Shown: in pieces, positions 1 to 64,000 of the stretch
Position numbering within the stretch: the first letter of the stretch is position 1
Layout: each line of letters begins with the position of its first letter
Source of the DNA: Pacificispira spongiicola
GTDB taxonomy: Bacteria > Pseudomonadota > Alphaproteobacteria > UBA8366 > Aestuariispiraceae
Assembly (NCBI RefSeq): GCF_012926505.1
Contig: NZ_JABBNT010000004.1
Coordinates: forward strand, 124,001-188,000
Reading direction: 5' to 3'
Length of the DNA: 64,000 nt
Program-made: the position numbers and the translations under genes
The notes under the pieces: generated by a model
What the model saw: only the letters and a program-made list of their open reading frames with translations
What the model was told of the DNA's origin: nothing
Databases searched by the model: none

Positions 1-566
1 AACAGCAGATACAGCGGCGTCATGAAGATCGTCACGGTCAGCACGGCCGGCGGCACGACCCGGCCCAGTTCATGGCCCGTTGCGGTGCCGATCAAACCGG
101 CCATGAACAGCGTCAATGCGAAACCGATGTAATAGGTCACCCGCTGCGGTGGAGGGACATGATCCGCGCGGGTCATCATCTGTACCCAGCACGTGATCGC
201 CATGGCCTGCATTAACGCCAGCCGCCCCAGATATGGGATGCGCCGGTTACCCAGAACGGCGGACAGGCCCGTCACCGCCATGGGCAGCATGCGCAGATTG
301 GCCAAGGCCACGGCGACGAAGACCGCAACCAGCCCACCGCCGCCGGAATGGATTTCGATCAGCGCGACCTGACCGGCGATGCCCCAGACCAACCCGGTGA
401 TCCCGACCGCCGGTAATAGCTCCAGCCCGGCATCCTGACACATCGCCCCGAACCCGACCATGGTCAGTCCCAGGCCCAGTGCCGGAACGCCGATACAGTC
501 CCGCATCCCGGACAGGAAGGGGTGGGGCAAGGGAGAGGGGGCGGTCGTCGGGATACTGTCAGCCAT
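1..566 (-). CDS. AzlC-family branched-chain amino acid permease (3' end off window)
   Basis: The 188 visible codons begin with ATG at 566 and read off the left edge without a stop. The protein is hydrophobic with several predicted membrane helices. It carries the AzlC-like pattern: a helix ending in an AREAGL-like segment (here MCQDAGL), then a VALANLRMLPM stretch that matches the conserved NLR motif after helix 3. AzlC proteins are the large subunit of AzlCD exporters of branched-chain amino acids in the inner membrane. The partner AzlD would lie beyond the window edge. The gene is separated from odhB by a strong terminator, so it is its own unit. The family is fairly sure; the substrate is not. 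Confidence 0.75.
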   Translation of the reverse strand, partial: MADSIPTTAPSPLPHPFLSGMRDCIGVPALGLGLTMVGFGAMCQDAGLELLPAVGITGLVWGIAGQVALIEIHSGGGGLVAVFVAVALANLRMLPMAVTGLSAVLGNRRIPYLGRLALMQAMAITCWVQMMTRADHVPPPQRVTYYIGFALTLFMAGLIGTATGHELGRVVPPAVLTVTIFMTPLYLL

Positions 567-661
567 AAGAAGGGAAATGCGCCTTTCTGTGACCTTAGCT
601 TGCCTTGTTCACACGAACCCTTCAATCCGAGCCTGGGATTAAACACCAGTGCCTTACGGTA

Positions 662-700
662 TGAAAAAAACGAAAGAGGCCCCGCGATAGGGGCCTCTTC
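662..700 (-). terminator. Rho-independent terminator after odhB
   Basis: A 10-bp perfect stem (674-683 pairing with 690-699, AAGAGGCCCC arms) with a 6-nt loop is followed on the minus strand by a run of seven T at 664-670. It lies 21 bases past the odhB stop, so it ends the sucCD-odhAB transcript and insulates the AzlC-like gene. Confidence 0.9.
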
Positions 701-720
701 CAAATCCCGTGGGAAACCGA

Positions 721-1989
721 TCACACGTCGATCAGCAGACGCGCGGGGTCTTCCAGCATTTCCTTCAGACGAACGAGGAAGGTCACCGCCTCGCGGCCGT
801 CGATGATGCGGTGGTCGTAGCTGTGCGCGACATACATCATGTTCGCGACGACGATCTCGCCCTTCGCATTCACGACCGGGCGCTTCTGGATCTTGTGCAT
901 GCCCAGAATGCCCGATTGCGGCGGATTGATGATCGGGGTCGACAGCAGAGAGCCGAAGACACCGCCATTCGTGATGGTGAAGGTGCCGCCCTGCATTTCG
1001 GCCATGCTGAGCTTGCCGTCACGGGCACGGCGGCCGAAATCGGCAATCGCGCCTTCGATTTCGGCGAAGCTTTTCTTGTCGGCGTCGCGCAGGACCGGAA
1101 CCACCAGACCCTGCGGCGTGCCGACGGCGATGCCGATGTCGTAGTAGTTCTTGTAGATGATCTGATCGCCGTAGATTTCCGCGTTCACCGCCGGCAGTTC
1201 CTGCAGCGCGGCGACGGCGGCTTTCACGAAGAAGGACATGAAGCCCAGCTTCACGCCGTGCTTCTTTTCGAACTTGTCCTTGTAGTCGTTGCGCACCGCC
1301 ATCATCGGACCCATGTCGATCTCGTTGAAGGTGGTCAGCATCGCCGCCGTGTTCTGCGCTTCCTTCAGGCGGGTCGCGATGACCTTGCGCAGTTTCGACA
1401 TTTTGACGTGTTCTTCACCGCGCGGATCGACATTGCGTTCCGGCATGGCGTCATAGGTCGGCGTGGCCGGCTTCGGTCCGCCGACGGCGGCCGGGGCGGC
1501 AGCCTTCGCGGCAGGCGCCGGGGCCGATTTCGCGGCCTGGACGTCTTCCTTCAGCACCGTGCCCTTCGGGCCGCTGGGTGCGACCTTGGACGGATCGATG
1601 CCTGCTTCCGCAGCCATTTTCGCGGCGGCCGGGGAAACGCCGGTCGCCGCAGCCGGTGCGGCGGCGGGTGCCTTTTCTGCAGGCGCGGGGGCCGGTTCGG
1701 CGGCTTTGGCCGGGGCAGGGTCCGCCGCTTTCGGCGATTCATTGCCTGCCGCACCTTCTGTGATGCGGCAGAGCAAGGCACCGACTTCGACTTCGGCGCC
1801 GTCTCCGGCGACGATTTCCGTCAATGCCCCCGCGACCGGGGACGGTACTTCGATGGTTACCTTGTCGGTTTCCAGTTCGACCAGGGCTTCGTCCTTGCCG
1901 ACAGCGTCGCCGACTTGTTTGAACCACTGGATCACGCTCGCTTCGCTGACCGATTCGCCGAGCGTCGGCACCGTTACATCCGTCGCCAT
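721..1989 (-). CDS. odhB: Dihydrolipoyllysine succinyltransferase, E2 of 2-oxoglutarate dehydrogenase
   Basis: The 422-residue protein transfers the succinyl group from lipoyl-lysine to CoA in the TCA-cycle 2-oxoglutarate dehydrogenase complex. The N-terminal lipoyl domain (about 1-77) has the [12 protein letters not shown] motif with lipoylated Lys43. An Ala/Pro-rich linker follows, then a peripheral-subunit-binding domain (about 120-160) and the catalytic acyltransferase domain. The C-terminal DHRIIDG motif supplies His393 and Asp397. The length is usual for the family. It is the last gene of sucC-sucD-odhA-odhB. No E3 (lpd) gene follows it here, so dihydrolipoamide dehydrogenase must be encoded elsewhere. 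Confidence 0.97.
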
Positions 1990-2064
1990 GATATCCTCTC
2001 GCCTTTTGGGCCTTCGCCAATTGTCGGTACCCTAGGCACCGTTTCCTTATGAATTACCTAACGC

Positions 2065-5000
2065 TTACTTCTTTTTCGCAGCCGCTTTTTTCGCAGCCGT
2101 TTTTTTTGCCGCCGCCTTTTTCGGACTGGCCTTCTTCGCAGCGGCCGTTTTCGTCACCGTTTTCGCGGTTGTGCTCTTTGCCGGAACAGACCGCCCCTTC
2201 GTCGGAACGGTCAGCGCCTCATCGACGAGGGCCTTCTGTTCCATGGCATGACGCTTGGCGCTACCCGTCGCCGGGGACGCCGCGGCGACACGGCCGACAT
2301 AGCGCGGACGCGACGCCGGCTTGTGGCCGATATCTTCCAGTACCCGTTCGATCCGGCGATCGACGAAGAACCAAGCGCCGTTGTTTTCCGGTTCTTCCTG
2401 GCACCAGACGATTTCCGCGTTCGGGAAGCGCGACAGTTCCTTACCCATCGCGTGGAACGGGAACGGGTAAATCTGTTCCAGGCGCAGGATATAGACATCC
2501 TTGATACCCTGGGCATCGCGTTCCGCTTCCAGGTCGAAATAGACCTTGCCGGAGCAGATAACGACGCGGCGGATATCCTCGTCCTTCGCCAGACGGCCTG
2601 ATCCGTCCGCATTGTCCCACAACACGCGGTGGAAGGTCGTGCCCGGCCCGAATTCCGACAAGGCCGAGACGCAGGCCTTGTGTCGCAGCAGCGATTTCGG
2701 CGTCATCTGAATCAGCGGTTTGCGGAAATTCCGGCGAACCTGACGGCGCAGAGCATGGTAGTAGTTGGCCGGGGAGGTGATGTTGCAAACCTGCCAGTTG
2801 TCCTCGGCGGACAGTTGCAGATAGCGTTCCAGACGGGCGGAGGAATGCTCCGGCCCCTGACCTTCATAGCCATGCGGTAGCAGCATCACCAGACCGCACA
2901 TGCGCAGCCATTTGGATTCGCCCGACGCGATGAACTGGTCGATGATGACCTGCGCACCGTTCGCGAAATCGCCGAACTGCGCTTCCCACAGCACCAGGGC
3001 ATGCGGTTCCGCCGAGGCGTAGCCGTATTCGAAGCCGAGCAGCCCGAATTCACTGAGCGGGCTGTCAATCACTTCGAACGGGGCCTGGCCCAGTCGGATA
3101 TTGTTCAGCGGGATGTGGCGGCCTTCGTTGTCCTGATCGATCAGGACCGCGTGACGCTGGGAGAAGGTGCCGCGCTCGCAATCCTCGCCGGACAGACGGA
3201 TCGTCGTGGACTCGCACAGCAACGTCCCGAAGGCCAGCGCTTCCGCCGTGCCCCAGTCGATGCCTTCCCCGGTTTCGATCATCTGGCGCTTGGCTTCCAA
3301 CTGCCGGGCGATCTTCGGGTTCGGCGTGAAATTCTTCGGAACTTCGGAAATCGCATATCCGACTTCCTTCAGCAGATCCATGTCGACGGAGGTATGGCCG
3401 CGCCGCGCCCCGTCCTCGGCAATCGACAGGCCGGCCCATTTGCCTTCCAGCCAGTCGGCCTTGTTCGGTTTGAAGCTCTTTGCCGTTTCGTAACTGTCGT
3501 CCAGCGCCTTCAGGATATCCTTGCGGACATCCTCGCAGGCGGTGGCGTCCAGAACGCCCAATTCCTGCAGGCGGTTCGCGTAGATCTCGCGGGTCCGCGG
3601 ATGCGTCTTGATGCGCTTGTACATCGCCGGCTGCGTGAACATCGGCTCGTCGCCTTCGTTATGACCGTGGCGGCGATAGCACCACATGTCGATAACGACA
3701 TCTTTCTTGAACTTCTGGCGGTATTCCATCGCCAGTCGCGCAACATGGACGCAGGCTTCCGGATCGTCGCCGTTCACGTGGAAGACCGGCGCATCGACCG
3801 TCTTCGCCATATCCGACGGATAGGGCGAGGAGCGGGACTTGCTCGGCGCCGTGGTGAAGCCGATCTGGTTGTTGATGATGATATGGATCGTGCCGCCGGT
3901 GGCATAGCCGTCCAACTGGCTCAACAGGAAGGTTTCCGCCACGACGCCCTGGCCGATGAAGGCCGCGTCCCCATGCAGCAGCAGGCCCATGACCTTTTCG
4001 CGTTCGGCATCGCCGCGCTGATGCTGTTTCGCCCGGACCTTGCCCAGAACGACGGTATTCACGCATTCCAGGTGGCTGGGATTGGCCGTCAGAGACAGAT
4101 GGACCGTCTTGCCTTCGAATTCGCGGTCGGCGGACGTGCCCAGATGGTATTTCACGTCGCCGGAGCCCATGACTGAATCCGGATTGGAGGACATGCCCTC
4201 GAATTCCGCGAAAATCTGCGAATAGGGCTTGTTCATGATGTTGGCCAGCACGTTCAGGCGGCCACGGTGGGCCATGCCCAGAACGACTTCCTCAAGCCCC
4301 AGCTGCGCGCCGCGCTTGAAGATCTGTTCCATCATCGGCACCAGGCTTTCGCCCCCGTCCAGGCCGAACCGCTTCGTGCCCCGGTATTTGGTGTCGAGAT
4401 AGGTTTCGAACATATCGGCACTGGTCAGACGTTCGAAAATCGTCTTGCGACCAAGATCGGTGAAGTCCTTCCGATTCCGGCTGCTTTCAATTTTTTCCTG
4501 AATCCAGGATTTTTCTTCCGGGTCCTGAATGTGCAGGAATTCAACGCCGATATTGCCGCAATAGGTCTGGCGGCAGATTTTCACGATCTCGCGCAGGGTC
4601 GCCGATTCCAGGCCCAGATAGTAGTTGATGAAAATCGGGCGATCCATATCGCGTTCGTCGAACCCGTAGGTCGCGGGATCGAGTTCCGGATGGTTGCCCC
4701 GGTTTTCCAGGCCCAGCGGATCCAGCTTCGCTTCCATATGGCCGCGCATGCGATAGGCGCGGATCAGCATCAGGGCGCGGATGGAATCCAGTGTCGCCTG
4801 ACGGATCTGATCGCTGCTCGCCGCCGGGGTGCCGCCCTTCAGCGCCGCGATCAGTTGCTGGATGGAATCCTGGTTGCGGTCCGGGTCGGACAGGGCGTCG
4901 GACAGGCTTTGGCTGCTGGCGCTGTCGCCCTGGCCCAGAACGGCGGTCCGTCGACGGGTCCAACTGGGGCCCTTGTGGTCGTCTTCCAGTAAGACCTCGC

Positions 5001-5136
5001 CGGGTTCCAGGCTTTCGAAATAGGTCGCCCAGCTCGGATCTACGGAACTGGGGTCGAGTGCCCATTTCGTGAAAAGCTCGGCAATATAGGTTTCGTTGGC
5101 ACCGAAGAGCTGGGAATTTTCGCCGATATACGTCAT
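2065..5136 (-). CDS. odhA: 2-oxoglutarate dehydrogenase E1 component with Lys/Ala-rich tail
   Basis: The 1023-residue ThDP-dependent E1 decarboxylates 2-oxoglutarate. It starts at an ATG behind an AGGAG site. The N-terminal E2-binding segment (NSQLFGANETYIAELF) and the body with GMAHRGRLNVLAN, the ThDP-binding GDAAFIGQGVVAET and the HGYEGQGPEHSSARLER loop are all as in the family. The usual C-terminus near RPRYVGRVAAASPATG is followed by an extra tail of about 45 residues made almost only of Lys, Ala and Thr, resembling a histone-H1-like tail. The tail is encoded by short near-repeats at about 2066-2170. The enzyme call is very sure; the role of the tail is unknown. Confidence 0.97.
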   Translation of the reverse strand: MTYIGENSQLFGANETYIAELFTKWALDPSSVDPSWATYFESLEPGEVLLEDDHKGPSWTRRRTAVLGQGDSASSQSLSDALSDPDRNQDSIQQLIAALKGGTPAASSDQIRQATLDSIRALMLIRAYRMRGHMEAKLDPLGLENRGNHPELDPATYGFDERDMDRPIFINYYLGLESATLREIVKICRQTYCGNIGVEFLHIQDPEEKSWIQEKIESSRNRKDFTDLGRKTIFERLTSADMFETYLDTKYRGTKRFGLDGGESLVPMMEQIFKRGAQLGLEEVVLGMAHRGRLNVLANIMNKPYSQIFAEFEGMSSNPDSVMGSGDVKYHLGTSADREFEGKTVHLSLTANPSHLECVNTVVLGKVRAKQHQRGDAEREKVMGLLLHGDAAFIGQGVVAETFLLSQLDGYATGGTIHIIINNQIGFTTAPSKSRSSPYPSDMAKTVDAPVFHVNGDDPEACVHVARLAMEYRQKFKKDVVIDMWCYRRHGHNEGDEPMFTQPAMYKRIKTHPRTREIYANRLQELGVLDATACEDVRKDILKALDDSYETAKSFKPNKADWLEGKWAGLSIAEDGARRGHTSVDMDLLKEVGYAISEVPKNFTPNPKIARQLEAKRQMIETGEGIDWGTAEALAFGTLLCESTTIRLSGEDCERGTFSQRHAVLIDQDNEGRHIPLNNIRLGQAPFEVIDSPLSEFGLLGFEYGYASAEPHALVLWEAQFGDFANGAQVIIDQFIASGESKWLRMCGLVMLLPHGYEGQGPEHSSARLERYLQLSAEDNWQVCNITSPANYYHALRRQVRRNFRKPLIQMTPKSLLRHKACVSALSEFGPGTTFHRVLWDNADGSGRLAKDEDIRRVVICSGKVYFDLEAERDAQGIKDVYILRLEQIYPFPFHAMGKELSRFPNAEIVWCQEEPENNGAWFFVDRRIERVLEDIGHKPASRPRYVGRVAAASPATGSAKRHAMEQKALVDEALTVPTKGRSVPAKSTTAKTVTKTAAAKKASPKKAAAKKTAAKKAAAKKK

Positions 5137-5187
5137 GACCGGACCGCTCCTAATAATACGCCCTGAATAGCACGCTTTGTCGAAAGA

Positions 5188-5215
5188 AAGGCCGGCCCGG
5201 TTTGGGGCCGGCCTT
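5188..5215 (-). terminator. Hairpin between sucD and odhA
   Basis: An 11-bp stem (5188-5198 with 5205-5215, AAGGCCGGCCC arms) lies 12 bases beyond the sucD stop. On the minus strand it is followed by only a broken T-run (CTTTCTTTCG). It may give partial termination or protect the 3' end, lowering odhAB expression relative to sucCD. Confidence 0.65.
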
Positions 5216-5226
5216 GTCTTTCAGGG

Positions 5227-6102
5227 TTATTTACCCATGGCCTTCAGCATCGTGGACCCCAGGGCCGACGGACTGTCGGCCACCAGGATACCGGCGCTGC
5301 GCATCGCCTCCTGCTTGGACGCGGCCGTGCCTTGTCCGCCGGAGATGATGGCGCCCGCATGCCCCATGCGCTTGCCCGGGGGGGCGGTGACGCCGGCGAT
5401 GAAGCCGACCATCGGCTTTTTCACCTTCGACTGTTTGATGAATTCGGCTGCTTCCTCTTCCGCGGTGCCGCCGATTTCGCCGATCATGATAATGCCCTGC
5501 GTTTCATCGTCGGCCAGGAACATTTCCAGGCAGTCGATGAAATTCGTGCCGTTGACCGGGTCGCCGCCGATGCCGATGCAGGTCGTCTGACCCAGGCCGG
5601 CCGCCGTCGTCTGCGCGACCGCTTCATAGGTCAGCGTGCCCGACCGGGACACGACGCCGATCTTACCGCGACGGTGAATGTGACCGGGCATGATGCCGAT
5701 CTTGCATTCGTCCGGCGTGATGACGCCCGGGCAGTTCGGGCCGATCAGGCGCGTCTTGGAATTCGCGAGGGCGCGTTTGACCTTGACCATGTCCAGGACC
5801 GGGATGCCTTCGGTGATGCAGACCGCCAACGGGACTTCCGCGTCGATCGCTTCCAGGATCGCGTCGGCCGCGAAGGGCGGCGGGACATAGATCACGGAAG
5901 CATTGGCACCCGTCGTGTGAACCGCTTCGGCGACCGTGTCGAAGACCGGCAGGTCCAGATGGGTCGAACCGCCCTTACCCGGCGTCACACCGCCGACCAT
6001 TTTGGTCCCGTAAGCGATCGCCTGTTCGGAATGGAAGGTGCCTTGCGCGCCGGTGAAGCCCTGGCAAATGACCTTCGTGTTCTTGTCGATGAGCACGGCC
6101 AT
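5227..6102 (-). CDS. sucD: Succinyl-CoA ligase (ADP/GDP-forming), alpha subunit
   Basis: The 291-residue alpha subunit carries the CoA-binding Rossmann domain ([25 protein letters not shown] near the N-terminus). Its C-terminal ligase domain has the active-site histidine in [14 protein letters not shown]. With SucC it makes succinate and a nucleoside triphosphate from succinyl-CoA in the TCA cycle. The ATG shares one base with the sucC stop (TGATG), showing translational coupling and 1:1 subunit supply. Length and motifs are normal. Confidence 0.98.
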
Positions 6103-7298
6103 CAGTTCGCCTCCTTCACGGCGGCGACGATCTTAATCGCCGCTTCTTCCAGATTGTCGGCGGAGATGATCGGCAGACCCGATTCCGCCATCAGTTTCTT
6201 ACCCTGTTCGACATTCGTGCCTTCCAGGCGCACGACCAGCGGCACGTGCAGGTTCACTTCGCGGCTGGCCGCGATCACGCCTTCGGCGATGACGTCGCAC
6301 CGCATGATGCCGCCGAAGATGTTGACCAGGATGCCTTCGACATTCGGATCGCTGAGGATGATCTTGAACGCCTTGGTCACGCGCTCGCGCGTCGCGCCGC
6401 CGCCGACATCCAGGAAGTTGGCCGGCTCGCCGCCCTTCAGCTTGATGATGTCCATCGTCGCCATGGCGAGGCCCGCGCCGTTGACCATGCAGCCGATCGT
6501 GCCGTCGAGCTTGATGTAGTTCAGCTCGTGTTTCCCGGCTTCCAACTCGGCGGGATCTTCTTCGTCCTCGTCGCGCATGTCGGCGACATCCGGGTGACGG
6601 AACAGCGCGTTGTCGTCGAAGTTCATCTTCGCATCCAACGCCATGACGTCGCCCGCGCCGGTCACGACCAGCGGGTTGATTTCGACCATGCTGGCGTCCA
6701 GGTCGACGAAGGCCTTGTACATGGCCGTCAGGAACTTGGTCGCGCTTTTGATCTGCTTGCCTTCAAGGCCCAGGAAGAAGGCGATGCGACGGCAATGGAA
6801 ACCGGAAATGCCGGTCGCCGCGTCGATCGAAACCTTCAAGATCGCGTTCGGGTCGCGTTCGGCGACTTCCTCGATCTCCATCCCGCCTTCGCGCGACGCC
6901 ATGATCGTGACGCAGCTGGTGGCGCGGTCGATCAGCAGCGAGAGGTACAGTTCCCGCGCGATGTCGCAGCCGTCTTCGATATAAAGCCGCTTCACTTCCT
7001 TGCCCGCCGGGCCGGTCTGCTTGGTGACCAGGACGTGGCTCAGCATGCCCTTGGCATTTTCGCGGACCTCGTCGACCGACTTGGACACGCGCACGCCGCC
7101 CTTGCCTTTCGGGTCGTCGGCGAAATGACCGGCGCCGCGGCCGCCCGCGTGAATCTGCGATTTCACGACCCAGATCGGGCCGCCCATGTCGTTGGCCGCC
7201 TGGACGGCTTCGTCGACCGTATAGGCGACTTTGCCGTCGGGAACGGCGACCCCGAAGCGGCGAAGGAGTTCCTTCGCTTGGTATTCATGGATATTCAT
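6102..7298 (-). CDS. sucC: Succinyl-CoA ligase (ADP-forming), beta subunit
   Basis: The 398-residue beta subunit opens with the classic [17 protein letters not shown]. It has an ATP-grasp domain (about 1-240, with [12 protein letters not shown]) and a C-terminal flavodoxin-like domain with [15 protein letters not shown]. It is the first gene of the TCA operon and overlaps sucD by one base. The start codon at 7298 has a weak AGGG site upstream. No mdh gene precedes it, unlike in many alphaproteobacteria. Confidence 0.98.
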
Positions 7299-7890
7299 CG
7301 GGTTCGATAATCCCTTTTAAGAGGGGTTGAGGAAGGGGCGTAGTCCGGCGCCGTCGAATGCGGGCGGCGGCGAGACGAAAGGGCGATCCGGGAAAACGCG
7401 AGGCGGGGCCGACGGAATAGGTCCGGCCTGGCAATCGAACAGGGATCGCACAAACGGTTCATAGGGTCCCCCCAGAAGGCCACGTGGAAACCGATATTCC
7501 CATTCCATGGCTTTTGGATGCCGCTACAATATCAGTCATCGTTGACCATTCAACCGTGTAACGCCGCAAACGGTAAGGATCGACGACGCAATCGGGATAG
7601 ATCGGTGTCTTCCATACCGGGCTGCGGTTTATTCCGTTGACTTCCATACTGCAAGGCCCTATTTGCAGTGCACAAATTCGGCGGCGCGAAAAGCGTGTCC
7701 GCCCTGGCCTGCTGCGATCGCGCAGAGTTGCCCGCTGAGGGGCAACGCCTCCCGCCTCGGGCCCCAACCCTCCCCACCGTGTTGCGCGCACTTTGGGCGC
7801 ATAGATAACGTCCCGTCACAGACGCGGACGGCCGCACCGTTTGGTGTGCCGTCGGCCGATGTCGGGGCGAATGAAAGACTCGTACACTCT
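7299..7890. other. Divergent intergenic region, sucC/DEAD-box helicase
   Basis: These 592 bases hold no credible gene; the open frames have no family-like sequence or start site. The region must contain both the minus-strand sucC promoter and the plus-strand helicase promoter. It includes small hairpins: TTGCCC/GGGCAA near 7731-7747, and a stronger one at 7827-7853. Confidence 0.6.
7827..7853 (+). promoter_or_regulatory. Leader hairpin upstream of the DEAD-box helicase
   Basis: GACGGC (7827-7832) pairs with GCCGTC (7848-7853) and CACC (7835-7838) pairs with GGTG (7843-7846) around a GTTT loop. It lies 37 bases before the helicase ATG. It could be a regulatory 5'-UTR structure; there is no direct evidence for this. 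Confidence 0.35.
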
Positions 7891-9429
7891 ATGACTGATA
7901 CTGTTATCCAAGCCGAAGCTTCCGCGACGGAAACCGCTGCCAACGACGCCGCTGCCAACGACGCCGCCGCGAATAAGGGCCGCGTCCGATTCGAAGATCT
8001 GGGCCTCGTCGGCCCGATCCTGGGCGCGCTGCGCAATCAGGGCTTCACCGAGGCGACGCCGATCCAGGCGCAGGCCATTCCCCCCGCATTGGAAGGCCGC
8101 GACGTTCTCGGCATCGCCCAGACAGGGACCGGCAAGACCGCCGCCTTCGCGCTGCCGGCGCTGCAATATCTCGATGGCTTGAAGGGCAAACCGGCGCCGA
8201 AGACGTGCCGCGTGCTCGTCCTGTCGCCGACCCGGGAACTGGCATCCCAAATTCACGACAGCGTCAAATCCTTCGCCAACCGCATGCGTCTGTCCGTCGT
8301 CAGCGTCTTCGGCGGCGTCGGCAAGGTGCCGCAGGCCCGCGCCTGTGCCCGTGGCGTCGATATTCTGATCGCCACGCCGGGCCGCCTGCGCGACCTGATG
8401 GAAGACGGCGCGATCGGGCTTCAGGACGTGCAAATCCTGGTGCTGGACGAGGCCGACCGCATGCTCGACATGGGCTTCGCGCCGGAAGTGCGCCGCCTCG
8501 CCGCCGTCATGCCGAAGGAACGCCAAACTGTTCTGTTCTCCGCCACCATGCCGAAAGATATCCGCACGCTGGCCCATGAACTGATGCGCGACCCGGTGAA
8601 GGTCGAGGTGACGCCGGAATCGACGACCGTCGACAAGATCGAACAGAAGGTTCTGTTCGTCGACCGTGTGCGCAAGGCGCCGCTGCTGCGCAAGATCCTG
8701 ACCGACGACGGTGCGGATCGTGTCATCGTCTTCACCCGCACGAAGCGTGGCGCGGACAAGGTCTGCTCGGGCCTGAAGGGCGACGGCTTTTCCGTTGCCG
8801 CCATTCACGGCGACAAGACCCAGGGCGCGCGCAAGCAGGCGCTGGCCGACTTCGCCCGGGGCAAGGTCTCCGTTCTGGTCGCGACCGATCTCGCCGCGCG
8901 CGGCATCGACGTTCAGGGCATTACCCATGTCGTGAACTACGATCTGCCGGTGGACGCCGAAAACTATGTGCACCGCATCGGGCGCACGGCGCGTAACGGC
9001 GAAAGCGGCATCGCGCTGTCTTTCTGCTCCCCGGACGAGGTCGAATTCCTGATGGCGATCCAGAAGGCGACCCGTATGGACGTGCCGGTCGACCGCGATC
9101 ACAGCTATCATTCCAACGAAGCCTCCGGCCTCGCCGAAGCCATGGCCAACCGCCAAGGCAGCGGCCGCGCCCCCGCCGATCACGGTAAACCGTCCCGCAA
9201 TCGCGGCCCGAAAAAGTCCGGCGGTTTCGCCGGGAAGGGCCCGAAACGCTCCGGCAAGCCGGGCGGCTTCGCGAAAGGCAATCGCAATGGCGAGTCCGAG
9301 CGCCCGCATGCCGATCGTAACGGTGGCGACCGGAACAAATCGGATCGCGGTTCGCGTAACGGCGGGAACGGTCCGAAGGCGCCGCGCAATGCCGGGCACG
9401 CCCCGCGCCGTCGCGCCAATAACGGCTAA
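7891..9429 (+). CDS. DEAD-box ATP-dependent RNA helicase (RhlE/DeaD type)
   Basis: The 512-residue cytoplasmic RNA helicase has all family motifs: Q motif (FTEATPIQAQAIPP), motif I (AQTGTGKT), Ia (PTRELASQ), II (DEAD), III (SAT), and in the second RecA domain HRIGRTAR. The start at 7891 (MTDTVIQAEA) is chosen over an upstream in-frame extension because the extension lacks family-like sequence. The N-terminus has a small tandem repeat (ANDAAANDAA). The C-terminal about 100 residues are rich in Gly, Arg, Lys and Asn, an RNA-binding tail typical of this group. Its stop overlaps the convergent GNAT gene stop by three bases. Confidence 0.95.
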   Translation: MTDTVIQAEASATETAANDAAANDAAANKGRVRFEDLGLVGPILGALRNQGFTEATPIQAQAIPPALEGRDVLGIAQTGTGKTAAFALPALQYLDGLKGKPAPKTCRVLVLSPTRELASQIHDSVKSFANRMRLSVVSVFGGVGKVPQARACARGVDILIATPGRLRDLMEDGAIGLQDVQILVLDEADRMLDMGFAPEVRRLAAVMPKERQTVLFSATMPKDIRTLAHELMRDPVKVEVTPESTTVDKIEQKVLFVDRVRKAPLLRKILTDDGADRVIVFTRTKRGADKVCSGLKGDGFSVAAIHGDKTQGARKQALADFARGKVSVLVATDLAARGIDVQGITHVVNYDLPVDAENYVHRIGRTARNGESGIALSFCSPDEVEFLMAIQKATRMDVPVDRDHSYHSNEASGLAEAMANRQGSGRAPADHGKPSRNRGPKKSGGFAGKGPKRSGKPGGFAKGNRNGESERPHADRNGGDRNKSDRGSRNGGNGPKAPRNAGHAPRRRANNG

Positions 9430-9938
9430 GACCGTATTTCGGTAATCCGATCGAAGCGTTGAAGACCGACCGATCCCGACCAGGGGTCGGTCGGTTCTTC
9501 TTTGGTCAGATGGAATCCGAAAGATTCGTAGAGGCTGCGCGCCGCATCCAACCCCGCGAAGGTCGTCAGATAGGTGCGGTCGTATCCCGTCCGGTCCAGG
9601 AATTCGACGGCGGTGGCCATTAGCTGACGGCCCAAGCCCATCCCGCGTGCGGCCTCCGATACGATGAACCAGCGCAGATGCACGCCGTCCGCAGTGTCGG
9701 CGTCGACCCCGTCCAGGGTAATCGTTCCGACCAAAGTGCCATCGGGTCGATAGGCGGTCAGGAAGAGATCGCGGTCGGGATCGTATCGACCCAGGAACTC
9801 TCCCATCTCTCGCCCCAACTTGCTTTCAAACGGTGCGCCGAACCCCCATTGTGGCGCGTAATAGGCCATGTGCAGGGTGATCGCCGCCGCCATGGCGCCG
9901 GGCCGGTAGCCGTCGAAAATCAGCTTTTCGTCACGCAT
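9426..9938 (-). CDS. GNAT-family N-acetyltransferase
   Basis: This 170-residue protein has the GNAT core, with a beta strand pair (LFLTAYRPDGTLVGTITLDG), the acetyl-CoA pyrophosphate loop SEAARGMGLGRQLMATAVEFL, and a C-terminal LYESFGFHLTKEE typical of strand 6-7. The start at 9938 overlaps the end of the upstream TetR gene by eight bases, so the two are co-transcribed and coupled. The substrate is unknown. Because it sits with its likely regulator, it could modify a toxic small molecule sensed by the TetR protein; that is inference. Confidence 0.85.
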   Translation of the reverse strand: MRDEKLIFDGYRPGAMAAAITLHMAYYAPQWGFGAPFESKLGREMGEFLGRYDPDRDLFLTAYRPDGTLVGTITLDGVDADTADGVHLRWFIVSEAARGMGLGRQLMATAVEFLDRTGYDRTYLTTFAGLDAARSLYESFGFHLTKEEPTDPWSGSVGLQRFDRITEIRS

Positions 9939-10575
9939 GGGGCATTGCGGCGGAGAGGGCCGTTCCGGCGATGGCGCGGGCGCCCGCATCGGTCAGGCTC
10001 TCCGGGGCCAGGATCAAGGCCTTCCAGACCAAGGCGATGACCACCTCGTTGACGATATCCGGTCTGATGGCGCGGGATTTCACGTCGGGATGGGATGCAA
10101 CAAGCTCCCGCACGATGTCACCGCGCCCAAGGACCAGCCCCGCCTGTACGGCTGCGCGGACTTCCTCGTCGCCCGCCGCTTCACCGATCAGTCCGGCCAG
10201 GATCGCACCCGCCGGACTCGTCCGGTACAGATCGAACAGCCGTGACAGCAGGGCGGCAAGCGCCTCTTCAAGGCTTTGAGCGGGTGGGGCAGGGGCTGCA
10301 CTCGGCTGCAAGATCGACCGGTCGGCCAAGCGTCCGTAGACTTCCACGAAGAGGGCCGCCTTTGACGGCCACCAGCGATAGATCGTCTGCTTGCCCGCGC
10401 CCGCCTCGGCGGCGACGGCCTCGACGGTGGTGGCGGTATAGCCGGTGCGGGCGACGCAGGCGATCGCGGCGTCCACGATGGCCTTGTGGCGTTTCCATGA
10501 CCGCCGCGCCGTTTTGGCGCCGCCCATATCCGTTTCCGCCGCAAGCGGATGCAATCCGAGTGTCCAATTCTCCAT
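9931..10575 (-). CDS. TetR/AcrR-family transcriptional regulator
   Basis: The 214-residue protein has an N-terminal helix-turn-helix: RHKAIVDAAIACVARTGYTATTVEAVAAEAGAGKQTIYRWWPSKAALF is interrupted only by normal family spacing. A helical ligand-binding domain without clear assignment follows. An alternative start at 10527 (MGGAKTARR) removes a poorly conserved 16-residue leader. A near-perfect palindrome lies 16 bases upstream, so autorepression is likely. It is coupled to the downstream GNAT gene. Confidence 0.92.
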   Translation of the reverse strand: MENWTLGLHPLAAETDMGGAKTARRSWKRHKAIVDAAIACVARTGYTATTVEAVAAEAGAGKQTIYRWWPSKAALFVEVYGRLADRSILQPSAAPAPPAQSLEEALAALLSRLFDLYRTSPAGAILAGLIGEAAGDEEVRAAVQAGLVLGRGDIVRELVASHPDVKSRAIRPDIVNEVVIALVWKALILAPESLTDAGARAIAGTALSAAMPHA

Positions 10576-10590
10576 ACGCCATTCTTACAA

Positions 10591-10610
10591 TAGACGAGAC
10601 GTATCGTCTA
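10591..10610. promoter_or_regulatory. Putative TetR operator, 20-bp palindrome
   Basis: TAGACGAGACGTATCGTCTA is a 20-bp inverted repeat with a single mismatched pair (positions 8/13). It has 7-bp arms around an ACGT core and sits 16 bases upstream of the TetR start. The size and place are typical of TetR self-regulation. Confidence 0.7.
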
Positions 10611-10766
10611 GTTTAAGGATTGCTCTGATTTTCGGGCGGCGCGCGGTGTCGGGGAATGGGCAAACGCAAGAAAAGGCGTCTCAAGGAAACGGGAGTGGGG
10701 CAGTCAGGGCTTTCGGGACGTTAGCAGTAACCGCGCTAAAGGGATGCGCCGACGGTTTCGGCGGTG

Positions 10767-10964
10767 TTAGGCCAGGATGTTGACGATCTGGCCCGTGCCG
10801 CTGCTGTTCAGCGATTGGGAGCCACTTTGCGCGGCCGCGCCCGCATCGTCGACGATCTGCAGAATTTGTTCCTGCTGCGCGAAATCCTGTTTGAGGAGGG
10901 CAATGCCGAGTTGCTGCTGGAACTGGGCTTGCTGCAGCGCCACGGCGCCGAGGATGTCGGACAT
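10767..10964 (-). CDS. Small YjfB-like putative motility protein
   Basis: This 65-residue protein reads MSDILGAVALQQAQFQQQLGI at the start, is Gln-rich and helical (KQDFAQQEQILQIVDDA), and ends in QIVNILA. A strong AGGAGA ribosome site sits six bases before the ATG, which supports it as a real gene. The pattern resembles the short YjfB-type putative motility proteins often found in flagellated bacteria, whose function is unproved. No flagellar genes are nearby. Family assignment is moderate. Confidence 0.65.
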   Translation of the reverse strand: MSDILGAVALQQAQFQQQLGIALLKQDFAQQEQILQIVDDAGAAAQSGSQSLNSSGTGQIVNILA

Positions 10965-11023
10965 CGGATTCTCCTGTCACTCACGGGGCGCTTTCTGCGC
11001 GTCCGGTATGCAGAATAATAAAT

Positions 11024-11064
11024 AAAACCCGCCCGGAATGCAAATGCGGCTCCGGGCGGGTTTT
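11024..11064 (-). terminator. Terminator after the cyclophilin gene
   Basis: A 14-bp perfect stem (11024-11037 with 11051-11064; AAAACCCGCCCGGA arms) has a 13-nt loop. It has U-rich flanks on both strands, so it can act in both directions. It lies 32 bases past the cyclophilin stop. Confidence 0.9.
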
Positions 11065-11095
11065 GAATTGTACGAGAAACGGCTTACTGATCGCC

Positions 11096-11671
11096 TTATT
11101 GAATGTCTGCGGCGACGCTGACCTTCACCATCGCGTCGGGATCGGAGACGGAGCCGCTCTGGCCCGCGCCTTTCTTGATCTTGTCGACGACATCCATGCC
11201 GTCGACGACCTGACCCCAGACGGTGTACTGGCCGTTCAGGAAGGACGCGTTGTCGAAGCAGATGAAGAACTGGCTATTGGCAGAGTTCGGGTCGCTGGTC
11301 CGCGCCATGCCGACCGTGCCGCGCACGAAGGGTTCCTTGCTGAATTCCTGATCCAGATCGGGATAGGTGGAACCGCCCATGCCGGTGCCCGTCGGGTCGC
11401 CGGTCTGCGCCATGAAACCGTCGATCACGCGGTGGAAGACGACGCCGTCGTAGAAGCCTTCGCGGGCCAGCATCTTGATGCGTTCGACGTGATTGGGCGC
11501 GAGATCCGGGCGCAGTTCGATGGTAATGCGGCCGAAGTCCATGTCGATATACAGGGTGTTTTCCAAATCCTGCGCGGCGGCCGGCCCTGCGGAGGCGCTG
11601 AGCGTCAGACCGACGGCGAGGGCGATGCGGCGCAGCGCGCGGGTGGAGGCCCGGGTGGGAACGAAGGGCAT
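11096..11671 (-). CDS. Periplasmic cyclophilin-type peptidyl-prolyl isomerase
   Basis: The 191-residue protein starts with a signal peptide (RRIALAVGLTLSASAGPAAAQ, cleavage likely after the AAA). The cyclophilin fold follows, with GVVFHRVIDGFMAQTGDP, the MARTSDPNSANSQFFI active-site stretch (Arg, Phe, Gln), and LNGQYTVWGQVVDGMDVV. It catalyses cis-trans proline isomerisation of exported proteins. It is a PpiA-type enzyme of normal length, transcribed alone and followed by a strong terminator. Confidence 0.95.
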   Translation of the reverse strand: MPFVPTRASTRALRRIALAVGLTLSASAGPAAAQDLENTLYIDMDFGRITIELRPDLAPNHVERIKMLAREGFYDGVVFHRVIDGFMAQTGDPTGTGMGGSTYPDLDQEFSKEPFVRGTVGMARTSDPNSANSQFFICFDNASFLNGQYTVWGQVVDGMDVVDKIKKGAGQSGSVSDPDAMVKVSVAADIQ

Positions 11672-11846
11672 GGATTGTCCTTTCCTTGATTAGGGAGGGG
11701 AATTATCGTTCTCCCCATATGGTGTTCCATGGGGACATAAACCGCCGCCGAGGATCGGTAAACCGTTAGAATACGTTTTTGCCGGGATCGATCCGCAGCC
11801 AAAGGCGGAAAACGCGAAACCGGATCATGGTGTGGGGCAAGGCCTT

Positions 11847-12467
11847 ATGATGCGTTTCTTTCAGTTCTTGGGCGCCGCTTTCCTGGCCTGCGCAACCATT
11901 CCGGTTTCCGAAGCTTTTGCAGAAACCGCCCAAACGGCACCCGTCGTGGTGCGGGTCGACGGGAAGGACCCGGAAGACGGCAGTCATTTGACCGGGGTCC
12001 GCGTCGCGTCGGAGGATTCAAAGGCTTTCCTGTTCCTGATGTGCGACAGCGACAACACCAATCCCCGCATTGTCTTCGGTCACGGCAAGGTGTTGAACAA
12101 ACACACGAAGCCGATTGGGTTCGACATCTCCATCGACGGCAGACCCGTGGAGAGGCACTATTTCGCGGTGCTGCGGAATCAGAAATCCGCTGTTTTCTTC
12201 GTCCGAACGGCGGAAATGTACGAAGACCGGTTCGGCAAATCGCCGAATGTCTTCAACGAATCGTCGCGGGCGGTGAACCCAGCCTATATCGCCTGGACGG
12301 ACAATATCTACAACAAGCTGACGGCGGATCTTTTCTTTGGGAAGGTCGCGGCGTTGCGTTTCACCGACGGCGAGGGAGAGAAGTTCACTTACGTTTTCCG
12401 ACTGGTGCAACTCGCGGAACATATTACGCAATTGAAAGCCTGTTATGAAGCGCCCCGCGTGTACTGA
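11847..12467 (+). CDS. Secreted protein of unknown function
   Basis: This protein of about 206 residues has a clear signal peptide (MMRFFQFLGAAFLACATIPVSEAFA). The mature part is mixed alpha/beta, with one cysteine pair candidate (MCDSDN and the C-terminal KACYEAPRVY). I recognise no family. Starts at 11847 and 11850 are both possible; an upstream GTG at 11832 lacks a better ribosome site. It is divergent from the cyclophilin gene and lies upstream of glyQ, without obvious functional linkage. Confidence 0.75.
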   Translation: MMRFFQFLGAAFLACATIPVSEAFAETAQTAPVVVRVDGKDPEDGSHLTGVRVASEDSKAFLFLMCDSDNTNPRIVFGHGKVLNKHTKPIGFDISIDGRPVERHYFAVLRNQKSAVFFVRTAEMYEDRFGKSPNVFNESSRAVNPAYIAWTDNIYNKLTADLFFGKVAALRFTDGEGEKFTYVFRLVQLAEHITQLKACYEAPRVY

Positions 12468-12625
12468 AAAACTGTGTTGACCGTATGGACAGGGATTGCC
12501 CCTGAAAACGCGCTTATCCGTCGTTGATTCAGCAGGGGCGCGTCGTTATGGTGCGCCGCACCGAATTCCGGGAAACCGGGCGGTGGAGATATCCAGCGGA
12601 CCCCAAACGGACCCCAAACGGACAC

Positions 12626-13531
12626 ATGAGCAAGTCGCAGCGCTCCGGCGCCACCTTTCAGGACATCATTCTGACCCTGCACCGCTATTGGGCGGATCAG
12701 GGCTGCGTCATCCTGCAGCCTTATGACATGGAGGTCGGCGCCGGTACTTTTCACTGGGCGACGACTTTGCGCTCCCTGGGCTCGAAACCCTGGAAGGCCG
12801 CCTATGTGCAGCCGTCGCGCCGTCCGACCGACGGGCGCTATGGGGAAAACCCGAACAGGCTTCAGCATTACTATCAGTATCAGGTGATGATGAAGCCGTC
12901 CCCGGCCAACAGCCAGGACCTGTATCTCGGCTCGCTTAAAGCCATCGGTCTCGACCCGATGGAACACGACATCCGATTCGTCGAGGACGATTGGGAAAGC
13001 CCGACGCTGGGCGCCTGGGGCCTGGGCTGGGAAGTCTGGTGCGACGGGATGGAAGTCAGCCAGTTCACCTATTTCCAGCAGGTCGGCGGCTTCGATTGCA
13101 GCCCTGTTTCGACGGAACTGACCTATGGGTTGGAACGGTTGGCGATGTATGTCCAGGGCGTGGAAAACGTCTACGACCTGCGCTTCAACGACACATTCTC
13201 CTATGGCGATGTCTACCATCAGGCGGAAGTCGAATATTCGAAGCACAATTTCGAACTGGCCGACACGGATATGATCCTGCGGCACTTCGAAGATGCGGAA
13301 AAGGAATGCGGTCGCCTGATCGCGGGCGGCGTGGCGCTTCCCGCTTATGACCAGTGTCTAAAGGCCAGCCATCTGTTCAACCTGCTGGATGCGCGCGGCG
13401 TCATTTCCGTCACCGAACGTCAGGCCTATATCGGCCGCGTCCGGGCATTGGCGAAGGCCTGCGCGGAAGCATGGCTGAAAGCGCAAGGCGAATTGCCGGC
13501 CGATGCGTCTTCCGATGGGGAGGCCGCGTGA
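12626..13531 (+). CDS. glyQ: Glycyl-tRNA synthetase alpha subunit
   Basis: The 301-residue class II synthetase subunit starts at 12626 ([22 protein letters not shown]). It shows the family blocks [49 protein letters not shown] and [12 protein letters not shown]. It holds the active site that charges glycine onto tRNA-Gly, working as alpha2beta2 with GlyS. Its stop overlaps the glyS start (TGATG). A short tandem repeat of a 10-11-base unit (ACGGACCCCAA) sits just upstream at about 12597-12622. Confidence 0.98.
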
Positions 13532-15630
13532 TGGCCGAACTTCTTCTCGAACTGTTCAGCGAGGAAATTCCGGCCCGCATGCAGCGGCAGGCGGCGGAAG
13601 ATCTGAAACGTCTGGTGACCGACGGATTGAAGAAGGCGAATCTGGATTTCGCCGATGCGCGTTGTTTCTGGACGCCGCGCCGCCTGACCCTCGTGGTCGA
13701 CGGACTGCCGGTCAGCCAGCCGGACCTGCGCGAGGAACGCAAGGGGCCGAAGGTCGGCGCGCCGGAACAGGCCGTGCAGGGTTTCCTGCGCGCCGCCGGC
13801 CTGGACAGTCTGGATCAATGCGAACAGCAGGAAACTGCCAAGGGCCCGGTCTGGATCGCCGTGATTGAGAAGAAGGGCGGGCCGACGTCCCAGGTCCTGC
13901 CCGGTGTGATCGACGCCGCCATCCGTGCCCTGCCCTGGGCGAAAAGCATGCGCTTCGCGGATCAGCAGTTCCGTTGGGTGCGTCCGTTGCATTCGATCCT
14001 GGCGCTGTTTGACGGCGCGGCCCTGGCCGGTGAGTTCGATCTGGGCGGCCGGACGGTTGCCTTTACGGATACGACGATGGGGCATCGTTTCCTGTCGCCG
14101 GCCCCGATTTCGGTAACGTCCTTCGATGACTACAAGGCGAAGCTGGAAGCGGCCCATGTCCTGCTGGACCCGGACGCGCGCAAGGCGAAAATTGCCGCCG
14201 ATCTGGCCGCGGCGGCGGAAGCCGAAGGATTGACGGTCCTGGACGATCCGGGATTGCTGGACGAGGTCACCAATCTGGTCGAATGGCCTGCCGTGCTGAT
14301 CGGCAAGATCGACGACGAATTCATGGATGTCCCGCCGGAGGTTCTGTCGACTTCCATGCGGTCGCACCAGAAATATTTCTCCCTGCTGGCGCATGACGGC
14401 ACTCTGGCCGCGCGCTTCGCACTCGTCGCCAATATGACGGCGACGGATGGCGGGGCGCGGATCGTCGCCGGGAACGAGCGCGTGCTGCGCGCCCGTCTGG
14501 CGGATGCGAAATTCTTCTGGGATCAGGATCGCGCGACGAAACTGGAAGACCGGTTGCCCGCGCTGGAAAAGGTAATTTTCCACGCGAAGCTGGGCACCGT
14601 GGCGGAGCGTGTGGAACGCTTGGCCAACCTGGCCGATGTCGTGTCGGAATTCGTTCCGGACTGCGACCGCAACGATGCGCGGCGGGCAGCGCGGCTGGCC
14701 AAGGCGGATCTGACCACTGACATGGTCGGCGAGTTCCCCGAACTTCAAGGGTTGATGGGCCGGTATTATGCCCTGAACCAGGGCGAAAAAAATGTCGTCG
14801 CGGATGCGGTGGCGCAGCATTATTCGCCCGCCGGTCCGAACGACGCCTGCCCGTCCGCCCCTGTTTCGGTGTCGGTCGCGCTTGCGGAAAAGCTGGATAC
14901 GCTGATCGGATTCTGGCTGATCGACGAAAAGCCGACTGGGTCCAAGGATCCGTTCGCGTTGCGCCGCGCGGCGCTGGGCGTCATCCGGTTGGTGCTGGAA
15001 AACCGTATCCGACTGAAGCTGACCCATATGATCGCGGAGGCCGCGGGCCTGTATGGCGAACAGGGCAGCGTTTCGGTCAATGTGCGCGATCTGGCCGGGA
15101 TCACCCGTGATCTTCTGTCCTTCTTTGCGGATCGCCTGCGTGTCCACCTGAAGGACGAAGGCGTGTCGCACGACCTGATCCAGGCGCTGTTCGCGCTGGG
15201 GGACGAGGACGATCTGGTCCGTCTGGTCGCCCGCGTCCATGCCCTGCGCAATTTCGTCGGCAGCGAAGACGGCGCGAACCTGCTGACCGCCTATCGCCGC
15301 GCGGCGAATATCCTGCGCGCGGAAGAAAAGAAGGACAGCACCGAATATCGGGATAAGCCGGACCCGGCCCTGTTCGCGCAGGATGAGGAACGGGCATTGG
15401 CCGATGCGTTGGAAACCGCCGCGGCGGGATCGGCGGATTGTGCGGAAGCCGAAGACTTCGCCGGGGCCATGGCGGCACTGTCCGTTCTGCGGCAGCCGGT
15501 CGATGCGTTTTTCGATGCGGTCACCGTGAATGCCGACGATGCGGCGCTGCGCCGCAACAGGCTTTTCCTTCTCGCCCGAATCCGGGCGGTCATGGAGCAA
15601 TCGGCCGATTTCGGCCAGGTCGAGGGGTAG
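13531..15630 (+). CDS. glyS: Glycyl-tRNA synthetase beta subunit
   Basis: The 699-residue beta subunit starts at 13531 ([18 protein letters not shown]), sharing one base with the glyQ stop. It has the conserved [10 protein letters not shown] region and a C-terminal tRNA-binding (DALR-like) domain ending in [22 protein letters not shown]. It recognises tRNA-Gly for the alpha subunit. A much longer upstream in-frame reading is rejected because it lies inside glyQ. Confidence 0.98.
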
Positions 15631-15680
15631 GATCTCACCGCAAGAGGGTCCTCTCACAATAAAGAAAGGGTGCGCGGACG

Positions 15681-18347
15681 ATGACCAAGTGGGTCTATAG
15701 GTTCGGTAACGGTACGGCGGAAGGTAAGCGCGAGATGCGCAACCTGCTGGGCGGCAAGGGCGCCAACCTGGCGGAAATGTCCAATATCGGATTGCCGGTT
15801 CCGCCCGGTTTCACGATTTCGACCGAAGTCTGCACCCACTATTATGACAACGGCAAAACCTATCCCGCCGAACTGGAAGATCAGGTCGCGCAGGGGCTGA
15901 AGGCCGTCGAAGAAATCGTCGGCACGAAATTCGGCGACGCGGCGAACCCGCTTCTCGTGTCCGTCCGGTCGGGCGCGCGGGTTTCCATGCCGGGCATGAT
16001 GGACACGGTGCTGAACCTGGGCCTGAACGACGAAACGGTCGAAGGTCTGGCCAGGGAATCCGGCGACCGTCGTTTCGCGCTGGATAGCTACCGCCGCTTC
16101 ATCCAAATGTATGGCAATGTCGTTCTGGGCGTCGAACATTTCCTGTTCGAGGAAAAGCTGGAAGACGTGAAGGACGAAACCGGCGCGGTCCTGGATACGG
16201 AACTGTCCGCCGATCATCTGGCCGACCTGATCGAACGCTACAAGGCGGTCGTGCAGGAAGAACTGGGCACCGCCTTCCCGCAGGACCCGCAGGAACAGCT
16301 TTGGGGCGCGATCGGGGCCGTGTTCAGCTCCTGGCAGACGCATCGCGCGATCACCTATCGCAAACTCCACGATATTCCGGAAGCCTGGGGCACGGCGGTC
16401 AATGTGCAGGCGATGGTTTTCGGCAATATGGGACAGGATTGCGCCACCGGTGTCGCGTTCACCCGCGATCCGTCGACCGGGGAAAACACCTTCTACGGCG
16501 AATATCTGGTCAATGCGCAGGGCGAGGATGTCGTCGCCGGTATCCGCACGCCGCAGCACCTGACCATCGCCGGGAAGCAGGCGCAGGGGTCCGACCTGCC
16601 TGCGATGGAAGAAGTCATGCCGGAAGTGTTCGGGCAGTTGTGCGACGTACGCACATTGCTGGAAAACCATTACCGCGACATGCAGGACATCGAGTTCACG
16701 GTGCAGAAGGACAAACTGTACATGCTGCAGACCCGGTCCGGCAAACGCACCAGTCAGGCCGCGATCCGAATTGCCTGCGAAATGGTCGATGAAGGCCTGA
16801 TTTCACAGCAGGAAGCCGTGATGCGCGTCGAACCGCAATCGCTGGATCAGATTCTGCACCCGCGCCTGGACCCGAAGGCCGCGCGGGACGTCATCTCCAA
16901 GGGGCTGCCGGCGTCTCCGGGGGCCGCGTCGGGGGTTGTCGTCTTTTCCGCCGATGAGGCCGAAAAGCGTGCCCAGGCCGGGGACAAGGTTATGCTGGTC
17001 CGTATCGAGACCTCGCCGGAAGACATTCACGGCATGCATGCCGCCGAAGGCATCCTGACCACGCGCGGCGGCATGACCAGCCACGCGGCGGTGGTCGCGC
17101 GCGGCATGGGCCGGGCCTGTGTCGCCGGGGCCGGTGAAATCCGCATCGACTACAAGGCGGGGACGTTTACCGTTCGCGGCGAAACCGTGTCTGAAGGCGA
17201 CTGGATCACCATCGACGGGTCGACCGGTGAGGTCATGAAGGGCCGCGTGCCGACGGTGCAGCCGGAACTGTCCGGCGATTTCGCCCGCATCATGGAATGG
17301 GCCGATGCCGAACGCCGCATGGCGGTGCGTGCCAATGCGGAAACGCCGGAAGACGTCGCGACCGCGCGCAAGTTCGGCGCGGAAGGGATCGGCCTGTGCC
17401 GGACGGAACACATGTTCTTCGACGGCGACCGTATCCTGGCGGTGCGGGAAATGATCCTGGCCTCCGACGAGGACGGCCGACGGGCGGCGCTGGCGAAAAT
17501 CCTGCCGATGCAGCGCGGCGATTTCGAAGAAATCTTCGATATCATGAAGGGTCTGCCGGTCACGATCCGTCTGCTGGACCCGCCGCTGCATGAATTCCTG
17601 CCGCGCGAAACGGACGAGTTCGAGGAAATCGCGAAGGACCTCGGCGTCGATCCGGCCAAGATCATGGCCCGTGCGGCGCAGCTTCACGAATCCAACCCGA
17701 TGCTGGGCCATCGCGGATGCCGGTTGCTGAATTCCTATCCGGAAATCTGCGAAATGCAGGCCCGCGCTATCTTTGAAGCCGCCGTGGCGATGGAAAAGAA
17801 GAGCGGCGAGGCGGTCCTGTGCGAGGTCATGATCCCGCTGGTTTCCGTGAAAAAGGAGCTGGATCTTCTGCGCGCCGTGATCATCGACACGGCTAAGGCG
17901 GTGGCTGAAGAAACCGGGACGGAGCCGAAATACACGATCGGCACGATGATCGAACTGCCGCGCGCCGCGCTGCGGGCCGGTGAGATCGCGGAGTCGGCGG
18001 AATTCTTCTCCTTCGGGACGAACGATCTGACGCAGACGACCTTCGGCCTCAGCCGCGACGACAGCGCCAATTTCCTGACGGATTACGAACGTCGGGGTAT
18101 CCTGGAACATGACCCGTTCCAGACGCTGGATCAGGACGGCGTGGGTGAGTTGATCTCCATTGCCGCCGAACGGGGCCGCAAGACACGCCCGGGTATCAAG
18201 CTGGGCATCTGCGGCGAACATGGGGGCGATCCGAATTCGATCAGCTTCTGCGAAAGCCAGAATCTGGATTACGTCTCCTGCTCTCCGTTCCGGGTGCCGA
18301 TCGCACGGCTGGCGGCGGCCCAGGCGGCGATCAAGAAAGCCTCTTAA
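15681..18347 (+). CDS. ppdK: Pyruvate, phosphate dikinase
   Basis: The 888-residue enzyme interconverts pyruvate, ATP and phosphate with PEP, AMP and PPi. The ATP-grasp N-terminal domain begins GGKGANLAEMSNIGLPVPPGFTIS. The central swivelling domain has the phospho-histidine motif GGMTSHAAVVARGMG (His468). The C-terminal PEP/pyruvate barrel ends with FGTNDLTQTTFG and GICGEHGGD, whose Cys is the catalytic acid. Length is standard. It lies 50 bases after glyS behind a GAAAGGG site. Its expression may overlap with glyQS, but the functional link is only positional. Confidence 0.98.
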   Translation: MTKWVYRFGNGTAEGKREMRNLLGGKGANLAEMSNIGLPVPPGFTISTEVCTHYYDNGKTYPAELEDQVAQGLKAVEEIVGTKFGDAANPLLVSVRSGARVSMPGMMDTVLNLGLNDETVEGLARESGDRRFALDSYRRFIQMYGNVVLGVEHFLFEEKLEDVKDETGAVLDTELSADHLADLIERYKAVVQEELGTAFPQDPQEQLWGAIGAVFSSWQTHRAITYRKLHDIPEAWGTAVNVQAMVFGNMGQDCATGVAFTRDPSTGENTFYGEYLVNAQGEDVVAGIRTPQHLTIAGKQAQGSDLPAMEEVMPEVFGQLCDVRTLLENHYRDMQDIEFTVQKDKLYMLQTRSGKRTSQAAIRIACEMVDEGLISQQEAVMRVEPQSLDQILHPRLDPKAARDVISKGLPASPGAASGVVVFSADEAEKRAQAGDKVMLVRIETSPEDIHGMHAAEGILTTRGGMTSHAAVVARGMGRACVAGAGEIRIDYKAGTFTVRGETVSEGDWITIDGSTGEVMKGRVPTVQPELSGDFARIMEWADAERRMAVRANAETPEDVATARKFGAEGIGLCRTEHMFFDGDRILAVREMILASDEDGRRAALAKILPMQRGDFEEIFDIMKGLPVTIRLLDPPLHEFLPRETDEFEEIAKDLGVDPAKIMARAAQLHESNPMLGHRGCRLLNSYPEICEMQARAIFEAAVAMEKKSGEAVLCEVMIPLVSVKKELDLLRAVIIDTAKAVAEETGTEPKYTIGTMIELPRAALRAGEIAESAEFFSFGTNDLTQTTFGLSRDDSANFLTDYERRGILEHDPFQTLDQDGVGELISIAAERGRKTRPGIKLGICGEHGGDPNSISFCESQNLDYVSCSPFRVPIARLAAAQAAIKKAS

Positions 18348-18766
18348 TCCGGAAAATCCTTATCGGAACCCCTCTCCCAAACCGGGGGAGGGGCTTTTGT
18401 TTCTCCCTCTCCCTCGGGGAGAGGGTTGGGGTGAGGGCCTCTGGAATTATGTTCCGTAATACAGGTCAAAACGCCCTCTATGTTTGCCAGCACATCGTGG
18501 TTCCAGAACCGAATGACGTGATATCCTTGAGCATTCAGAAACGTCGTTCGGTCCTGGTCCCGTTCCGGATCATGCTGGCCGCCGTCGATTTCGATGATCA
18601 GTCTCGTCTCCCGGCATAGGAAATCCGCGAAATACGGTCCAAGCGGCGCCTGCCTGCGAAACTTCATGCCGTTCAATTGCCGGTTTCTCAGGCGACTCCA
18701 AAGCTTGGTTTCGGCATCCGTCGCATTACGGCGCAAGGCTCTGGCTCTATTGATTGGGGACGGCAT
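18344..18766 (-). CDS. DUF559 endonuclease-domain protein with repeat-derived C-terminus
   Basis: The 140-residue protein has the DUF559 (VSR/restriction-fold) core: ARALRRNATDAETKLWSRLRNRQ, then KFRRQAPLGPYFADFLC, EIDGGQH with likely catalytic acidic residues, and YHVIRFWNHDVLANIEGVL. The last roughly 30 residues (RGPHPNPLPEGEGE onward) are translated from a REP-like palindromic repeat rather than conserved domain. It is convergent with ppdK, overlapping its stop by four bases. Functions of this nuclease-like family are not settled. Confidence 0.85.
   Translation of the reverse strand: MPSPINRARALRRNATDAETKLWSRLRNRQLNGMKFRRQAPLGPYFADFLCRETRLIIEIDGGQHDPERDQDRTTFLNAQGYHVIRFWNHDVLANIEGVLTCITEHNSRGPHPNPLPEGEGETKAPPPVWERGSDKDFPD
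18369..18402 (+). terminator. Terminator-like hairpin after ppdK, part of a repeat element
   Basis: A 10-bp stem (18369-18378 with 18384-18393, one G-U) with an AAACC loop is followed by CTTTTGTTT. It begins 22 bases after the ppdK stop. It is one half of a REP-like element and lies inside the end of the antisense DUF559 reading frame. Confidence 0.7.
18404..18437. repeat. REP-like palindromic repeat, copy 1
   Basis: CCCTCTCCC then GGGGAGAGGG forms a hairpin and is followed by TTGGGGTGAGGG (18416-18437). It is the left flank of the DUF559 gene, in the orientation opposite to copy 2. This repeat family is widespread in proteobacterial intergenic DNA. Confidence 0.85.
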
Positions 18767-18806
18767 GCGCTAATAGTCGCAGTCCTGCGGCGAATTGCAA
18801 CCGATG

Positions 18807-18842
18807 CCCCTCACCCCGACCCTCTCCCAGAGGGAGAGGGGG
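18807..18842. repeat. REP-like palindromic repeat, copy 2
   Basis: CCCCTCACCCCGACCCTCTC is followed by CCAGAGGGAGAGGGGG. It is the inverse of copies 1 and 3 and lies upstream of the DUF559 start, so copies 1 and 2 bracket that gene as inverted repeats. Confidence 0.85.
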
Positions 18843-18877
18843 AACAAGAGGGTAAGAAGAATCGTGTGTAGAAAAAC

Positions 18878-18915
18878 TCCCTCTCCCCTCAGGGGAGAGG
18901 GTTGGGGTGAGGGGG
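18878..18915. repeat. REP-like palindromic repeat, copy 3
   Basis: CTCCCTCTCCCC then AGGGGAGAGGG plus TTGGGGTGAGGGGG. It abuts the stop codon of the minus-strand dehydrogenase gene (18916), a typical place for REP elements. Copies 2 and 3 face each other across 35 bases. Confidence 0.85.
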
Positions 18916-19788
18916 CTACGCCCCATTTCGGCGCATCAGTTCCAGATAGACGGCGCTGTGGTCCTTGTCGCTGTCGCCATGGGCGACCGTGTCTTCGAAC
19001 AATTGCGTCGTCAGTTCCGTAACCGGCAGATCGAGCCCCAGGCTCTTGGCGAAGCCCATGGCGGTGCGGAGGTCCTTCAACTGATAGCGCGACATGCCCC
19101 CGGGGGTCCAATCCCCGTCCACCATGCGCTGACCGTGCAGTTTCAGGATGGTCGAATCCGCGAAACCGCCCAAAAGGGCCTCGCGGACCGCGGCGGGGTC
19201 GGCCCCGCCTTTCGCGGCGAGGATCAGGGCTTCCGCAACCGTCGCAATGGTGTTGCCGACGATCATCTGATTGGCGAGTTTGGCAAGTTGGCCCGATCCG
19301 GCGGGACCGACATATGTCGGGCGGCCCATGGCACGGAAGACCGGGGCCATGGCGTCGAAATCCGATTGCGTCCCGCCCGCCATGATGGCGAGCGTCGCCT
19401 CGATCGCGCCCTTCTCGCCGCCCGATACCGGCGCGTCCAGATAACCGATACCGACAGCCTGGGCCCGTTCCGCCTGACCGCGGGCGGTTTCGACGGGGAT
19501 GGAGGACATGACGACCAGCCGCGATCCGGGCCGCATCGCGGATAGGACAGCGGGACCATGCTCGCCGTCTTCATAGAGAAGGTGATCGCAGGTCGGCCCG
19601 TCGCTCAGCATCAGAATGGTCGCATCCGCCCCGGCGGCGGCCTCGGCGGGAGTTTCGGTCGCCTTGAAGCCGGCCAGCTTTTCCCGCGACCGGTTCCAGG
19701 CGGTGACCGTGAAGCCCGCCTTTTCCGCATTCCGCGCTATCGGTGCGCCCATGATGCCGGTGCCGATCACGGCCAATGTCGAAACCAT
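18916..19788 (-). CDS. NAD(P)-dependent beta-hydroxyacid dehydrogenase (HIBADH family)
   Basis: The 290-residue protein belongs to the 3-hydroxyisobutyrate/6-phosphogluconate dehydrogenase family. It has an N-terminal Rossmann motif (LAVIGTGIMGAPIARNAEKAG), the substrate loop YLDAPVSGGEKGAIEATLAIMAGG, and GSGQLAKLANQMIVGNTIATVAE with the catalytic Lys. The start at 19788 is preferred over two upstream ATGs because GGGGAGGA then sits at the right distance. The substrate is unknown. It is divergent from the FAD oxidoreductase gene, 133 bases away. Confidence 0.9.
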   Translation of the reverse strand: MVSTLAVIGTGIMGAPIARNAEKAGFTVTAWNRSREKLAGFKATETPAEAAAGADATILMLSDGPTCDHLLYEDGEHGPAVLSAMRPGSRLVVMSSIPVETARGQAERAQAVGIGYLDAPVSGGEKGAIEATLAIMAGGTQSDFDAMAPVFRAMGRPTYVGPAGSGQLAKLANQMIVGNTIATVAEALILAAKGGADPAAVREALLGGFADSTILKLHGQRMVDGDWTPGGMSRYQLKDLRTAMGFAKSLGLDLPVTELTTQLFEDTVAHGDSDKDHSAVYLELMRRNGA

Positions 19789-19921
19789 ATCCATCCTCCC
19801 CAAAATTACGCGTCATCGAACCGTGCCCCAGCCCGACCGAAGGCTCAATGCGGAAGGCGTCTTGCCGAAATCAGGCCGATAGAGTAGGGCGCTTAGGGTA
19901 TGGGATGGCGAGGAGGTTCTT

Positions 19922-21100
19922 ATGACGGATATCGCGATTATCGGCGGCGGCGTGATCGGCAGCGCGATCGCCTACTTCCTGGCTGCCGATCCCGGCTTCG
20001 ACGGGTCTGTGACCGTTGTCGAACGCGATTCCAGCTATGAATTCAGCACCTCGGCGCGGTCCGTCGCGTCGATCCGGCAGCAATTTTCGACGCGCGAGAA
20101 TATCGCGATCTCTCGTTTCGGATACGACTTCCTGAAAAATATCGGCACGCATCTGGCCGTCGACGGCGATGCGGCGGATATCCAGTTCCGGGACGGGGCG
20201 TATCTATTCCTGATCGACGGGACACAACGCGCGGCCTATGACCGCGTGTTGGATCTGCAACTGTCCTGCGGTGCGGAGGTCGAGCAAATCGAAGGCCCGA
20301 AGGCGATCGGCGAACGCTTCCCCTGGGTCAATCCGGAAGGGCTCGAAACCGCGCATCTGGGTCTATCGGGAGAAGGCTGGTTCGACGGATACGGCCTCAC
20401 CCGTGCCTTCCGGAAGAAAGCGGTCTCCCTGGGCGTGCGTTACATTGACGGCGAAGTGATCGGGATTGAGCGGGAGGGCGCGCGCGTGACCGCCCTGAAA
20501 CTGGCCGACGGCAGCCGGTTGCCCGCCGGGCAGATCGTCAATGCGGCGGGTGGGCGTGCCCGTCTTGTGGCCGAAATGGCCGGGATCGACGGCCTGCCGG
20601 TATCGCCGCGCAAACGCTGCGTCTTCTTCTGCGAATGCCGCGATCCCGTGCCGCAAGGTTTGTTGGTGATCGACAACAGCGGCACCTATTTTCGGGCAGA
20701 GGGGAACGGGTTCCTGACCGGTCGCTCACCGGGGCCGGAGGAAAACGATCCGGAAAACTGGGATTACGACGTCGATTACAGCCAGTTCGAAGACTATCTG
20801 TGGCCGACCCTGGCGAACCGCGTTCCGGCCTTCGAGGCGATCCGGCAAACCTCGGCCTGGGGTTGTCACTACGCGATGTGTCTGTTGGACGCGAACGCGA
20901 TCCTGGGACCCCATCCGGAGGTCGAGAATTTCTTCTTCGCCAACGGTTTCAGCGGGCACGGCATGCAGCAATCCCCGGCGATCGGCAGGGGGCTTGCGGA
21001 AATTCTGACGACAGGGCTTTATCGCACGATCGACCTGTCGGTATTCGGATACGACCGCGTATTGACCGGAACGCCCTTGGAAGAAACGGAAGTGATCTGA
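19922..21100 (+). CDS. FAD-dependent oxidoreductase (DAO family)
   Basis: The 392-residue flavoprotein has an N-terminal dinucleotide fold IAIIGGGVIGSAIAYFLA. An ARSVASIRQQFSTREN segment like that of sarcosine/dimethylglycine-type amine oxidases follows, and the C-terminal FFFANGFSGHGMQQSPAIGRGLAEIL is diagnostic of the D-amino-acid-oxidase fold. It likely oxidises an N-substituted amino acid or glycine-like amine. It is followed within three bases by a LysE-type exporter, hinting at amino acid turnover and export. The substrate is not known. Confidence 0.9.
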   Translation: MTDIAIIGGGVIGSAIAYFLAADPGFDGSVTVVERDSSYEFSTSARSVASIRQQFSTRENIAISRFGYDFLKNIGTHLAVDGDAADIQFRDGAYLFLIDGTQRAAYDRVLDLQLSCGAEVEQIEGPKAIGERFPWVNPEGLETAHLGLSGEGWFDGYGLTRAFRKKAVSLGVRYIDGEVIGIEREGARVTALKLADGSRLPAGQIVNAAGGRARLVAEMAGIDGLPVSPRKRCVFFCECRDPVPQGLLVIDNSGTYFRAEGNGFLTGRSPGPEENDPENWDYDVDYSQFEDYLWPTLANRVPAFEAIRQTSAWGCHYAMCLLDANAILGPHPEVENFFFANGFSGHGMQQSPAIGRGLAEILTTGLYRTIDLSVFGYDRVLTGTPLEETEVI

Positions 21101-21103
21101 GCC

Positions 21104-21745
21104 ATGGATACGGTGAATCTCGAACTGTTCAGCGCGTTTGTCTTCGCAGCAGCCCTGTTGATTCTGATGCCCGGGCCCGTCGTGACCTTGGTTGTTGCGA
21201 ACAGCTTGAAACACGGCACGCGTTTCGGCGTGATCACTAGTGTCGGCGCGAATTTGGGCACCATGACGCTGCTGATCGCCGGGGGGATCGGTCTTTCGGC
21301 CCTGCTGACGTTGATGTCGGACCTGTTCGATCTGGTTCGGATCGCCGGGGCGGCCTATCTCGTCTATTTGGGGATTCGCGAGTGGCGGTCGCGGGGCGCG
21401 ATGCTTCAGGAAGCGGAAGCCGACCGTCGCCGGTCCCTGAAAAAGGTTTTTCTGCACGGCTACCTGACCGGCATCACCAATCCGAAGACGGTCATTTTCT
21501 ATGTCGCCTTCTTCCCGCAATTCATGGATTCGACCCTGCCCGCCGCCCCGCAACTGGTGGTGATGACAGCCGCGTTCCTGACGGTTGCGGTATTGCTGGA
21601 CGGTGCCTATGCGCTGTTGGCGGGCCGCATTCGCCCCTTCCTGATGGATGCGCGGCGGGCGGTGATCCGCGCACGCTTGACCGGTAGCCTGCTGATCGCG
21701 ACCGGTGTGGGTCTGTTTTTGACGCGCGGCGGGTCGACGGCGTAA
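21104..21745 (+). CDS. LysE-family amino acid exporter
   Basis: The 213-residue inner-membrane protein has about six helices and the RhtB/LysE signature LILMPGPVVTLVVANSLKHGTRFGVITSVGANLG. GAAYLVYLGIREW and LTGITNPKTVIFYVAFFPQF are also conserved in the family. It starts three bases after the FAD oxidoreductase, so it is probably co-transcribed with it. It exports amino acids or related compounds; the exact substrate is not shown. Confidence 0.93.
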   Translation: MDTVNLELFSAFVFAAALLILMPGPVVTLVVANSLKHGTRFGVITSVGANLGTMTLLIAGGIGLSALLTLMSDLFDLVRIAGAAYLVYLGIREWRSRGAMLQEAEADRRRSLKKVFLHGYLTGITNPKTVIFYVAFFPQFMDSTLPAAPQLVVMTAAFLTVAVLLDGAYALLAGRIRPFLMDARRAVIRARLTGSLLIATGVGLFLTRGGSTA

Positions 21746-21898
21746 GGCCGCTTCCGCGCGGCGCAATTGCCCTTTATAGTGCCCATCACTACGCGTGCCC
21801 GACGGAAGGCCAACGGCGCTGTCGGCATCGGGAGTTGGAACGGGATTTCGATGAAAGTCCAAGCAGGGACAGTCGAAGCAGGGAAAATCGGAGCGGGG

Positions 21899-22201
21899 AT
21901 GTTGGACATGGGTAAATTGGTGCTGGCCGCCGGACTGATCTGCGGCGTCGGGTTCGGGGCGACGGCGGTCCTGGCGCAGGAAAACACGGCGGACAAGGAT
22001 GTCCCCGGCCGTTATTCCGTGATCGATTCAAAAATCGGCGATGAAGATGCGTCCGTCTTGCTGGACACGGCCTATGGTCGGACCTGGGTTCTGGTAAAGG
22101 ACGAAGATCAGGGGCTGATCTGGAAGCGGGTCTTCTTCGACAGCGAATCCGAGAATGTGCCGGACGGCAGCGGACGCCGCCCGCCGCGCCTGAAGAACTG
22201 A
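21899..22201 (+). CDS. Small secreted protein of unknown function
   Basis: About 100 residues with a signal peptide (GKLVLAAGLICGVGFGATAVLA, cleaved before QENTA), then a short acidic domain with YGRTWVLVKDEDQGLIWKRVFFD. The start at 21899 is chosen because GGAG lies five bases upstream; 21908 and 21851 are alternatives. The domain resembles small periplasmic proteins seen in alphaproteobacteria, but I cannot name a family. Confidence 0.6.
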   Translation: MLDMGKLVLAAGLICGVGFGATAVLAQENTADKDVPGRYSVIDSKIGDEDASVLLDTAYGRTWVLVKDEDQGLIWKRVFFDSESENVPDGSGRRPPRLKN

Positions 22202-22216
22202 TCGAGGGATCGGGTC

Positions 22217-22260
22217 GAAAAGGTCCCCAAGTGTTCTCCCGGTTTTCTTCGGGGCTTTTC
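22217..22260 (+). terminator. Possible terminator after the small secreted protein
   Basis: GAAAAG...CCCC (22217-22228) can pair with GGGGCTTTTC (22251-22260) with a two-base bulge and a long loop. It is weaker than the other terminators in the window. Confidence 0.35.
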
Positions 22261-22384
22261 AGGGTCTTCCCGCTTGCAATAGGGTTTTCTCCGGCTCACA
22301 GTTGCACTGCAACAAAGAAGGGCTGCCATGTCGTGTGGAACGACTGGGAAGAGGCCCTCAGTCGATGCGGGAAAGGAAATCTAC

Positions 22385-23257
22385 GTGTTTAAGACGATCG
22401 GCGTCATCGGAGCCGGCCAGATGGGGCACGGCATCGCGCATGTTTCGGCACTGGCCGGGGCACAGGTTCGACTGTTGGATACGGCGGAATCGGCCTTGGA
22501 CGACGCGATGGAGCGTATCGCGGACTATATGGCGAAACAGGCCGCTCGCGGTCAGATCGACAAGTCCGAGATAGACCCCGCGCTGGGCAGGATCGTGACA
22601 GGCACCGACTATGCGATGCTCTATGACTGCGACATGGTCATCGAAAGCGCCACCGAAAGCGAGGTGGTGAAGCGCGAGATCCTGAAAACCGCGATCCAGA
22701 ACATGTTGCCCGACGCCTATCTGTCGACCAACACATCGTCGATTTCGATCACGCGGCTGGCCGCCAATACGGACCGGCCGGAACGATTCTGCGGCTGCCA
22801 TTTCATGAACCCGGTCCCGGCCATGCCGTTGGTGGAATTGATCCGCGGACTGGCCACGACCGATGCGACCTTCGAGAAATTCAAGGAATTCACCGAAGCG
22901 CTGGGCAAGACCGTTGCCGTATCGGAGGATTTTCCGGGTTTCATCGTCAACCGCATCCTGCTGCCGATGATCAACGAGGCGATCTATACCCTGTATGAAG
23001 GAGTCGGATCGGTCTCGGCGATCGACACGGCGATGAAGCTGGGAACTCGCCATCCGAAAGGCCCGCTGGAACTGGCGGACTTCATCGGTCTCGATACGTG
23101 TCTGGCGATTCTGTCGGTTCTGCACGGCGATCTGGCGGACGCGAAATATCGACCCTGTCCGTTGCTGGTGAAGTATGTCGAGGCCGGGTGGTTGGGTGTT
23201 AAAACCGGTCGGGGCTTTTATGACTACGCTGGCGACACCCCCCGTCCGACTCGGTAG
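22385..23257 (+). CDS. 3-hydroxybutyryl-CoA dehydrogenase family protein
   Basis: The 290-residue NAD-dependent enzyme oxidises 3-hydroxyacyl-CoA. It has the dinucleotide motif IGVIGAGQMGHGIAHVSALAG, the acid/His pair region IESATESEVVKREI and STNTSSISITRLA, the catalytic His in GCHFMNPVPAMPLVELI, and the signature VSEDFPGFIVNRILLPMINEA. The GTG start at 22385 is preferred to an upstream ATG at 22328 because AAAGGA is well placed and it gives the family's usual length. It lies seven bases before a DMT permease gene. Confidence 0.95.
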   Translation: MFKTIGVIGAGQMGHGIAHVSALAGAQVRLLDTAESALDDAMERIADYMAKQAARGQIDKSEIDPALGRIVTGTDYAMLYDCDMVIESATESEVVKREILKTAIQNMLPDAYLSTNTSSISITRLAANTDRPERFCGCHFMNPVPAMPLVELIRGLATTDATFEKFKEFTEALGKTVAVSEDFPGFIVNRILLPMINEAIYTLYEGVGSVSAIDTAMKLGTRHPKGPLELADFIGLDTCLAILSVLHGDLADAKYRPCPLLVKYVEAGWLGVKTGRGFYDYAGDTPRPTR

Positions 23258-23263
23258 CTCCCC

Positions 23264-24199
23264 ATGGCGGCGACAGGATCCGTCGGCGGGTCGCCGGTGC
23301 CAACGTCACCGATACCGTCCTCCCGGATGCCGATCCTTCTCCTGGCCCTTGTCGGGCTTTTGGCCGTCAGTCATGGAGTGATTTTCGTCCGTCTGGCCGG
23401 GGACGCCCCCGCCTTGTTCCTGGCCACCGCGCGGGTTGCGATTGGTACAATCCTGTTCGCGCCCGTTGCCTGGATCGCCTGGCGGCGCGGGGGCGGGGTT
23501 AACCGCCGGTCCTTCGTCCTGTCGGTTCTGGCCGGGCTGTGCCTCGCGGTTCATTTCGGCACCTGGATCGAATCCGTCCAACGGCTCAGCATCGCGGAAA
23601 GCGCCATCCTGGTCAGCCTGTCGCCGGTCTGGATCGCCGTGATCGAAACCGTCCTGGGCCGGGGTCTGCCGTCCCGAAGGGTGCTGTTGGGGATCGCCCT
23701 GTGTCTGTTGGGCGTCGGGATCATCGGCTATGACGGTGCGTCCCGTCCGGTCGGTGACCCCATCGGTCTGGTTCTGGCGGGGATCGGCGGTCTTTCCATG
23801 GCTGGCTATCTTCTCGTCGGACAGAAAGTCCGGTCCGGAATGCCGACCGCGCTTTACGTCACGATCTGCTATGGAACTGCAGCCGGGGCGTTGGCCGTAT
23901 TCTCACTACCGTTGGGGGCCTTCGATCCGGCGATGATCGGGGGGCAGGCATTAGCGGCAGCGCTGGCTCTCGGCCTCGTCTGCCAGGGTATCGGTCACAG
24001 CGCCTACAACCACGCCCTGGGCCGGTTATCGCCCATCTTCGTCGCCATCTGCCTACTGGGGGAACCGGTGCTCTCTTGCTTGCTGGGCGTCGTCTATCTG
24101 GGCGAAGCGATCCCGGCGGCCAGTGTGATCGGCGGCGTCCCGATCCTGGTCGGCGTTTGGCTGGCCTTGTTGGAAGAGGTCAATCGCCTGCGGAAATGA
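23264..24199 (+). CDS. EamA/DMT-family transporter
   Basis: The 311-residue protein has about ten membrane helices in two EamA repeats. It includes LLALVGLLAVSHGVIFVRLAGDAPALFLATARVAIG at the start and LGRLSPIFVAICLLGEPVLSCLLGVVYLGEAIPAASVIGGVPILVGVWLAL at the end. A later start at 23327 (MPILLLALVG) is also possible. Members export metabolites; the substrate is unknown. The last 20 bases overlap the convergent histidine kinase gene. Confidence 0.9.
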   Translation: MAATGSVGGSPVPTSPIPSSRMPILLLALVGLLAVSHGVIFVRLAGDAPALFLATARVAIGTILFAPVAWIAWRRGGGVNRRSFVLSVLAGLCLAVHFGTWIESVQRLSIAESAILVSLSPVWIAVIETVLGRGLPSRRVLLGIALCLLGVGIIGYDGASRPVGDPIGLVLAGIGGLSMAGYLLVGQKVRSGMPTALYVTICYGTAAGALAVFSLPLGAFDPAMIGGQALAAALALGLVCQGIGHSAYNHALGRLSPIFVAICLLGEPVLSCLLGVVYLGEAIPAASVIGGVPILVGVWLALLEEVNRLRK

Positions 24200-26144
24200 T
24201 CGCGTCTTCCGCCGTGGCCTCGCGTAGATGTGCATCGGCATGCCGGGGGAAGGTCAGAATAACCGTCGTCCCGACATTCTTTTCGCTTTCCAGACGGATC
24301 GTCCCGTTTTGCAGGCCCATCAGAGATTCCACGATCGCGAGGCCAAGGCCGGTGCCGCCGGTATTGGAATCGTAACCGCCGGACTCCTGATGGAAGGGCT
24401 GCATCACCCGTTCCATGTGATCGGGCGCGATGCCAATGCCCTTATCGATCACGCGCAGTTCCACCAACGGGCCGTTCAGGGTGGCCGTCACACGAATGGC
24501 CGTTTCCTCGAAGGCGAATTTGCACGCATTGGACAGCAGGTTCAGCAATATCTGTCGGAAGGCGACGCGATCGGCCAGAAGGGTGGCATTGTCCGGGATT
24601 TCGGTGACAAGGTCGAGGTTCCGGCGCTGAAGCTGTATCTGCACCAATTTGCGCAGAATCCCGAATTCCTGGGCGATATCCAGCGGCCTGATCACCAATT
24701 CCCGCTCGCCCGCTTCAACCTTGGAATAGTCGAGTAGCTGGTTGATGATTTCCAGCAGATGACGCCCGCTTTCGTTGATATCCGTCGCATATTCGGCGCT
24801 GCGGGTCGGGTTGCCGTAGCCGGTGCTGATCAATTCGGAAAAGCCGATGATCGCGTTTAGGGGCGTGCGCAATTCGTGGCTCATATTCGCCAGAAACAAG
24901 GACTTCGATCTGTTCGCCGCATCCGCCTGGCGGGCGAGGGTCTCGGCTTCCTCCTTGGCGATCCGCAGGCGCTTTTCCCGCTCGACCAAGGCTTCGGTAA
25001 AGAAGACGGCGGCCTGACCGATATCCGCGATTTCGTCGGCTCCCGCCGTCGGGATCGGTTCGCTGCGCCCGCCGACGCGTGCGATCAGGGCCTGCCGCAA
25101 CGCCGTCAGCCGCTTCACGATCTGATAGCGCGCATAGATGGACAACAGGATAACCGCGGATAGGCTGAACACCATGACGGATATCAGCAGTGTCCAGCGC
25201 GATTGCGCGATATCGGCGAAGGTCAGACTATCCGCCAGCGTATCCTCGCGCAGGCTGAGCGTCAGGTCGGCAACCGACCCGACAAAGCGGTTCGCCAACA
25301 GCTTATTGGCGCTGAGCAACCCTTCCTGACGCCATAGCATCGACAGGCGCTTGCGCGCCAGATTGAAGATGCCGCGTTCCCCGTCCAGAAGCCAGTTCGC
25401 ATCATTGGCCAGGCTTTCGGCGGTCTTCAGGAAGGCGGCGTCGTCATCGGACGCGATCAGGGATGCCGGATCGGGAATTTGGTCGATGGTTTCCCGCGAG
25501 GCGTCGTATGCAATCTCCACCAATGTATCGGCGGTGATGGTCGGGATCGCCAGGATGGAGGCCATGACCCGTTGCATCGGCCCGAACCAATCGACGGTCA
25601 GGCGTATTGCATCGTCGCCCTTATTCTGAACGCGGCCCCAATCGAGGACTTCCAGATGCAACTCCTGCAGCCTCTCCAAGACGTTGCGGGCATCGCTGTA
25701 GGATTTTCCGACTCGTTCCTCCAACTGGATGCGGGTCTGAACCGTTTTGTCCAGTTCCGTCAGATTTTCGACAAGCGCGTCGCGGCTGGTTCTGATTTCG
25801 ACGATCAGAAGTGCGACATCCTTGTTCATATCGGCATAGGCGCCGAGCTCTTCCAGAAACCCGTCGAGCAACGTGACCTGATCGGAAATACGATGGTTTA
25901 CCGCTTGTTTTTGGAATGCCGTCGTAACGGACGACAGGGCTGGCGCGGTGGAGGCAATTGCCTGCGCGGTCTGGCCGATACGAGAGGCGAGGATGAGCTG
26001 CGGCACGGTTCGCGTCGCGATCCGATCGTACCCTTCGCGCATATCGTCGAAACTGATCAGGGCTGCGAGAAGGGCGCCACTGGTCACCAGACCCAGCAGC
26101 GATATCGCGGCGATCAGCCGTACCGAAATCAAAGACCAGCGCAT
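24180..26144 (-). CDS. Membrane histidine kinase, TorS-like sensor architecture
   Basis: The 654-residue kinase has a first membrane helix (about 9-31), a large helical periplasmic domain (about 32-315), a second helix (about 317-340), a HAMP region, a short coiled coil (about 388-415), HisKA with MSHELRTPLN (His423), and HATPase with NACKFAF, DKGIGI and GGTGLGL. It has no receiver or HPt domain and no adjacent response regulator. The layout resembles TorS. It is downstream of a solute-binding protein gene by 64 bases on the same strand, so the binding protein may present a ligand to its periplasmic domain; that is inference. Confidence 0.93.
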   Translation of the reverse strand: MRWSLISVRLIAAISLLGLVTSGALLAALISFDDMREGYDRIATRTVPQLILASRIGQTAQAIASTAPALSSVTTAFQKQAVNHRISDQVTLLDGFLEELGAYADMNKDVALLIVEIRTSRDALVENLTELDKTVQTRIQLEERVGKSYSDARNVLERLQELHLEVLDWGRVQNKGDDAIRLTVDWFGPMQRVMASILAIPTITADTLVEIAYDASRETIDQIPDPASLIASDDDAAFLKTAESLANDANWLLDGERGIFNLARKRLSMLWRQEGLLSANKLLANRFVGSVADLTLSLREDTLADSLTFADIAQSRWTLLISVMVFSLSAVILLSIYARYQIVKRLTALRQALIARVGGRSEPIPTAGADEIADIGQAAVFFTEALVEREKRLRIAKEEAETLARQADAANRSKSLFLANMSHELRTPLNAIIGFSELISTGYGNPTRSAEYATDINESGRHLLEIINQLLDYSKVEAGERELVIRPLDIAQEFGILRKLVQIQLQRRNLDLVTEIPDNATLLADRVAFRQILLNLLSNACKFAFEETAIRVTATLNGPLVELRVIDKGIGIAPDHMERVMQPFHQESGGYDSNTGGTGLGLAIVESLMGLQNGTIRLESEKNVGTTVILTFPRHADAHLREATAEDAIISAGD

Positions 26145-26208
26145 TCGGGTAACGAAACTCCCTTAGTCCGAACGGATGTCCCGAAACGAGGACAATCGTT
26201 CGTACCCA

Positions 26209-27294
26209 TTATCGAAGGGGCGGAGCGTACATCAAGCCGCCGTCACGCCAAAGCGCGTTAAGGCCCCGGTCGATTTTAAGAGCCGATTTTTCACCCAAGG
26301 TCCGATCGAAAATCTCGCCATAGGAACCGACCTGTTCGATGGCGGTTCGCGCCCATTCGTTCGACAGGCCCAGTGCGGCACCGATGCCGGGGTCGAGACC
26401 CAGTAGTCGACGGACCTCCGGCTTTGCGGAATTAAGGAAGTCCGGCACGTTGGTGCTGGTGATCCCGTATTCCTCGGCGATGAGGGCGGCAAAGATGCTC
26501 CACTGCACGATGTCGAACCAACGCGGGTCGTCTTCCCGCACGGCCGGCCCCAGCGGTTCCTTGGAAATCACATCCGATAACAAGGTGAAGGGGTTCGCGG
26601 CATCGCCGTGTTGCAGGCGCAACGCCACGAGCAATAGCCGGTCGCTGGTTAATAGATCGCAATCGTGGGACAGGAAGCTGTCGGTAACGCTGTCGATCGA
26701 TTGAAACGACAGCACGCTGATCGGCAAATTTCGTGTTTCGATGATATCGCGCAGGTTCACGATCGTCGTCGTTCCCTCGCTGGCGCAGGCGGTCAAAGGT
26801 TCATTGGGCAGGTCCGACAGGGACGTCCACCCGGACTGTTCATGAGCCAGGAAGCCTTGACCGTCGAAATACAGTGGATGGGTAAAAGCAATGTGGCGGG
26901 TGGTGTCGCGGGAAACGGTCCAGGTCGTATTGCCGACCAGGACATCGAACCCGTTGCCTTCCAGCGCATCGAAACGCGTGACATAGCTTACCTGGATGAA
27001 CTCAACCGCCTTCGCGTTGCCCAGAACAGCCGCGGCGATAAACCGGCAGAAGTCCGGGAAGAACCCCTGCCACCTGCCATTACTGTCGAGATACGACACG
27101 CCCTCGCCGGCGTCTACGATGCCGCAGCGCAGGAGGCCACGTTGCTGTATGTCGGAAAGGGTGTCCGCCCTTGCCGAGGACGCTGGCATCATACCGACGG
27201 CCGGCAGCAGTGTGCTCAGAAATAGGGCGCTCAGAAATAGGGTGCCGGCAAAGCGTCGTAGCCGTCGATACCGGCCCGAATCCGCAAATCGCAT
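26209..27294 (-). CDS. AapJ-like periplasmic amino-acid-binding protein
   Basis: The 361-residue protein starts at 27294 behind GGGGGAGA. A basic N-terminus and hydrophobic signal (FAGTLFLSALFLSTLLPAVGMM) end near SSARA. The mature part follows the general L-amino-acid-binding (AapJ/BztA) pattern: LSDIQQRGLLRCGIVDAGEG, WQGFFPDFCRFIAAAVLGNAKAVEFI, and VLVGNTTWTVSRDTTRHIAF. No ABC permease or ATPase genes are present. It precedes a histidine kinase gene, suggesting a sensory rather than transport job. Confidence 0.9.
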   Translation of the reverse strand: MRFADSGRYRRLRRFAGTLFLSALFLSTLLPAVGMMPASSARADTLSDIQQRGLLRCGIVDAGEGVSYLDSNGRWQGFFPDFCRFIAAAVLGNAKAVEFIQVSYVTRFDALEGNGFDVLVGNTTWTVSRDTTRHIAFTHPLYFDGQGFLAHEQSGWTSLSDLPNEPLTACASEGTTTIVNLRDIIETRNLPISVLSFQSIDSVTDSFLSHDCDLLTSDRLLLVALRLQHGDAANPFTLLSDVISKEPLGPAVREDDPRWFDIVQWSIFAALIAEEYGITSTNVPDFLNSAKPEVRRLLGLDPGIGAALGLSNEWARTAIEQVGSYGEIFDRTLGEKSALKIDRGLNALWRDGGLMYAPPLR

Positions 27295-28240
27295 TTTATC
27301 TCCCCCGTAACTTACGTACCTCACCTTAGAATCTAGAATGATAACAATCCGTAAACGCCGTGCGCCGAATTGGTGCCCTGGGAAATGAAACGGGCGTCCG
27401 GCCGCATGGACCGGACGCCCGATTGGACGGATCGCCCGTCTGTCGAAAAGAGCCCGCCGGACGGCAGTCCCGTTTTCGCCTTGCCGAACCACGGCGAACC
27501 GCGACCGGCTTGGGACAATCCGACGACGCGAGCGAGGCTCCGATCCGGTCCGGGCGGGAATGTCTGGCGTCATTCACCGCATCGTCCGGTGCCGGCTCGT
27601 ACTGGCCGCCCCGGCTATCGGAGCCCCCAGAGGTAGACCCTGAGGCCATTCCCCCGCGCGTCGGCGCAGCGTCATCGGCGTGACGACAACCGGATATGCG
27701 GTCCCCGAGAACGAAGAGGAGCGGATCCCTGATACCGGTCACCCTGGCAAAGCACCTGGATCCGGATCGGCCCCGACCACATGGAAACACCGTCCCGAAG
27801 GACGGGCCGCCGCGCAGCCCCGCAGTACCGATCAATCGCCCCGTCGGCCGTCCTTCCGGATGCAAGCGTCCATTCGGTACCCCCTGAAGGGGCCAAATCC
27901 CGGTTACCCGGGTTGACGCAAGCCCGTCCGTCCGCCGAGCCGGCCCGCCCGCGTCCCCACCTTGCCTTGATCCCCCTCGAAGGGAAGACCGTCGGTCCGA
28001 TGAGAGGACCCGGACTGCGCGACGAATTTTTCCGCTTTCGCGAGGCCATTCGCCGCTTCCGCGTTTCGGTAAGTTTCCCGCTCAAGGTCGAGAGAAAAAA
28101 ATGCCGAAAAGGGAGCTTAACCGTAACAACTGCGTTGTGAAAACTGTGTCGTGATTGTAGTAATGTGTCCATAGAAAAGTAAATCGTGTTACAAAAAACT
28201 TGTTGATTGTAACATTACTTATAAACAATTTAGCAACAAC

Positions 28241-28249
28241 TTATCCACA
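28241..28249 (+). promoter_or_regulatory. Exact DnaA box
   Basis: TTATCCACA matches the strict DnaA-box consensus. A second site, TTTTCCACA (28253-28261), differs by one base and has the same orientation. Confidence 0.55.
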
Positions 28250-28289
28250 GTGTTTTCCACAGCCTCAATTAAGTTGTTGATATTATTGT

Positions 28290-28306
28290 TTGAGAATGCT
28301 TCTCAA
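28290..28306. promoter_or_regulatory. Irr-box/ICE-like palindrome upstream of sdhCDAB
   Basis: TTGAGAATGCTTCTCAA is a perfect 7-3-7 inverted repeat. It differs from the published alphaproteobacterial Irr-box pattern TTTAGAA-N3-TTCTAAA by one symmetric base. Iron-sulfur and haem enzymes such as succinate dehydrogenase are known Irr/RirA targets. It lies 41 bases before a good -35 (TTGACA). Confidence 0.5.
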
Positions 28307-28347
28307 TATCGATTTGACGGTATTCACGTGTTGCGCTGCAAAATATT

Positions 28348-28375
28348 TTGACACTGCCGAACGACTCCTTAGTGT
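28348..28375 (+). promoter_or_regulatory. Candidate sdh promoter
   Basis: TTGACA (28348-28353) with a 16-base spacer to TAGTGT (28370-28375). The -35 is perfect, the -10 is poor. It would give an unusually long leader of about 240 bases before sdhC. Confidence 0.4.
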
Positions 28376-28424
28376 TAGGGCGCGCGGGATAGGGGATTGT
28401 TCGTTTCTGCGATAGTCAGGCGAA

Positions 28425-28454
28425 GCTTGGCCTGTCTGGGCTTGACCTGTCTGG
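28425..28454. repeat. Tandem 15-bp repeat in the sdh leader
   Basis: GCTTGGCCTGTCTGG (28425-28439) is followed directly by GCTTGACCTGTCTGG (28440-28454), with one mismatch. It lies in the untranslated leader of sdhC. Confidence 0.7.
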
Positions 28455-28622
28455 AACGCCGTTCATCCCCGCGTCGGCGCCTCCACATCCGTTTGGATCG
28501 GCCAGTCGGCTTCGGCCGTTACTGACCTACCGATTGGGGTGATGGGGATGAGCCAATGATAATCACGGGCAGGCTGGGGCATCGATCCCGGCCTTCAACG
28601 TGCGAAGAAAGGGTTTCGGGGC

Positions 28623-29009
28623 ATGACCACTCAAGACAGACCGCTTTCCCCACATCTGCAAGTCTATCGCTGGCAATGGACGATGGCCTATTCGATCCTG
28701 CACCGCGCGACCGGTATCGCGCTGGGCGTCGGTACGCTTTTGCTCGTGTGGTGGCTGATCGCGCTGGCCACCGGGCCGGAAGCGTTCGACACCGTTCAGG
28801 CCGTGGTCGGCAGCTTCATCGGCCGCCTCTTCCTGTTCGGCTGGACCTTCGCCATGTTCTATCACCTGGGCAATGGCATCCGGCACCTGTTCTGGGATGC
28901 GGGCAAGGGATTCGAATTGGAAATCGCCGCCATCACCGGCCATGCGGTGCCGGTAAGCGCCGCGGTGCTGACGCTGATCGCTTGGGCGATCGGCTACGCA
29001 GTCGCCTGA
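28623..29009 (+). CDS. sdhC: Succinate dehydrogenase cytochrome b556 subunit
   Basis: The 128-residue membrane anchor begins RPLSPHLQVYRWQWTMAYSILHRATG, the family signature for quinone and haem binding (SxxHRxTG). It has three membrane helices, and helix 2 carries the haem-ligand His in FYHLGNGIRHLFWD. It is the first gene of sdhCDAB, respiratory complex II in the inner membrane. Confidence 0.97.
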   Translation: MTTQDRPLSPHLQVYRWQWTMAYSILHRATGIALGVGTLLLVWWLIALATGPEAFDTVQAVVGSFIGRLFLFGWTFAMFYHLGNGIRHLFWDAGKGFELEIAAITGHAVPVSAAVLTLIAWAIGYAVA

Positions 29010-29028
29010 GTTTAGGGAGGAAACGACA

Positions 29029-29406
29029 ATGCTTAAATCACCTCTCGGGCAGGTTCGCGGCCTCGGTTCCGCGAAGAACGGGACCCATCACTGGTGGGCG
29101 CAGCGTGTCACCGCCGTGGCGCTGGTGCCGCTGACCCTGTGGTTCGTGTTCTCGCTGGCCTTCAATGTCGGCGGAGATTTCGTGGCGATGCAGGCCTGGC
29201 TGGCCACACCGTCCAACGCGATCCTGATGCTGCTGCTCATCGTGGCGACATTCCATCACCTGCATCTCGGTGTGCAAGTCGTCATCGAAGACTACATTCA
29301 CGCAGAAGGCGCCAAAATCGCGATGATGATGGTGGTCAAGCTGGGCTCGTTTGCACTGGCGGTCGCCGCCGGTTTCGCCGTGCTGAAAGTTGCTTTCGCC
29401 GCGTAA
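29029..29406 (+). CDS. sdhD: Succinate dehydrogenase hydrophobic membrane anchor subunit
   Basis: The 125-residue anchor has three helices. It begins with the family pattern PLGQVRGLGSAKNGTHHWWAQRVTAVALVPL and has the FHHLHLGVQVVIEDYIH segment with likely haem-ligand histidine. It lies 19 bases after sdhC behind a GGAGGAAA site. Confidence 0.97.
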   Translation: MLKSPLGQVRGLGSAKNGTHHWWAQRVTAVALVPLTLWFVFSLAFNVGGDFVAMQAWLATPSNAILMLLLIVATFHHLHLGVQVVIEDYIHAEGAKIAMMMVVKLGSFALAVAAGFAVLKVAFAA

Positions 29407-29450
29407 GCCCTGCCGGTCAGGCGGTTTGACGCGATGAAGAGGATCGAGAA

Positions 29451-31244
29451 ATGACGAATTCCTATACGATTGTTGACCATACCTACGATGTGGTCGTTGT
29501 CGGTGCGGGCGGCGCCGGTTTGCGCGCCACCTTCGGGCTGGCGGAAAAAGGGCTGAAAACAGCCTGTGTGACCAAGGTCTTCCCGACCCGTTCCCATACC
29601 GTGGCGGCGCAGGGCGGGATTTCCGCCTCACTGGGCAATATGGGCCCGGACGACTGGCGCTGGCACATGTATGACACGGTCAAGGGTTCCGACTGGCTGG
29701 GCGACCAGGACGCCATCGAATACATGGTGCGCGAGGCGGTCCCGGCGATCATCGAATTGGAACATTACGGCGTTCCGTTCAGCCGCACCGAAGACGGCAA
29801 GATTTATCAGCGCCCGTTCGGCGGCATGACCACCGAATACGGCGAAGGCCCGCCGGCCCAGCGGACCTGCGCGGCCGCCGACCGGACCGGTCACGCCATG
29901 CTGCACACGCTGTATCAGCAGTCGCTGAAGCATGACGCGGAATTCTTCATCGAATATTTCGCCATCGACCTGATCATGGGCGAGGACGGAAGCTGCCAGG
30001 GCGTTCTGGCCTGGAACCTGGACGACGGCACGTTGCACCGCTTCATCGCGAAACAGACGGTGCTGGCGACCGGCGGCTACGGGCGTATCTTCTTCTCCGC
30101 CACGTCGGCGCATACCTGCACGGGCGACGGCGGCGGCATGGTCCTGCGCGCCGGTCTGCCGCTCCAGGATTGCGAATTCGTCCAGTTCCACCCGACCGGT
30201 ATTTACGGCGCGGGCTGCCTGATCACCGAAGGCGTGCGCGGCGAGGGCGGCTATCTCACCAACTCCGAAGGGGAGCGGTTCATGGAACGCTATGCCCCGT
30301 CGGCGAAGGATTTGGCCAGCCGGGATGTCGTGTCCCGCTCGATGACCATGGAAATCCGCGAAGGCCGCGGTGTCGGGGCGAACAAGGATCACATCCACCT
30401 GCACCTGGAACATCTGGCGCCGGAAGTCATCCACGAACGCCTGCCGGGCATCGCGGAAACGGCGAAGATTTTCGCCGGTGTCGATGTGACCAAGGAACCG
30501 ATCCCAGTCATCCCGACCTGCCACTACAATATGGGCGGCATCCAGACCAACTATCACGGCGAGGTCGTCACCCTGAAGGACGGCAATCCGGATCAGGTGG
30601 TGCCGGGCCTGATGGCGGCGGGCGAGGCGGCCTGCGTGTCCGTGCACGGGGCCAACCGCCTTGGCTCCAACTCGCTGCTCGATCTCGTCGTCTTCGGACG
30701 GTCGGTCGCCAATCGCTGTGCCGAAACCGTTGACCCGAACGAGGCGACCCGCCCGATCGCGAAGGATGCGACCGATGCGGCCATCGATCGCTTCGACCGT
30801 CTGCGGCATGCCAAGGGGTCGACGACGACGGCGGAACTGCGCGGTCGGATGCAGCGCATCATGCAGAACAACTGTGCGGTCTTCCGGACCGGCGAAGTGC
30901 TGCACGAAGGCGTCGAGGAACTGAAGAAGGTTTGGGCCGCGAAGGACGATATCAAAGTGTCGGACCGCGGCATGGTCTGGAATTCGGATCTGGTCGAAAC
31001 GCTGGAATTCGAAAACCTGATCGGTCAGGCCATGGTTACCATCGTCGGTGCCGAAAACCGCAAGGAAAGCCGCGGTGCGCAAGCGCGGGAGGATTACCCG
31101 GACCGCGATGACGAAAACTGGATGAAGCATACGCTGGCCTGGATCGGTGAGGACGGCAACGTCACGCTGGACTATCGCCCGGTGCATATGCAGCCGATGT
31201 CGAACGACGTGAAGGCGGTTCCGCCCAAAGCGCGCGTCTATTAA
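29451..31244 (+). CDS. sdhA: Succinate dehydrogenase flavoprotein subunit
   Basis: The 597-residue catalytic subunit oxidises succinate to fumarate. It has the FAD-binding [21 protein letters not shown]. The covalent-FAD His lies in [10 protein letters not shown], the active site in [20 protein letters not shown], and the conserved CHYNMGGI in the capping domain. The GAGGA ribosome site is good. Length is standard. Confidence 0.98.
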
Positions 31245-31271
31245 TCGCCGACCGGTAGGAAGGATAAGAAA

Positions 31272-32054
31272 ATGGCTGAATTCTCGCTTCCCGCCAATTC
31301 CAAGATTGGTAAGGGCAAGTCCTGGCCCGCCAAGACCGGCGGCAAGAACATCAAGAAGTTTAACATTTATCGGTGGAATCCGGACGATGGGAAGACGCCG
31401 CAGGTCGATACCTATGAAATCGATCTGGACGAATGCGGCCCGATGGTTCTGGACGCCCTGATCAAGATCAAGAACGAGACGGATCAGACCCTGACGTTCC
31501 GGCGGTCCTGCCGTGAAGGCATCTGCGGGTCCTGCGCGATGAATATCGACGGGACCAACACTCTGGCCTGTACCAAGTTCATCGACGATGTGAAGGAAGA
31601 GGTGAATATCTATCCTCTGCCGCATATGAGCGTCGTGAAGGATCTGGTGCCGGACCTGAACAATGCCTATGCGCAGTTGGCGTCGGTCGAGCCGTGGCTG
31701 AAATCCAAAACGCCGCCGCCGCCGGATAAGGAACGCAAGCAGACACCGGAAGACCGGCGGAAGCTGGATGGTCTGTACGAATGCATCCTGTGCTTCTCCT
31801 GCGCCACGTCCTGTCCCAGCTATTGGTGGAACAGCGACCGGTATCTCGGCCCGGCCGTGTTGCTGCAGGCCTATCGCTGGCTGATCGACAGCCGCGACGA
31901 GGCGACGGGCGAACGGCTGGACAATTTGGAAGACCCTTTCCGGCTGTACCGTTGCCACACGATCATGAACTGCTCCAAGACCTGCCCGAAGGGGTTGAAC
32001 CCGGCCAAGGCGATCGCGGAGATCAAGAAGATGATGGTTGCCCGACAAGGGTAA
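31272..32054 (+). CDS. sdhB: Succinate dehydrogenase iron-sulfur subunit
   Basis: The 260-residue protein carries three clusters: 2Fe-2S ligands in [17 protein letters not shown], 4Fe-4S ligands in [17 protein letters not shown], and 3Fe-4S ligands in [17 protein letters not shown]. It passes electrons from SdhA to quinone. It is the last gene of the operon, followed by a bidirectional terminator. Confidence 0.98.
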
Positions 32055-32082
32055 CGGTCGGTCCGTTGTTTTCGGACAAAAC

Positions 32083-32113
32083 AAAAGCCGGGCCTCGCGG
32101 AGGTCCGGCTTTT
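32083..32113 (+). terminator. Bidirectional terminator after sdhB
   Basis: A 14-bp stem (32083-32096 with 32100-32113, one G-T wobble) with a GCG loop is flanked by AAAA and TTTTT. It can end both sdhCDAB and the convergent minus-strand gene. Confidence 0.92.
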
Positions 32114-32129
32114 TGTTTCAGACGGCCAT

Positions 32130-32543
32130 TTATTTAGGGCTGGGGTCGAGTGTACCGCTGTCCGGAAGTTTTCCGAACATGGCCGGAAGGACGACGGCGG
32201 ATTGCGGGTCCAGCGCGGAATCCGTGGCCGGCGGGCCGGCCGCCGGGGCGATATCCATCAGATTTTCGATTTCGGGTTCCGACGCGACTTCGGTCGGGGC
32301 TGTATCGAACAGGGTGGTCGTGCCCAGCGCCATCATACCCAACAGGAAGGCGATGCCGACCACGACCGCCACCCTCGATACGCGACGCCGCGACCGGCGC
32401 GCGGGCACGGTGGCCAGCGTCGGCGAGGCGGTCGAAGCGTCGGCGAGTTTTTGGCGCGCGTCAAGCCACGCCCCATCCAGGCCGCGATCCTGTAGCGCAT
32501 CCTTCAGCTCACGCCGAGGGCGATTTAGATACGGACTCGTCAT
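32130..32543 (-). CDS. Single-pass membrane protein of unknown function
   Basis: The 137-residue protein has a basic cytoplasmic N-terminal part (ARRSRRRVSR), one membrane helix (about 58-78, VAVVVGIAFLLGMMALGTTTLF) and a low-complexity Ala/Pro/Asp-rich exterior tail. It is convergent with sdhB. The start has no obvious ribosome site. I recognise no family; it could be lineage-specific. Confidence 0.55.
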   Translation of the reverse strand: MTSPYLNRPRRELKDALQDRGLDGAWLDARQKLADASTASPTLATVPARRSRRRVSRVAVVVGIAFLLGMMALGTTTLFDTAPTEVASEPEIENLMDIAPAAGPPATDSALDPQSAVVLPAMFGKLPDSGTLDPSPK

Positions 32544-32855
32544 GTTCGATTTAATGCACCCACCGCGACACGGGGACGGGCAGGGTGTCTCTTTTTCCCC
32601 TATTTGGGCGCGGTGTTTATCACGGTTCGGTGATTTTGCCCAGCCTTCGAGGTAAAAAATGCAACTTTCGCAACGGATTCGACATATTCTTGCGTTGGGG
32701 CGGTAGTCAGGAACCCCGACGACGGTAAATTATCGGTCCTTGTGCGGGCCGCGGGCCGCCTCCCGCGTTTTCGATTCCTTAACCAAATTTCCTTATTTTC
32801 CGTCGCGTCGTGACGCGGCGCCGGGCGGCTGCCGATTTTTAGGGAGAGTGGGGTG
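32544..32855. other. Divergent intergenic region
   Basis: About 310 bases without a gene, between two divergent small genes. It contains a small hairpin (ATCAC/GTGAT near 32619-32634) and a T-rich patch near 32770-32800 that could hold promoters. Nothing else is seen. Confidence 0.5.
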
Positions 32856-33305
32856 ATGGATGGCTTTATGGTTTCTCGACACTTTGGACCGGCTGCGCAT
32901 TTACCGCGCCTATCGGCCGTGACGGCTTTGGTGGTCCTGCTTCTTGGCTCGACCCTATTTCTAAGTCCTGTTCATGCGTCGTCCGCTCCGCCGGCAGGCG
33001 GTCCGCTGTATTTCGATATGGGGTCGACCATGATTCAGTACGAATCAGGAAACTGTGGTTATCGGTCCGTGTTGATCAGCTATCAGATGGAATACAAAGA
33101 CCCGTTGCACGAAGCGACGCTGACCGGATATCGCCCGAAAACGGAAGCGGTTGTGTTCGATGGGTTGACCGACTATGCGCAGTCGGCACGAAAGCCTAAC
33201 CTCAAGAAGGTAACCAGCGTGATTAGACACGCGGTTCAAGACCTGTTGGGCGCGGATGTCGTTTCGGACGTGTTCGTTACCCGAATGGAAATCCTGGGTA
33301 ATTGA
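32856..33305 (+). CDS. Exported FliL-like small protein
   Basis: About 149 residues: an N-terminal signal or anchor (SAVTALVVLLLGSTLFLSPVHA), then a domain with SVLISYQMEYKDP and a C-terminal RHAVQDLLGADVVSDVFVTRMEIL. This layout resembles the periplasmic part of FliL-type flagellar proteins. The ATG at 32856 has GGGAGAG seven bases upstream and is preferred to the GTG at 32853. No flagellar gene is near, so it would be an orphan. The family call is tentative. Confidence 0.5.
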   Translation: MDGFMVSRHFGPAAHLPRLSAVTALVVLLLGSTLFLSPVHASSAPPAGGPLYFDMGSTMIQYESGNCGYRSVLISYQMEYKDPLHEATLTGYRPKTEAVVFDGLTDYAQSARKPNLKKVTSVIRHAVQDLLGADVVSDVFVTRMEILGN

Positions 33306-33311
33306 CCGATC

Positions 33312-33842
33312 CTATAGCGGCGCGGGCAGGCGGCAGGGCGCATCCGCGCCGAGCCGTAGCGTCAGGGTCCCGGATTCGCCACCGCTTTCGCTGACCCAAC
33401 GTCCCGTCATCAGGAACAATCCGGGTTCGAAATAGCCCTCGAAATACCCGTCGGATACGAAATTTTCGCTGGTTGCGTTGCGCTCCCACATTCGGAACGA
33501 TCGGTCTTCCGCCCGATAAATAACTTCCGCTTCGACATAGTTGATCTCGTCGATCGGGCCGGTGACGTAGCGGGTTACACCGGTCAAACGCAGGCGACCG
33601 TCGGGAAGTTCTTCGCGTTTGTCGAACTCGATTTTCAGGCATTGGACGGCCTGGTCCGCCAGCACCCTCTCCGAGTCCCAAATAAAGACACCGCTATAGG
33701 CGGTCCCCGGTTCCGACGTCGAGGCGATCCGACCGGGTGTCTGGCAGGCTGTCATCGCCAGGGAAAGGCCGGCCAGCAACAGATACGGGAATAGCCCCTG
33801 CCACCGGCCCCTGTTTCTATGGCGATGGGAGATGCGGATCAT
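33312..33842 (-). CDS. Lipoprotein of unknown function
   Basis: The 176-residue protein has a basic start, a hydrophobic stretch (LFPYLLLAGLSLAM) and a lipobox LAMTAC with Cys33, so it is a predicted lipoprotein. The mature domain is beta-rich with conserved-looking YFEGYFEPGLFLMTGRWV. It is convergent with the FliL-like gene (six bases apart) and starts four bases after the VOC gene stop, so it may be co-transcribed with that gene. I do not recognise the family. Confidence 0.75.
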   Translation of the reverse strand: MIRISHRHRNRGRWQGLFPYLLLAGLSLAMTACQTPGRIASTSEPGTAYSGVFIWDSERVLADQAVQCLKIEFDKREELPDGRLRLTGVTRYVTGPIDEINYVEAEVIYRAEDRSFRMWERNATSENFVSDGYFEGYFEPGLFLMTGRWVSESGGESGTLTLRLGADAPCRLPAPL

Positions 33843-33846
33843 GCGA

Positions 33847-34740
33847 TCACACCTGCGCGAAAGCGAGGGCGCAGCCGTAAAGGCCGGTCCCCGGTACGAT
33901 CAATCCGGCGCGTGCCCACATCGTTTCGATGCCGGCCCCGGTCAGACGCCTTTCCATCGCGGACAGGTCCGTGACGCTGATCCGCATGGCGGCGAAATGC
34001 GGTGTGGCGGGGGAGTTAGGCATCGCCCCCGTCCCATACCAGTCGTGATAGGCTGCTGGGGTCAAAACCCGCACGCGCCCCCGCATGGTTTCGCAGGTGA
34101 GCCCCTCCGCATCCAGGGTTACGGCCTCCGGCACCTGCATCTTTCCGAATAGATCGGACAGGGATGCCGGGTCGTCGGCAATCATGACGACTTCCTCCAC
34201 GGTCTGGGCTCCGTTGGCATGGGTCTGATAGGCGGGTTTCCAGAAGTATTCCGGGGCATGCTGCTGACAGGTGAAGAAAACGGCCTCCGGCGTTTCCGGC
34301 GGCGGGACGAAGGCCAGCGAGAAGGCGACCCGAACTTTTTCGCCATCCGGCAATATGGCCTGCCGTTCAAAATCGAACCGATCCAGATCGGGCAGGCCCC
34401 GTTCCGCGAATTGGTCCCTGTCCGCCTGGGCGTCCCGGCTTTCGAAGACCAGCATGGCAAGGCCTTCCCGGGATTTCAGATAGCTGTCGAGATACGTCCC
34501 GAAGCTGAAACTGCGCGGCCCATGCGGGAACAGGTTTTCCGGTTCCGCGACCTCAATGATTTCCAGGAAACTACCCTGCAACTGAACCAGCCGGTTGGAC
34601 GTGCCCCAGGGGTGTATAGCGCGGGGCGTCACGGTGAACCCCAGTGTCTCATAGGTTTCCGCGGCGCGGTCGAGGTTCGACACGGCAAGCACGAGATGGT
34701 CGATTCCGCGGTCGGGCAGATATATCTGGGTTCTGGTCAT
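33847..34740 (-). CDS. VOC-superfamily (glyoxalase-like) protein
   Basis: The 297-residue protein has an N-terminal glyoxalase-like half, GIDHLVLAVSNLDRAAETYETLGFTVTPRA, with metal-ligand candidates His and Glu (LEIIEVAEP). The C-terminal half is a more divergent paralogous module (EEVVMIADDPASLSDLFGKM). The start at 34740 is chosen because the sequence before it is not conserved. The substrate is unknown. It is upstream of the lipoprotein gene. Confidence 0.85.
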   Translation of the reverse strand: MTRTQIYLPDRGIDHLVLAVSNLDRAAETYETLGFTVTPRAIHPWGTSNRLVQLQGSFLEIIEVAEPENLFPHGPRSFSFGTYLDSYLKSREGLAMLVFESRDAQADRDQFAERGLPDLDRFDFERQAILPDGEKVRVAFSLAFVPPPETPEAVFFTCQQHAPEYFWKPAYQTHANGAQTVEEVVMIADDPASLSDLFGKMQVPEAVTLDAEGLTCETMRGRVRVLTPAAYHDWYGTGAMPNSPATPHFAAMRISVTDLSAMERRLTGAGIETMWARAGLIVPGTGLYGCALAFAQV

Positions 34741-34851
34741 TGTCTGGGCGGGCTTTCTTTCGCGTCGTGCCAATATGTTAACCTGAATTTAAGGGTGACC
34801 GTCCTTCATTGTAAGCGTTCGATCAACAATCCGCATTCCAGGATCTCACAT

Positions 34852-35394
34852 ATGAGCATGATGGCACGATCCCCCAAGTATCTAATTGTAGAGGCGTTGG
34901 CCGCGTTGGTCGTTGCGACGATTGTTGTCGTCGGCGCGAATGCGGTACGGGCGGCGGATATTGAACCGCTTGTGCCGCCGACGGGCGATGTGCTCCTGAC
35001 TGTCGGTGGGGCGATAGACCGGACGACGGACGGCGAATGGGCCTTGTTCGACATGGCGATGTTGGAACACCTTCCCAAGACGGTGGTTCGGACAACCACG
35101 CCTTGGACCGAGGGAGAACAAGTGTTTGAAGGCGTCCTGTTCCGCGACCTCGCGGCGTTCCTCGGGGCGTCCGGGTCCCAAGTCCAAGCGCTGGCGCTGA
35201 ATGACTATCTGATCGAAATTCCGACTTCGGATTTTGAACAGGATGAGGTTATAATCGCGTATCTACAGAACGGGCAGGAAATGTCCGTTCGGGATAAAGG
35301 CCCCTTGTGGGTGATTTATCCCGACTCGATCGAAAATCCCCACGCCCAAGCGCGGATGGTCTGGCAGTTGGTGAAGGTCATATTCGTTCAATGA
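34852..35394 (+). CDS. SUOX-fold (molybdopterin-oxidoreductase-like) periplasmic protein lacking cysteine
   Basis: The 180-residue protein has a signal peptide (ALAALVVATIVVVGANAVRA). Its domain resembles the oxidoreductase molybdopterin-binding fold: VLLTVGGAIDRT, VFEGVLFRDLAAFLGA, LNDYLIEIPTSDF, DKGPLWVIYPDS. It contains no cysteine, so the usual Mo-coordinating Cys is absent and catalysis by Mo cofactor is unlikely. The stop overlaps the following histidine kinase start (ATGA), so the two are coupled and it may act as the sensor input. Confidence 0.75.
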   Translation: MSMMARSPKYLIVEALAALVVATIVVVGANAVRAADIEPLVPPTGDVLLTVGGAIDRTTDGEWALFDMAMLEHLPKTVVRTTTPWTEGEQVFEGVLFRDLAAFLGASGSQVQALALNDYLIEIPTSDFEQDEVIIAYLQNGQEMSVRDKGPLWVIYPDSIENPHAQARMVWQLVKVIFVQ

Positions 35395-36791
35395 CCAAGA
35401 CTAGGCATCGTTCCGAATGGTTGGTCGCGGCGGTGGTGCTGTTGATCGGAATGTCCGTCGGATCGCTGCTGTTCATGGTTCAGCGTATTGACGTTTTTTC
35501 CAGCTCTTTTCGGGCGAACTATTGGGTTACGGCTCAAACCGAAAGCGACTTCCTGCGGCTTGAACAGGCCCTGAAGTTGTATATTAGCGGGTCGCCGTTC
35601 ACGGACTATAAGGACCTGCGCCTTCGTCTGGACTTGTTCTATTCAAGGCTCAGCGTTTTCTTATCGGAAGACTCGCGTGAGTTGGTCGAACTCCCCGGCG
35701 TTGAAGCATATGTGCAAGATCTCGTAAGCATGGCAGACGCATTGGATCGGATTACCGCCGATCCCGGTTTCAGAAATGGCCCTGAGGCCGAAATCGCTGT
35801 CGCGCTCTTAGAGGAGCAATGGCTGCCGCTCCATTTATGGACCCGCAAGATAATCCATGGCGAGTTATGGATGGATGAACGGGTGAGTCTGCTGTCGGAT
35901 CTGCACCGATTGCTGTGGGTGAACGCCCTGTTTCTGATCGTCAGTATCGTTGTGATCGTCGGTATTTTGATACAGCTCCGCCGCCATCGACGACTGGTCG
36001 ATATGGAACGGAATGCACGTCACGACGCGGAAATGGCAATGAAATCGCGTGATCGGTTCTTGGCATCCATGAGCCATGACTTGCGGACGCCACTGAACGC
36101 GGTCGTCGGGTTTTCCGATTTGCTGATATCCGAGATTCGGGGGCCGCTTCCCCCCGCACAGGCGGACTACATTCGGGATATTCAGGCCAGCGGCAATCAT
36201 CTGCTGGCGATGATCAACGATATTCTGGACTTTTCGAAACTGGATGCGCGAATGCGCATGCCCGTCTGGGAGCGATGCGATCTCTGCGATATCGTCGACC
36301 GCGCCGTGAAATTCGAAGAACCCGGATTCATCGCCAACGGCGGCAGGATCCGTACCCGGTGCGACAAACGCGCATTCTATGTTCGGACGGATGGTCGGCT
36401 TGCCCTTCAATGCCTGACAAACCTGATCAGCAATGCCGCGAAATTCAGCCCCGCGGACGGCACCATCGACGTGACATTGGATGATATCGGCCGCACGATC
36501 GTCGTACGTATCACGGATGAAGGGCCGGGGCTGTCCCTTAAGGAGATAGAACAGGCATTCGAACCGTTCCAGCAGATCGGCGATCCTTACAAGACGAAAG
36601 CGGGCGGGACCGGGCTTGGCCTGTCGATCTGCAAAACGATCAGCAATATCCTGGACCTGAGGCTGGAATTGGCGCCGCGTGCTGACCGTACCGGATTGCA
36701 GGTGACCTTGGAATTTACGAAATGGACGGACGACGACCGTCCCTCAGCCGACATGCAGGGCGATAAAGTCGAGGCTTCTCTCGCGAGCTAG
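35391..36791 (+). CDS. Membrane histidine kinase coupled to a SUOX-fold protein
   Basis: The 466-residue sensor kinase has a membrane helix (about 13-30), a periplasmic helical domain (about 31-174), a second helix (about 176-196), then HisKA with MSHDLRTPLN (His229) and a HATPase domain with NAAKFSP, DEGPGL and GGTGLGLSI. It lacks HAMP, receiver and HPt domains, and no response regulator is adjacent. Its ATG overlaps the stop of the SUOX-fold gene. The last 48 bases overlap the convergent dienelactone hydrolase gene. Confidence 0.93.
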   Translation: MTKTRHRSEWLVAAVVLLIGMSVGSLLFMVQRIDVFSSSFRANYWVTAQTESDFLRLEQALKLYISGSPFTDYKDLRLRLDLFYSRLSVFLSEDSRELVELPGVEAYVQDLVSMADALDRITADPGFRNGPEAEIAVALLEEQWLPLHLWTRKIIHGELWMDERVSLLSDLHRLLWVNALFLIVSIVVIVGILIQLRRHRRLVDMERNARHDAEMAMKSRDRFLASMSHDLRTPLNAVVGFSDLLISEIRGPLPPAQADYIRDIQASGNHLLAMINDILDFSKLDARMRMPVWERCDLCDIVDRAVKFEEPGFIANGGRIRTRCDKRAFYVRTDGRLALQCLTNLISNAAKFSPADGTIDVTLDDIGRTIVVRITDEGPGLSLKEIEQAFEPFQQIGDPYKTKAGGTGLGLSICKTISNILDLRLELAPRADRTGLQVTLEFTKWTDDDRPSADMQGDKVEASLAS

Positions 36792-37412
36792 TTTCGCGCT
36801 GGCTTCGTCATAGCTGGTGCGCTGGTCGCAGTTGAATCCATGCCCGGCCGGATAGACGAAGGTCTCGATTTCCGGATACATTCCTTTCAAAAGATCGGCG
36901 TCGGTGGCCGGTATCGCCTGATCCTGTTCCCCGAAATGCATCATCATCGGGCAAGCGGGGGCTTCGTCCTTGAAATCGGCGGCCTTGCCGTAATAGCAGA
37001 TCGAACAGGAAAGGCCTTTCACGCGGGCAGCGGCAATCCAGGCTAAGGCCCCGCCGTAGCAGAAGCCGATGGCACCGACCTCTAATCCCTCGGCGGACAA
37101 GGCCTTCGCACAGGCGGCGATGTCCAGGATAGGGCCGTCTTCTCCGGCCTTGCCGCGCAGACCCCGCCCGGTCTCAATGTCTCCAGGGGTGTAGCCCAAT
37201 TCGACATCGCGTTGCACGCGGTCGAAAATCTGCGGGGCCAGCGCGACATATCCTTGTACGGCGAACCGGTCGCAGATGGCGCGGATGTGAGAATTCACGC
37301 CGAAGATTTCCTGAATGACGATCATCCCGCCCCGCGCGTCGCCCTTCGGTCCGGCGCGATAGGCGCCGAATTCGAAACCATCCGCCGCAGTCAGCCGAAT
37401 TGTCGATCCCAT
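36744..37412 (-). CDS. Dienelactone hydrolase family protein
   Basis: The 222-residue alpha/beta hydrolase has the family triad Cys118 (GFCYGG), Asp164 (FGEQDQ) and His191 (PAGHGFNCD), plus the conserved Glu35 in QEIFGVN. It is probably a carboxymethylenebutenolidase-like esterase; no aromatic-degradation genes are nearby, so its real substrate is unknown. It ends inside the 3' end of the convergent kinase gene. Confidence 0.93.
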   Translation of the reverse strand: MGSTIRLTAADGFEFGAYRAGPKGDARGGMIVIQEIFGVNSHIRAICDRFAVQGYVALAPQIFDRVQRDVELGYTPGDIETGRGLRGKAGEDGPILDIAACAKALSAEGLEVGAIGFCYGGALAWIAAARVKGLSCSICYYGKAADFKDEAPACPMMMHFGEQDQAIPATDADLLKGMYPEIETFVYPAGHGFNCDQRTSYDEASAKLARERSLDFIALHVG

Positions 37413-37429
37413 GCCTATTCTCCTTACTA

Positions 37430-37467
37430 AAAGACCCCCGGTATCCTGCCGAATACCGGGGGTCTTT
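37430..37467 (-). terminator. Terminator after cysNC
   Basis: A 15-bp perfect stem (37430-37444 with 37453-37467; AAAGACCCCCGGTAT arms) with an 8-nt loop lies 20 bases past the cysNC stop. It is followed by a weak T-run on the minus strand (AGTAAGGAG), so the stem itself does most of the work. Confidence 0.8.
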
Positions 37468-37487
37468 GCCAGTCCATCCTGATCGAA

Positions 37488-39398
37488 TCAGACGATGCCG
37501 CGCGCTTTCAATTCGGTGAAGACCTGTTCGGCCAGGGCGTCCGGTTCTCCCGATGTCGTATCCAAACGGATTTCCGGAGACTCGGGCGCTTCGTAGGGGG
37601 AATCGATGCCCGTGAAGTTCTTGATCGCGCCTGACCGGGCCTTCGCATACAGGCCCTTCGGGTCTCGGGTTTCGCAGACCTCCAAGGGCGTATCGACGAA
37701 GATTTCCAGGAACTCATCGTCTTCCACCAACTCGCGGGCCAATTGCCGTTCGCTGCGGAAGGGGGAGATGAAGGAAACCAGCACGATCAGCCCGGCATCG
37801 ACGAACAGCTTCGACGTTTCCGCGACGCGGCGGATGTTCTCCACGCGGTCGGCCTCGGTGAAGCCCAGATCTTTGTTCAGCCCGTGCCGGACGTTGTCGC
37901 CGTCCAGGATGTAAGTATGGCGACCGCTGGCCAGCAGGCGTTTTTCGACCAAGTTGGCGACGGTCGATTTGCCCGCGCCTGATAGACCGGTGAACCACAG
38001 GATAGCGGGCTTTTGACGCTTCAGCTCAGCCCGCGCCTGCTTATTGATGTCGAGCTCCTGCCAGACCAGGTTGGTCGCCCGGCGCAGACCGAAATCGACC
38101 ATTCCGGCCCCGACGGTCGCATTCGTATAGCGATCGACCAGGATAAAGGCCCCGGTCTCCGGATTGGCGGCATAGGGATCGTAGGCGATGGCATGATCCA
38201 GTGCCACGTTGCAGACGCCGACTTCGTTCAGGTCCAGGGTCTTCGCCGCCGTATGCTCCAGCGTGTTGACGTTGATCTTGTATTTCAGGTCGGTCACTGC
38301 GGCGCCGACCGTCTGCGTTCCGATTTTCAACAGATACGGGCGTTCCGGGATCAGCGCATGGTCCGCCATCCAGACGATATGGGCCGCGAACTGGTCCGTC
38401 ACTTCCGCCGGATTTTCCGCATCGCTCAGGACATCGCCCCGGCTGATATCGATTTCGTCATCCAGAACCAATGTCACCGCTTCGCCCGGACGGGCGGATT
38501 CCAGATCGCCGTCCAGTGTGACGATACGCTTGATCGTGCTGGTTTTGCCGGACGGTTGCGCCATGACTTTCTGACCGGTTTCCACCGTGCCGCCGGAAAG
38601 AGTGCCGCTGAATCCCCGGAAATCCAAATTGGGGCGGTTCACCCACTGAACCGGCAAGCGGAACGCGCTTCCGTCCGAAGCGTCGGGCAGGGGCGCTGAC
38701 TCCAGCGCCTGAAGCAGCGTCGGACCATTGTACCAGCCTATCGAGTCACTGACCGTCAGGACGTTGTCCCCGTTCAGGGCGGACATCGGAATCGCGGTAA
38801 TGTCGGTCAGGCCGATCTGGTCGGCGAAGGCGCGATAGTCGGCCTCGATTTCCGTGAAACGGGTCTGGTCGAAATCGACGAGGTCCATCTTGTTGATCGC
38901 CAGGACGACCTGCTTGATGCCCAACAGCGAGACGATAAAGCTGTGCCGTCTTGTCTGTGTCAGCACGCCCTTGCGCGCATCGATCAGGATAACGGCGAGG
39001 GAGGCGGTGGACGCGCCGGTTGCCATGTTGCGGGTATATTGTTCGTGGCCGGGCGTGTCCGCGACGATGAACTTCCGCTTGTCCGTGGCGAAGAAGCGAT
39101 AGGCGACGTCGATGGTGATACCCTGTTCGCGTTCGGCCTGCAGCCCGTCGACCAGAAGCGCGAAATCGATACCGTCGGCGACGGTGCCGTCGCGTTTGCT
39201 GTCCGCTTCCAGGGCCGATAACTGGTCTTCGAAAATCAGTTTTGAATCATAGAGCAGACGGCCGATCAGGGTCGACTTGCCGTCATCCACCGACCCGCAG
39301 GTGATGAAGCGCAGAAGGTCCTTGTTTTCCTGTTCCGCCAGATAGGCTTCGATATCGGCTGCCGTCAGGTCGGTGGTGGTGAGGATTTCGGCGCTCAT
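37488..39398 (-). CDS. cysNC: Bifunctional sulfate adenylyltransferase GTPase subunit / APS kinase
   Basis: The 636-residue fusion has an EF-Tu-like GTPase half (P-loop [20 protein letters not shown]) that drives APS formation by CysD. Its C-terminal APS kinase half (second P-loop GLSGAGKST) makes PAPS. The start at 39398 shares one base with the cysD stop (TGATG). The fused N-C form is known from rhizobial NodQ and other alphaproteobacteria. Since APS kinase is not needed for the common APS-reductase route, this form points to PAPS supply, here next to a sulfotransferase. Confidence 0.97.
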
Positions 39399-40303
39399 CA
39401 GAAATATCCCTCGCGCTTCTTCTTTTCCATCGACCCGGCGGAATCGTGATCGATCTTGCGTCCCTGCCGTTCGGAGGTCCGGGCAACCAAGGTTTCCGCG
39501 ACGATCTCCGGCAGCGTCGTGGCATCGGATTCGATGGCCGCGGTCAGCGGATAGCATCCCAGCGTCCGGAAACGAATCTGCCGCAGTTCCGGCTCTTCAC
39601 CGGGTTCCAATGGCATGCGGTCGTCGTCGACCATGAACCATTGCCCGTCGCGCACGACCACCGGTCGCTTTTCCGCGAAATACAGAGGCACGATCGGTAT
39701 GTTTTCCGCATGGATGTATTGCCAGATATCCAGCTCCGTCCAGTTCGAGATCGGGAAGGCGCGGACGCTTTCGCCCTTTGCAATGCGGGTGTTGTAAAGA
39801 TTCCACAGTTCCGGACGCTGGTTCTTTGGGTCCCAGACATGGCCCTTGCCCCGAAAGGACATGACGCGTTCCTTGGCGCGGGATTTTTCCTCGTCCCGGC
39901 GCGCACCCCCTATGGCGCAGTCGAACCCGTATTTGTCCAGTGCCTGTTTCAAGGCCGCTGTCTTCATCACGTCGGTATGCAGGGACGACCCATGGGTGAA
40001 GGGCCCGATCCCCTCCCGCACGCCGTCTTCGTTGATATGGACGATCAGATCGAAACCCAGTTCCGCCGCGCGCTGGTCGCGGAACTGGATCATTTCCTTG
40101 AATTTCCACGTCGTATCGACATGCAACAGCGGGAAAGGCGGTTTCGACGGATAGAACGCCTTCATCGCCAGATGCAGCATCACCGAGGAATCCTTGCCGA
40201 TGGAATACATCATCACCGGCTTTTCAAAAGAGGCCGCGACCTCCCGCAGGATGTGAATGCTCTCCGCTTCCAGGCGGCGGAGGTGGGTTAGGGGGGAGGC
40301 CAT
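39398..40303 (-). CDS. cysD: Sulfate adenylyltransferase small subunit
   Basis: The 301-residue ATP pyrophosphatase-family subunit makes APS from ATP and sulfate. It shows the PP-loop [10 protein letters not shown], the [21 protein letters not shown] block and C-terminal EKKKREGYF. It is the first gene of a cysD-cysNC operon with one-base overlap. The upstream region is AT-rich with a possible regulatory palindrome. Confidence 0.97.
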
Positions 40304-40379
40304 TGGGGTGTTGTATCCTGTTGCTGAGTCTGGAACGTGCGAAGCCTAAGGTCCAAGGTTCCGCCGCTTCGCGCAACCA

Positions 40380-40395
40380 TTTAGTACACACTAAA
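40380..40395. promoter_or_regulatory. Palindrome in the AT-rich region upstream of cysD
   Basis: TTTAGT-ACAC-ACTAAA is a 6-4-6 inverted repeat in a 60-base AT-rich stretch (about 40380-40440), 77 bases upstream of cysD. It could be an operator or promoter element of cysD; no regulator is identified. Confidence 0.35.
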
Positions 40396-40450
40396 AAAAT
40401 GTCAAATCATTAATTATACAAAAAAATATTGTTAATAAGGAGGAAAACTT

Positions 40451-40480
40451 AACCCAGGTCCCGACTTCGGAACCTGGGTT
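40451..40480 (-). terminator. Terminator after the GT8-like gene
   Basis: A 9-bp stem (40451-40459 with 40472-40480) extends through an inner CCG/CGG pair with one mismatch around ACTT. On the minus strand it is followed by AAGTTTTCC. It separates the GT8-like gene from cysD. Confidence 0.8.
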
Positions 40481-40504
40481 TCTTGCTCAGCGGCGAGGGC
40501 TTAA

Positions 40505-41242
40505 TCAAGCGCTCGCGCGTTGGCCGGTTTTTAGGGACGCTTGCCAAAGGTCGCGTTCTTGCAACCACAAATCCGCATGGGCCACATCCTGCCATTCATC
40601 GAACCATGGACCGCCGCGGGTGTAGTGAACGACGTTCGGGTCAATGGCCGGATCCGAGGTGCCTTCCAACCAGTTCCAGGTCGGCGGGACTTCTCCGATT
40701 TCGTGATCTTCAAGCCAGCAGAACCGATGCAGGTCGCGGCCCGGAAGGGAATTGACCATCTCGACCGACAGTTTGGCATTCGACGGATGACGGCAATTCC
40801 AAAGAATCATGCTCGACCAGTTCTTACGCTGATACCGTAGCTGCGCCTGATTATCCATTTTCACGGTTTCGACCGGGTTATGGACGTGATGGACGCACAT
40901 CACAGCATATTTTGGGTCGGCCAGTTTCAACAAATCGTTGATATCGACACGCCATAGAAAATCGCAATCGCAGAATACGGCCCAGTCGGTCTCCGCAAGA
41001 TGGGGAGTCAGAAAGCGGCTGATCGCAAATTCGGTGCTCATTGGCGCTTCGGAAATCGTATCCCAAAGCTGCCCGTTGCGGCGTTCGGTCTGGCGCGTGT
41101 ATAGGCCGTCCGCTCGCAGGTCTTCCAATTTCAGATATCGGACATTCACGCTGCCGACGGGGGCATGGCGTTCGATGGAGAACTTTGCGATATCGGCGAC
41201 GTCGGCCTCACGCGGGTCCCACCCGATGAATACGTCCAGCAT
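40505..41242 (-). CDS. GT8-like glycosyltransferase
   Basis: The 245-residue cytosolic enzyme starts at 41242 (MLDVFIGWDPREADVADI) with AGGAGG well placed upstream. A GT-A fold is indicated by FCDCDFLW, with the metal-binding DxD at Asp92-Asp94, and by a later His in VVHYTRGGPWFDEW typical of GT8-type enzymes. It likely transfers a sugar to a surface glycan. Donor and acceptor are unknown. It follows the sulfotransferase gene on the same strand by 116 bases. Confidence 0.85.
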   Translation of the reverse strand: MLDVFIGWDPREADVADIAKFSIERHAPVGSVNVRYLKLEDLRADGLYTRQTERRNGQLWDTISEAPMSTEFAISRFLTPHLAETDWAVFCDCDFLWRVDINDLLKLADPKYAVMCVHHVHNPVETVKMDNQAQLRYQRKNWSSMILWNCRHPSNAKLSVEMVNSLPGRDLHRFCWLEDHEIGEVPPTWNWLEGTSDPAIDPNVVHYTRGGPWFDEWQDVAHADLWLQERDLWQASLKTGQRASA

Positions 41243-41358
41243 ACGAACCTCCTGAAAATGTCTGTTTAGTTGCGTCCGCTGACTGAAACGTTGATATGCC
41301 CCGTCACGAGCAAACACAAGGCACCAACTGTCGCAGGGGGGATGCGTTTCATGCTCGG

Positions 41359-42261
41359 CTAGACCAAGCCTTCGGTGATATCGTCCCGAGAACCCAGAAC
41401 CAATGTGTTCTCGTCGTTGGTCACCAAGGACACGAAATCCGCGAAATCCGGCAACAGGCGTTCTCGAACCTCTTCCTCGACACCGGGTTCGAAACCATAA
41501 GTGCCCCGATTCAATCCGTGCAGGAATCGCATCAAACGGGGCTTTTCGTTATCGGATCGGCTGTACAGGGATTTCGTTCGCCGATTTCCGTAAATTTTCA
41601 CAAGGGTCCATCGGATAATCTTGTCCAGTTGCCAACTACGATACGGATAAGGCACGTTGCTGGGCGGCATATCCCGAGAATGGTCGGACGGCGAAAGGCC
41701 GAGTGCCTGGTACAAAGCGCCTACCGTCCCGTCCGCGTCGCGCTTGATCGCGCCATGCGGCACGACGATTACACGTGCCGTCGGAAACCTCTCGCGAAGG
41801 CGCCGATAGCATGTCGCCAACATATAGGGGGCGACGTAAACATCCGGTCGAGTCCGAAGGCATTCCGCTTGCGACATGCGGGCGGCATGCAGGTCGTTGC
41901 TGATCGTTCGGTGGTAAAAATAGCTGGAAAGAAAAGATCGAACAGGATCTCTGCTGGCCAGCAGGAACACCGGATCTTCGGGATAAAAAGCGCGAATACG
42001 GTCCAGGACCGTGTCGTCGGTGATATAGGTGACCGTCCATTCCATCGCGAATTTGTGGCGCGTCGGATCATGGTTGGCGAAAAAGCCAGAATAAATAGAT
42101 TCGGCGTTCGGACGGTCCATGTCGCGCGTTTCGTTCAATTCGAAGAAATGGGTCTCCTTCTTCGACGAGAAGCAAACTTCCGGGTGTCGGGAAAGAATGT
42201 CCGATAGGAAGGTCGTTGCGGCTTTGGGAAAGCCGATTCCAAGGACTTGCGGCAGAGTCAT
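41359..42261 (-). CDS. PAPS-dependent sulfotransferase
   Basis: The 300-residue protein starts LGIGFPKAATTFLSDILSRHP, the 5'-phosphosulfate loop (Lys13). It has the 3'-phosphate motif ASRDPVRSFLSSYFYH (Arg104, Ser109). It transfers sulfate from PAPS to a hydroxyl or amine, probably of a surface saccharide. Its neighbours make PAPS (cysD, cysNC) and glycosyl bonds, and the nonulosonic-acid cluster starts divergently 262 bases away, so sulfation of the surface glycan is the best guess. Confidence 0.88.
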   Translation of the reverse strand: MTLPQVLGIGFPKAATTFLSDILSRHPEVCFSSKKETHFFELNETRDMDRPNAESIYSGFFANHDPTRHKFAMEWTVTYITDDTVLDRIRAFYPEDPVFLLASRDPVRSFLSSYFYHRTISNDLHAARMSQAECLRTRPDVYVAPYMLATCYRRLRERFPTARVIVVPHGAIKRDADGTVGALYQALGLSPSDHSRDMPPSNVPYPYRSWQLDKIIRWTLVKIYGNRRTKSLYSRSDNEKPRLMRFLHGLNRGTYGFEPGVEEEVRERLLPDFADFVSLVTNDENTLVLGSRDDITEGLV

Positions 42262-42523
42262 GAATTTTCGCCCAGCATCTTTCCGGCGAGAACTATAGAC
42301 GCGTCATATGCCGGTCAACCGGATTTTCCCGTTCAAAGGTTGACATGGCCGACGGAAGTATGGGAAGGAAATCGCGCTCTAAGCCATCCGGCTCGGAGTG
42401 CGGTAGCTATCCAAAAGCACTTTCCGACAAATTCCCAGAATCCACTTCGCGGACGCACAGCCCCATTCCGATCTGAATGAACGGCGGTGCGATACGGCAA
42501 TCGATAGAGCAACGGCGTCTGGT
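42262..42523. other. Divergent promoter region of the glycan cluster
   Basis: 262 bases without a gene between the divergent sulfotransferase and capsule-type glycosyltransferase genes. TTGACA (about 42340-42345) is a good -35 candidate on the plus strand. It must drive the long plus-strand cluster. Confidence 0.5.
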
Positions 42524-44017
42524 ATGAGATCCATCGCGTTTGAGGCGCACCCGGAACAACGCGCGGTTTTGCCGCATCTTGCGCGTTGGCTGCGTCAGGA
42601 AAAGGCGATCCGGTCATATCTCTACGTCGGATCGGCACAAGATCGCGACTACTACCGTTCGCATTTTCCCGACAGTTTCGATGACATTGTCGTTGCGCCG
42701 CAATTGCACGCGGTGACGTCTGACGGAATTCATCCGGCGGATCACATGGACGACGGCGTTCGCAACCTGGCCGTCGACATCGAAACGAAGACCGGAACGC
42801 CGCTCAATCACATCGTGATGGCCAGTCGGCATTTGGGGCGTGGCTATGCCCTGCTGGGGTCCAACCACCCTCTCTCGCGGGAAGCGGTTCGTACCGACAA
42901 TACGACGGCCGTGCGGCGATGCGTATTCGGTGTGCGGTTCTGGGCGGAGGAAATACGCACCAAAAATATCGTGGCAGTGGCCGGATTTTCCAAATTGGCG
43001 GCGGTCGGAGCGGCCTATTCGGGCGTCCCGTTCCGGCAATTGTCCATGGCGCGGTTCGGAAATTATTTTTATTGGGCCGACGATGTGTTCGGGACGTCGG
43101 ATACGATCCGTCAGCGGCTGGAAACCTTGAAGGCCGCACGGGAAACGTCCGATCTGGCGATGGCCGCGCCTTATAAGGCATATTCAAGCGTCGTTCAGGA
43201 ATATGCGGCGGCGACGAGGCTTCCGACGACGTTACGCAAAATGGCGCATAGGATCGCGCAGCAGCTTTATTGGCGGTTGCGCGGCTATGCCAAGGCGAAC
43301 AATTACTATCTGGTGGAAGACCTGCGCTATATGTGGCGATTCCGTCGCGATGGCGTTCGGTTGAGCGGCACGGACGCGGCTCGGTTAAGCGATTTGGACG
43401 GCACGCGATTCGTTTTCTTTCCGTTGTCGACGGAACCCGAATTGTCGCTATCGCAATTGTCCCCGGAATTTTTCTTCCAGCATGCCGCGATCGCGGCTGT
43501 CAGCCGGGATTTACCGGCAGGTGTGCGGCTTGCGGTGAAAGACACGATGTTTGCGTTGGGGCGGCGTCCGGACGGATTTTACAAGGCGCTCGCCGACTTG
43601 AAGAACGTCGTTGTCCTGAATGTCGCGGAACAGGGGTTCGATATCGTCAAACAGGCGGCGGGCGTCGTTACGATCAACGGCACGGCGGGATTTGAAGCCG
43701 CGGTAAGCGGAAAACCGGTCCTCGCTTTCGGCCGTCACAACCTCTACAACGGCCTCGATCATGTTCAGCATGTTGAATCGCTGCACGATCTTCGGGAGCC
43801 TCTGCGGCGGATGCTGTCCGGTGAGGGGACGGATGAAGCTGCCCGACAAGGGCCTTTGCTTTTGCGGGCAATTGCCGAAACCTGCGTCGACGGACGCGAA
43901 TTCGACCTGACCTCCAGGGACACTGTGCCAACAGCCTTTGTCGAGGATTTGGGGCGGTCGTTATGTCAAAGTTTGGAATTTACCGTCCCGGACGGTGTGG
44001 CAGTAGGGAAAGGTTGA
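42524..44017 (+). CDS. Capsule-polysaccharide-type glycosyltransferase
   Basis: The 497-residue protein has a C-terminal GT-B-like half with the pattern VVTINGTAGFEAAVSGKPVLAFGRHNLYNGL. That pattern is characteristic of capsule polysaccharide synthesis (KpsC/KpsS, PF05159-type) proteins, some of which are Kdo transferases. The N-terminal half is less conserved. It is the first gene of the plus-strand glycan cluster and could join the nonulosonic acid or a related acidic sugar to a lipid or glycan. Activity is inferred. Confidence 0.72.
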   Translation: MRSIAFEAHPEQRAVLPHLARWLRQEKAIRSYLYVGSAQDRDYYRSHFPDSFDDIVVAPQLHAVTSDGIHPADHMDDGVRNLAVDIETKTGTPLNHIVMASRHLGRGYALLGSNHPLSREAVRTDNTTAVRRCVFGVRFWAEEIRTKNIVAVAGFSKLAAVGAAYSGVPFRQLSMARFGNYFYWADDVFGTSDTIRQRLETLKAARETSDLAMAAPYKAYSSVVQEYAAATRLPTTLRKMAHRIAQQLYWRLRGYAKANNYYLVEDLRYMWRFRRDGVRLSGTDAARLSDLDGTRFVFFPLSTEPELSLSQLSPEFFFQHAAIAAVSRDLPAGVRLAVKDTMFALGRRPDGFYKALADLKNVVVLNVAEQGFDIVKQAAGVVTINGTAGFEAAVSGKPVLAFGRHNLYNGLDHVQHVESLHDLREPLRRMLSGEGTDEAARQGPLLLRAIAETCVDGREFDLTSRDTVPTAFVEDLGRSLCQSLEFTVPDGVAVGKG

Positions 44018-44018
44018 G

Positions 44019-45041
44019 ATGCGCGCGGTCGTATTCGGTTTGGGTCGCATGGGATTGCGTCATGTCGAGGTTCTGAAATCCTCCGGCCTGGAAATCCTGG
44101 CGGCGGTCGATCCGTCTCCCGATGCCCGAAAGGCTGCGGCGGAAAGGTTCGACATTGAATCCGACAGGCTGGTTCCCGATGTCGAATCTGTGCGTTCCGT
44201 ACTGGGCGGTGCAGATGTTGCGATCGTGTCGACCACGGCGCCGAGTCATGCCGAACTGACGGTTTTGGCGTCGGAGGCCGGCGTTCCGAATATCTTGTGC
44301 GAAAAGCCGATGGCGACGTCTATCGCCGAAGCTCAGGAAATGTTGTCGGTATGCCGACGCAACGGAACGCGGCTTGCCATCAATCATCAGATGCGGTTCC
44401 TGCCGCATTATTCGTGGGCAAAAGACTGCTTCGATGCAGATACGAAACTGGGCGATCTGTCCGGCATAACGGTTACGGCCGGAAATTTCGGGTTGGCGAT
44501 GAATGCCAGCCACTATTTCGAACTGTTCCGCTATACCGCCGGGGAATCGGTCTCCAGCGTTCAGGCGTGGTTCGACGACACCGTGCTTCCCAATCCGCGT
44601 GGCCCGGATTTCGCGGACCGCTCAGGCTGTATTCGGGCGACGACGGAATCGGGCAAGCGACTGTATATCGATTTTAGTGCGGATCAGGGGCTGGGGCTTC
44701 GTTTGACCTATGCCGGGCGTTTTGGGCAGTTGTTTATGGATGAATTGGCCGGGTGTTACGACCTGACGTATCGCAAGGACGAATTCCGGGATCGGCCGAC
44801 GACCCTATACGCCTTGCCGTCCGAACATGAACAAGGCGCCGTCGAGCCGACGGACGCCTTGGCCTCGTCGCGGGAAATGTTGAATGCCTTGTTGTCCGGC
44901 GGCGATTACCCGACCGGTGAAGACGGTCTTGCCGTCATGCGGTGCCTCGTCGCCTGTCATCTATCGGCAGATGCCGGAGGCGCGGTTATTCCAGTGACGC
45001 AAACCGCCGGCGCGGCGGACCGCGTCTTTCCTTGGGCATAA
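44019..45041 (+). CDS. Gfo/Idh/MocA-family oxidoreductase (first copy)
   Basis: The 340-residue NAD(P)-dependent sugar oxidoreductase has an N-terminal Rossmann fold (RAVVFGLGRMGLRHVEVLKSSG) and the family EKP motif (LCEKPMATSIAEAQEM). Its C-terminal alpha/beta domain is less conserved. It starts one base after the preceding stop and belongs to the cluster operon. It likely oxidises or epimerises a nucleotide sugar; the product is unknown. Confidence 0.88.
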   Translation: MRAVVFGLGRMGLRHVEVLKSSGLEILAAVDPSPDARKAAAERFDIESDRLVPDVESVRSVLGGADVAIVSTTAPSHAELTVLASEAGVPNILCEKPMATSIAEAQEMLSVCRRNGTRLAINHQMRFLPHYSWAKDCFDADTKLGDLSGITVTAGNFGLAMNASHYFELFRYTAGESVSSVQAWFDDTVLPNPRGPDFADRSGCIRATTESGKRLYIDFSADQGLGLRLTYAGRFGQLFMDELAGCYDLTYRKDEFRDRPTTLYALPSEHEQGAVEPTDALASSREMLNALLSGGDYPTGEDGLAVMRCLVACHLSADAGGAVIPVTQTAGAADRVFPWA

Positions 45042-45054
45042 GATCGGAAGTTCT

Positions 45055-46005
45055 ATGAAAGTTGCCTTTGCCGGCGCCGGCTACATGGCGTCGGAACATG
45101 CAAAAGCGTTTTCGGATATCGACGGTGTGCAACTTGTCGGGGTCGTCGGGCGAAGTGCCGATCGGGCCCGGCAATTTGCGGAAGCCAATGGTATCCCGGC
45201 GATGTTCGAAACGATTACCGCGCTCTACGAGCAGGCTAGGCCGGATATCCTTGTTGTCGCTGTCGACGAGGTGGCGTTGAAATCCATCTTGGCGGAGGCT
45301 GCGCCGTTCGACTGGACGATAATGGCCGAAAAGCCGCTTGGCGTTAACGTGGACGAGGCCGATGAGATTGCCGCCTTCATGGAAAAAGGGTCGGCGCGTC
45401 TTTACGTGGCGATGAACCGCCGCCTTATGGGCAGTACCTTGTCCTGCATGGCGGACGTGGACAGCCGTGACGAACTACGCTTTATCAAAGTTCAGGATCA
45501 GCAGAGCTACGCGGAAGCGCGTGACTCCGGCAAACCGGAGGTCGTGGTTCGCAATTATATGTACGCCAATTCGATTCATCTGGTGGACTACTTGCTGACC
45601 TTCGGGCGCGGCGCGGTTGTGTCGGTCACCCCGATTTTTTCCTGGGAGGCGGATTCGCCGGGTGTCGTCGCGGCATCTGTCGAATTCTCCAGCGGCGACC
45701 GCGGTCTTTATGAGGCGATCTGGAATGGTCCGGGGCCTTGGGCCGTGTCGGTGTCGACCCCGGCCCGGCGTTGGGAGATGCGGCCGCTGGAACAGGCCGC
45801 CTATCAGGATGCCGGTCAGCGGCGACTGGTCGCAGTCGATGCGGATTCGCGCGACACGGATTTCAAACCGGGGCTCAGGCTGATGGCCGACGAGGCGGTC
45901 CGCGCCGCAACCGGAGACGAAACCGCCTTGGTGCCGATGGCGGAAGCCATCCGTACGATGCGCCTCGTCGCCGCCATATACGGGCACAGGCCCTATAGCG
46001 AATAA
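45055..46005 (+). CDS. Gfo/Idh/MocA-family oxidoreductase (second copy)
   Basis: The 316-residue protein has VAFAGAGYMASEHAKAFSDIDG at the N-terminus and the EKP motif (MAEKPLGVNVDEADEI), so it is in the same family as the previous gene but not a close copy. It sits 13 bases after that gene. Two different oxidoreductases in tandem suggest two steps on one sugar, such as oxidation and reduction flanking an epimerisation. Confidence 0.87.
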   Translation: MKVAFAGAGYMASEHAKAFSDIDGVQLVGVVGRSADRARQFAEANGIPAMFETITALYEQARPDILVVAVDEVALKSILAEAAPFDWTIMAEKPLGVNVDEADEIAAFMEKGSARLYVAMNRRLMGSTLSCMADVDSRDELRFIKVQDQQSYAEARDSGKPEVVVRNYMYANSIHLVDYLLTFGRGAVVSVTPIFSWEADSPGVVAASVEFSSGDRGLYEAIWNGPGPWAVSVSTPARRWEMRPLEQAAYQDAGQRRLVAVDADSRDTDFKPGLRLMADEAVRAATGDETALVPMAEAIRTMRLVAAIYGHRPYSE

Positions 46006-46021
46006 AAGGCAAGGAAACGGT

Positions 46022-46954
46022 ATGACAACATCGGCAAATACGGTCGGTCGCCGGGTCAGGGTTATCCCTCGTCTGGATATCAAGGGACCGAATGTCGTGA
46101 AGGGCATTTGCTTCGACGGCCAGCGGGCCCTGGGGCTTCCCAAAGATTTCGCGGAAACCTATTCGGCTGCCGGCGCCGACGAAATTATTCTTTACGATAC
46201 GTTTGCCAGCCTGCTGCATCGCCCGGCCGGACTTTCCGTCATTGCGGAAGTCGCAGACCGCATCAGTGTGCCGCTGACCGTCGCGGGCGGATTGCGGACC
46301 ATCGATGAGATTCGAAAGGTCCTGCGGGCAGGCGCCGATAAGGTGGCCATCAACACGGCGGCATTGCACGATCCCGACCTGTTGCGCCAGGCATCGGAAG
46401 TGTTCGGAACGCAATGCATCGTAGCCTCCGTCGAATATCATCAACAGTTTGGCGGCCGTCGGGAAATCCGGTCGGAATACGGGCGAGAACCGCACCCGAT
46501 GGACGCGGAAGACTGGATCGGATCCGTCCTTGAAAAGGGAGTCGGTGAAATCATGATCACCGCGATCGACCGTGACGGGTTGGGGCTGGGTGCCGATTTG
46601 GATTTCGTCCGGCGTTTGCAGCGTTACGTTCCCGTCCCGCTGATCGTCGGTGGCGGTGTCGGTACGGTGGAGCATTTTGTCGATGCCGCGCAGGCCGGGG
46701 CCGATGCCGTCGCGGCCGCGTCCGTCTTTCATTATGCCCAGTGGGCGCCGATCGACAAAAAATACCTGCAATGGGATGAAAAGTCGTTGCGGATTGGCGC
46801 ACCTGTCGATGCCGGCAATATCGATTTCCTGAACGGTGGATACGGCGGCTTCCGCGATGTACCGGTAACGCCGTGTCATCTGTCGGATGTGAAAGCCGCC
46901 CTGTCCGCCGCCGGGATCGGGACGCGCCTCGTCAATTCGGGAGCCGCGGCATGA
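46022..46954 (+). CDS. HisF-like cyclase subunit for acetamidino modification
   Basis: The 310-residue TIM-barrel protein is HisF-like: VIPRLDIKGPNVVKGI, PLTVAGGLRTIDEIRKVLRAGADKVAINT and ITAIDRDGLGLGADLDFVRR. It lies with a HisH-like glutaminase and a WbpG-like amidotransferase, not with histidine genes. It is the HisF2/WbuZ type thought to channel ammonia for converting an N-acetyl to an acetamidino group. It is about 55 residues longer than canonical HisF at the C-terminus (TPCHLSDVKAALSAAG). Confidence 0.88.
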   Translation: MTTSANTVGRRVRVIPRLDIKGPNVVKGICFDGQRALGLPKDFAETYSAAGADEIILYDTFASLLHRPAGLSVIAEVADRISVPLTVAGGLRTIDEIRKVLRAGADKVAINTAALHDPDLLRQASEVFGTQCIVASVEYHQQFGGRREIRSEYGREPHPMDAEDWIGSVLEKGVGEIMITAIDRDGLGLGADLDFVRRLQRYVPVPLIVGGGVGTVEHFVDAAQAGADAVAAASVFHYAQWAPIDKKYLQWDEKSLRIGAPVDAGNIDFLNGGYGGFRDVPVTPCHLSDVKAALSAAGIGTRLVNSGAAA

Positions 46955-47613
46955 CCCAAAGCAAAAACGTCGTTATCGTCGACTATCGCGTCGGCAATAC
47001 CCACAGCCTGGAACGGAGCTTGAAGCGGTGCGGCCTATCGCCGGTGATTACGTCCGATCCTGCCGTGATCGAGCAGGCGGACGGGGTGCTGATGCCCGGC
47101 GTCGGCGCCTTTGGGCCCGCCATGGAATCGCTGATGGAAACCGGGGCATCGGCGGCGATCCGGCGGTTTGTCGACTCTGGCCGCCCGGTTCTTGCGATAT
47201 GCCTCGGCATGCAATTGTTGGCCGATGAAGGCGAGGAAGGCGGACATCACCGCGGATTGAGCATTATTCCCGGCCGGGTCCGACGGTTGGCACCGCCCCA
47301 GGAACATTCGAAGATTCCGCAAATCGCCTGGAACGAAATCATGCCGGTCGCGGATGATTGGCGGGAAACCGTGTTGGACGGTTTGCAAGGACGTCAAATG
47401 TATTTCTTGCATTCCTACGTAGTCGACCCGGCCCGCCCGGAAGACCGGGTCGCCGAAACCGATTATATGGGCGATTGCTTTTGTGCGGCGTATCGCTCCG
47501 CCAATGTTCACGGCGTGCAGTTCCACCCGGAACTCAGCGCGGAAGCGGGGCAAGCGGTGTTCCGCAATTTCGTTCGGTTGATCGACGAAACCGCACAAAA
47601 GAACGATATCTGA
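46951..47613 (+). CDS. HisH-like glutamine amidotransferase for acetamidino modification
   Basis: The 220-residue class I glutaminase has the nucleophile Cys84 in AICLGMQLLADEG and the His/Glu pair in HGVQFHPELSAE. It makes ammonia from glutamine and passes it through HisF2. The ATG overlaps the hisF-like stop (ATGA at 46951-46954), as expected for a two-subunit complex. An upstream in-frame extension to 46873 is rejected because it lies inside the previous gene. Confidence 0.9.
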   Translation: MTQSKNVVIVDYRVGNTHSLERSLKRCGLSPVITSDPAVIEQADGVLMPGVGAFGPAMESLMETGASAAIRRFVDSGRPVLAICLGMQLLADEGEEGGHHRGLSIIPGRVRRLAPPQEHSKIPQIAWNEIMPVADDWRETVLDGLQGRQMYFLHSYVVDPARPEDRVAETDYMGDCFCAAYRSANVHGVQFHPELSAEAGQAVFRNFVRLIDETAQKNDI

Positions 47614-47625
47614 GGAGCCGAAGAA

Positions 47626-48813
47626 ATGGCATTGAACCTCGACAAACAAATGCCCGACCTGCCGAAGGAGGTCGTGTATTGCAAGAATTGTGTGACGTCG
47701 AACCAAAGACCGCGCATCCGCTTCAACGAACAGGGTGTGTGCTCCGCTTGCGAATACGCCTATGAGAAAGACCATGTCATAGACTGGGCGGCGCGCGAAC
47801 GTGAACTTCAGGAACTTTGCGACCGTCATCGCAGTAAGGACGGCTCCTACGATGTCGTCGTTCCGGGCAGCGGTGGGAAAGACAGCGCTTTCGTCGCCCA
47901 CCAGCTCAAAACGCGGTATGGGATGCACCCGCTGTGTGTGACCTGGGCCCCGTTCGAACATACCGATATCGGATGGTACAATCTTCAGGCCTTCGTGCGC
48001 ACCGGGTTCCCGAACATCATGGCCATGCCGGACGGTGCCGTGCACAGAAAGCTCTGCCGTTTGGCTTTCGAACTGATCGGCGATCCGTTTCTGCCGTTTA
48101 TCTTCGGCCAAAAGGCTTACGCCTATCACGTCGCCCTTCAGCATGACATCAAGCTGATGTTCTACGGCGAAAACGGTGAAGTCGAATATGGCGGTTCGGA
48201 AAAGTACAAATACGTACCCAAAGAGGGCCCCGACGACTGGGAGGCGCAGTATTTCAAAGGAACTTCCGTCGACGAATTGATGAAAGTCGGTATTGAGCGG
48301 GGTATCTTCTCGCCGGACGAAGTCTCCCCGAAGTCATTGTGGTGGTATAAGCCGCCGCATCCGGACTTGATTAAGGACGCCGGTTTGGAAATGCACTGGA
48401 TGTCCTATTATCAAAAATGGATTCCGCAGGAAAATTTCTACTACGCCTCTACGCATACCGGGTTCGTGCCGAACAATGTCGGGCGTTCGGAAGGAACGTA
48501 TACGCGGCATTCCAGCCTCGACGATAAGGTCGACGGGTTCCACTATTACCTGGCTTTCATCAAATTCGGACTTGGACGGACGACCCGCGACTGCATGACC
48601 GATATCTATCGCGGACATTTGACGCGCGACGAGGCCGTGTCCCTTGTGCACCGTTTCGACGGTGAGTTCCCGGCAGAGCATTACGAACACTTCAAAGAAT
48701 ATCTGGGCATCACGGACGAGCAGTTCTGGGAAGTGATCAATGCCTATCGCGCGATCTCCAACGTTTGGGAAGAGGTCGACGGCGAATGGAAGCTGAAGGT
48801 TCAGGTATCCTGA
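47626..48813 (+). CDS. N-acetyl sugar amidotransferase (WbpG/PtmG/PseA type)
   Basis: The 395-residue PP-loop enzyme has the motif GSGGKDS (81-87) that activates the substrate with ATP, and two CxxC pairs (Cys19/22, Cys39/42) that likely bind zinc. With the HisH2/HisF2 glutaminase it turns an N-acetyl group into an acetamidino group on an LPS or flagellar sugar. PtmG/PseA do this on legionaminic or pseudaminic acid in Campylobacter. It follows hisH2 by 12 bases with a GAGGAG site. Confidence 0.93.
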   Translation: MALNLDKQMPDLPKEVVYCKNCVTSNQRPRIRFNEQGVCSACEYAYEKDHVIDWAARERELQELCDRHRSKDGSYDVVVPGSGGKDSAFVAHQLKTRYGMHPLCVTWAPFEHTDIGWYNLQAFVRTGFPNIMAMPDGAVHRKLCRLAFELIGDPFLPFIFGQKAYAYHVALQHDIKLMFYGENGEVEYGGSEKYKYVPKEGPDDWEAQYFKGTSVDELMKVGIERGIFSPDEVSPKSLWWYKPPHPDLIKDAGLEMHWMSYYQKWIPQENFYYASTHTGFVPNNVGRSEGTYTRHSSLDDKVDGFHYYLAFIKFGLGRTTRDCMTDIYRGHLTRDEAVSLVHRFDGEFPAEHYEHFKEYLGITDEQFWEVINAYRAISNVWEEVDGEWKLKVQVS

Positions 48814-48815
48814 CC

Positions 48816-49565
48816 GTGACGACCAAAAACGGCAGTCTCGGCGTCATCGTGGCGCGCGGCGGCTCGAAGCGGGTACCGCGTAAGATTCTGCGTGAGGTCG
48901 CCGGCCATCCAGTCATCGCATGGATGGTTCGGGCGGCTTTGAACAGTCGCCTCGACCGCGTGATCGTGTCGACCGAGGATGCCGAGATCGCTGAGATTGC
49001 CCGCCGATACGGGGCGGAGGTTCCGTTTTTACGGCCGGTCGAATTGGCCGAGGATACGGTGCGGAACGACGCGGTTTTGCTGCATGCGCTGGGTAGGGCG
49101 GAGGAAGTCGGGGGGCGTTACGATACGGTGGTCCTGTTGCAATCCGCCGCGCCGTTTACCCAGCCGGAAGACATTGACCGATGTGTCGAGACCTTGGCGT
49201 CGTCGGACGCGAACTGCGTGTTTGCGGTCAGGCCGGTAAAGGAGCAGCCGACATGGATGTTTCGGCGCGGTCCGGACGGGGCGGCGGTTCGGTTCTTGGG
49301 CGGGGATTTGATCGGCAAGGAACAGCTTACCCAAGGGAACGAGGCGCTGTTCCTTCCGGCGGGTTCTGTTTGGGCCATTCGGACGGCCGCGCTACGGGCG
49401 CACCAAGCCGTCTATGCCGCGCCAGTTCAAATTGTAGAAGTGCCGTTCGAACATGCTGTCGATCTGGACGATGAGATAGATTTTGACGTCGCGACCGCCG
49501 TTGCGGCGCGGCACTCCATCGCGTTATGGCCGCTTCCCGGCGCGCGCGGTGACGATCAGGACTAA
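48816..49565 (+). CDS. Acylneuraminate cytidylyltransferase family protein (PseF-like)
   Basis: The 249-residue protein has the CMP-sugar synthetase P-loop-like motif IVARGGSKRVPRKIL, then ALNSRLDRVIVSTEDAEIAEIARRYGAEVPFLRP, a pattern closer to PseF-type pseudaminate cytidylyltransferases than to LegF. The normal Asn of KNI in the first motif is Ile here (RKIL). The GTG start at 48816 is chosen just after the previous stop; ATG at 48786 is an alternative with overlap. A second, LegF-type, CMP transferase lies at 62908. Confidence 0.85.
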   Translation: MTTKNGSLGVIVARGGSKRVPRKILREVAGHPVIAWMVRAALNSRLDRVIVSTEDAEIAEIARRYGAEVPFLRPVELAEDTVRNDAVLLHALGRAEEVGGRYDTVVLLQSAAPFTQPEDIDRCVETLASSDANCVFAVRPVKEQPTWMFRRGPDGAAVRFLGGDLIGKEQLTQGNEALFLPAGSVWAIRTAALRAHQAVYAAPVQIVEVPFEHAVDLDDEIDFDVATAVAARHSIALWPLPGARGDDQD

Positions 49566-49577
49566 TGGGAGAAGTGT

Positions 49578-50633
49578 GTGAAACGCGTCAATGATTGCGC
49601 CTTTTTGATCTGCGCGGCGGACAGCACGATCCGAGATGCAATTCGGCGGGTCGACGGATCGACGCCGCTGCTGTTCCAAATTGTCGTCGATACGGGCGGC
49701 AAAGTCGTTGGGTCCATTACCGATGGCGATATTCGCCGCGGCTTCGCCCGGGGTTTGCGACTGGAGGATTCCGTTCGGAAATGCATGCATACCCCGCCGG
49801 TGGTAGGACGTATCGGCGATACGGTTCGGAATGCGGAATTACTGCATGGTCGCCGGTTTCTACCCATATGCGACGCGCGTGGCGTGCTTGACCATGTCAT
49901 TGTGGAACATATCGGCCCACGCCGTGTCGAGCGGGCGCTTATCATGGCGGGCGGGTTTGGTACGCGTCTCGGCGAGCGCACAAAAACGACGCCGAAGCCG
50001 CTTCTGCCTGTCGGGGGAAAGCCCATCCTGGAACATATCCTCGCCCGCCTGGAGGAATATGGAATCCAGAAGGTGGAAATTTCCGTTCACTACTTGGCGG
50101 AGCAGATTCAGGATTTCGTCACGAAGCGGAACAACAATTGCGATATCGAACTGGTTCGCGAAACCGAACCGCTGGGCACGGCGGGCAGCCTTTCCCTGAT
50201 TGGTAAACCGACGATAGAACCGATCCTCGTGATGAATGCGGACGTCCTGACCGACGTTGATTTCGGCGCGATGGTGGAACATCACGCGCGTGTCGATTGT
50301 GACGGCACCATCGCGGCGCATCGCTTCGAATATCAGGTTCCTTACGGCGTCCTGCGGTTCGACGACTCCGATATTCTCCAAGGGATCGACGAAAAGCCGA
50401 CCTACTACCATCTGGTCTCTGCCGGAATCTATTATCTGGACCCGGTGATCGTGGGGATGGTTCCGAAAGGGCGGCGCATGGATGTCCCGGAACTACTGGA
50501 ACTGGCGACGGCGAGCGGCTGTCGTCTGTCGGTGTTTCCGGTCCACGAATATTGGTCGGATGTAGGCCAACCGAAGGACCTGGATGCCGCCGGCGATCGT
50601 CTTCGGCGTCAGGCGGAAGGGACCAAATCCTGA
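49578..50633 (+). CDS. CBS-domain sugar nucleotidyltransferase (PtmE-like)
   Basis: The 351-residue protein has two N-terminal CBS motifs (about 8-115, with GSITDGDIRRGFARG). A nucleotidyltransferase domain follows (ALIMAGGFGTRLGERTKTTPKPLLPVGGKPILEHI), ending with the metal site MNADVLTDVDF. This CBS-plus-NTP-transferase layout is that of Campylobacter PtmE, which makes GDP-glucosamine for legionaminic acid. It is therefore the likely first committed step here. Confidence 0.88.
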   Translation: MKRVNDCAFLICAADSTIRDAIRRVDGSTPLLFQIVVDTGGKVVGSITDGDIRRGFARGLRLEDSVRKCMHTPPVVGRIGDTVRNAELLHGRRFLPICDARGVLDHVIVEHIGPRRVERALIMAGGFGTRLGERTKTTPKPLLPVGGKPILEHILARLEEYGIQKVEISVHYLAEQIQDFVTKRNNNCDIELVRETEPLGTAGSLSLIGKPTIEPILVMNADVLTDVDFGAMVEHHARVDCDGTIAAHRFEYQVPYGVLRFDDSDILQGIDEKPTYYHLVSAGIYYLDPVIVGMVPKGRRMDVPELLELATASGCRLSVFPVHEYWSDVGQPKDLDAAGDRLRRQAEGTKS

Positions 50634-50803
50634 TCGCGGTCTATCGGGTGTCGCGCGGACGGATGTTTGCCGGATTATTGAACTAAGTCGGTTCCGTAGG
50701 TCTGACATGGACCAGTTTGCGGAGGACGGTCGCGCCCAAAATCAAAATAAAATACGAAGCCTGAAAAAACGTTCAGCAAAATCGTCGAAAGTTACGTTGA
50801 GAT

Positions 50804-52597
50804 ATGTCCCATAAGCTTTTCGTTCTGTTTAACCGGTCGGAAAGATGGCGCGTTGTCGTCTTGTCGCTGCTGACCCTTATGTTCGCCTGCCTCGAGTTGG
50901 CGGGGATCGGTGGCGTTGGGGTGGTGGTCGATCTTGCGATCAATCGGGACAAGATCGATACGATGCCTTATCTGGACACAGTTACCGGTTTGTTCGGTAT
51001 TGAGGATGCACAGACTAAATTCTTGTTCGTTCTCGTTTCCTTTTTAGCTTTCATTTTGCTGCGAAATTTCTTCGGGGCGATCATTCTTTGGTATCGATTG
51101 CGGTTTCTGCACCAAACGAAACGGGATTTGTCCGCCCGTCTGATCAAGGCCGCGATGTCTCAGCCTTACACGTATTTTATTTCCAACAATTCCGCGATGA
51201 TGTCGAAAACGATTCTCAGCGAAACCAATGAGTTTGTCAGCGGTTACGTGTTTTCGTGGATCATGCTGATCACGGATGCAATCCTGATCAGCGGAATCTT
51301 CGCCGTTCTGCTTTACGTCGACATTTGGGTAACCATGGTGGTGACCGCGATGTTTGGCGGCTTCGGTGCCTTGACGTTCCTTTTGTTCAAAAAGCGGTTC
51401 CGGGCAATGGGGGCCTTATCGCGTGCGGAACTCGAAAAAATGTACCGCATCACAAACGAAGCATTTTCCGGCATCAAGGAAATCAAGGTTCTCGGATGCG
51501 AAAACGTTTTCGTGAACATGTTCTATGGCGCGGCGTCCAAATACGCGCATCTCGTGATCCGATTCATGATTTTGAAGGACATCCCGCGGTTCTTTCTTGA
51601 ATCCCTTGCGATACTGGTGATCGGATTGGTCGCGTTGGCCTATACTACGGATTCTTTCAATTATCCTATTTCCGTCGGGGTCCTTGGGTCCTTCGTCTTT
51701 GCGACCTATCGCCTGCTGCCGATTGTCCACCGTCTCGTCTCGTCGCTTGGTGGGATCAACTTCAATCAGGCCGTTCTCGCGAGTATGATCGAGACGTTGG
51801 AATCCGTGAAATCGCTGCCGGACGTGGCCGACACGACGGATGTCAAAGCCATCGACTTCCAGCGGGAGGTGGCGTTACGCGACGTATCCGTGATCTATGA
51901 AGAGGCGCATGTTCCGGCCTTGAATTCGGTTTCCCTGACCATTGTAAAAGGTGAATGCCTGGGTATCGTCGGGGCGTCGGGTGCCGGCAAGAGCACCTTG
52001 ATCGATTGCCTGTTGGGGTTGCTTCCGATGCAGTCTGGGCGGCTGGAAGTCGACGGCAAGCCGGTCGACGATAAGGATATCCCGCGTTGGCAGCGTCATA
52101 TCGCCTACGTTCCGCAAAGCATCTATCTGATGGACAGCACGATCCGTCAGAATATCGCGCTCGGCGTACCGAAGCGGCAAATTGACGACGATCGTATCGC
52201 CGATGCGGTGCAAAATGCGCAGCTGGGCTCCTTCGTCGCATCTCTTCCGAACGGCTTGGAGACGATGGTAGGGGAAGGCGGGGTGCGTGTTTCCGGCGGT
52301 CAGAAACAGCGCATTGCCATTGCGCGCGCCTTATACCGCCAAGCCGCTATGCTGGTCTTGGACGAAGCGACATCGGCCTTGGACAATAAAACCGAAGCGG
52401 CGGTGCGCGATTCAATTGAGGAGTTGAAGGGGAAGATTACGCAAATCATCGTGGCGCATCGGCTGTCCACCATTCGTGCCTGCGACAGGATCATTGTGAT
52501 GGATGCCGGTAAAATCGTTGCCGAAGGCACATACGATGCTCTATCCGCCACATCGCCGGAATTTGCGGCAATGCTAAAGGCGGCCGGCGATGCTTGA
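50804..52597 (+). CDS. PglK-like ABC transporter/flippase
   Basis: The 597-residue fused half-transporter has about six membrane helices (about 18-320) and a C-terminal ATPase. The ATPase has Walker A GASGAGKST, signature VSGGQKQRIAIARALY, Walker B AMLVLDEATSALD and the H-loop AHRLS. It is in the PglK/MsbA-like group that flips lipid-linked oligosaccharides. It follows PtmE with a 170-base gap of AT-richer DNA. Its end overlaps the next gene by eight bases. Confidence 0.92.
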   Translation: MSHKLFVLFNRSERWRVVVLSLLTLMFACLELAGIGGVGVVVDLAINRDKIDTMPYLDTVTGLFGIEDAQTKFLFVLVSFLAFILLRNFFGAIILWYRLRFLHQTKRDLSARLIKAAMSQPYTYFISNNSAMMSKTILSETNEFVSGYVFSWIMLITDAILISGIFAVLLYVDIWVTMVVTAMFGGFGALTFLLFKKRFRAMGALSRAELEKMYRITNEAFSGIKEIKVLGCENVFVNMFYGAASKYAHLVIRFMILKDIPRFFLESLAILVIGLVALAYTTDSFNYPISVGVLGSFVFATYRLLPIVHRLVSSLGGINFNQAVLASMIETLESVKSLPDVADTTDVKAIDFQREVALRDVSVIYEEAHVPALNSVSLTIVKGECLGIVGASGAGKSTLIDCLLGLLPMQSGRLEVDGKPVDDKDIPRWQRHIAYVPQSIYLMDSTIRQNIALGVPKRQIDDDRIADAVQNAQLGSFVASLPNGLETMVGEGGVRVSGGQKQRIAIARALYRQAAMLVLDEATSALDNKTEAAVRDSIEELKGKITQIIVAHRLSTIRACDRIIVMDAGKIVAEGTYDALSATSPEFAAMLKAAGDA

Positions 52598-54386
52598 TCG
52601 CTCGATAACGTCCTGCGCTGTCGTTTTTGATCGCAGTGACGTCGATGCATTGCGGTCCTTGTCGGAACAATCCGCCGGTGCGTCCTTTTCGGTATTGCCG
52701 CTGACGCCGACTGCGGCGCTACAGGCGCGGGGCGACGGTTATGACATTCTGTCCGCGACCGACTATTTCGGCGATGCGGAGCAGCGCCTCGTCGTTCCGA
52801 AACTGGTGGAAATTCGGCAAAGCACTGAAGAAGCACTCCAGTCTCTGCCGCAAAGCGAACGCGAAATCGTTCGGGCCCAGTTCGACAGGATGATCTTCAG
52901 CCAATTGCGATTGCATGCCACATTGGCATCATTCGAAACATGCACCGTTCGCCATAACGGCACTTGGCACACTCTGCCTGCCGCAGAGGCCGCCGCACTT
53001 TTGGAACGGGAATTGATTGCACGACGATGCCCGAATTGGATCGGTTCGATACAGTCTTTCTCGCCACCGCCTTTTCCTGGTCTTTTCCGTATGGTTCAGC
53101 GGGCCCTAGCCCGTGTCGTCCGATGGCGAAGCCCCAAAGGGCGTGTGGTGCTGGGCGCATATAAGGATGTCATGGGCGCCGTCCAAGCGATCGAATCTGC
53201 AGGCGGTCGTGTCGTCGTCGTGGAGGGAAGCCACGGGTCATTGGGCGACTATTCCGATCTGTTCAAACAATTCTTGAAGGTTCTCCGTAAGCAGTCGCCT
53301 ATCGTCTTTCGTGTCTTCGGTCGGCAGACCGAAGAGGAAATGGACATGCATAAACGCGTGGCCACGGCGACTGGATATTCGGAAATGCAGGTGGCTGCCG
53401 ATGGTGCAGACGCCGCTTTCCGGAAAAGTCTGTCAGGGATATCCGGTGCCAAGAGGCAATTGGATACCCTGTTTGGTATTCTCGATCCCACTGCCTTTCT
53501 ATCCGCGGAAGTATCGCGTGGATCGGACTATCTGGCGGCGGAATGCATCGGTCGACGGGGGGGGCAACGGGTTGTGCTCGGTCGAAACGCACAGGGACCG
53601 ACATCCGACCCGATGGCTGTGGATTTCAAGCGGCAGTATCTGTTAAGCCGATATCCAGCCGGTATGACCGATGTTGCGTTGTTTTGGGATGCGCGCGGCG
53701 TCGAAGCAGGACGCCAGTTCCTGGATGACGGCGTCAGCATCGGGCGTGTCGCCACGGCATCTTCCCTGCCGGGCGATAGCAAAGGAAAGCCGGTGCGCGC
53801 CGACGGAAAGCGTGCGGTATTGGTCGCTGATTCCTTCGGCTCCTGGTGGACCCGTCACTGGTGGGCGCTGCAAACGTCGGACGAGTATGTCGACGGTCTG
53901 ACTGAACTCGTAAACGCGTTGAAATCCGTTCCCAACGTTCATCTGACTATCCGGGGCAAGGAAAAAAGCGAGTTGAGGGTCGCGGAACTGGCCGAACTTT
54001 TCGCCGATGAACCGCATGTTACCGTCGAAGGTCGCGAACGCCCGTTTAGTGAAACGCTGTTGGAGGCGGATCTATTGGTTAGCTTCTTTTCGACCACCAT
54101 TCAGGAAGCGCGGCAGGTCGGTTGTCCGGTTCTGGTCTATGGCGGTACGCAGCGTCATATGTATGCCGAGGAGGCGCAGCGCACTCTTGCAGAGTCGAAG
54201 GACGAGGCGGCCATTTTCGGGTATGATGGCTCGGTAAACCTGTCCGACCTGATCGAATCTGTCTTGAACGCAAAGAAGGCAGCATTTGACGATATTACAC
54301 AGCCTCGAATCCCCCAATTGTCGATTGCAGAGCTCGGTACGCGCCTAGCGCGAGGGGTGCCGGTAATCGATACGATCGGCACTTGA
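52590..54386 (+). CDS. Large protein of unknown function, possible glycosyltransferase
   Basis: The 598-residue protein has no signal peptide or membrane segment. The C-terminal region (ADLLVSFFSTTIQEARQVGCPVLVYGGT, about 497-524) resembles the donor-side helix of GT-B or capsule-type transferases. The N-terminal half is not recognisable. The start overlaps the flippase gene by eight bases, so they are coupled. The best guess is a glycosyltransferase for the nonulosonic glycan; confidence in the role is low. Confidence 0.75.
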   Translation: MLDRSITSCAVVFDRSDVDALRSLSEQSAGASFSVLPLTPTAALQARGDGYDILSATDYFGDAEQRLVVPKLVEIRQSTEEALQSLPQSEREIVRAQFDRMIFSQLRLHATLASFETCTVRHNGTWHTLPAAEAAALLERELIARRCPNWIGSIQSFSPPPFPGLFRMVQRALARVVRWRSPKGRVVLGAYKDVMGAVQAIESAGGRVVVVEGSHGSLGDYSDLFKQFLKVLRKQSPIVFRVFGRQTEEEMDMHKRVATATGYSEMQVAADGADAAFRKSLSGISGAKRQLDTLFGILDPTAFLSAEVSRGSDYLAAECIGRRGGQRVVLGRNAQGPTSDPMAVDFKRQYLLSRYPAGMTDVALFWDARGVEAGRQFLDDGVSIGRVATASSLPGDSKGKPVRADGKRAVLVADSFGSWWTRHWWALQTSDEYVDGLTELVNALKSVPNVHLTIRGKEKSELRVAELAELFADEPHVTVEGRERPFSETLLEADLLVSFFSTTIQEARQVGCPVLVYGGTQRHMYAEEAQRTLAESKDEAAIFGYDGSVNLSDLIESVLNAKKAAFDDITQPRIPQLSIAELGTRLARGVPVIDTIGT

Positions 54387-54426
54387 GCACAATATTCGCG
54401 ACCTCCATACAGCAGGAACAAACCTT

Positions 54427-55299
54427 ATGGCCAAGAATGCTGCAGCGAAGCCCGTACCGAAGGAAACGTCCTACGAATACGGCGCGAAATCCCAGGAAAA
54501 GATGCTGAAAAAGTATCTCAATCGGGCGAACAATCATTGGAGTGAGCGCATTCAATGCGCAAAGGATTTGTTGGAAAGCTATGCGCGGCCGCATTTGGGT
54601 GGACGCGAAAACGCTGACATTTTCGTCGTTGACGTCGGATGTAGCGTCGGGACATTCGCGCTGGAATTCTCTCGAGACGGGTTCAGGACCGTTGGTGTCG
54701 ATTTCGATAAAGCCGCCGTTGCGATCGCCGAGGACCTCGCAAAGCAGGACTCTCTCGGGGCGACGTTCCGTTGTATGGATCTGGCCGATTGGCAGGGTAA
54801 CGATCTTCCGGCCATCGATGTCGCCGTTTGCTTCGATATCTTCGAACATTTGCACGATGACGAGATCGGCGCGTTAATGCTGTCGCTGCGTCGCGCGATG
54901 GCGCCAAACGGACGGATGATCTTTTCGACAACCCCGACGCAGTACAGCTATCTGTGGTCCGGCGCGGGCATGCGCGTGAAGGTCACTCGTTTCCTAGCGT
55001 ACAGTATGCGGTGGCTGTCTCGCGGTGCATATGAAAAGTGGATCATGTTGCTGGATGCCTTGGTGAATATCGCGATGATCCTGAAATATGGAAAGACACG
55101 GACGCAGCTTCTCAAGCGCGATAAGCATTGTAATACGCTTACGCTAGAACGGGTCCGGGACATCCTGTTACGGGCGAATTGGCAGGTCGACGCCATTGAG
55201 ACATGCAACCTGCATCGGGAACGGTTCCACCATTTGAAAAAGCTCGAACGTCATCCGATCACCCACACCCATATCCTGGGAGCTGCGACCCCGAAATGA
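54427..55299 (+). CDS. Class I SAM-dependent methyltransferase
   Basis: The 290-residue enzyme has motif I VVDVGCSVGTFALEFSRDG, the acidic loop VGVDFDKAAVAIAEDLAK and motif VAVCFDIFEHLHDDEIGALML. It likely methylates a sugar of the glycan. Its stop overlaps the LegC gene start (ATGA). The exact target is unknown. Confidence 0.9.
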   Translation: MAKNAAAKPVPKETSYEYGAKSQEKMLKKYLNRANNHWSERIQCAKDLLESYARPHLGGRENADIFVVDVGCSVGTFALEFSRDGFRTVGVDFDKAAVAIAEDLAKQDSLGATFRCMDLADWQGNDLPAIDVAVCFDIFEHLHDDEIGALMLSLRRAMAPNGRMIFSTTPTQYSYLWSGAGMRVKVTRFLAYSMRWLSRGAYEKWIMLLDALVNIAMILKYGKTRTQLLKRDKHCNTLTLERVRDILLRANWQVDAIETCNLHRERFHHLKKLERHPITHTHILGAATPK

Positions 55300-56516
55300 A
55301 CGCAAAGAGTCACAGCGCATCCGGCGCCGTGAGCCACGGCATTTCGGTCGAAGCGGCGCAATGGGCGTCTGTTGTGAAACAGGCGGTTCGATCTGTGATC
55401 GGCGATCCGTCAGGAGCCCCGATCGCCTTGCACGAGCCGGAATTCGGCGAGGCGGAGCGTCGATATGTCGATGATTGTGTGACCAGCGGTTGGGTGTCGT
55501 CCGTCGGCTCCTATGTCGATCGGTTCGAGGCGATGCTGCGCGAGATGACCGGGGCGGCGGGCGCTGTGGCCGTCGTCAACGGGACCGCGGCATTGCATGT
55601 CTGTCTTCGCTTGGTCGGCGTGCAAGCGGGGGACGAGGTATTGGTGCCGTCCCTGACCTTCATCGCCACGGCGAATGCCGTTGCCTACCAAGGCGCGATT
55701 CCACATTTCGTCGATTCCGATCCCGAACGGTTGGCGGTCGACCCGGTCAAACTGTCTGCGCATCTGGCGCGGGTCGGGGTCCGGAAACCGGACGGCCTGT
55801 ACAACCGCGAAACGGGCCGTCGCGTCGCGGCATTGATGGTAATGCATGTCTTCGGTCTGCCCGCGGATATGGATGCGCTACAGGCGGTTGCGGACGATTT
55901 CGGAATTCCGTTGGTAGAAGATGCGGCGGAATCGCTGGGGTCGACGTATAAAGGCCGGGATTGTGGAACCTTCGGTCGAATTGCGGGATTGAGCTTCAAC
56001 GGCAATAAGATCGCGACGACCGGCGGCGGTGGCGCGATCCTGACCATGGACTCCGACCTCGCGGCGCGGGCAAAGCATCTGACGACGACGGCACGGGTGC
56101 CTGCGGGTTGGGACTTCGTCCATGACGAGATCGGCTACAATTACCGCATGCCCAATCTGAATGCCGCGCTCGGTTGTGCGCAAATGGAACGCGTTCCGGG
56201 CTTTGTCGAAGAAAAGAGGCGGCTTGCCGAGAACTATCGGCGGGCCTTCGCGGATACCGGCGTTCAGGTTTTGTGGGAACCTTCGGATGCGACAAGCAAT
56301 TATTGGCTCAACACGATATTCCTGCCGGATCGGGAAAGTCGCGATGCGGTGCTGACAGCGACGAACGATGCCGGTTTCATGACGCGCCCCTGTTGGACTC
56401 CGATGCATCGACTTCCCATGTTTGCGGATTGCCCGCGGGACGATTTGTCGGTGGTGGAGGATGCCGTGGCACGGATCGTCAATCTGCCGAGTTCTCCGAA
56501 GCTGGCCCGGATTTAA
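55296..56516 (+). CDS. LegC-family PLP-dependent aminotransferase
   Basis: The 406-residue DegT/DnrJ/EryC1-type enzyme has GWVSSVGSYVDRFE, AVVNGTAALHVCLRLVGVQAGDEV, PLVEDAAESLGSTYKG and the PLP-Lys motif LSFNGNKIATTGGGGAIL. It puts an amino group on a 4-keto nucleotide sugar, as LegC does in the legionaminic acid pathway. Its ATG overlaps the methyltransferase stop; a longer upstream reading is rejected. Confidence 0.9.
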   Translation: MNAKSHSASGAVSHGISVEAAQWASVVKQAVRSVIGDPSGAPIALHEPEFGEAERRYVDDCVTSGWVSSVGSYVDRFEAMLREMTGAAGAVAVVNGTAALHVCLRLVGVQAGDEVLVPSLTFIATANAVAYQGAIPHFVDSDPERLAVDPVKLSAHLARVGVRKPDGLYNRETGRRVAALMVMHVFGLPADMDALQAVADDFGIPLVEDAAESLGSTYKGRDCGTFGRIAGLSFNGNKIATTGGGGAILTMDSDLAARAKHLTTTARVPAGWDFVHDEIGYNYRMPNLNAALGCAQMERVPGFVEEKRRLAENYRRAFADTGVQVLWEPSDATSNYWLNTIFLPDRESRDAVLTATNDAGFMTRPCWTPMHRLPMFADCPRDDLSVVEDAVARIVNLPSSPKLARI

Positions 56517-56531
56517 CCGGGACGAAGGCGT

Positions 56532-57587
56532 ATGACTGTTCGGGTTCGATATGGCGGCGAACTGCCCGAAGGCGCGGACCCCCTTGCACGCGAGACGCGC
56601 TCTTGGGACTCGCGCGACCTTGGCTTTTCACATGGACGTGCGGCGTTTGCCTGGATTCTTGCCCAGGAACCGGAAATCGCTTGGGTCGCGCATTGCGCCT
56701 ATACCTGCCCCACCGTTCCGGCATTTTTCGATTCGCTCGGCGTGGCCTCGGTCGCTTTCGATGTGGGGGCATCGGCGGCGTCGATCCTGAACGGGATTAG
56801 GGATCGATCCGGGCGCGGCCTTGTCCTGATACCCGCCCTGTTCGGGCGCATGCCGTGGCTGAGCGATGCCGACATCGCACTGTTATCGGATGCAGGTCAT
56901 ACAGTTGTGATCGATGCGGCACAAACGGGCTTCGGCCATGAGGATATAGCGGTTCCCACAAGTGGTGCCGTTCTGTCCTGCCCGCGGAAGGCCTGCGCCT
57001 TGGGGGGTGGGGCAATTTTACGGTTGGGCGGTCCGATGTCCGGCGAGGAAATTGAGAAATTCATGGCGCTACCCGTCGAATTGGACGCGAGTACCGCGAA
57101 AAGAAGGGCGCGGCATTTGTTCGCATTGGGAAAAGAAGCGCCGGAAATGGAAGCGCTGACCTTTGTGCGGCAGTCTGAGGCCGGATGGCCCGCCCATGCC
57201 TGCCGTATGGACGACACCGACTGCAAGGCATTCCTGGCGCTGGACGCTGTCGAACACCGCCGCAGACGAATTGCGAATGCTGCACATCTGTCGGATCGCC
57301 TGAAGGACAGCGGCTTCGTCTTTCCGGATCGGCGAGCGGGGCAGGGCGGCGTGCCGTTCAATTTCCCGCTGTTGATGCCGTCCGGGACAAACCGGGCGGC
57401 TTTATTGGGCCGGTTGCGCGATCGGCGTGTCTTTGCAACGGCTCTTTGGTCGGATGCGGTAATCGATCGGCGGCGGCATCCCTTGGCCGATGCCTATAAG
57501 ACAGATCTGGTGGCGCTTCCGTTGGACCAGCGTTTCGGGCCGGAGGATATGGACGAGATCGCGGACAGGTTCCTGGCATGCATATAG
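56532..57587 (+). CDS. Degenerate PLP-aminotransferase-like protein
   Basis: The 351-residue protein has the fold pattern of DegT-type aminotransferases but is divergent. HTVVIDAAQTGFG holds a likely pyridine-binding Asp128, and LSCPRKACALGGGAILR holds the likely PLP Lys153. The remaining blocks do not match a known subfamily. It starts 15 bases after LegC and overlaps the next gene by ten bases. It may be a second sugar aminotransferase or a non-catalytic relative; the role is unknown. Confidence 0.75.
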   Translation: MTVRVRYGGELPEGADPLARETRSWDSRDLGFSHGRAAFAWILAQEPEIAWVAHCAYTCPTVPAFFDSLGVASVAFDVGASAASILNGIRDRSGRGLVLIPALFGRMPWLSDADIALLSDAGHTVVIDAAQTGFGHEDIAVPTSGAVLSCPRKACALGGGAILRLGGPMSGEEIEKFMALPVELDASTAKRRARHLFALGKEAPEMEALTFVRQSEAGWPAHACRMDDTDCKAFLALDAVEHRRRRIANAAHLSDRLKDSGFVFPDRRAGQGGVPFNFPLLMPSGTNRAALLGRLRDRRVFATALWSDAVIDRRRHPLADAYKTDLVALPLDQRFGPEDMDEIADRFLACI

Positions 57588-59047
57588 GTTTAACGCTCTA
57601 TGGTGCGACCCCTGAAGACGTCATGCAGGACGTCTATTTCCGGGAAGACTTCGCTGCGTTGCATGCCTATCCCGACGGAATCGATTCCTTGACCGTGGAC
57701 GGCTTCCGATGCGTATCCGCGGTGCGGAGTATCGAAGGCACACCGTATGAGGATATGGAAACGCCATGGGGATATGGCGGGCCGGTCGCGACCTCGGAAG
57801 GGGCGTTTTGGCGGGGTCTCGGCATGTGGCGGCAGCGTCAGGCGGATCATGGACGGGTTGCGGAATTCGTCCGGCTGCATCCGTTTTTAAATCCGGCGGC
57901 GCTGCGGGGATCGTTGGATCAAATCCGTTTTGACCGGCTGACGGTGCTGGTGGATCTGACCGAACCGGCGGAACAGCGCCGCGCCCGGTACAACAAGGGG
58001 ACACGCTATTCGTTGCGCAAGGCGGAACGGCAGCTTGAAATCCGTCAGATGGGCGCCGAAGACGGATCGCTTTTTCGCCGTCTGTATGATGTGGGCCTGA
58101 CGCGGAATGCGGCGCTCGACGGATATTACTTCTCGGACGATTATTTTACCCGCCTTCTTTCCGCGGATTGGGCGACGACATGGGTCGCCAGTCTGGACGG
58201 CGAACCGTGTGCGGTTGCCTGTTTCCTGCGCGGCGGGCCGTTTGCGCATTATCACCTGTCCGGTGGTACCGATGCCGCGCGTGACAGTTTCGCGCATTAT
58301 CTCTTGCTCGAAACGGCGTTCCGGCATTTCGCGGAGCGCGGTTGTCGTTGGATGCATCTGGGCGGCGGTCGGACCGCCGCACCGGACGACCAATTGCTTC
58401 ATTTCAAGTCGAAGTTCTCTCCGATCCTGATCCCTTTCTATACCGGCGGGATCGTCTTCGATCGCGCGACCTATACCGCCTTGTCGACCGGTGCGACCGA
58501 GCGGTTCTTGAGTTATCGGTTCACAAAACCGCAGGCGGCGCCGGAATTGCAGCCCAGCCTGCGGGTCGCCCGTCCCGAGGACTTTCAGGACTTCTTCCGG
58601 CTGAAATGCGATGTCGACAATGTCGTATGGTCGGGTGCCGTGAAACCGCCGGACTATACATTCATGGCGGATTGGTTCGCCCATGCGGTCGGCCCGGACA
58701 ACAACCGCACGATCCTGATCGCGGAAAGTCGTGGATCGGTCGTGGGATATGCCTATGTCGACGACACGGAAGACGGGGTCGTCGTCACGGTCGGCCTCGC
58801 GGCATCGGAAGCACAGCGCCAGGCGTTTCGACCGATCCTACGGCTGGTACTGGATTGGGTGTCGACGGAACGCGCCGGCCAGGATGTTCTTACTTGGCTT
58901 TACGATTCGAACCGGTTCCTGACCTCCGCTTTCGAAGCGGAGGGTTTTCAAGTCGATGCCGGTGTTCCAAAGCTGGACGTCTTCACGGCGGCCACGGGCG
59001 ATAACGAAAGTCAGCGGCGTTGGCGGCGTCCCGCCGAAGTAAGCTGA
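57578..59047 (+). CDS. FemAB-like / GNAT fusion acyltransferase
   Basis: The 489-residue protein has an N-terminal FemAB-like (GNAT-fold) domain (about 1-310), with RYNKGTRYSLRKAERQLEIR and the diagnostic HLGGGRTAAPDDQLLHFKSKFSP. A second, smaller GNAT-like domain follows (about 328-470, LRVARPEDFQDFFRLK and the later VVGYAYVDDTEDGVVVTVGLAASEA). FemAB proteins use aminoacyl-tRNA or acyl donors. In this cluster it could acylate an amino group of the nonulosonic acid. The overlap with the aminotransferase-like gene couples them. Confidence 0.8.
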   Translation: MHIGLTLYGATPEDVMQDVYFREDFAALHAYPDGIDSLTVDGFRCVSAVRSIEGTPYEDMETPWGYGGPVATSEGAFWRGLGMWRQRQADHGRVAEFVRLHPFLNPAALRGSLDQIRFDRLTVLVDLTEPAEQRRARYNKGTRYSLRKAERQLEIRQMGAEDGSLFRRLYDVGLTRNAALDGYYFSDDYFTRLLSADWATTWVASLDGEPCAVACFLRGGPFAHYHLSGGTDAARDSFAHYLLLETAFRHFAERGCRWMHLGGGRTAAPDDQLLHFKSKFSPILIPFYTGGIVFDRATYTALSTGATERFLSYRFTKPQAAPELQPSLRVARPEDFQDFFRLKCDVDNVVWSGAVKPPDYTFMADWFAHAVGPDNNRTILIAESRGSVVGYAYVDDTEDGVVVTVGLAASEAQRQAFRPILRLVLDWVSTERAGQDVLTWLYDSNRFLTSAFEAEGFQVDAGVPKLDVFTAATGDNESQRRWRRPAEVS

Positions 59048-59066
59048 TCGTGGGGAGAGTATGGCA

Positions 59067-60215
59067 ATGCATGTTTGTTTCGTGACGGGAACGCGCGCGG
59101 ATTACGGGCTATTGCAGCCTGTGATCGAAGCGACGCATCGTGATCCTTTCTTCCGCACATCCATCGTCGCGTCTTGCATGCATCTTTCCCCTGAATTCGG
59201 AATGACGGTTCAGGAGATCGAAGCGGACGGGTATACGGTTGATGCCCGCGTCGATATGTTGTTGTCGGGCGATAGTCGGATCGCCGTGGCAAAGTCGATG
59301 GGGATCGGAGTGCTCGGTTTCGCCGATGCCTTCGACCGGTTGAAGCCGGACTTGATCGTCCTGCTCGGCGATCGGTTCGAGGCTCTGGCGGCGGCGGAAA
59401 CCGCGCTGATATGCGGCATCCCGGTTGCGCATGTTTCCGGCGGCGACGTCACTTATGGCGCTTTTGACGATTCAATTCGCCATGCCATTACGAAGATGGC
59501 GCATTTGCATTTTGTCGCGTCTGAGGATGCGGCGGCGCGGGTGCGGCAGTTGGGGGAAGCCGACGACAGCGTCTTTGCCTATGGCGATCCCGGCCTGGAC
59601 CGCATGATGACGATGCAGCGGATGGGCCGGGACGAACTGGCCGAAAATCTGGGGATCGTCTTTCGCAAACACATGCTGCTTTTTACCTTTCATCCCGTGA
59701 CCGTGGATGCGATGCCGTCGCGCGACCAATTGGATGTCGTCCTGGGGGCCTTGGACGACCTGGGCGATGACTATGGGATCGTCATCACCATGCCGAACGC
59801 CGACCCCGAGGGCCGGGAATTGGCGAACAGGTTGCGGGACTATACGAGCAGCCGGGAAAACGTGGCGTGTTTCGCGTCGCTGGGCAGCAAGCGATATATC
59901 AGCCTGATGGCGGAAAGCGACGCGGTCGTGGGCAACTCGTCCAGCGGCCTGCTGGAAGCGCCGAGCTTCGGTAAGCCAACCGTGAATATCGGGGAACGGC
60001 AGGCCGGTCGTTTGCGCGCTGCTTCGGTGATCGACTGCCCGGTGGATCGGACCGCCATCGCAACCGCGATCCGGGGCGCGGTCGGTCGGGATTTCAAAGG
60101 GGTCGACAATCCCTATGGCGACGGCCATACAGCGGAAAAGATTATAGCCGAGTTGAAGCGGATCGACGACCCGCGTCGGCTGCTCAAGAAGATATTCGTG
60201 GATCGCGGACGCTAA
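59067..60215 (+). CDS. legG: Hydrolysing UDP/GDP-N-acetylglucosamine-type 2-epimerase (LegG/NeuC)
   Basis: The 382-residue GT-B-fold epimerase has FVTGTRADYGLLQPVIEA, LIVLLGDRFEALAAAETALICGIPVAHVSGGDVTYGAFDDSIRHAITKMAHLHF and GNSSSGLLEAPSFGKPTVNIG, all diagnostic of NeuC-like enzymes. It releases the nucleotide and epimerises C2 to give the 6-deoxy-ManNAc-type substrate for LegI. The start at 59067 has GGGGAG at the right distance; the ATG at 59061 is too close. Confidence 0.92.
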   Translation: MHVCFVTGTRADYGLLQPVIEATHRDPFFRTSIVASCMHLSPEFGMTVQEIEADGYTVDARVDMLLSGDSRIAVAKSMGIGVLGFADAFDRLKPDLIVLLGDRFEALAAAETALICGIPVAHVSGGDVTYGAFDDSIRHAITKMAHLHFVASEDAAARVRQLGEADDSVFAYGDPGLDRMMTMQRMGRDELAENLGIVFRKHMLLFTFHPVTVDAMPSRDQLDVVLGALDDLGDDYGIVITMPNADPEGRELANRLRDYTSSRENVACFASLGSKRYISLMAESDAVVGNSSSGLLEAPSFGKPTVNIGERQAGRLRAASVIDCPVDRTAIATAIRGAVGRDFKGVDNPYGDGHTAEKIIAELKRIDDPRRLLKKIFVDRGR

Positions 60216-60231
60216 CCGGGAAAGCCGAGAC

Positions 60232-61311
60232 ATGACCGAAACATGCTTTGTAATTGCCGAAGCCGGTGTGAATCACAATGGCTCGTTCGAGCGAGCGGCG
60301 GAACTCGTCGTCCAGGCGGCAAAGGCCGGTGCCGACGCGGTAAAGTTCCAGACGTTCAAGTCGGAATCCGTTGTCACGGCGAATGCGCGTAAGGCGGAGT
60401 ATCAAATCGCCAACACGCATGAAGAAGGCAATCAGATCGATATGATCCGTAAGCTCGAACTCAGCTTCGACGATTTCCGGCGTCTTGCCGCGCTGTCGGC
60501 GGACCATGGGATCGAATTCATGTCCACCGCCTTCGATCCGGATAGTCTGAATTTTCTGGTCACGGATATCGGCGTCAAGCGGTTGAAAATTCCGTCGGGC
60601 GAAATGACGAACGGGCCGTATCTTCTGTCCTGTGCACGTCACCGCCTGCCGATGATCGTTTCGACCGGGATGTGCAACCTGCAAGAGGTAGAGGCGGCAC
60701 TGGACGTGATCGCCTATGGCCTGACATGCGACGACATGCCGGACGGGATCGCGGCGGTTGCCGGCGCGTCGAAAACGACGGACGGCAAGGCGGCGTTGCA
60801 GCGTCTGGTCACGCTGCTTCATTGCACGACGGAATATCCGGCCCCGGTCGCTGACGTGAATTTGCGCGCGATGGATACCATGGCAGCCCATTTTGGCTTG
60901 CCCGCCGGTTATTCGGATCATACGCAGGGGATCGTCATTCCGGTGGCGGCCGTGGCCCGCGGTGCGGTCATGATCGAAAAGCACTTCACCCTGGATAGAT
61001 CACTGCCGGGACCGGATCACGCGGCGTCCTTGGAACCGAGTGAATTGGGCGAGATGGTAGCGGCGATCCGCATGGTAAATCTGTCTCTGGGCGATGGCCG
61101 GAAAGCGCCTGCGGAGTCCGAAAGAAAGAACATTCCGATTGCGCGCCGGTCTCTCGTCGCGGCGCGGCAAATCCGCAAGGGCGATGTCTTCACCGAAGAC
61201 ATGTTGTTTGCGAAACGTCCGGCGACGGGGCGCAGCCCGATGGTCTTTTGGGACGTCGTCGGCACGACGAGCAACCGGGATTATGACCCGGACGACCAGA
61301 TCGACGGATGA
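60232..61311 (+). CDS. legI: N-acetylneuraminate/legionaminate synthase (LegI/NeuB)
   Basis: The 359-residue TIM-barrel enzyme condenses a mannosamine-type sugar with PEP to make the nonulosonic acid. It has IAEAGVNHNGSFERAAELV, KFQTFK, TTEYP, GYSDHTQG and EKHFTLDRSLPGPDH, followed by a C-terminal SAF domain (RRSLVAARQIRKGDVFTEDMLF). Its stop overlaps the next start. It is the defining enzyme of the cluster. Leg versus Neu specificity rests on the neighbours. Confidence 0.94.
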   Translation: MTETCFVIAEAGVNHNGSFERAAELVVQAAKAGADAVKFQTFKSESVVTANARKAEYQIANTHEEGNQIDMIRKLELSFDDFRRLAALSADHGIEFMSTAFDPDSLNFLVTDIGVKRLKIPSGEMTNGPYLLSCARHRLPMIVSTGMCNLQEVEAALDVIAYGLTCDDMPDGIAAVAGASKTTDGKAALQRLVTLLHCTTEYPAPVADVNLRAMDTMAAHFGLPAGYSDHTQGIVIPVAAVARGAVMIEKHFTLDRSLPGPDHAASLEPSELGEMVAAIRMVNLSLGDGRKAPAESERKNIPIARRSLVAARQIRKGDVFTEDMLFAKRPATGRSPMVFWDVVGTTSNRDYDPDDQIDG

Positions 61312-61964
61312 TTTCTGCGATGCGTCGCGACCTCCCCATCATCCTGCTCGGCGCAGGCGGCCATGCCGGCGTTGTGTTGGATGCGCTACGCCTTTCAGGG
61401 TTCGATGTCGTCGGCGTCTGCGATCCTGTGCTGACGCCCGGCGATGCGGCGGGCCTCGGCCTGCCGGTTTTCGACGACGCCTCCCTGCCGACGCGATTCC
61501 CGGCGGAGGCCTGCCTGCTGGCGAACGGTGTCGGTAAAATGCCGGACCAGACGCGCCGTCGCGATCTCGCCGAGCGTATGGCCGGTCTCGGCTATTCCTT
61601 CGCGGCGGTTGTCCATCCCTCTGCCGTGATCGCCGGTACGGTGCGACTTGGTGACGGGGCACAGGTCATGGCCGGCGCGATCATTCAGAATGGCGCCGAG
61701 CTTGGCGACCACGCGATCGTGAATACCGGTGCGCGGATCGATCACGGCTGTAAAATCGGTCGTTATGTCCATATTTGCCCCGGTGCTATTTTGTCGGGCG
61801 ATGTCGTGGTCGGCGACGACGGATTCGTCGGTGCGGGGGCGGTGCTCGTTAACGGCGTCACTATCGGCGCGGGGGCGGTAATCGGGGCTGGCGCCGTCAT
61901 CACGGCCGATGTTCCCGCTGGCGCGCGAATTGTTACCCCGAGCAGCCGAGATTTGGCCAAATGA
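61308..61964 (+). CDS. Left-handed beta-helix acyltransferase (NeuD/PglD/LegH type)
   Basis: The 218-residue protein has a Rossmann-like N-terminal domain (ILLGAGGHAGVVLDALRLSGFDVVGVCD). Hexapeptide repeats follow (GTVRLGDGAQVMAGAIIQNGAELGDHAIVNTGARIDHGCKIG). The invariant His in NTGARIDHG is the catalytic base in PglD. It acetylates an amino group on the nucleotide sugar or nonulosonic acid. It overlaps legI by four bases. Confidence 0.9.
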   Translation: MISAMRRDLPIILLGAGGHAGVVLDALRLSGFDVVGVCDPVLTPGDAAGLGLPVFDDASLPTRFPAEACLLANGVGKMPDQTRRRDLAERMAGLGYSFAAVVHPSAVIAGTVRLGDGAQVMAGAIIQNGAELGDHAIVNTGARIDHGCKIGRYVHICPGAILSGDVVVGDDGFVGAGAVLVNGVTIGAGAVIGAGAVITADVPAGARIVTPSSRDLAK

Positions 61965-62911
61965 GCGTATCTAGCGGGCAAGCAGGCGATGCGATCGTGG
62001 TCGGCTTCGGGTCCATTGGGGCCCGGCATGCCGATGTGCTAGGCGGTCTCGGTTTCAATGTTTCCGTGGTCAGCCGCCGTTCGATATCGGAGTATCCGCG
62101 CTATTCGGATATCCGCAGCGCCATTGCCGATTATCCCGGTGCTTATATCGTCATCGCGACGGAAACGTCGGCTCATGGGGACGCGATCGCGGATCTTCAG
62201 GGGGCGGGCCACACGGGACGCGTTATGATCGAAAAGCCATTGTTCGGGGCTTTGTCAGACCTGCGTGGGGACGTGTCCGACGATCTGCGCAAACGGATAG
62301 CGGTCGGCTATAATCTGCGTTTTCATCCGCTGGTCGGGGCTTTGAAGGAACGATTGACCGGTCGCGCCGTGTTCCTCATCGAAGCGGCCGTTGGACAATA
62401 CCTTCCCGATTGGCGTCCGCAACGCGACTATCGGTCCGGATATTCGGCACGTCGCGCTGGCGGCGGCGGGGTCTTGCGCGATTTGAGTCACGAGATCGAC
62501 TATCTGCTGTGGCTGTTCGGCCCGTGGCGGCGCGTCGCCGCGCTGACGGGGACGACGGGTCAATTGGAAATCGATTCCGAGGATTATGCCTCAATTCTTG
62601 TAAAAGGTCGCGATTTTCCGGCGGCGACATTGGCGCTGGACTACCTGGATCGCGCGGTGCGGCGTTACGTGACGGTCCAACATGATGGTGGGACGACATG
62701 TCTGGACTTTGTCGCGGGGACGCTCACGGAAAACGGCGCCGTCGTGGCAGAGGCAAAGCCGGGCCGGAATGAAACCTATATCCGCCTCCATGAGGCGATG
62801 CGGCGCGGCGAGGAATCGGCGTTGTGTTCCTTCGATGAAGGGATGGATGTCTTGCGTATTATCGAAGCGGTGGAACGTGCCGCATCCACGGAGAGTTGGG
62901 CGACGGTATGA
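61961..62911 (+). CDS. Gfo/Idh/MocA-family oxidoreductase (PtmF-like)
   Basis: The 316-residue protein has IVVGFGSIGARHADVLGGLGFNVSVVSRR, the EKP motif (IEKPLFGAL) and GGGVLRDLSHEIDYLLWLFG typical of the family. Its place between the LegI/acetyltransferase genes and the LegF and SDR genes matches ptmF in Campylobacter. It overlaps both neighbours by four bases. The reaction is inferred from that context. Confidence 0.85.
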   Translation: MSVSSGQAGDAIVVGFGSIGARHADVLGGLGFNVSVVSRRSISEYPRYSDIRSAIADYPGAYIVIATETSAHGDAIADLQGAGHTGRVMIEKPLFGALSDLRGDVSDDLRKRIAVGYNLRFHPLVGALKERLTGRAVFLIEAAVGQYLPDWRPQRDYRSGYSARRAGGGGVLRDLSHEIDYLLWLFGPWRRVAALTGTTGQLEIDSEDYASILVKGRDFPAATLALDYLDRAVRRYVTVQHDGGTTCLDFVAGTLTENGAVVAEAKPGRNETYIRLHEAMRRGEESALCSFDEGMDVLRIIEAVERAASTESWATV

Positions 62912-63609
62912 AGCGGTTGTGTACGATTTGCGCCCGGGGAGGGTCGAAGGGCGTGCCCGGCAAGAATGTGCGGATGCTCCTGGGTAAACCGCTGATCGCG
63001 CATACTGTCGAACAGGCACGGGAAAGCGGGTTGTTCGACCATATAGCGGTCAGCAGCGATTCGGATGCGATCCTAAACGCGGCCCGCGATGCGGGTGCGG
63101 ACATACTGGTTCGGCGTCCGGACGAAATGGCTCTGGATACCTCCGCGAAGCTCCCGGCGATCCAGCATTGCGCGAAATCCGCGGAGGCGGAGACAGGGAT
63201 CGCCTACGACATTTTCTGTGACCTGGATGCCACCAGTCCGCTGCGCGATATCGCCGATATTCGTGGCGCGGTCGAGATGATGGAAGCCGGCGGTTGCGAT
63301 AACGTCATTACCGGTGCCCCGGCCCATCGCTCCCCCTATTTCAACTTGGTGGAGCGCGGATCCGACGGATTTGTCGGTGTCTGCAAGAAGCTGGACCGGG
63401 AATTGGTCCGCCGTCAGGACGCCCCGGCTTGCTTCGATTGCAACGCGTCGATCTATGTTTGGACGCGTCACAGCTTGTTTGAGGAGCCAAGCGTCCTGGG
63501 CGACCGAACCGCATTGTTCGAGATGCCGGAATCGCGATCGCGCGATATCGACAGCGAGTTGGACTTCGAAATCGTGGAATTTCTTATGCGCCGAAAGGAA
63601 CGGTCATGA
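62908..63609 (+). CDS. legF: CMP-legionaminic acid-type cytidylyltransferase (LegF/PtmB)
   Basis: The 233-residue enzyme has the family opening CTICARGGSKGVPGKNVRMLLGKPLIAHTVEQARESGLFDHIAVSSDSD with intact GKN residues, and FCDLDATSPLRD near 110. It activates the nonulosonic acid with CTP. The ATG at 62908 overlaps the previous stop; an upstream TTG/ATG extension is unnecessary. It differs clearly from the PseF-like copy at 48816. Confidence 0.9.
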   Translation: MKRLCTICARGGSKGVPGKNVRMLLGKPLIAHTVEQARESGLFDHIAVSSDSDAILNAARDAGADILVRRPDEMALDTSAKLPAIQHCAKSAEAETGIAYDIFCDLDATSPLRDIADIRGAVEMMEAGGCDNVITGAPAHRSPYFNLVERGSDGFVGVCKKLDRELVRRQDAPACFDCNASIYVWTRHSLFEEPSVLGDRTALFEMPESRSRDIDSELDFEIVEFLMRRKERS

Positions 63610-64000
63610 CCTTTTCCTATAAGGATCAGTTCGACCTAACGGGGAAGGTTGCGGTCGTCACCGGGGCGTGCGGCACTTTGGGGCCCGGCATGTGTGAAGG
63701 GCTGGCGGAACAAGGCGCCCATGTCGTGTTGAGCGATATCAAGGCAAAGGCGGCAACCGAATTGGCGGCGGCGCTGACCGACCGCTTCGGTGTGCAATGC
63801 ATCGGCGTGGAATGCGATGTAGCGGACGAAGCCTCGGTCGAGGCGATGACACGGGAGGCGGTCTCCGCATTCGGGCATGTCGATATCCTGCTGAACAATG
63901 CAGCGAACGCCACCCCCGATTTGGAAGCGTATTTCGCGCCGTTCGAAGCCTATTCGCTGGACGAATGGCGGCGAAACCTGACCGTCGATTTAGACGGAAT
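63606..64000 (+). CDS. Short-chain dehydrogenase/reductase, PtmA-like (3' end off window)
   Basis: The visible 131 codons give the SDR N-terminus: VAVVTGACGTLGPGMCEGLAEQGAHVVLSD, with the TGxxxxxGxG cofactor motif, then DVADEASVEAMTREAVSAFGHVDILLNNAA with the NNAG-like motif. The active-site Tyr/Lys lie beyond the edge. Position directly after legF matches ptmA in Campylobacter. It overlaps legF by four bases. The cluster continues past 64,000. Confidence 0.9.
   Translation, partial: MTFSYKDQFDLTGKVAVVTGACGTLGPGMCEGLAEQGAHVVLSDIKAKAATELAAALTDRFGVQCIGVECDVADEASVEAMTREAVSAFGHVDILLNNAANATPDLEAYFAPFEAYSLDEWRRNLTVDLDG

Follow-up and report, generated by a model that had tools for sequence, protein, structure and literature searches.

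A divergent PLP enzyme and a FemX-like acyltransferase in a nonulosonic acid operon: a possible route to aminoacylated amino sugars

Introduction

What might a divergent fold-type-I PLP enzyme (here DegT2) and a FemX-like aminoacyltransferase fused to a GNAT-like domain contribute to the nonulosonic acid (NulO) operon in which their genes sit between LegC and NeuC? The question is raised by the window, a stretch of 64,000 nucleotides analysed here as a whole (G000:C14:124001-188000, with G000 denoting its genome). A first-pass annotation had described the two genes as encoding a degenerate PLP-aminotransferase-like protein and a FemAB-GNAT double acyltransferase, which together could modify the NulO with an unusual N-acyl or aminoacyl substituent. 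Here we follow the pair through its domains, its relatives in other genomes and the contexts in which these relatives are found, and weigh what it could do.

Results

The pair lies in a compact NulO operon

The two open reading frames (56532-57587 and 57578-59047) agree with the coordinates given before, both on the plus strand and with an overlap of ten bases, and family matches of the surrounding genes to LegC, NeuC, NeuB, NeuD and CMP-NulO synthetase bear out the cluster context assigned to them (Table 1). They belong to a tight plus-strand run of LegC, DegT2, the fused gene, NeuC, NeuB, NeuD, a Gfo/Idh gene and a CMP-NulO synthetase, in which neighbouring genes are either 13-16 bases apart or overlap by 4-16. 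Located 5' of this run are HisF/HisH/WbuX-type genes, to which we would assign an acetamidino-type chemistry, together with another CMP-synthetase and a PtmE-like gene. WbpB/D/E-like genes occur downstream, a LegB-like dehydratase is encoded outside the window (L003:14397-15410), and no tRNA genes were found within the window.

Table 1. Features of the NulO cluster in the window (positions are those of the window).
Feature	Position	Strand	Remarks
HisF-like, HisH-like (class-I glutamine amidotransferase) and WbuX N-acetyl sugar amidotransferase genes	46022..48813	+	
CMP-NulO synthetase 1, PseF-like	48765..49565	+	below PseF cut-off
PtmE-like CBS + nucleotidyltransferase	49578..50633	+	
LegC family aminotransferase	55203..56516	+	TIGR04181, 519 bits; start taken from the ORF list, the actual one probably more internal
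DegT2, divergent fold-type-I PLP enzyme, 351 aa	56532..57587	+	Asp128 = 56913-56915, Lys153 = 56988-56990
FemX-like aminoacyltransferase part of fused gene, ~residues 1-318	57578..58531	+	Phe276-Lys277 = 58403-58408
C-terminal GNAT-like domain of the same fused gene, ~residues 321-489, and stop codon	58538..59047	+	CoA-loop motif looks eroded
NeuC/LegG-type hydrolysing 2-epimerase	59061..60215	+	TIGR03568, 442 bits
NeuB/LegI-type NulO synthase	60232..61311	+	TIGR03569, 466 bits
NeuD-family hexapeptide acetyltransferase, alternative LegH candidate	61308..61964	+	TIGR03570, 198 bits
CMP-NulO synthetase 2, PseF-like	62896..63609	+	below PseF cut-off

The fused protein carries a FemX-like domain

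A FemAB-like domain with an FKSKF motif had been predicted for the fused protein, and profile searches of 57578-59047 recover it: residues 142-284 match PF13480 (E=4.7e-11, the best Pfam match) and PF02388 (E=7.7e-7), and FKSKF occupies residues 276-280 (58403-58417). A family profile built from eight FemX-domain proteins matches the Weissella FemX chains over profile positions 57-323 with E values of 1.9e-23 to 2e-22, the aminoacyl-tRNA-dependent peptide synthase 9wqw at 4.3e-11 and 6snr at 1.5e-7; all solved chains matched at E<=0.1 (eight distinct sequences) are FemX-type or aminoacyl-tRNA-dependent enzymes. In the profile alignment, Phe276-Lys277 of the window protein fall on Phe304-Lys305 of FemX (FemX numbering by our own count). 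Lys277 is invariant in 17/17 FemX-like sequences and the Phe nearly so, and this Phe-Lys pair may be general to the whole Acetyltransf_6/FemAB superfamily. Segment 132-158 (window numbering), which may correspond to the basic helix with which FemABX enzymes are proposed to contact the acceptor stem of the tRNA, carries a net positive charge in 16 of the 17 sequences and none in the remaining one. As to whether the substrate pocket might be missing, the answer is mixed: the Lys and Phe of FemX and a basic segment are kept, but Arg211 of Weissella FemX, which we take to be a ligand of the UDP phosphate, is not, its position falling in a Tyr-rich stretch of the window protein. We consider Arg211 a UDP-MurNAc trait of FemX rather than one general to FemABX.

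FemX of Weissella viridescens, a UDP-MurNAc-pentapeptide alanyltransferase of the FemABX group, resembles the window domain in profile (E=1.9e-23), in the catalytic Phe-Lys pair and possibly in the basic segment, and we count its action on a soluble UDP-activated substrate as a likeness to the role proposed below. The window protein differs from it in that FemX has ~335-343 aa, no extra GNAT domain, a role in peptidoglycan synthesis and Arg211; on the NCBIfam FemX model the fused protein scores 15.5 bits against a cut-off of 500.

The second, GNAT-like domain that had been proposed is evident in a homologue and weak in the window protein itself, which matches PF13302 under the cut-off (E=0.017), whereas the C-terminal domain of the G257 (L057) protein, 45% identical to that of the window over the whole length, exceeds the cut-off for both PF00583 (E=8.7e-8) and PF13302 (E=1.9e-7). 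The C-terminal 170 residues were seen in this one other genome, where they are likewise part of a NulO cluster. At E<=1e-15, a profile of the fused gene matches five of 398 phylum genomes, one of which is that of the window; the other four matches cover the FemX part only, and G257 is not among the matches listed. Searched against the PDB, a two-row profile of the C-terminal domain gave no match at E<=0.01, and the single sequence reached E=0.23 at best. By eye, the loop glycines of the CoA loop (GNAT motif Q/RxxGxG/A) are missing from the window domain and one glycine is kept in L057; the window GNAT domain may be inactive.

DegT2 is divergent but retains its PLP residues

The label "degenerate" is not borne out for DegT2, although its Pfam DegT score of 18.4 bits stays below the gathering cut-off of 19.8 and two canonical DegT positions are lost. 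No NCBIfam model matches it at E<=0.01, and among five relatives searched with Pfam, L053 passes DegT, L012 passes Aminotran_5 and three have no hit at E<=0.01. However, Lys153 and Asp128, already named earlier as the PLP residues, are invariant in 13/13 family sequences (window included), as are Arg36, Phe104-Gly105, Gly160, Arg246, Asn249, Arg288, Leu295, Trp306, Asp332 and Arg334. Aligned with 19 LegC/WbpE-type sequences (hhalign, global mode), the DegT2 profile pairs over 326 columns with a probability of 99.1 and E=1.2e-17, and a residue-by-residue check places Lys153 on the LegC Lys and Asp128 on the LegC Asp. Because both residues are invariant, the reading of DegT2 as a degenerate pseudo-enzyme is rejected; judged by its sequence, it is a full-length, divergent PLP (DegT-like) subfamily and not a dead one.

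With LegC/WbpE-type members of the DegT/DnrJ/EryC1/StrS aminotransferases, DegT2 thus shares the full-length profile alignment, the Schiff-base Lys and the PLP Asp, but it departs from them in having GR in place of GT (Arg36 aligns with the Thr of the LegC GT), in lacking the Asn of GxNxR, in its C-terminal DQRY-type motif and in its sub-cut-off Pfam score. We take the GT of SGTxAL and the Asn of GxNxR to have functional roles in DegT enzymes. Asp332 and Arg334 align with Ser and Lys of LegC and, while invariant in DegT2, are not common to LegC. Among the solved relatives matched by the DegT2 profile are QdtB and aminotransferases that act on sugars or cyclitols. In the DegT2 tree, the copies of the window and G257 form a separate long branch.

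The pair and a triad recur, mostly in glycan loci

The DegT2 profile matches 98 of 385 class genomes at E<=0.001, most of them weakly and partially, and these weak partial matches are probably ordinary DegT enzymes. Eight of the 385 match at E<1e-25, a limit for strong matches that was set after the match list had been seen. In seven of these eight (the window, G290, G351, G418, G257, G209 and G095) a FemAB-like gene is adjacent to DegT2 or within ~3 kb of it, with a lowest FemX score of 38 bits (G095); such a neighbour occurs in six of the seven strong genomes newly found by the DegT2 profile. The exception, G402, has no FemX-profile match within the 13.5 kb examined. At three weaker DegT2 matches (G043, G345 and G394; 8.8e-22 to 7.7e-17) an acetyltransferase-like gene adjoins, by eye, and this neighbour has no significant FemX-profile score (L061 0.032, L062 9.5, L060 no hit).

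A triad of DegT2, FemX and a separate GNAT is found in L014, L019, L021, L022, L053 and on a Priestia plasmid; five of these six GNATs built the GNAT profile used, and PF13302 was checked in L019 and L021. The separate GNAT of L055 has a weak score (50 bits), and no GNAT above 40 bits lies beside DegT2 in L012, L013, L111, L054, L058 or L059. A tblastn search of plasmids with the window DegT2 gave no match; since the Priestia plasmid carries a DegT2 that was found by profile, such a search misses distant relatives.

DegT2 and FemX distances are correlated in a mirror-tree comparison (r=0.67, 13 loci, permutation p=0.0002), which we do not use as proof because shared ancestry can cause it. In a FemX tree of 19 rows, from which L093 and L094 were left out, six NulO rows, six bacillosamine rows and L095 group together (99/99); the order within this group is unsupported and the NulO rows alone do not emerge as one clade. 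For the DegT2 tree (13 rows), many shuffles cluster the NulO label as strongly as the tree itself does (192/500). Against the possibility, raised at the outset, that the pair might occur mostly outside glycan clusters, most pair loci examined are glycan clusters. That the pair is specific to NulO is ruled out, other contexts (bacillosamine-type, flagellin-linked and other loci) being common.

FemX is a rare companion of LegC

The FemX profile matches 126 of the 385 class genomes at E<=0.001, and a limit of E<=1e-25 leaves 12. Four of these 12 have NulO genes beside FemX (G000, G257, G044 and G271) and two have LegC with a sugar transferase (G290 and G200); the stretch examined holds no NulO or LegC genes in the other six (G148, G418, G374, G350, G351 and G123), and another DegT-type aminotransferase lies near FemX in G374, G350 and G418. 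The order in G271 (L094) is CMP-synthetase, NeuC, FemX, NeuB, which is a NulO context, and FemX adjoins NeuB in G044 (L020). Outside the class, G602 (L110) and G747 (L111) show the order LegC-FemX-NeuB-NeuC. From LegB to PtmE in G747, no acyltransferase-type gene other than FemX was recognised; in G602, where a methyltransferase gene intervenes between LegC and FemX, a PIG-L gene and, by eye, a formyltransferase-like gene are also present, so FemX is not the sole acyl-transfer candidate there. In G039 (L019) the order is LegC, NeuB, NeuC, GNAT, DegT2, FemX, with FemX outside the LegH slot, and the separate GNAT of this genome could be LegH.

Bacillosamine-type loci, in which FemX accompanies LegC and an initiating sugar transferase, were found on Cetobacterium and Priestia plasmids, in two Roseburia MAGs and in G290 and G200. 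On the Cetobacterium plasmid, the stretch from LegC to the first glycosyltransferase has no acyltransferase besides FemX, an annotated "acyltransferase family protein" being encoded 4 kb further on. The Roseburia loci add ATP-grasp and DapB-like genes (Pfam for L012), as would be in keeping with longer groups of a peptide-like kind. No DegT2 accompanies FemX in the examined stretch of L105, L110, L093, L094 and L020 (Cetobacterium plasmid, G602, G200, G271 and G044), the contig of L020 being short.

LegC itself is found at E<=1e-70 in 88 of the 385 class genomes, 22 of them over the family cut-off. The 40 other LegC loci with the best scores bar the window (21 over the cut-off and the next 19, from 39 genomes, several cut by contig ends) contain no FemX above 40 bits, which makes FemX a rare option; it is present at the lower-scoring LegC loci of G200 and G290, outside these 40, and in G271 it lies on a contig other than the two with LegC. 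Half of the 40 loci hold LegC, NeuB and NeuC together, and 14 of these 20 have a NeuD match above 40 bits with a one-sequence NeuD profile. By eye, two of the six loci without NeuD have other acyltransferases that would fill the LegH slot, L117 with a gene resembling GNATs and L113 with one resembling formyltransferases.

Discussion

The operon position, the homology to FemX with its catalytic Lys, the conserved PLP residues of DegT2 and the conservation of both pair and triad are supported by the sequences; the aminoacyl-tRNA donor, the LegC-made amine as acceptor, the capping by GNAT and the reaction of DegT2 are what we infer. In the reading that we favour, and to which we give somewhat less than an even chance, the FemX domain would move an amino acid, probably from aminoacyl-tRNA, to the 4-amino group of a nucleotide-activated 4-amino-4,6-dideoxy sugar made by LegC, either replacing the acetyltransferase LegH or working alongside it, and the completed NulO would then bear an aminoacyl amide at N-7. 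The fused GNAT, or the separate GNAT of related loci, would then cap the new alpha-amino group, and DegT2 would act on the amino acid, the simplest possibility being epimerisation at the alpha carbon, with other tailoring as the alternative. The idea of the first-pass annotation that the sugar receives an unusual N-acyl or aminoacyl substituent gains support from the FemX homology with its catalytic Lys, from FemX genes among LegC, NeuB and NeuC elsewhere and from the retention of the pair in glycan loci. We also count in favour of aminoacylation at the LegC product that the order LegC-DegT2-FemX/GNAT-NeuC-NeuB parallels the pathway order LegC-LegH-LegG-LegI described in PMC6137143. In the window, G602 and G747, FemX is found after LegC and before NeuC or NeuB, in the slot of LegH, the N-acetyltransferase of the legionaminic acid pathway, while the window FemX-GNAT protein differs from LegH in having no NeuD or other hexapeptide-family match (Pfam, NCBIfam). 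Counted against this reading are the loss of Arg211, the absence of FemX from all 40 LegC loci, the gene order of G039, the FemX loci without DegT2 and the eroded CoA loop of the GNAT domain, as well as the 6 of the 12 strongest class FemX genomes that lack adjoining NulO or LegC genes.

Three other readings compete with this scheme. The FemX-like domain could conceivably catalyse ordinary acyl transfer from acyl-CoA or a different thioester, which would place acetyl, hydroxybutyryl or a similar group on the 4-amino group. Its best Pfam match is indeed PF13480 (Acetyltransf_6), and other Leg clusters do hold NeuD hexapeptide genes or, by eye, the GNAT-like and formyltransferase-like genes of L117 and L113; nevertheless, the exclusively FemX-type or aminoacyl-tRNA-dependent character of the eight distinct solved sequences matched at E<=0.1, together with the retained Phe-Lys pair and basic segment, makes us regard ordinary acyl transfer as rather unlikely. 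A different role for DegT2 is suggested by its DegT-type profile and by QdtB and the sugar or cyclitol aminotransferases among its solved relatives, namely that of a further sugar aminotransferase providing the amine on which FemX acts, at another position of the sugar or with the opposite configuration at C4. This, too, we consider fairly improbable: the annotated genes in 19 kb of the Priestia plasmid, hypotheticals aside, include one sugar dehydratase, one LegC-like aminotransferase (385 against a cut-off of 420 on the LegC model) and no second keto-sugar maker, and DegT2 has exchanged GT for GR, lost the Asn of GxNxR and fixed Asp332 and Arg334, which are absent from LegC.

The remaining competitor concerns the acceptor. 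The window NeuD could be LegH, and FemX may for that reason act elsewhere; DegT2 and FemX/GNAT would then act on the completed NulO or on another of the cluster's sugars, such as a diamino sugar of the WbpB/D/E type. The presence of NeuD in both the window and G257 and the WbpB/D/E-like genes downstream would be consistent with such a division of labour. Yet the pair occupies precisely the place between LegC and NeuC within a single tight run, FemX of G747 is situated between LegC and NeuB in a locus where no further acyltransferase was recognised from LegB to PtmE, and the Cetobacterium FemX is the sole acyltransferase from LegC to the first glycosyltransferase, in spite of the "acyltransferase family protein" 4 kb on. 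We hold it to be distinctly unlikely that NeuD serves as LegH here while the pair works on another substrate.

Products of the kind that aminoacylation by FemX would yield are not without precedent. In several bacterial species, 4- or 3-amino sugars are known to bear amide-bound N-acetyl-D-alanyl, N-acetyl-L-alanyl or N-acetylglycyl, and the relevant parts of PMC3210612 list them on hexoses, not on NulOs. By analogy, these groups would fit the combination of FemX and GNAT, to which the D forms would add a PLP epimerase. In type B flagellin of Clostridioides difficile, according to sections of PMC5207245 and PMC5207246, glycine acylates Fuc3N and a FemAB-like gene was named as the candidate acyltransferase, of which the authors could not obtain a mutant. 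The region described there, CDR20291_0244-0247, likewise has its FemAB-like gene near an amino-sugar aminotransferase gene, with amino acids amide-linked to Fuc3N; the likeness is one of description, and the system differs in its sugar, which is Fuc3N and not a NulO, and in its ATP-grasp and cyclodeaminase-like genes. Within open-licence PMC, we found no paper showing which genes make amino-acid amides on bacterial amino sugars, and nothing joining FemAB with legionaminic acid surfaced beyond this flagellin work.

In its most specific form, which we put forward with considerable doubt, DegT2, FemX and GNAT would constitute an apparently unassigned pathway in which FemX adds an L-amino acid from its tRNA to the 4-amino sugar, DegT2, as a new PLP subfamily, epimerises the attached residue at its alpha carbon and GNAT acetylates the amine of that residue, giving N-acetyl-D-aminoacyl amino sugars or NulOs. 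If DegT2 were such an epimerase, loci without it would make L or glycyl forms.

The reaction is tractable with three proteins and one sugar nucleotide, and DegT2 represents a PLP subfamily that is mostly not called by Pfam and NCBIfam. Should aminoacylation by FemX prove true, a femX gene beside LegC, NeuB and NeuC would mark amino-acid-bearing NulOs, and the charged tRNAs of the translation machinery would feed the diversity of surface glycans.

FemAB-like and DegT-like genes in other settings

FemAB-like genes occur in two further settings. In L095 (G148) and L107 (an Azospirillum plasmid) the FemAB-like gene adjoins one of carbamoyltransferase type, and radical SAM genes lie close by; gene identities were assigned by eye in G148 and taken from the annotation for the plasmid. 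A second FemAB setting that recurs is that of G374, G350 and G123, where the gene lies, as judged by eye, beside a formyltransferase-like and a metallo-beta-lactamase-like gene, flagellin-like genes also lying nearby in G374. Weaker DegT2-profile matches recurrently adjoin another acetyltransferase-like gene, to which the FemX profile gave no significant score, in loci that carry AMP-ligase or asparagine-synthase-like genes and, on visual inspection, resemble exosortase (XrtA) clusters.

Coordinates of the features discussed
Locus	Position	Feature
Window	48765-49565	PseF-like CMP-NulO synthetase
Window	62896-63609	PseF-like CMP-NulO synthetase
L003	1415-3040	542-aa protein
L057	6600-6931	DegT2-start-like stretch
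L060	5891-8339	DegT-like/acetyltransferase-like pair
L061	5734-8077	same
L062	6874-9197	same
L095	5560-8485	FemAB-like/carbamoyltransferase-type pair
L107	6045-8831	same
L096	6924-10251	FemAB-like setting, G374
L097	5013-8331	same, G350
L098	6977-10415	same, G123

The NulO operon and the G257 locus

In L057 (G257), what looks like a truncated duplicate of DegT2 continues into a hexapeptide transferase gene immediately upstream of the intact copy. Downstream of the NulO operon, the L003 protein had no Pfam match at E<=0.001. The presence of two PseF-like CMP-NulO synthetases within the single window cluster suggests two NulOs or two forms.
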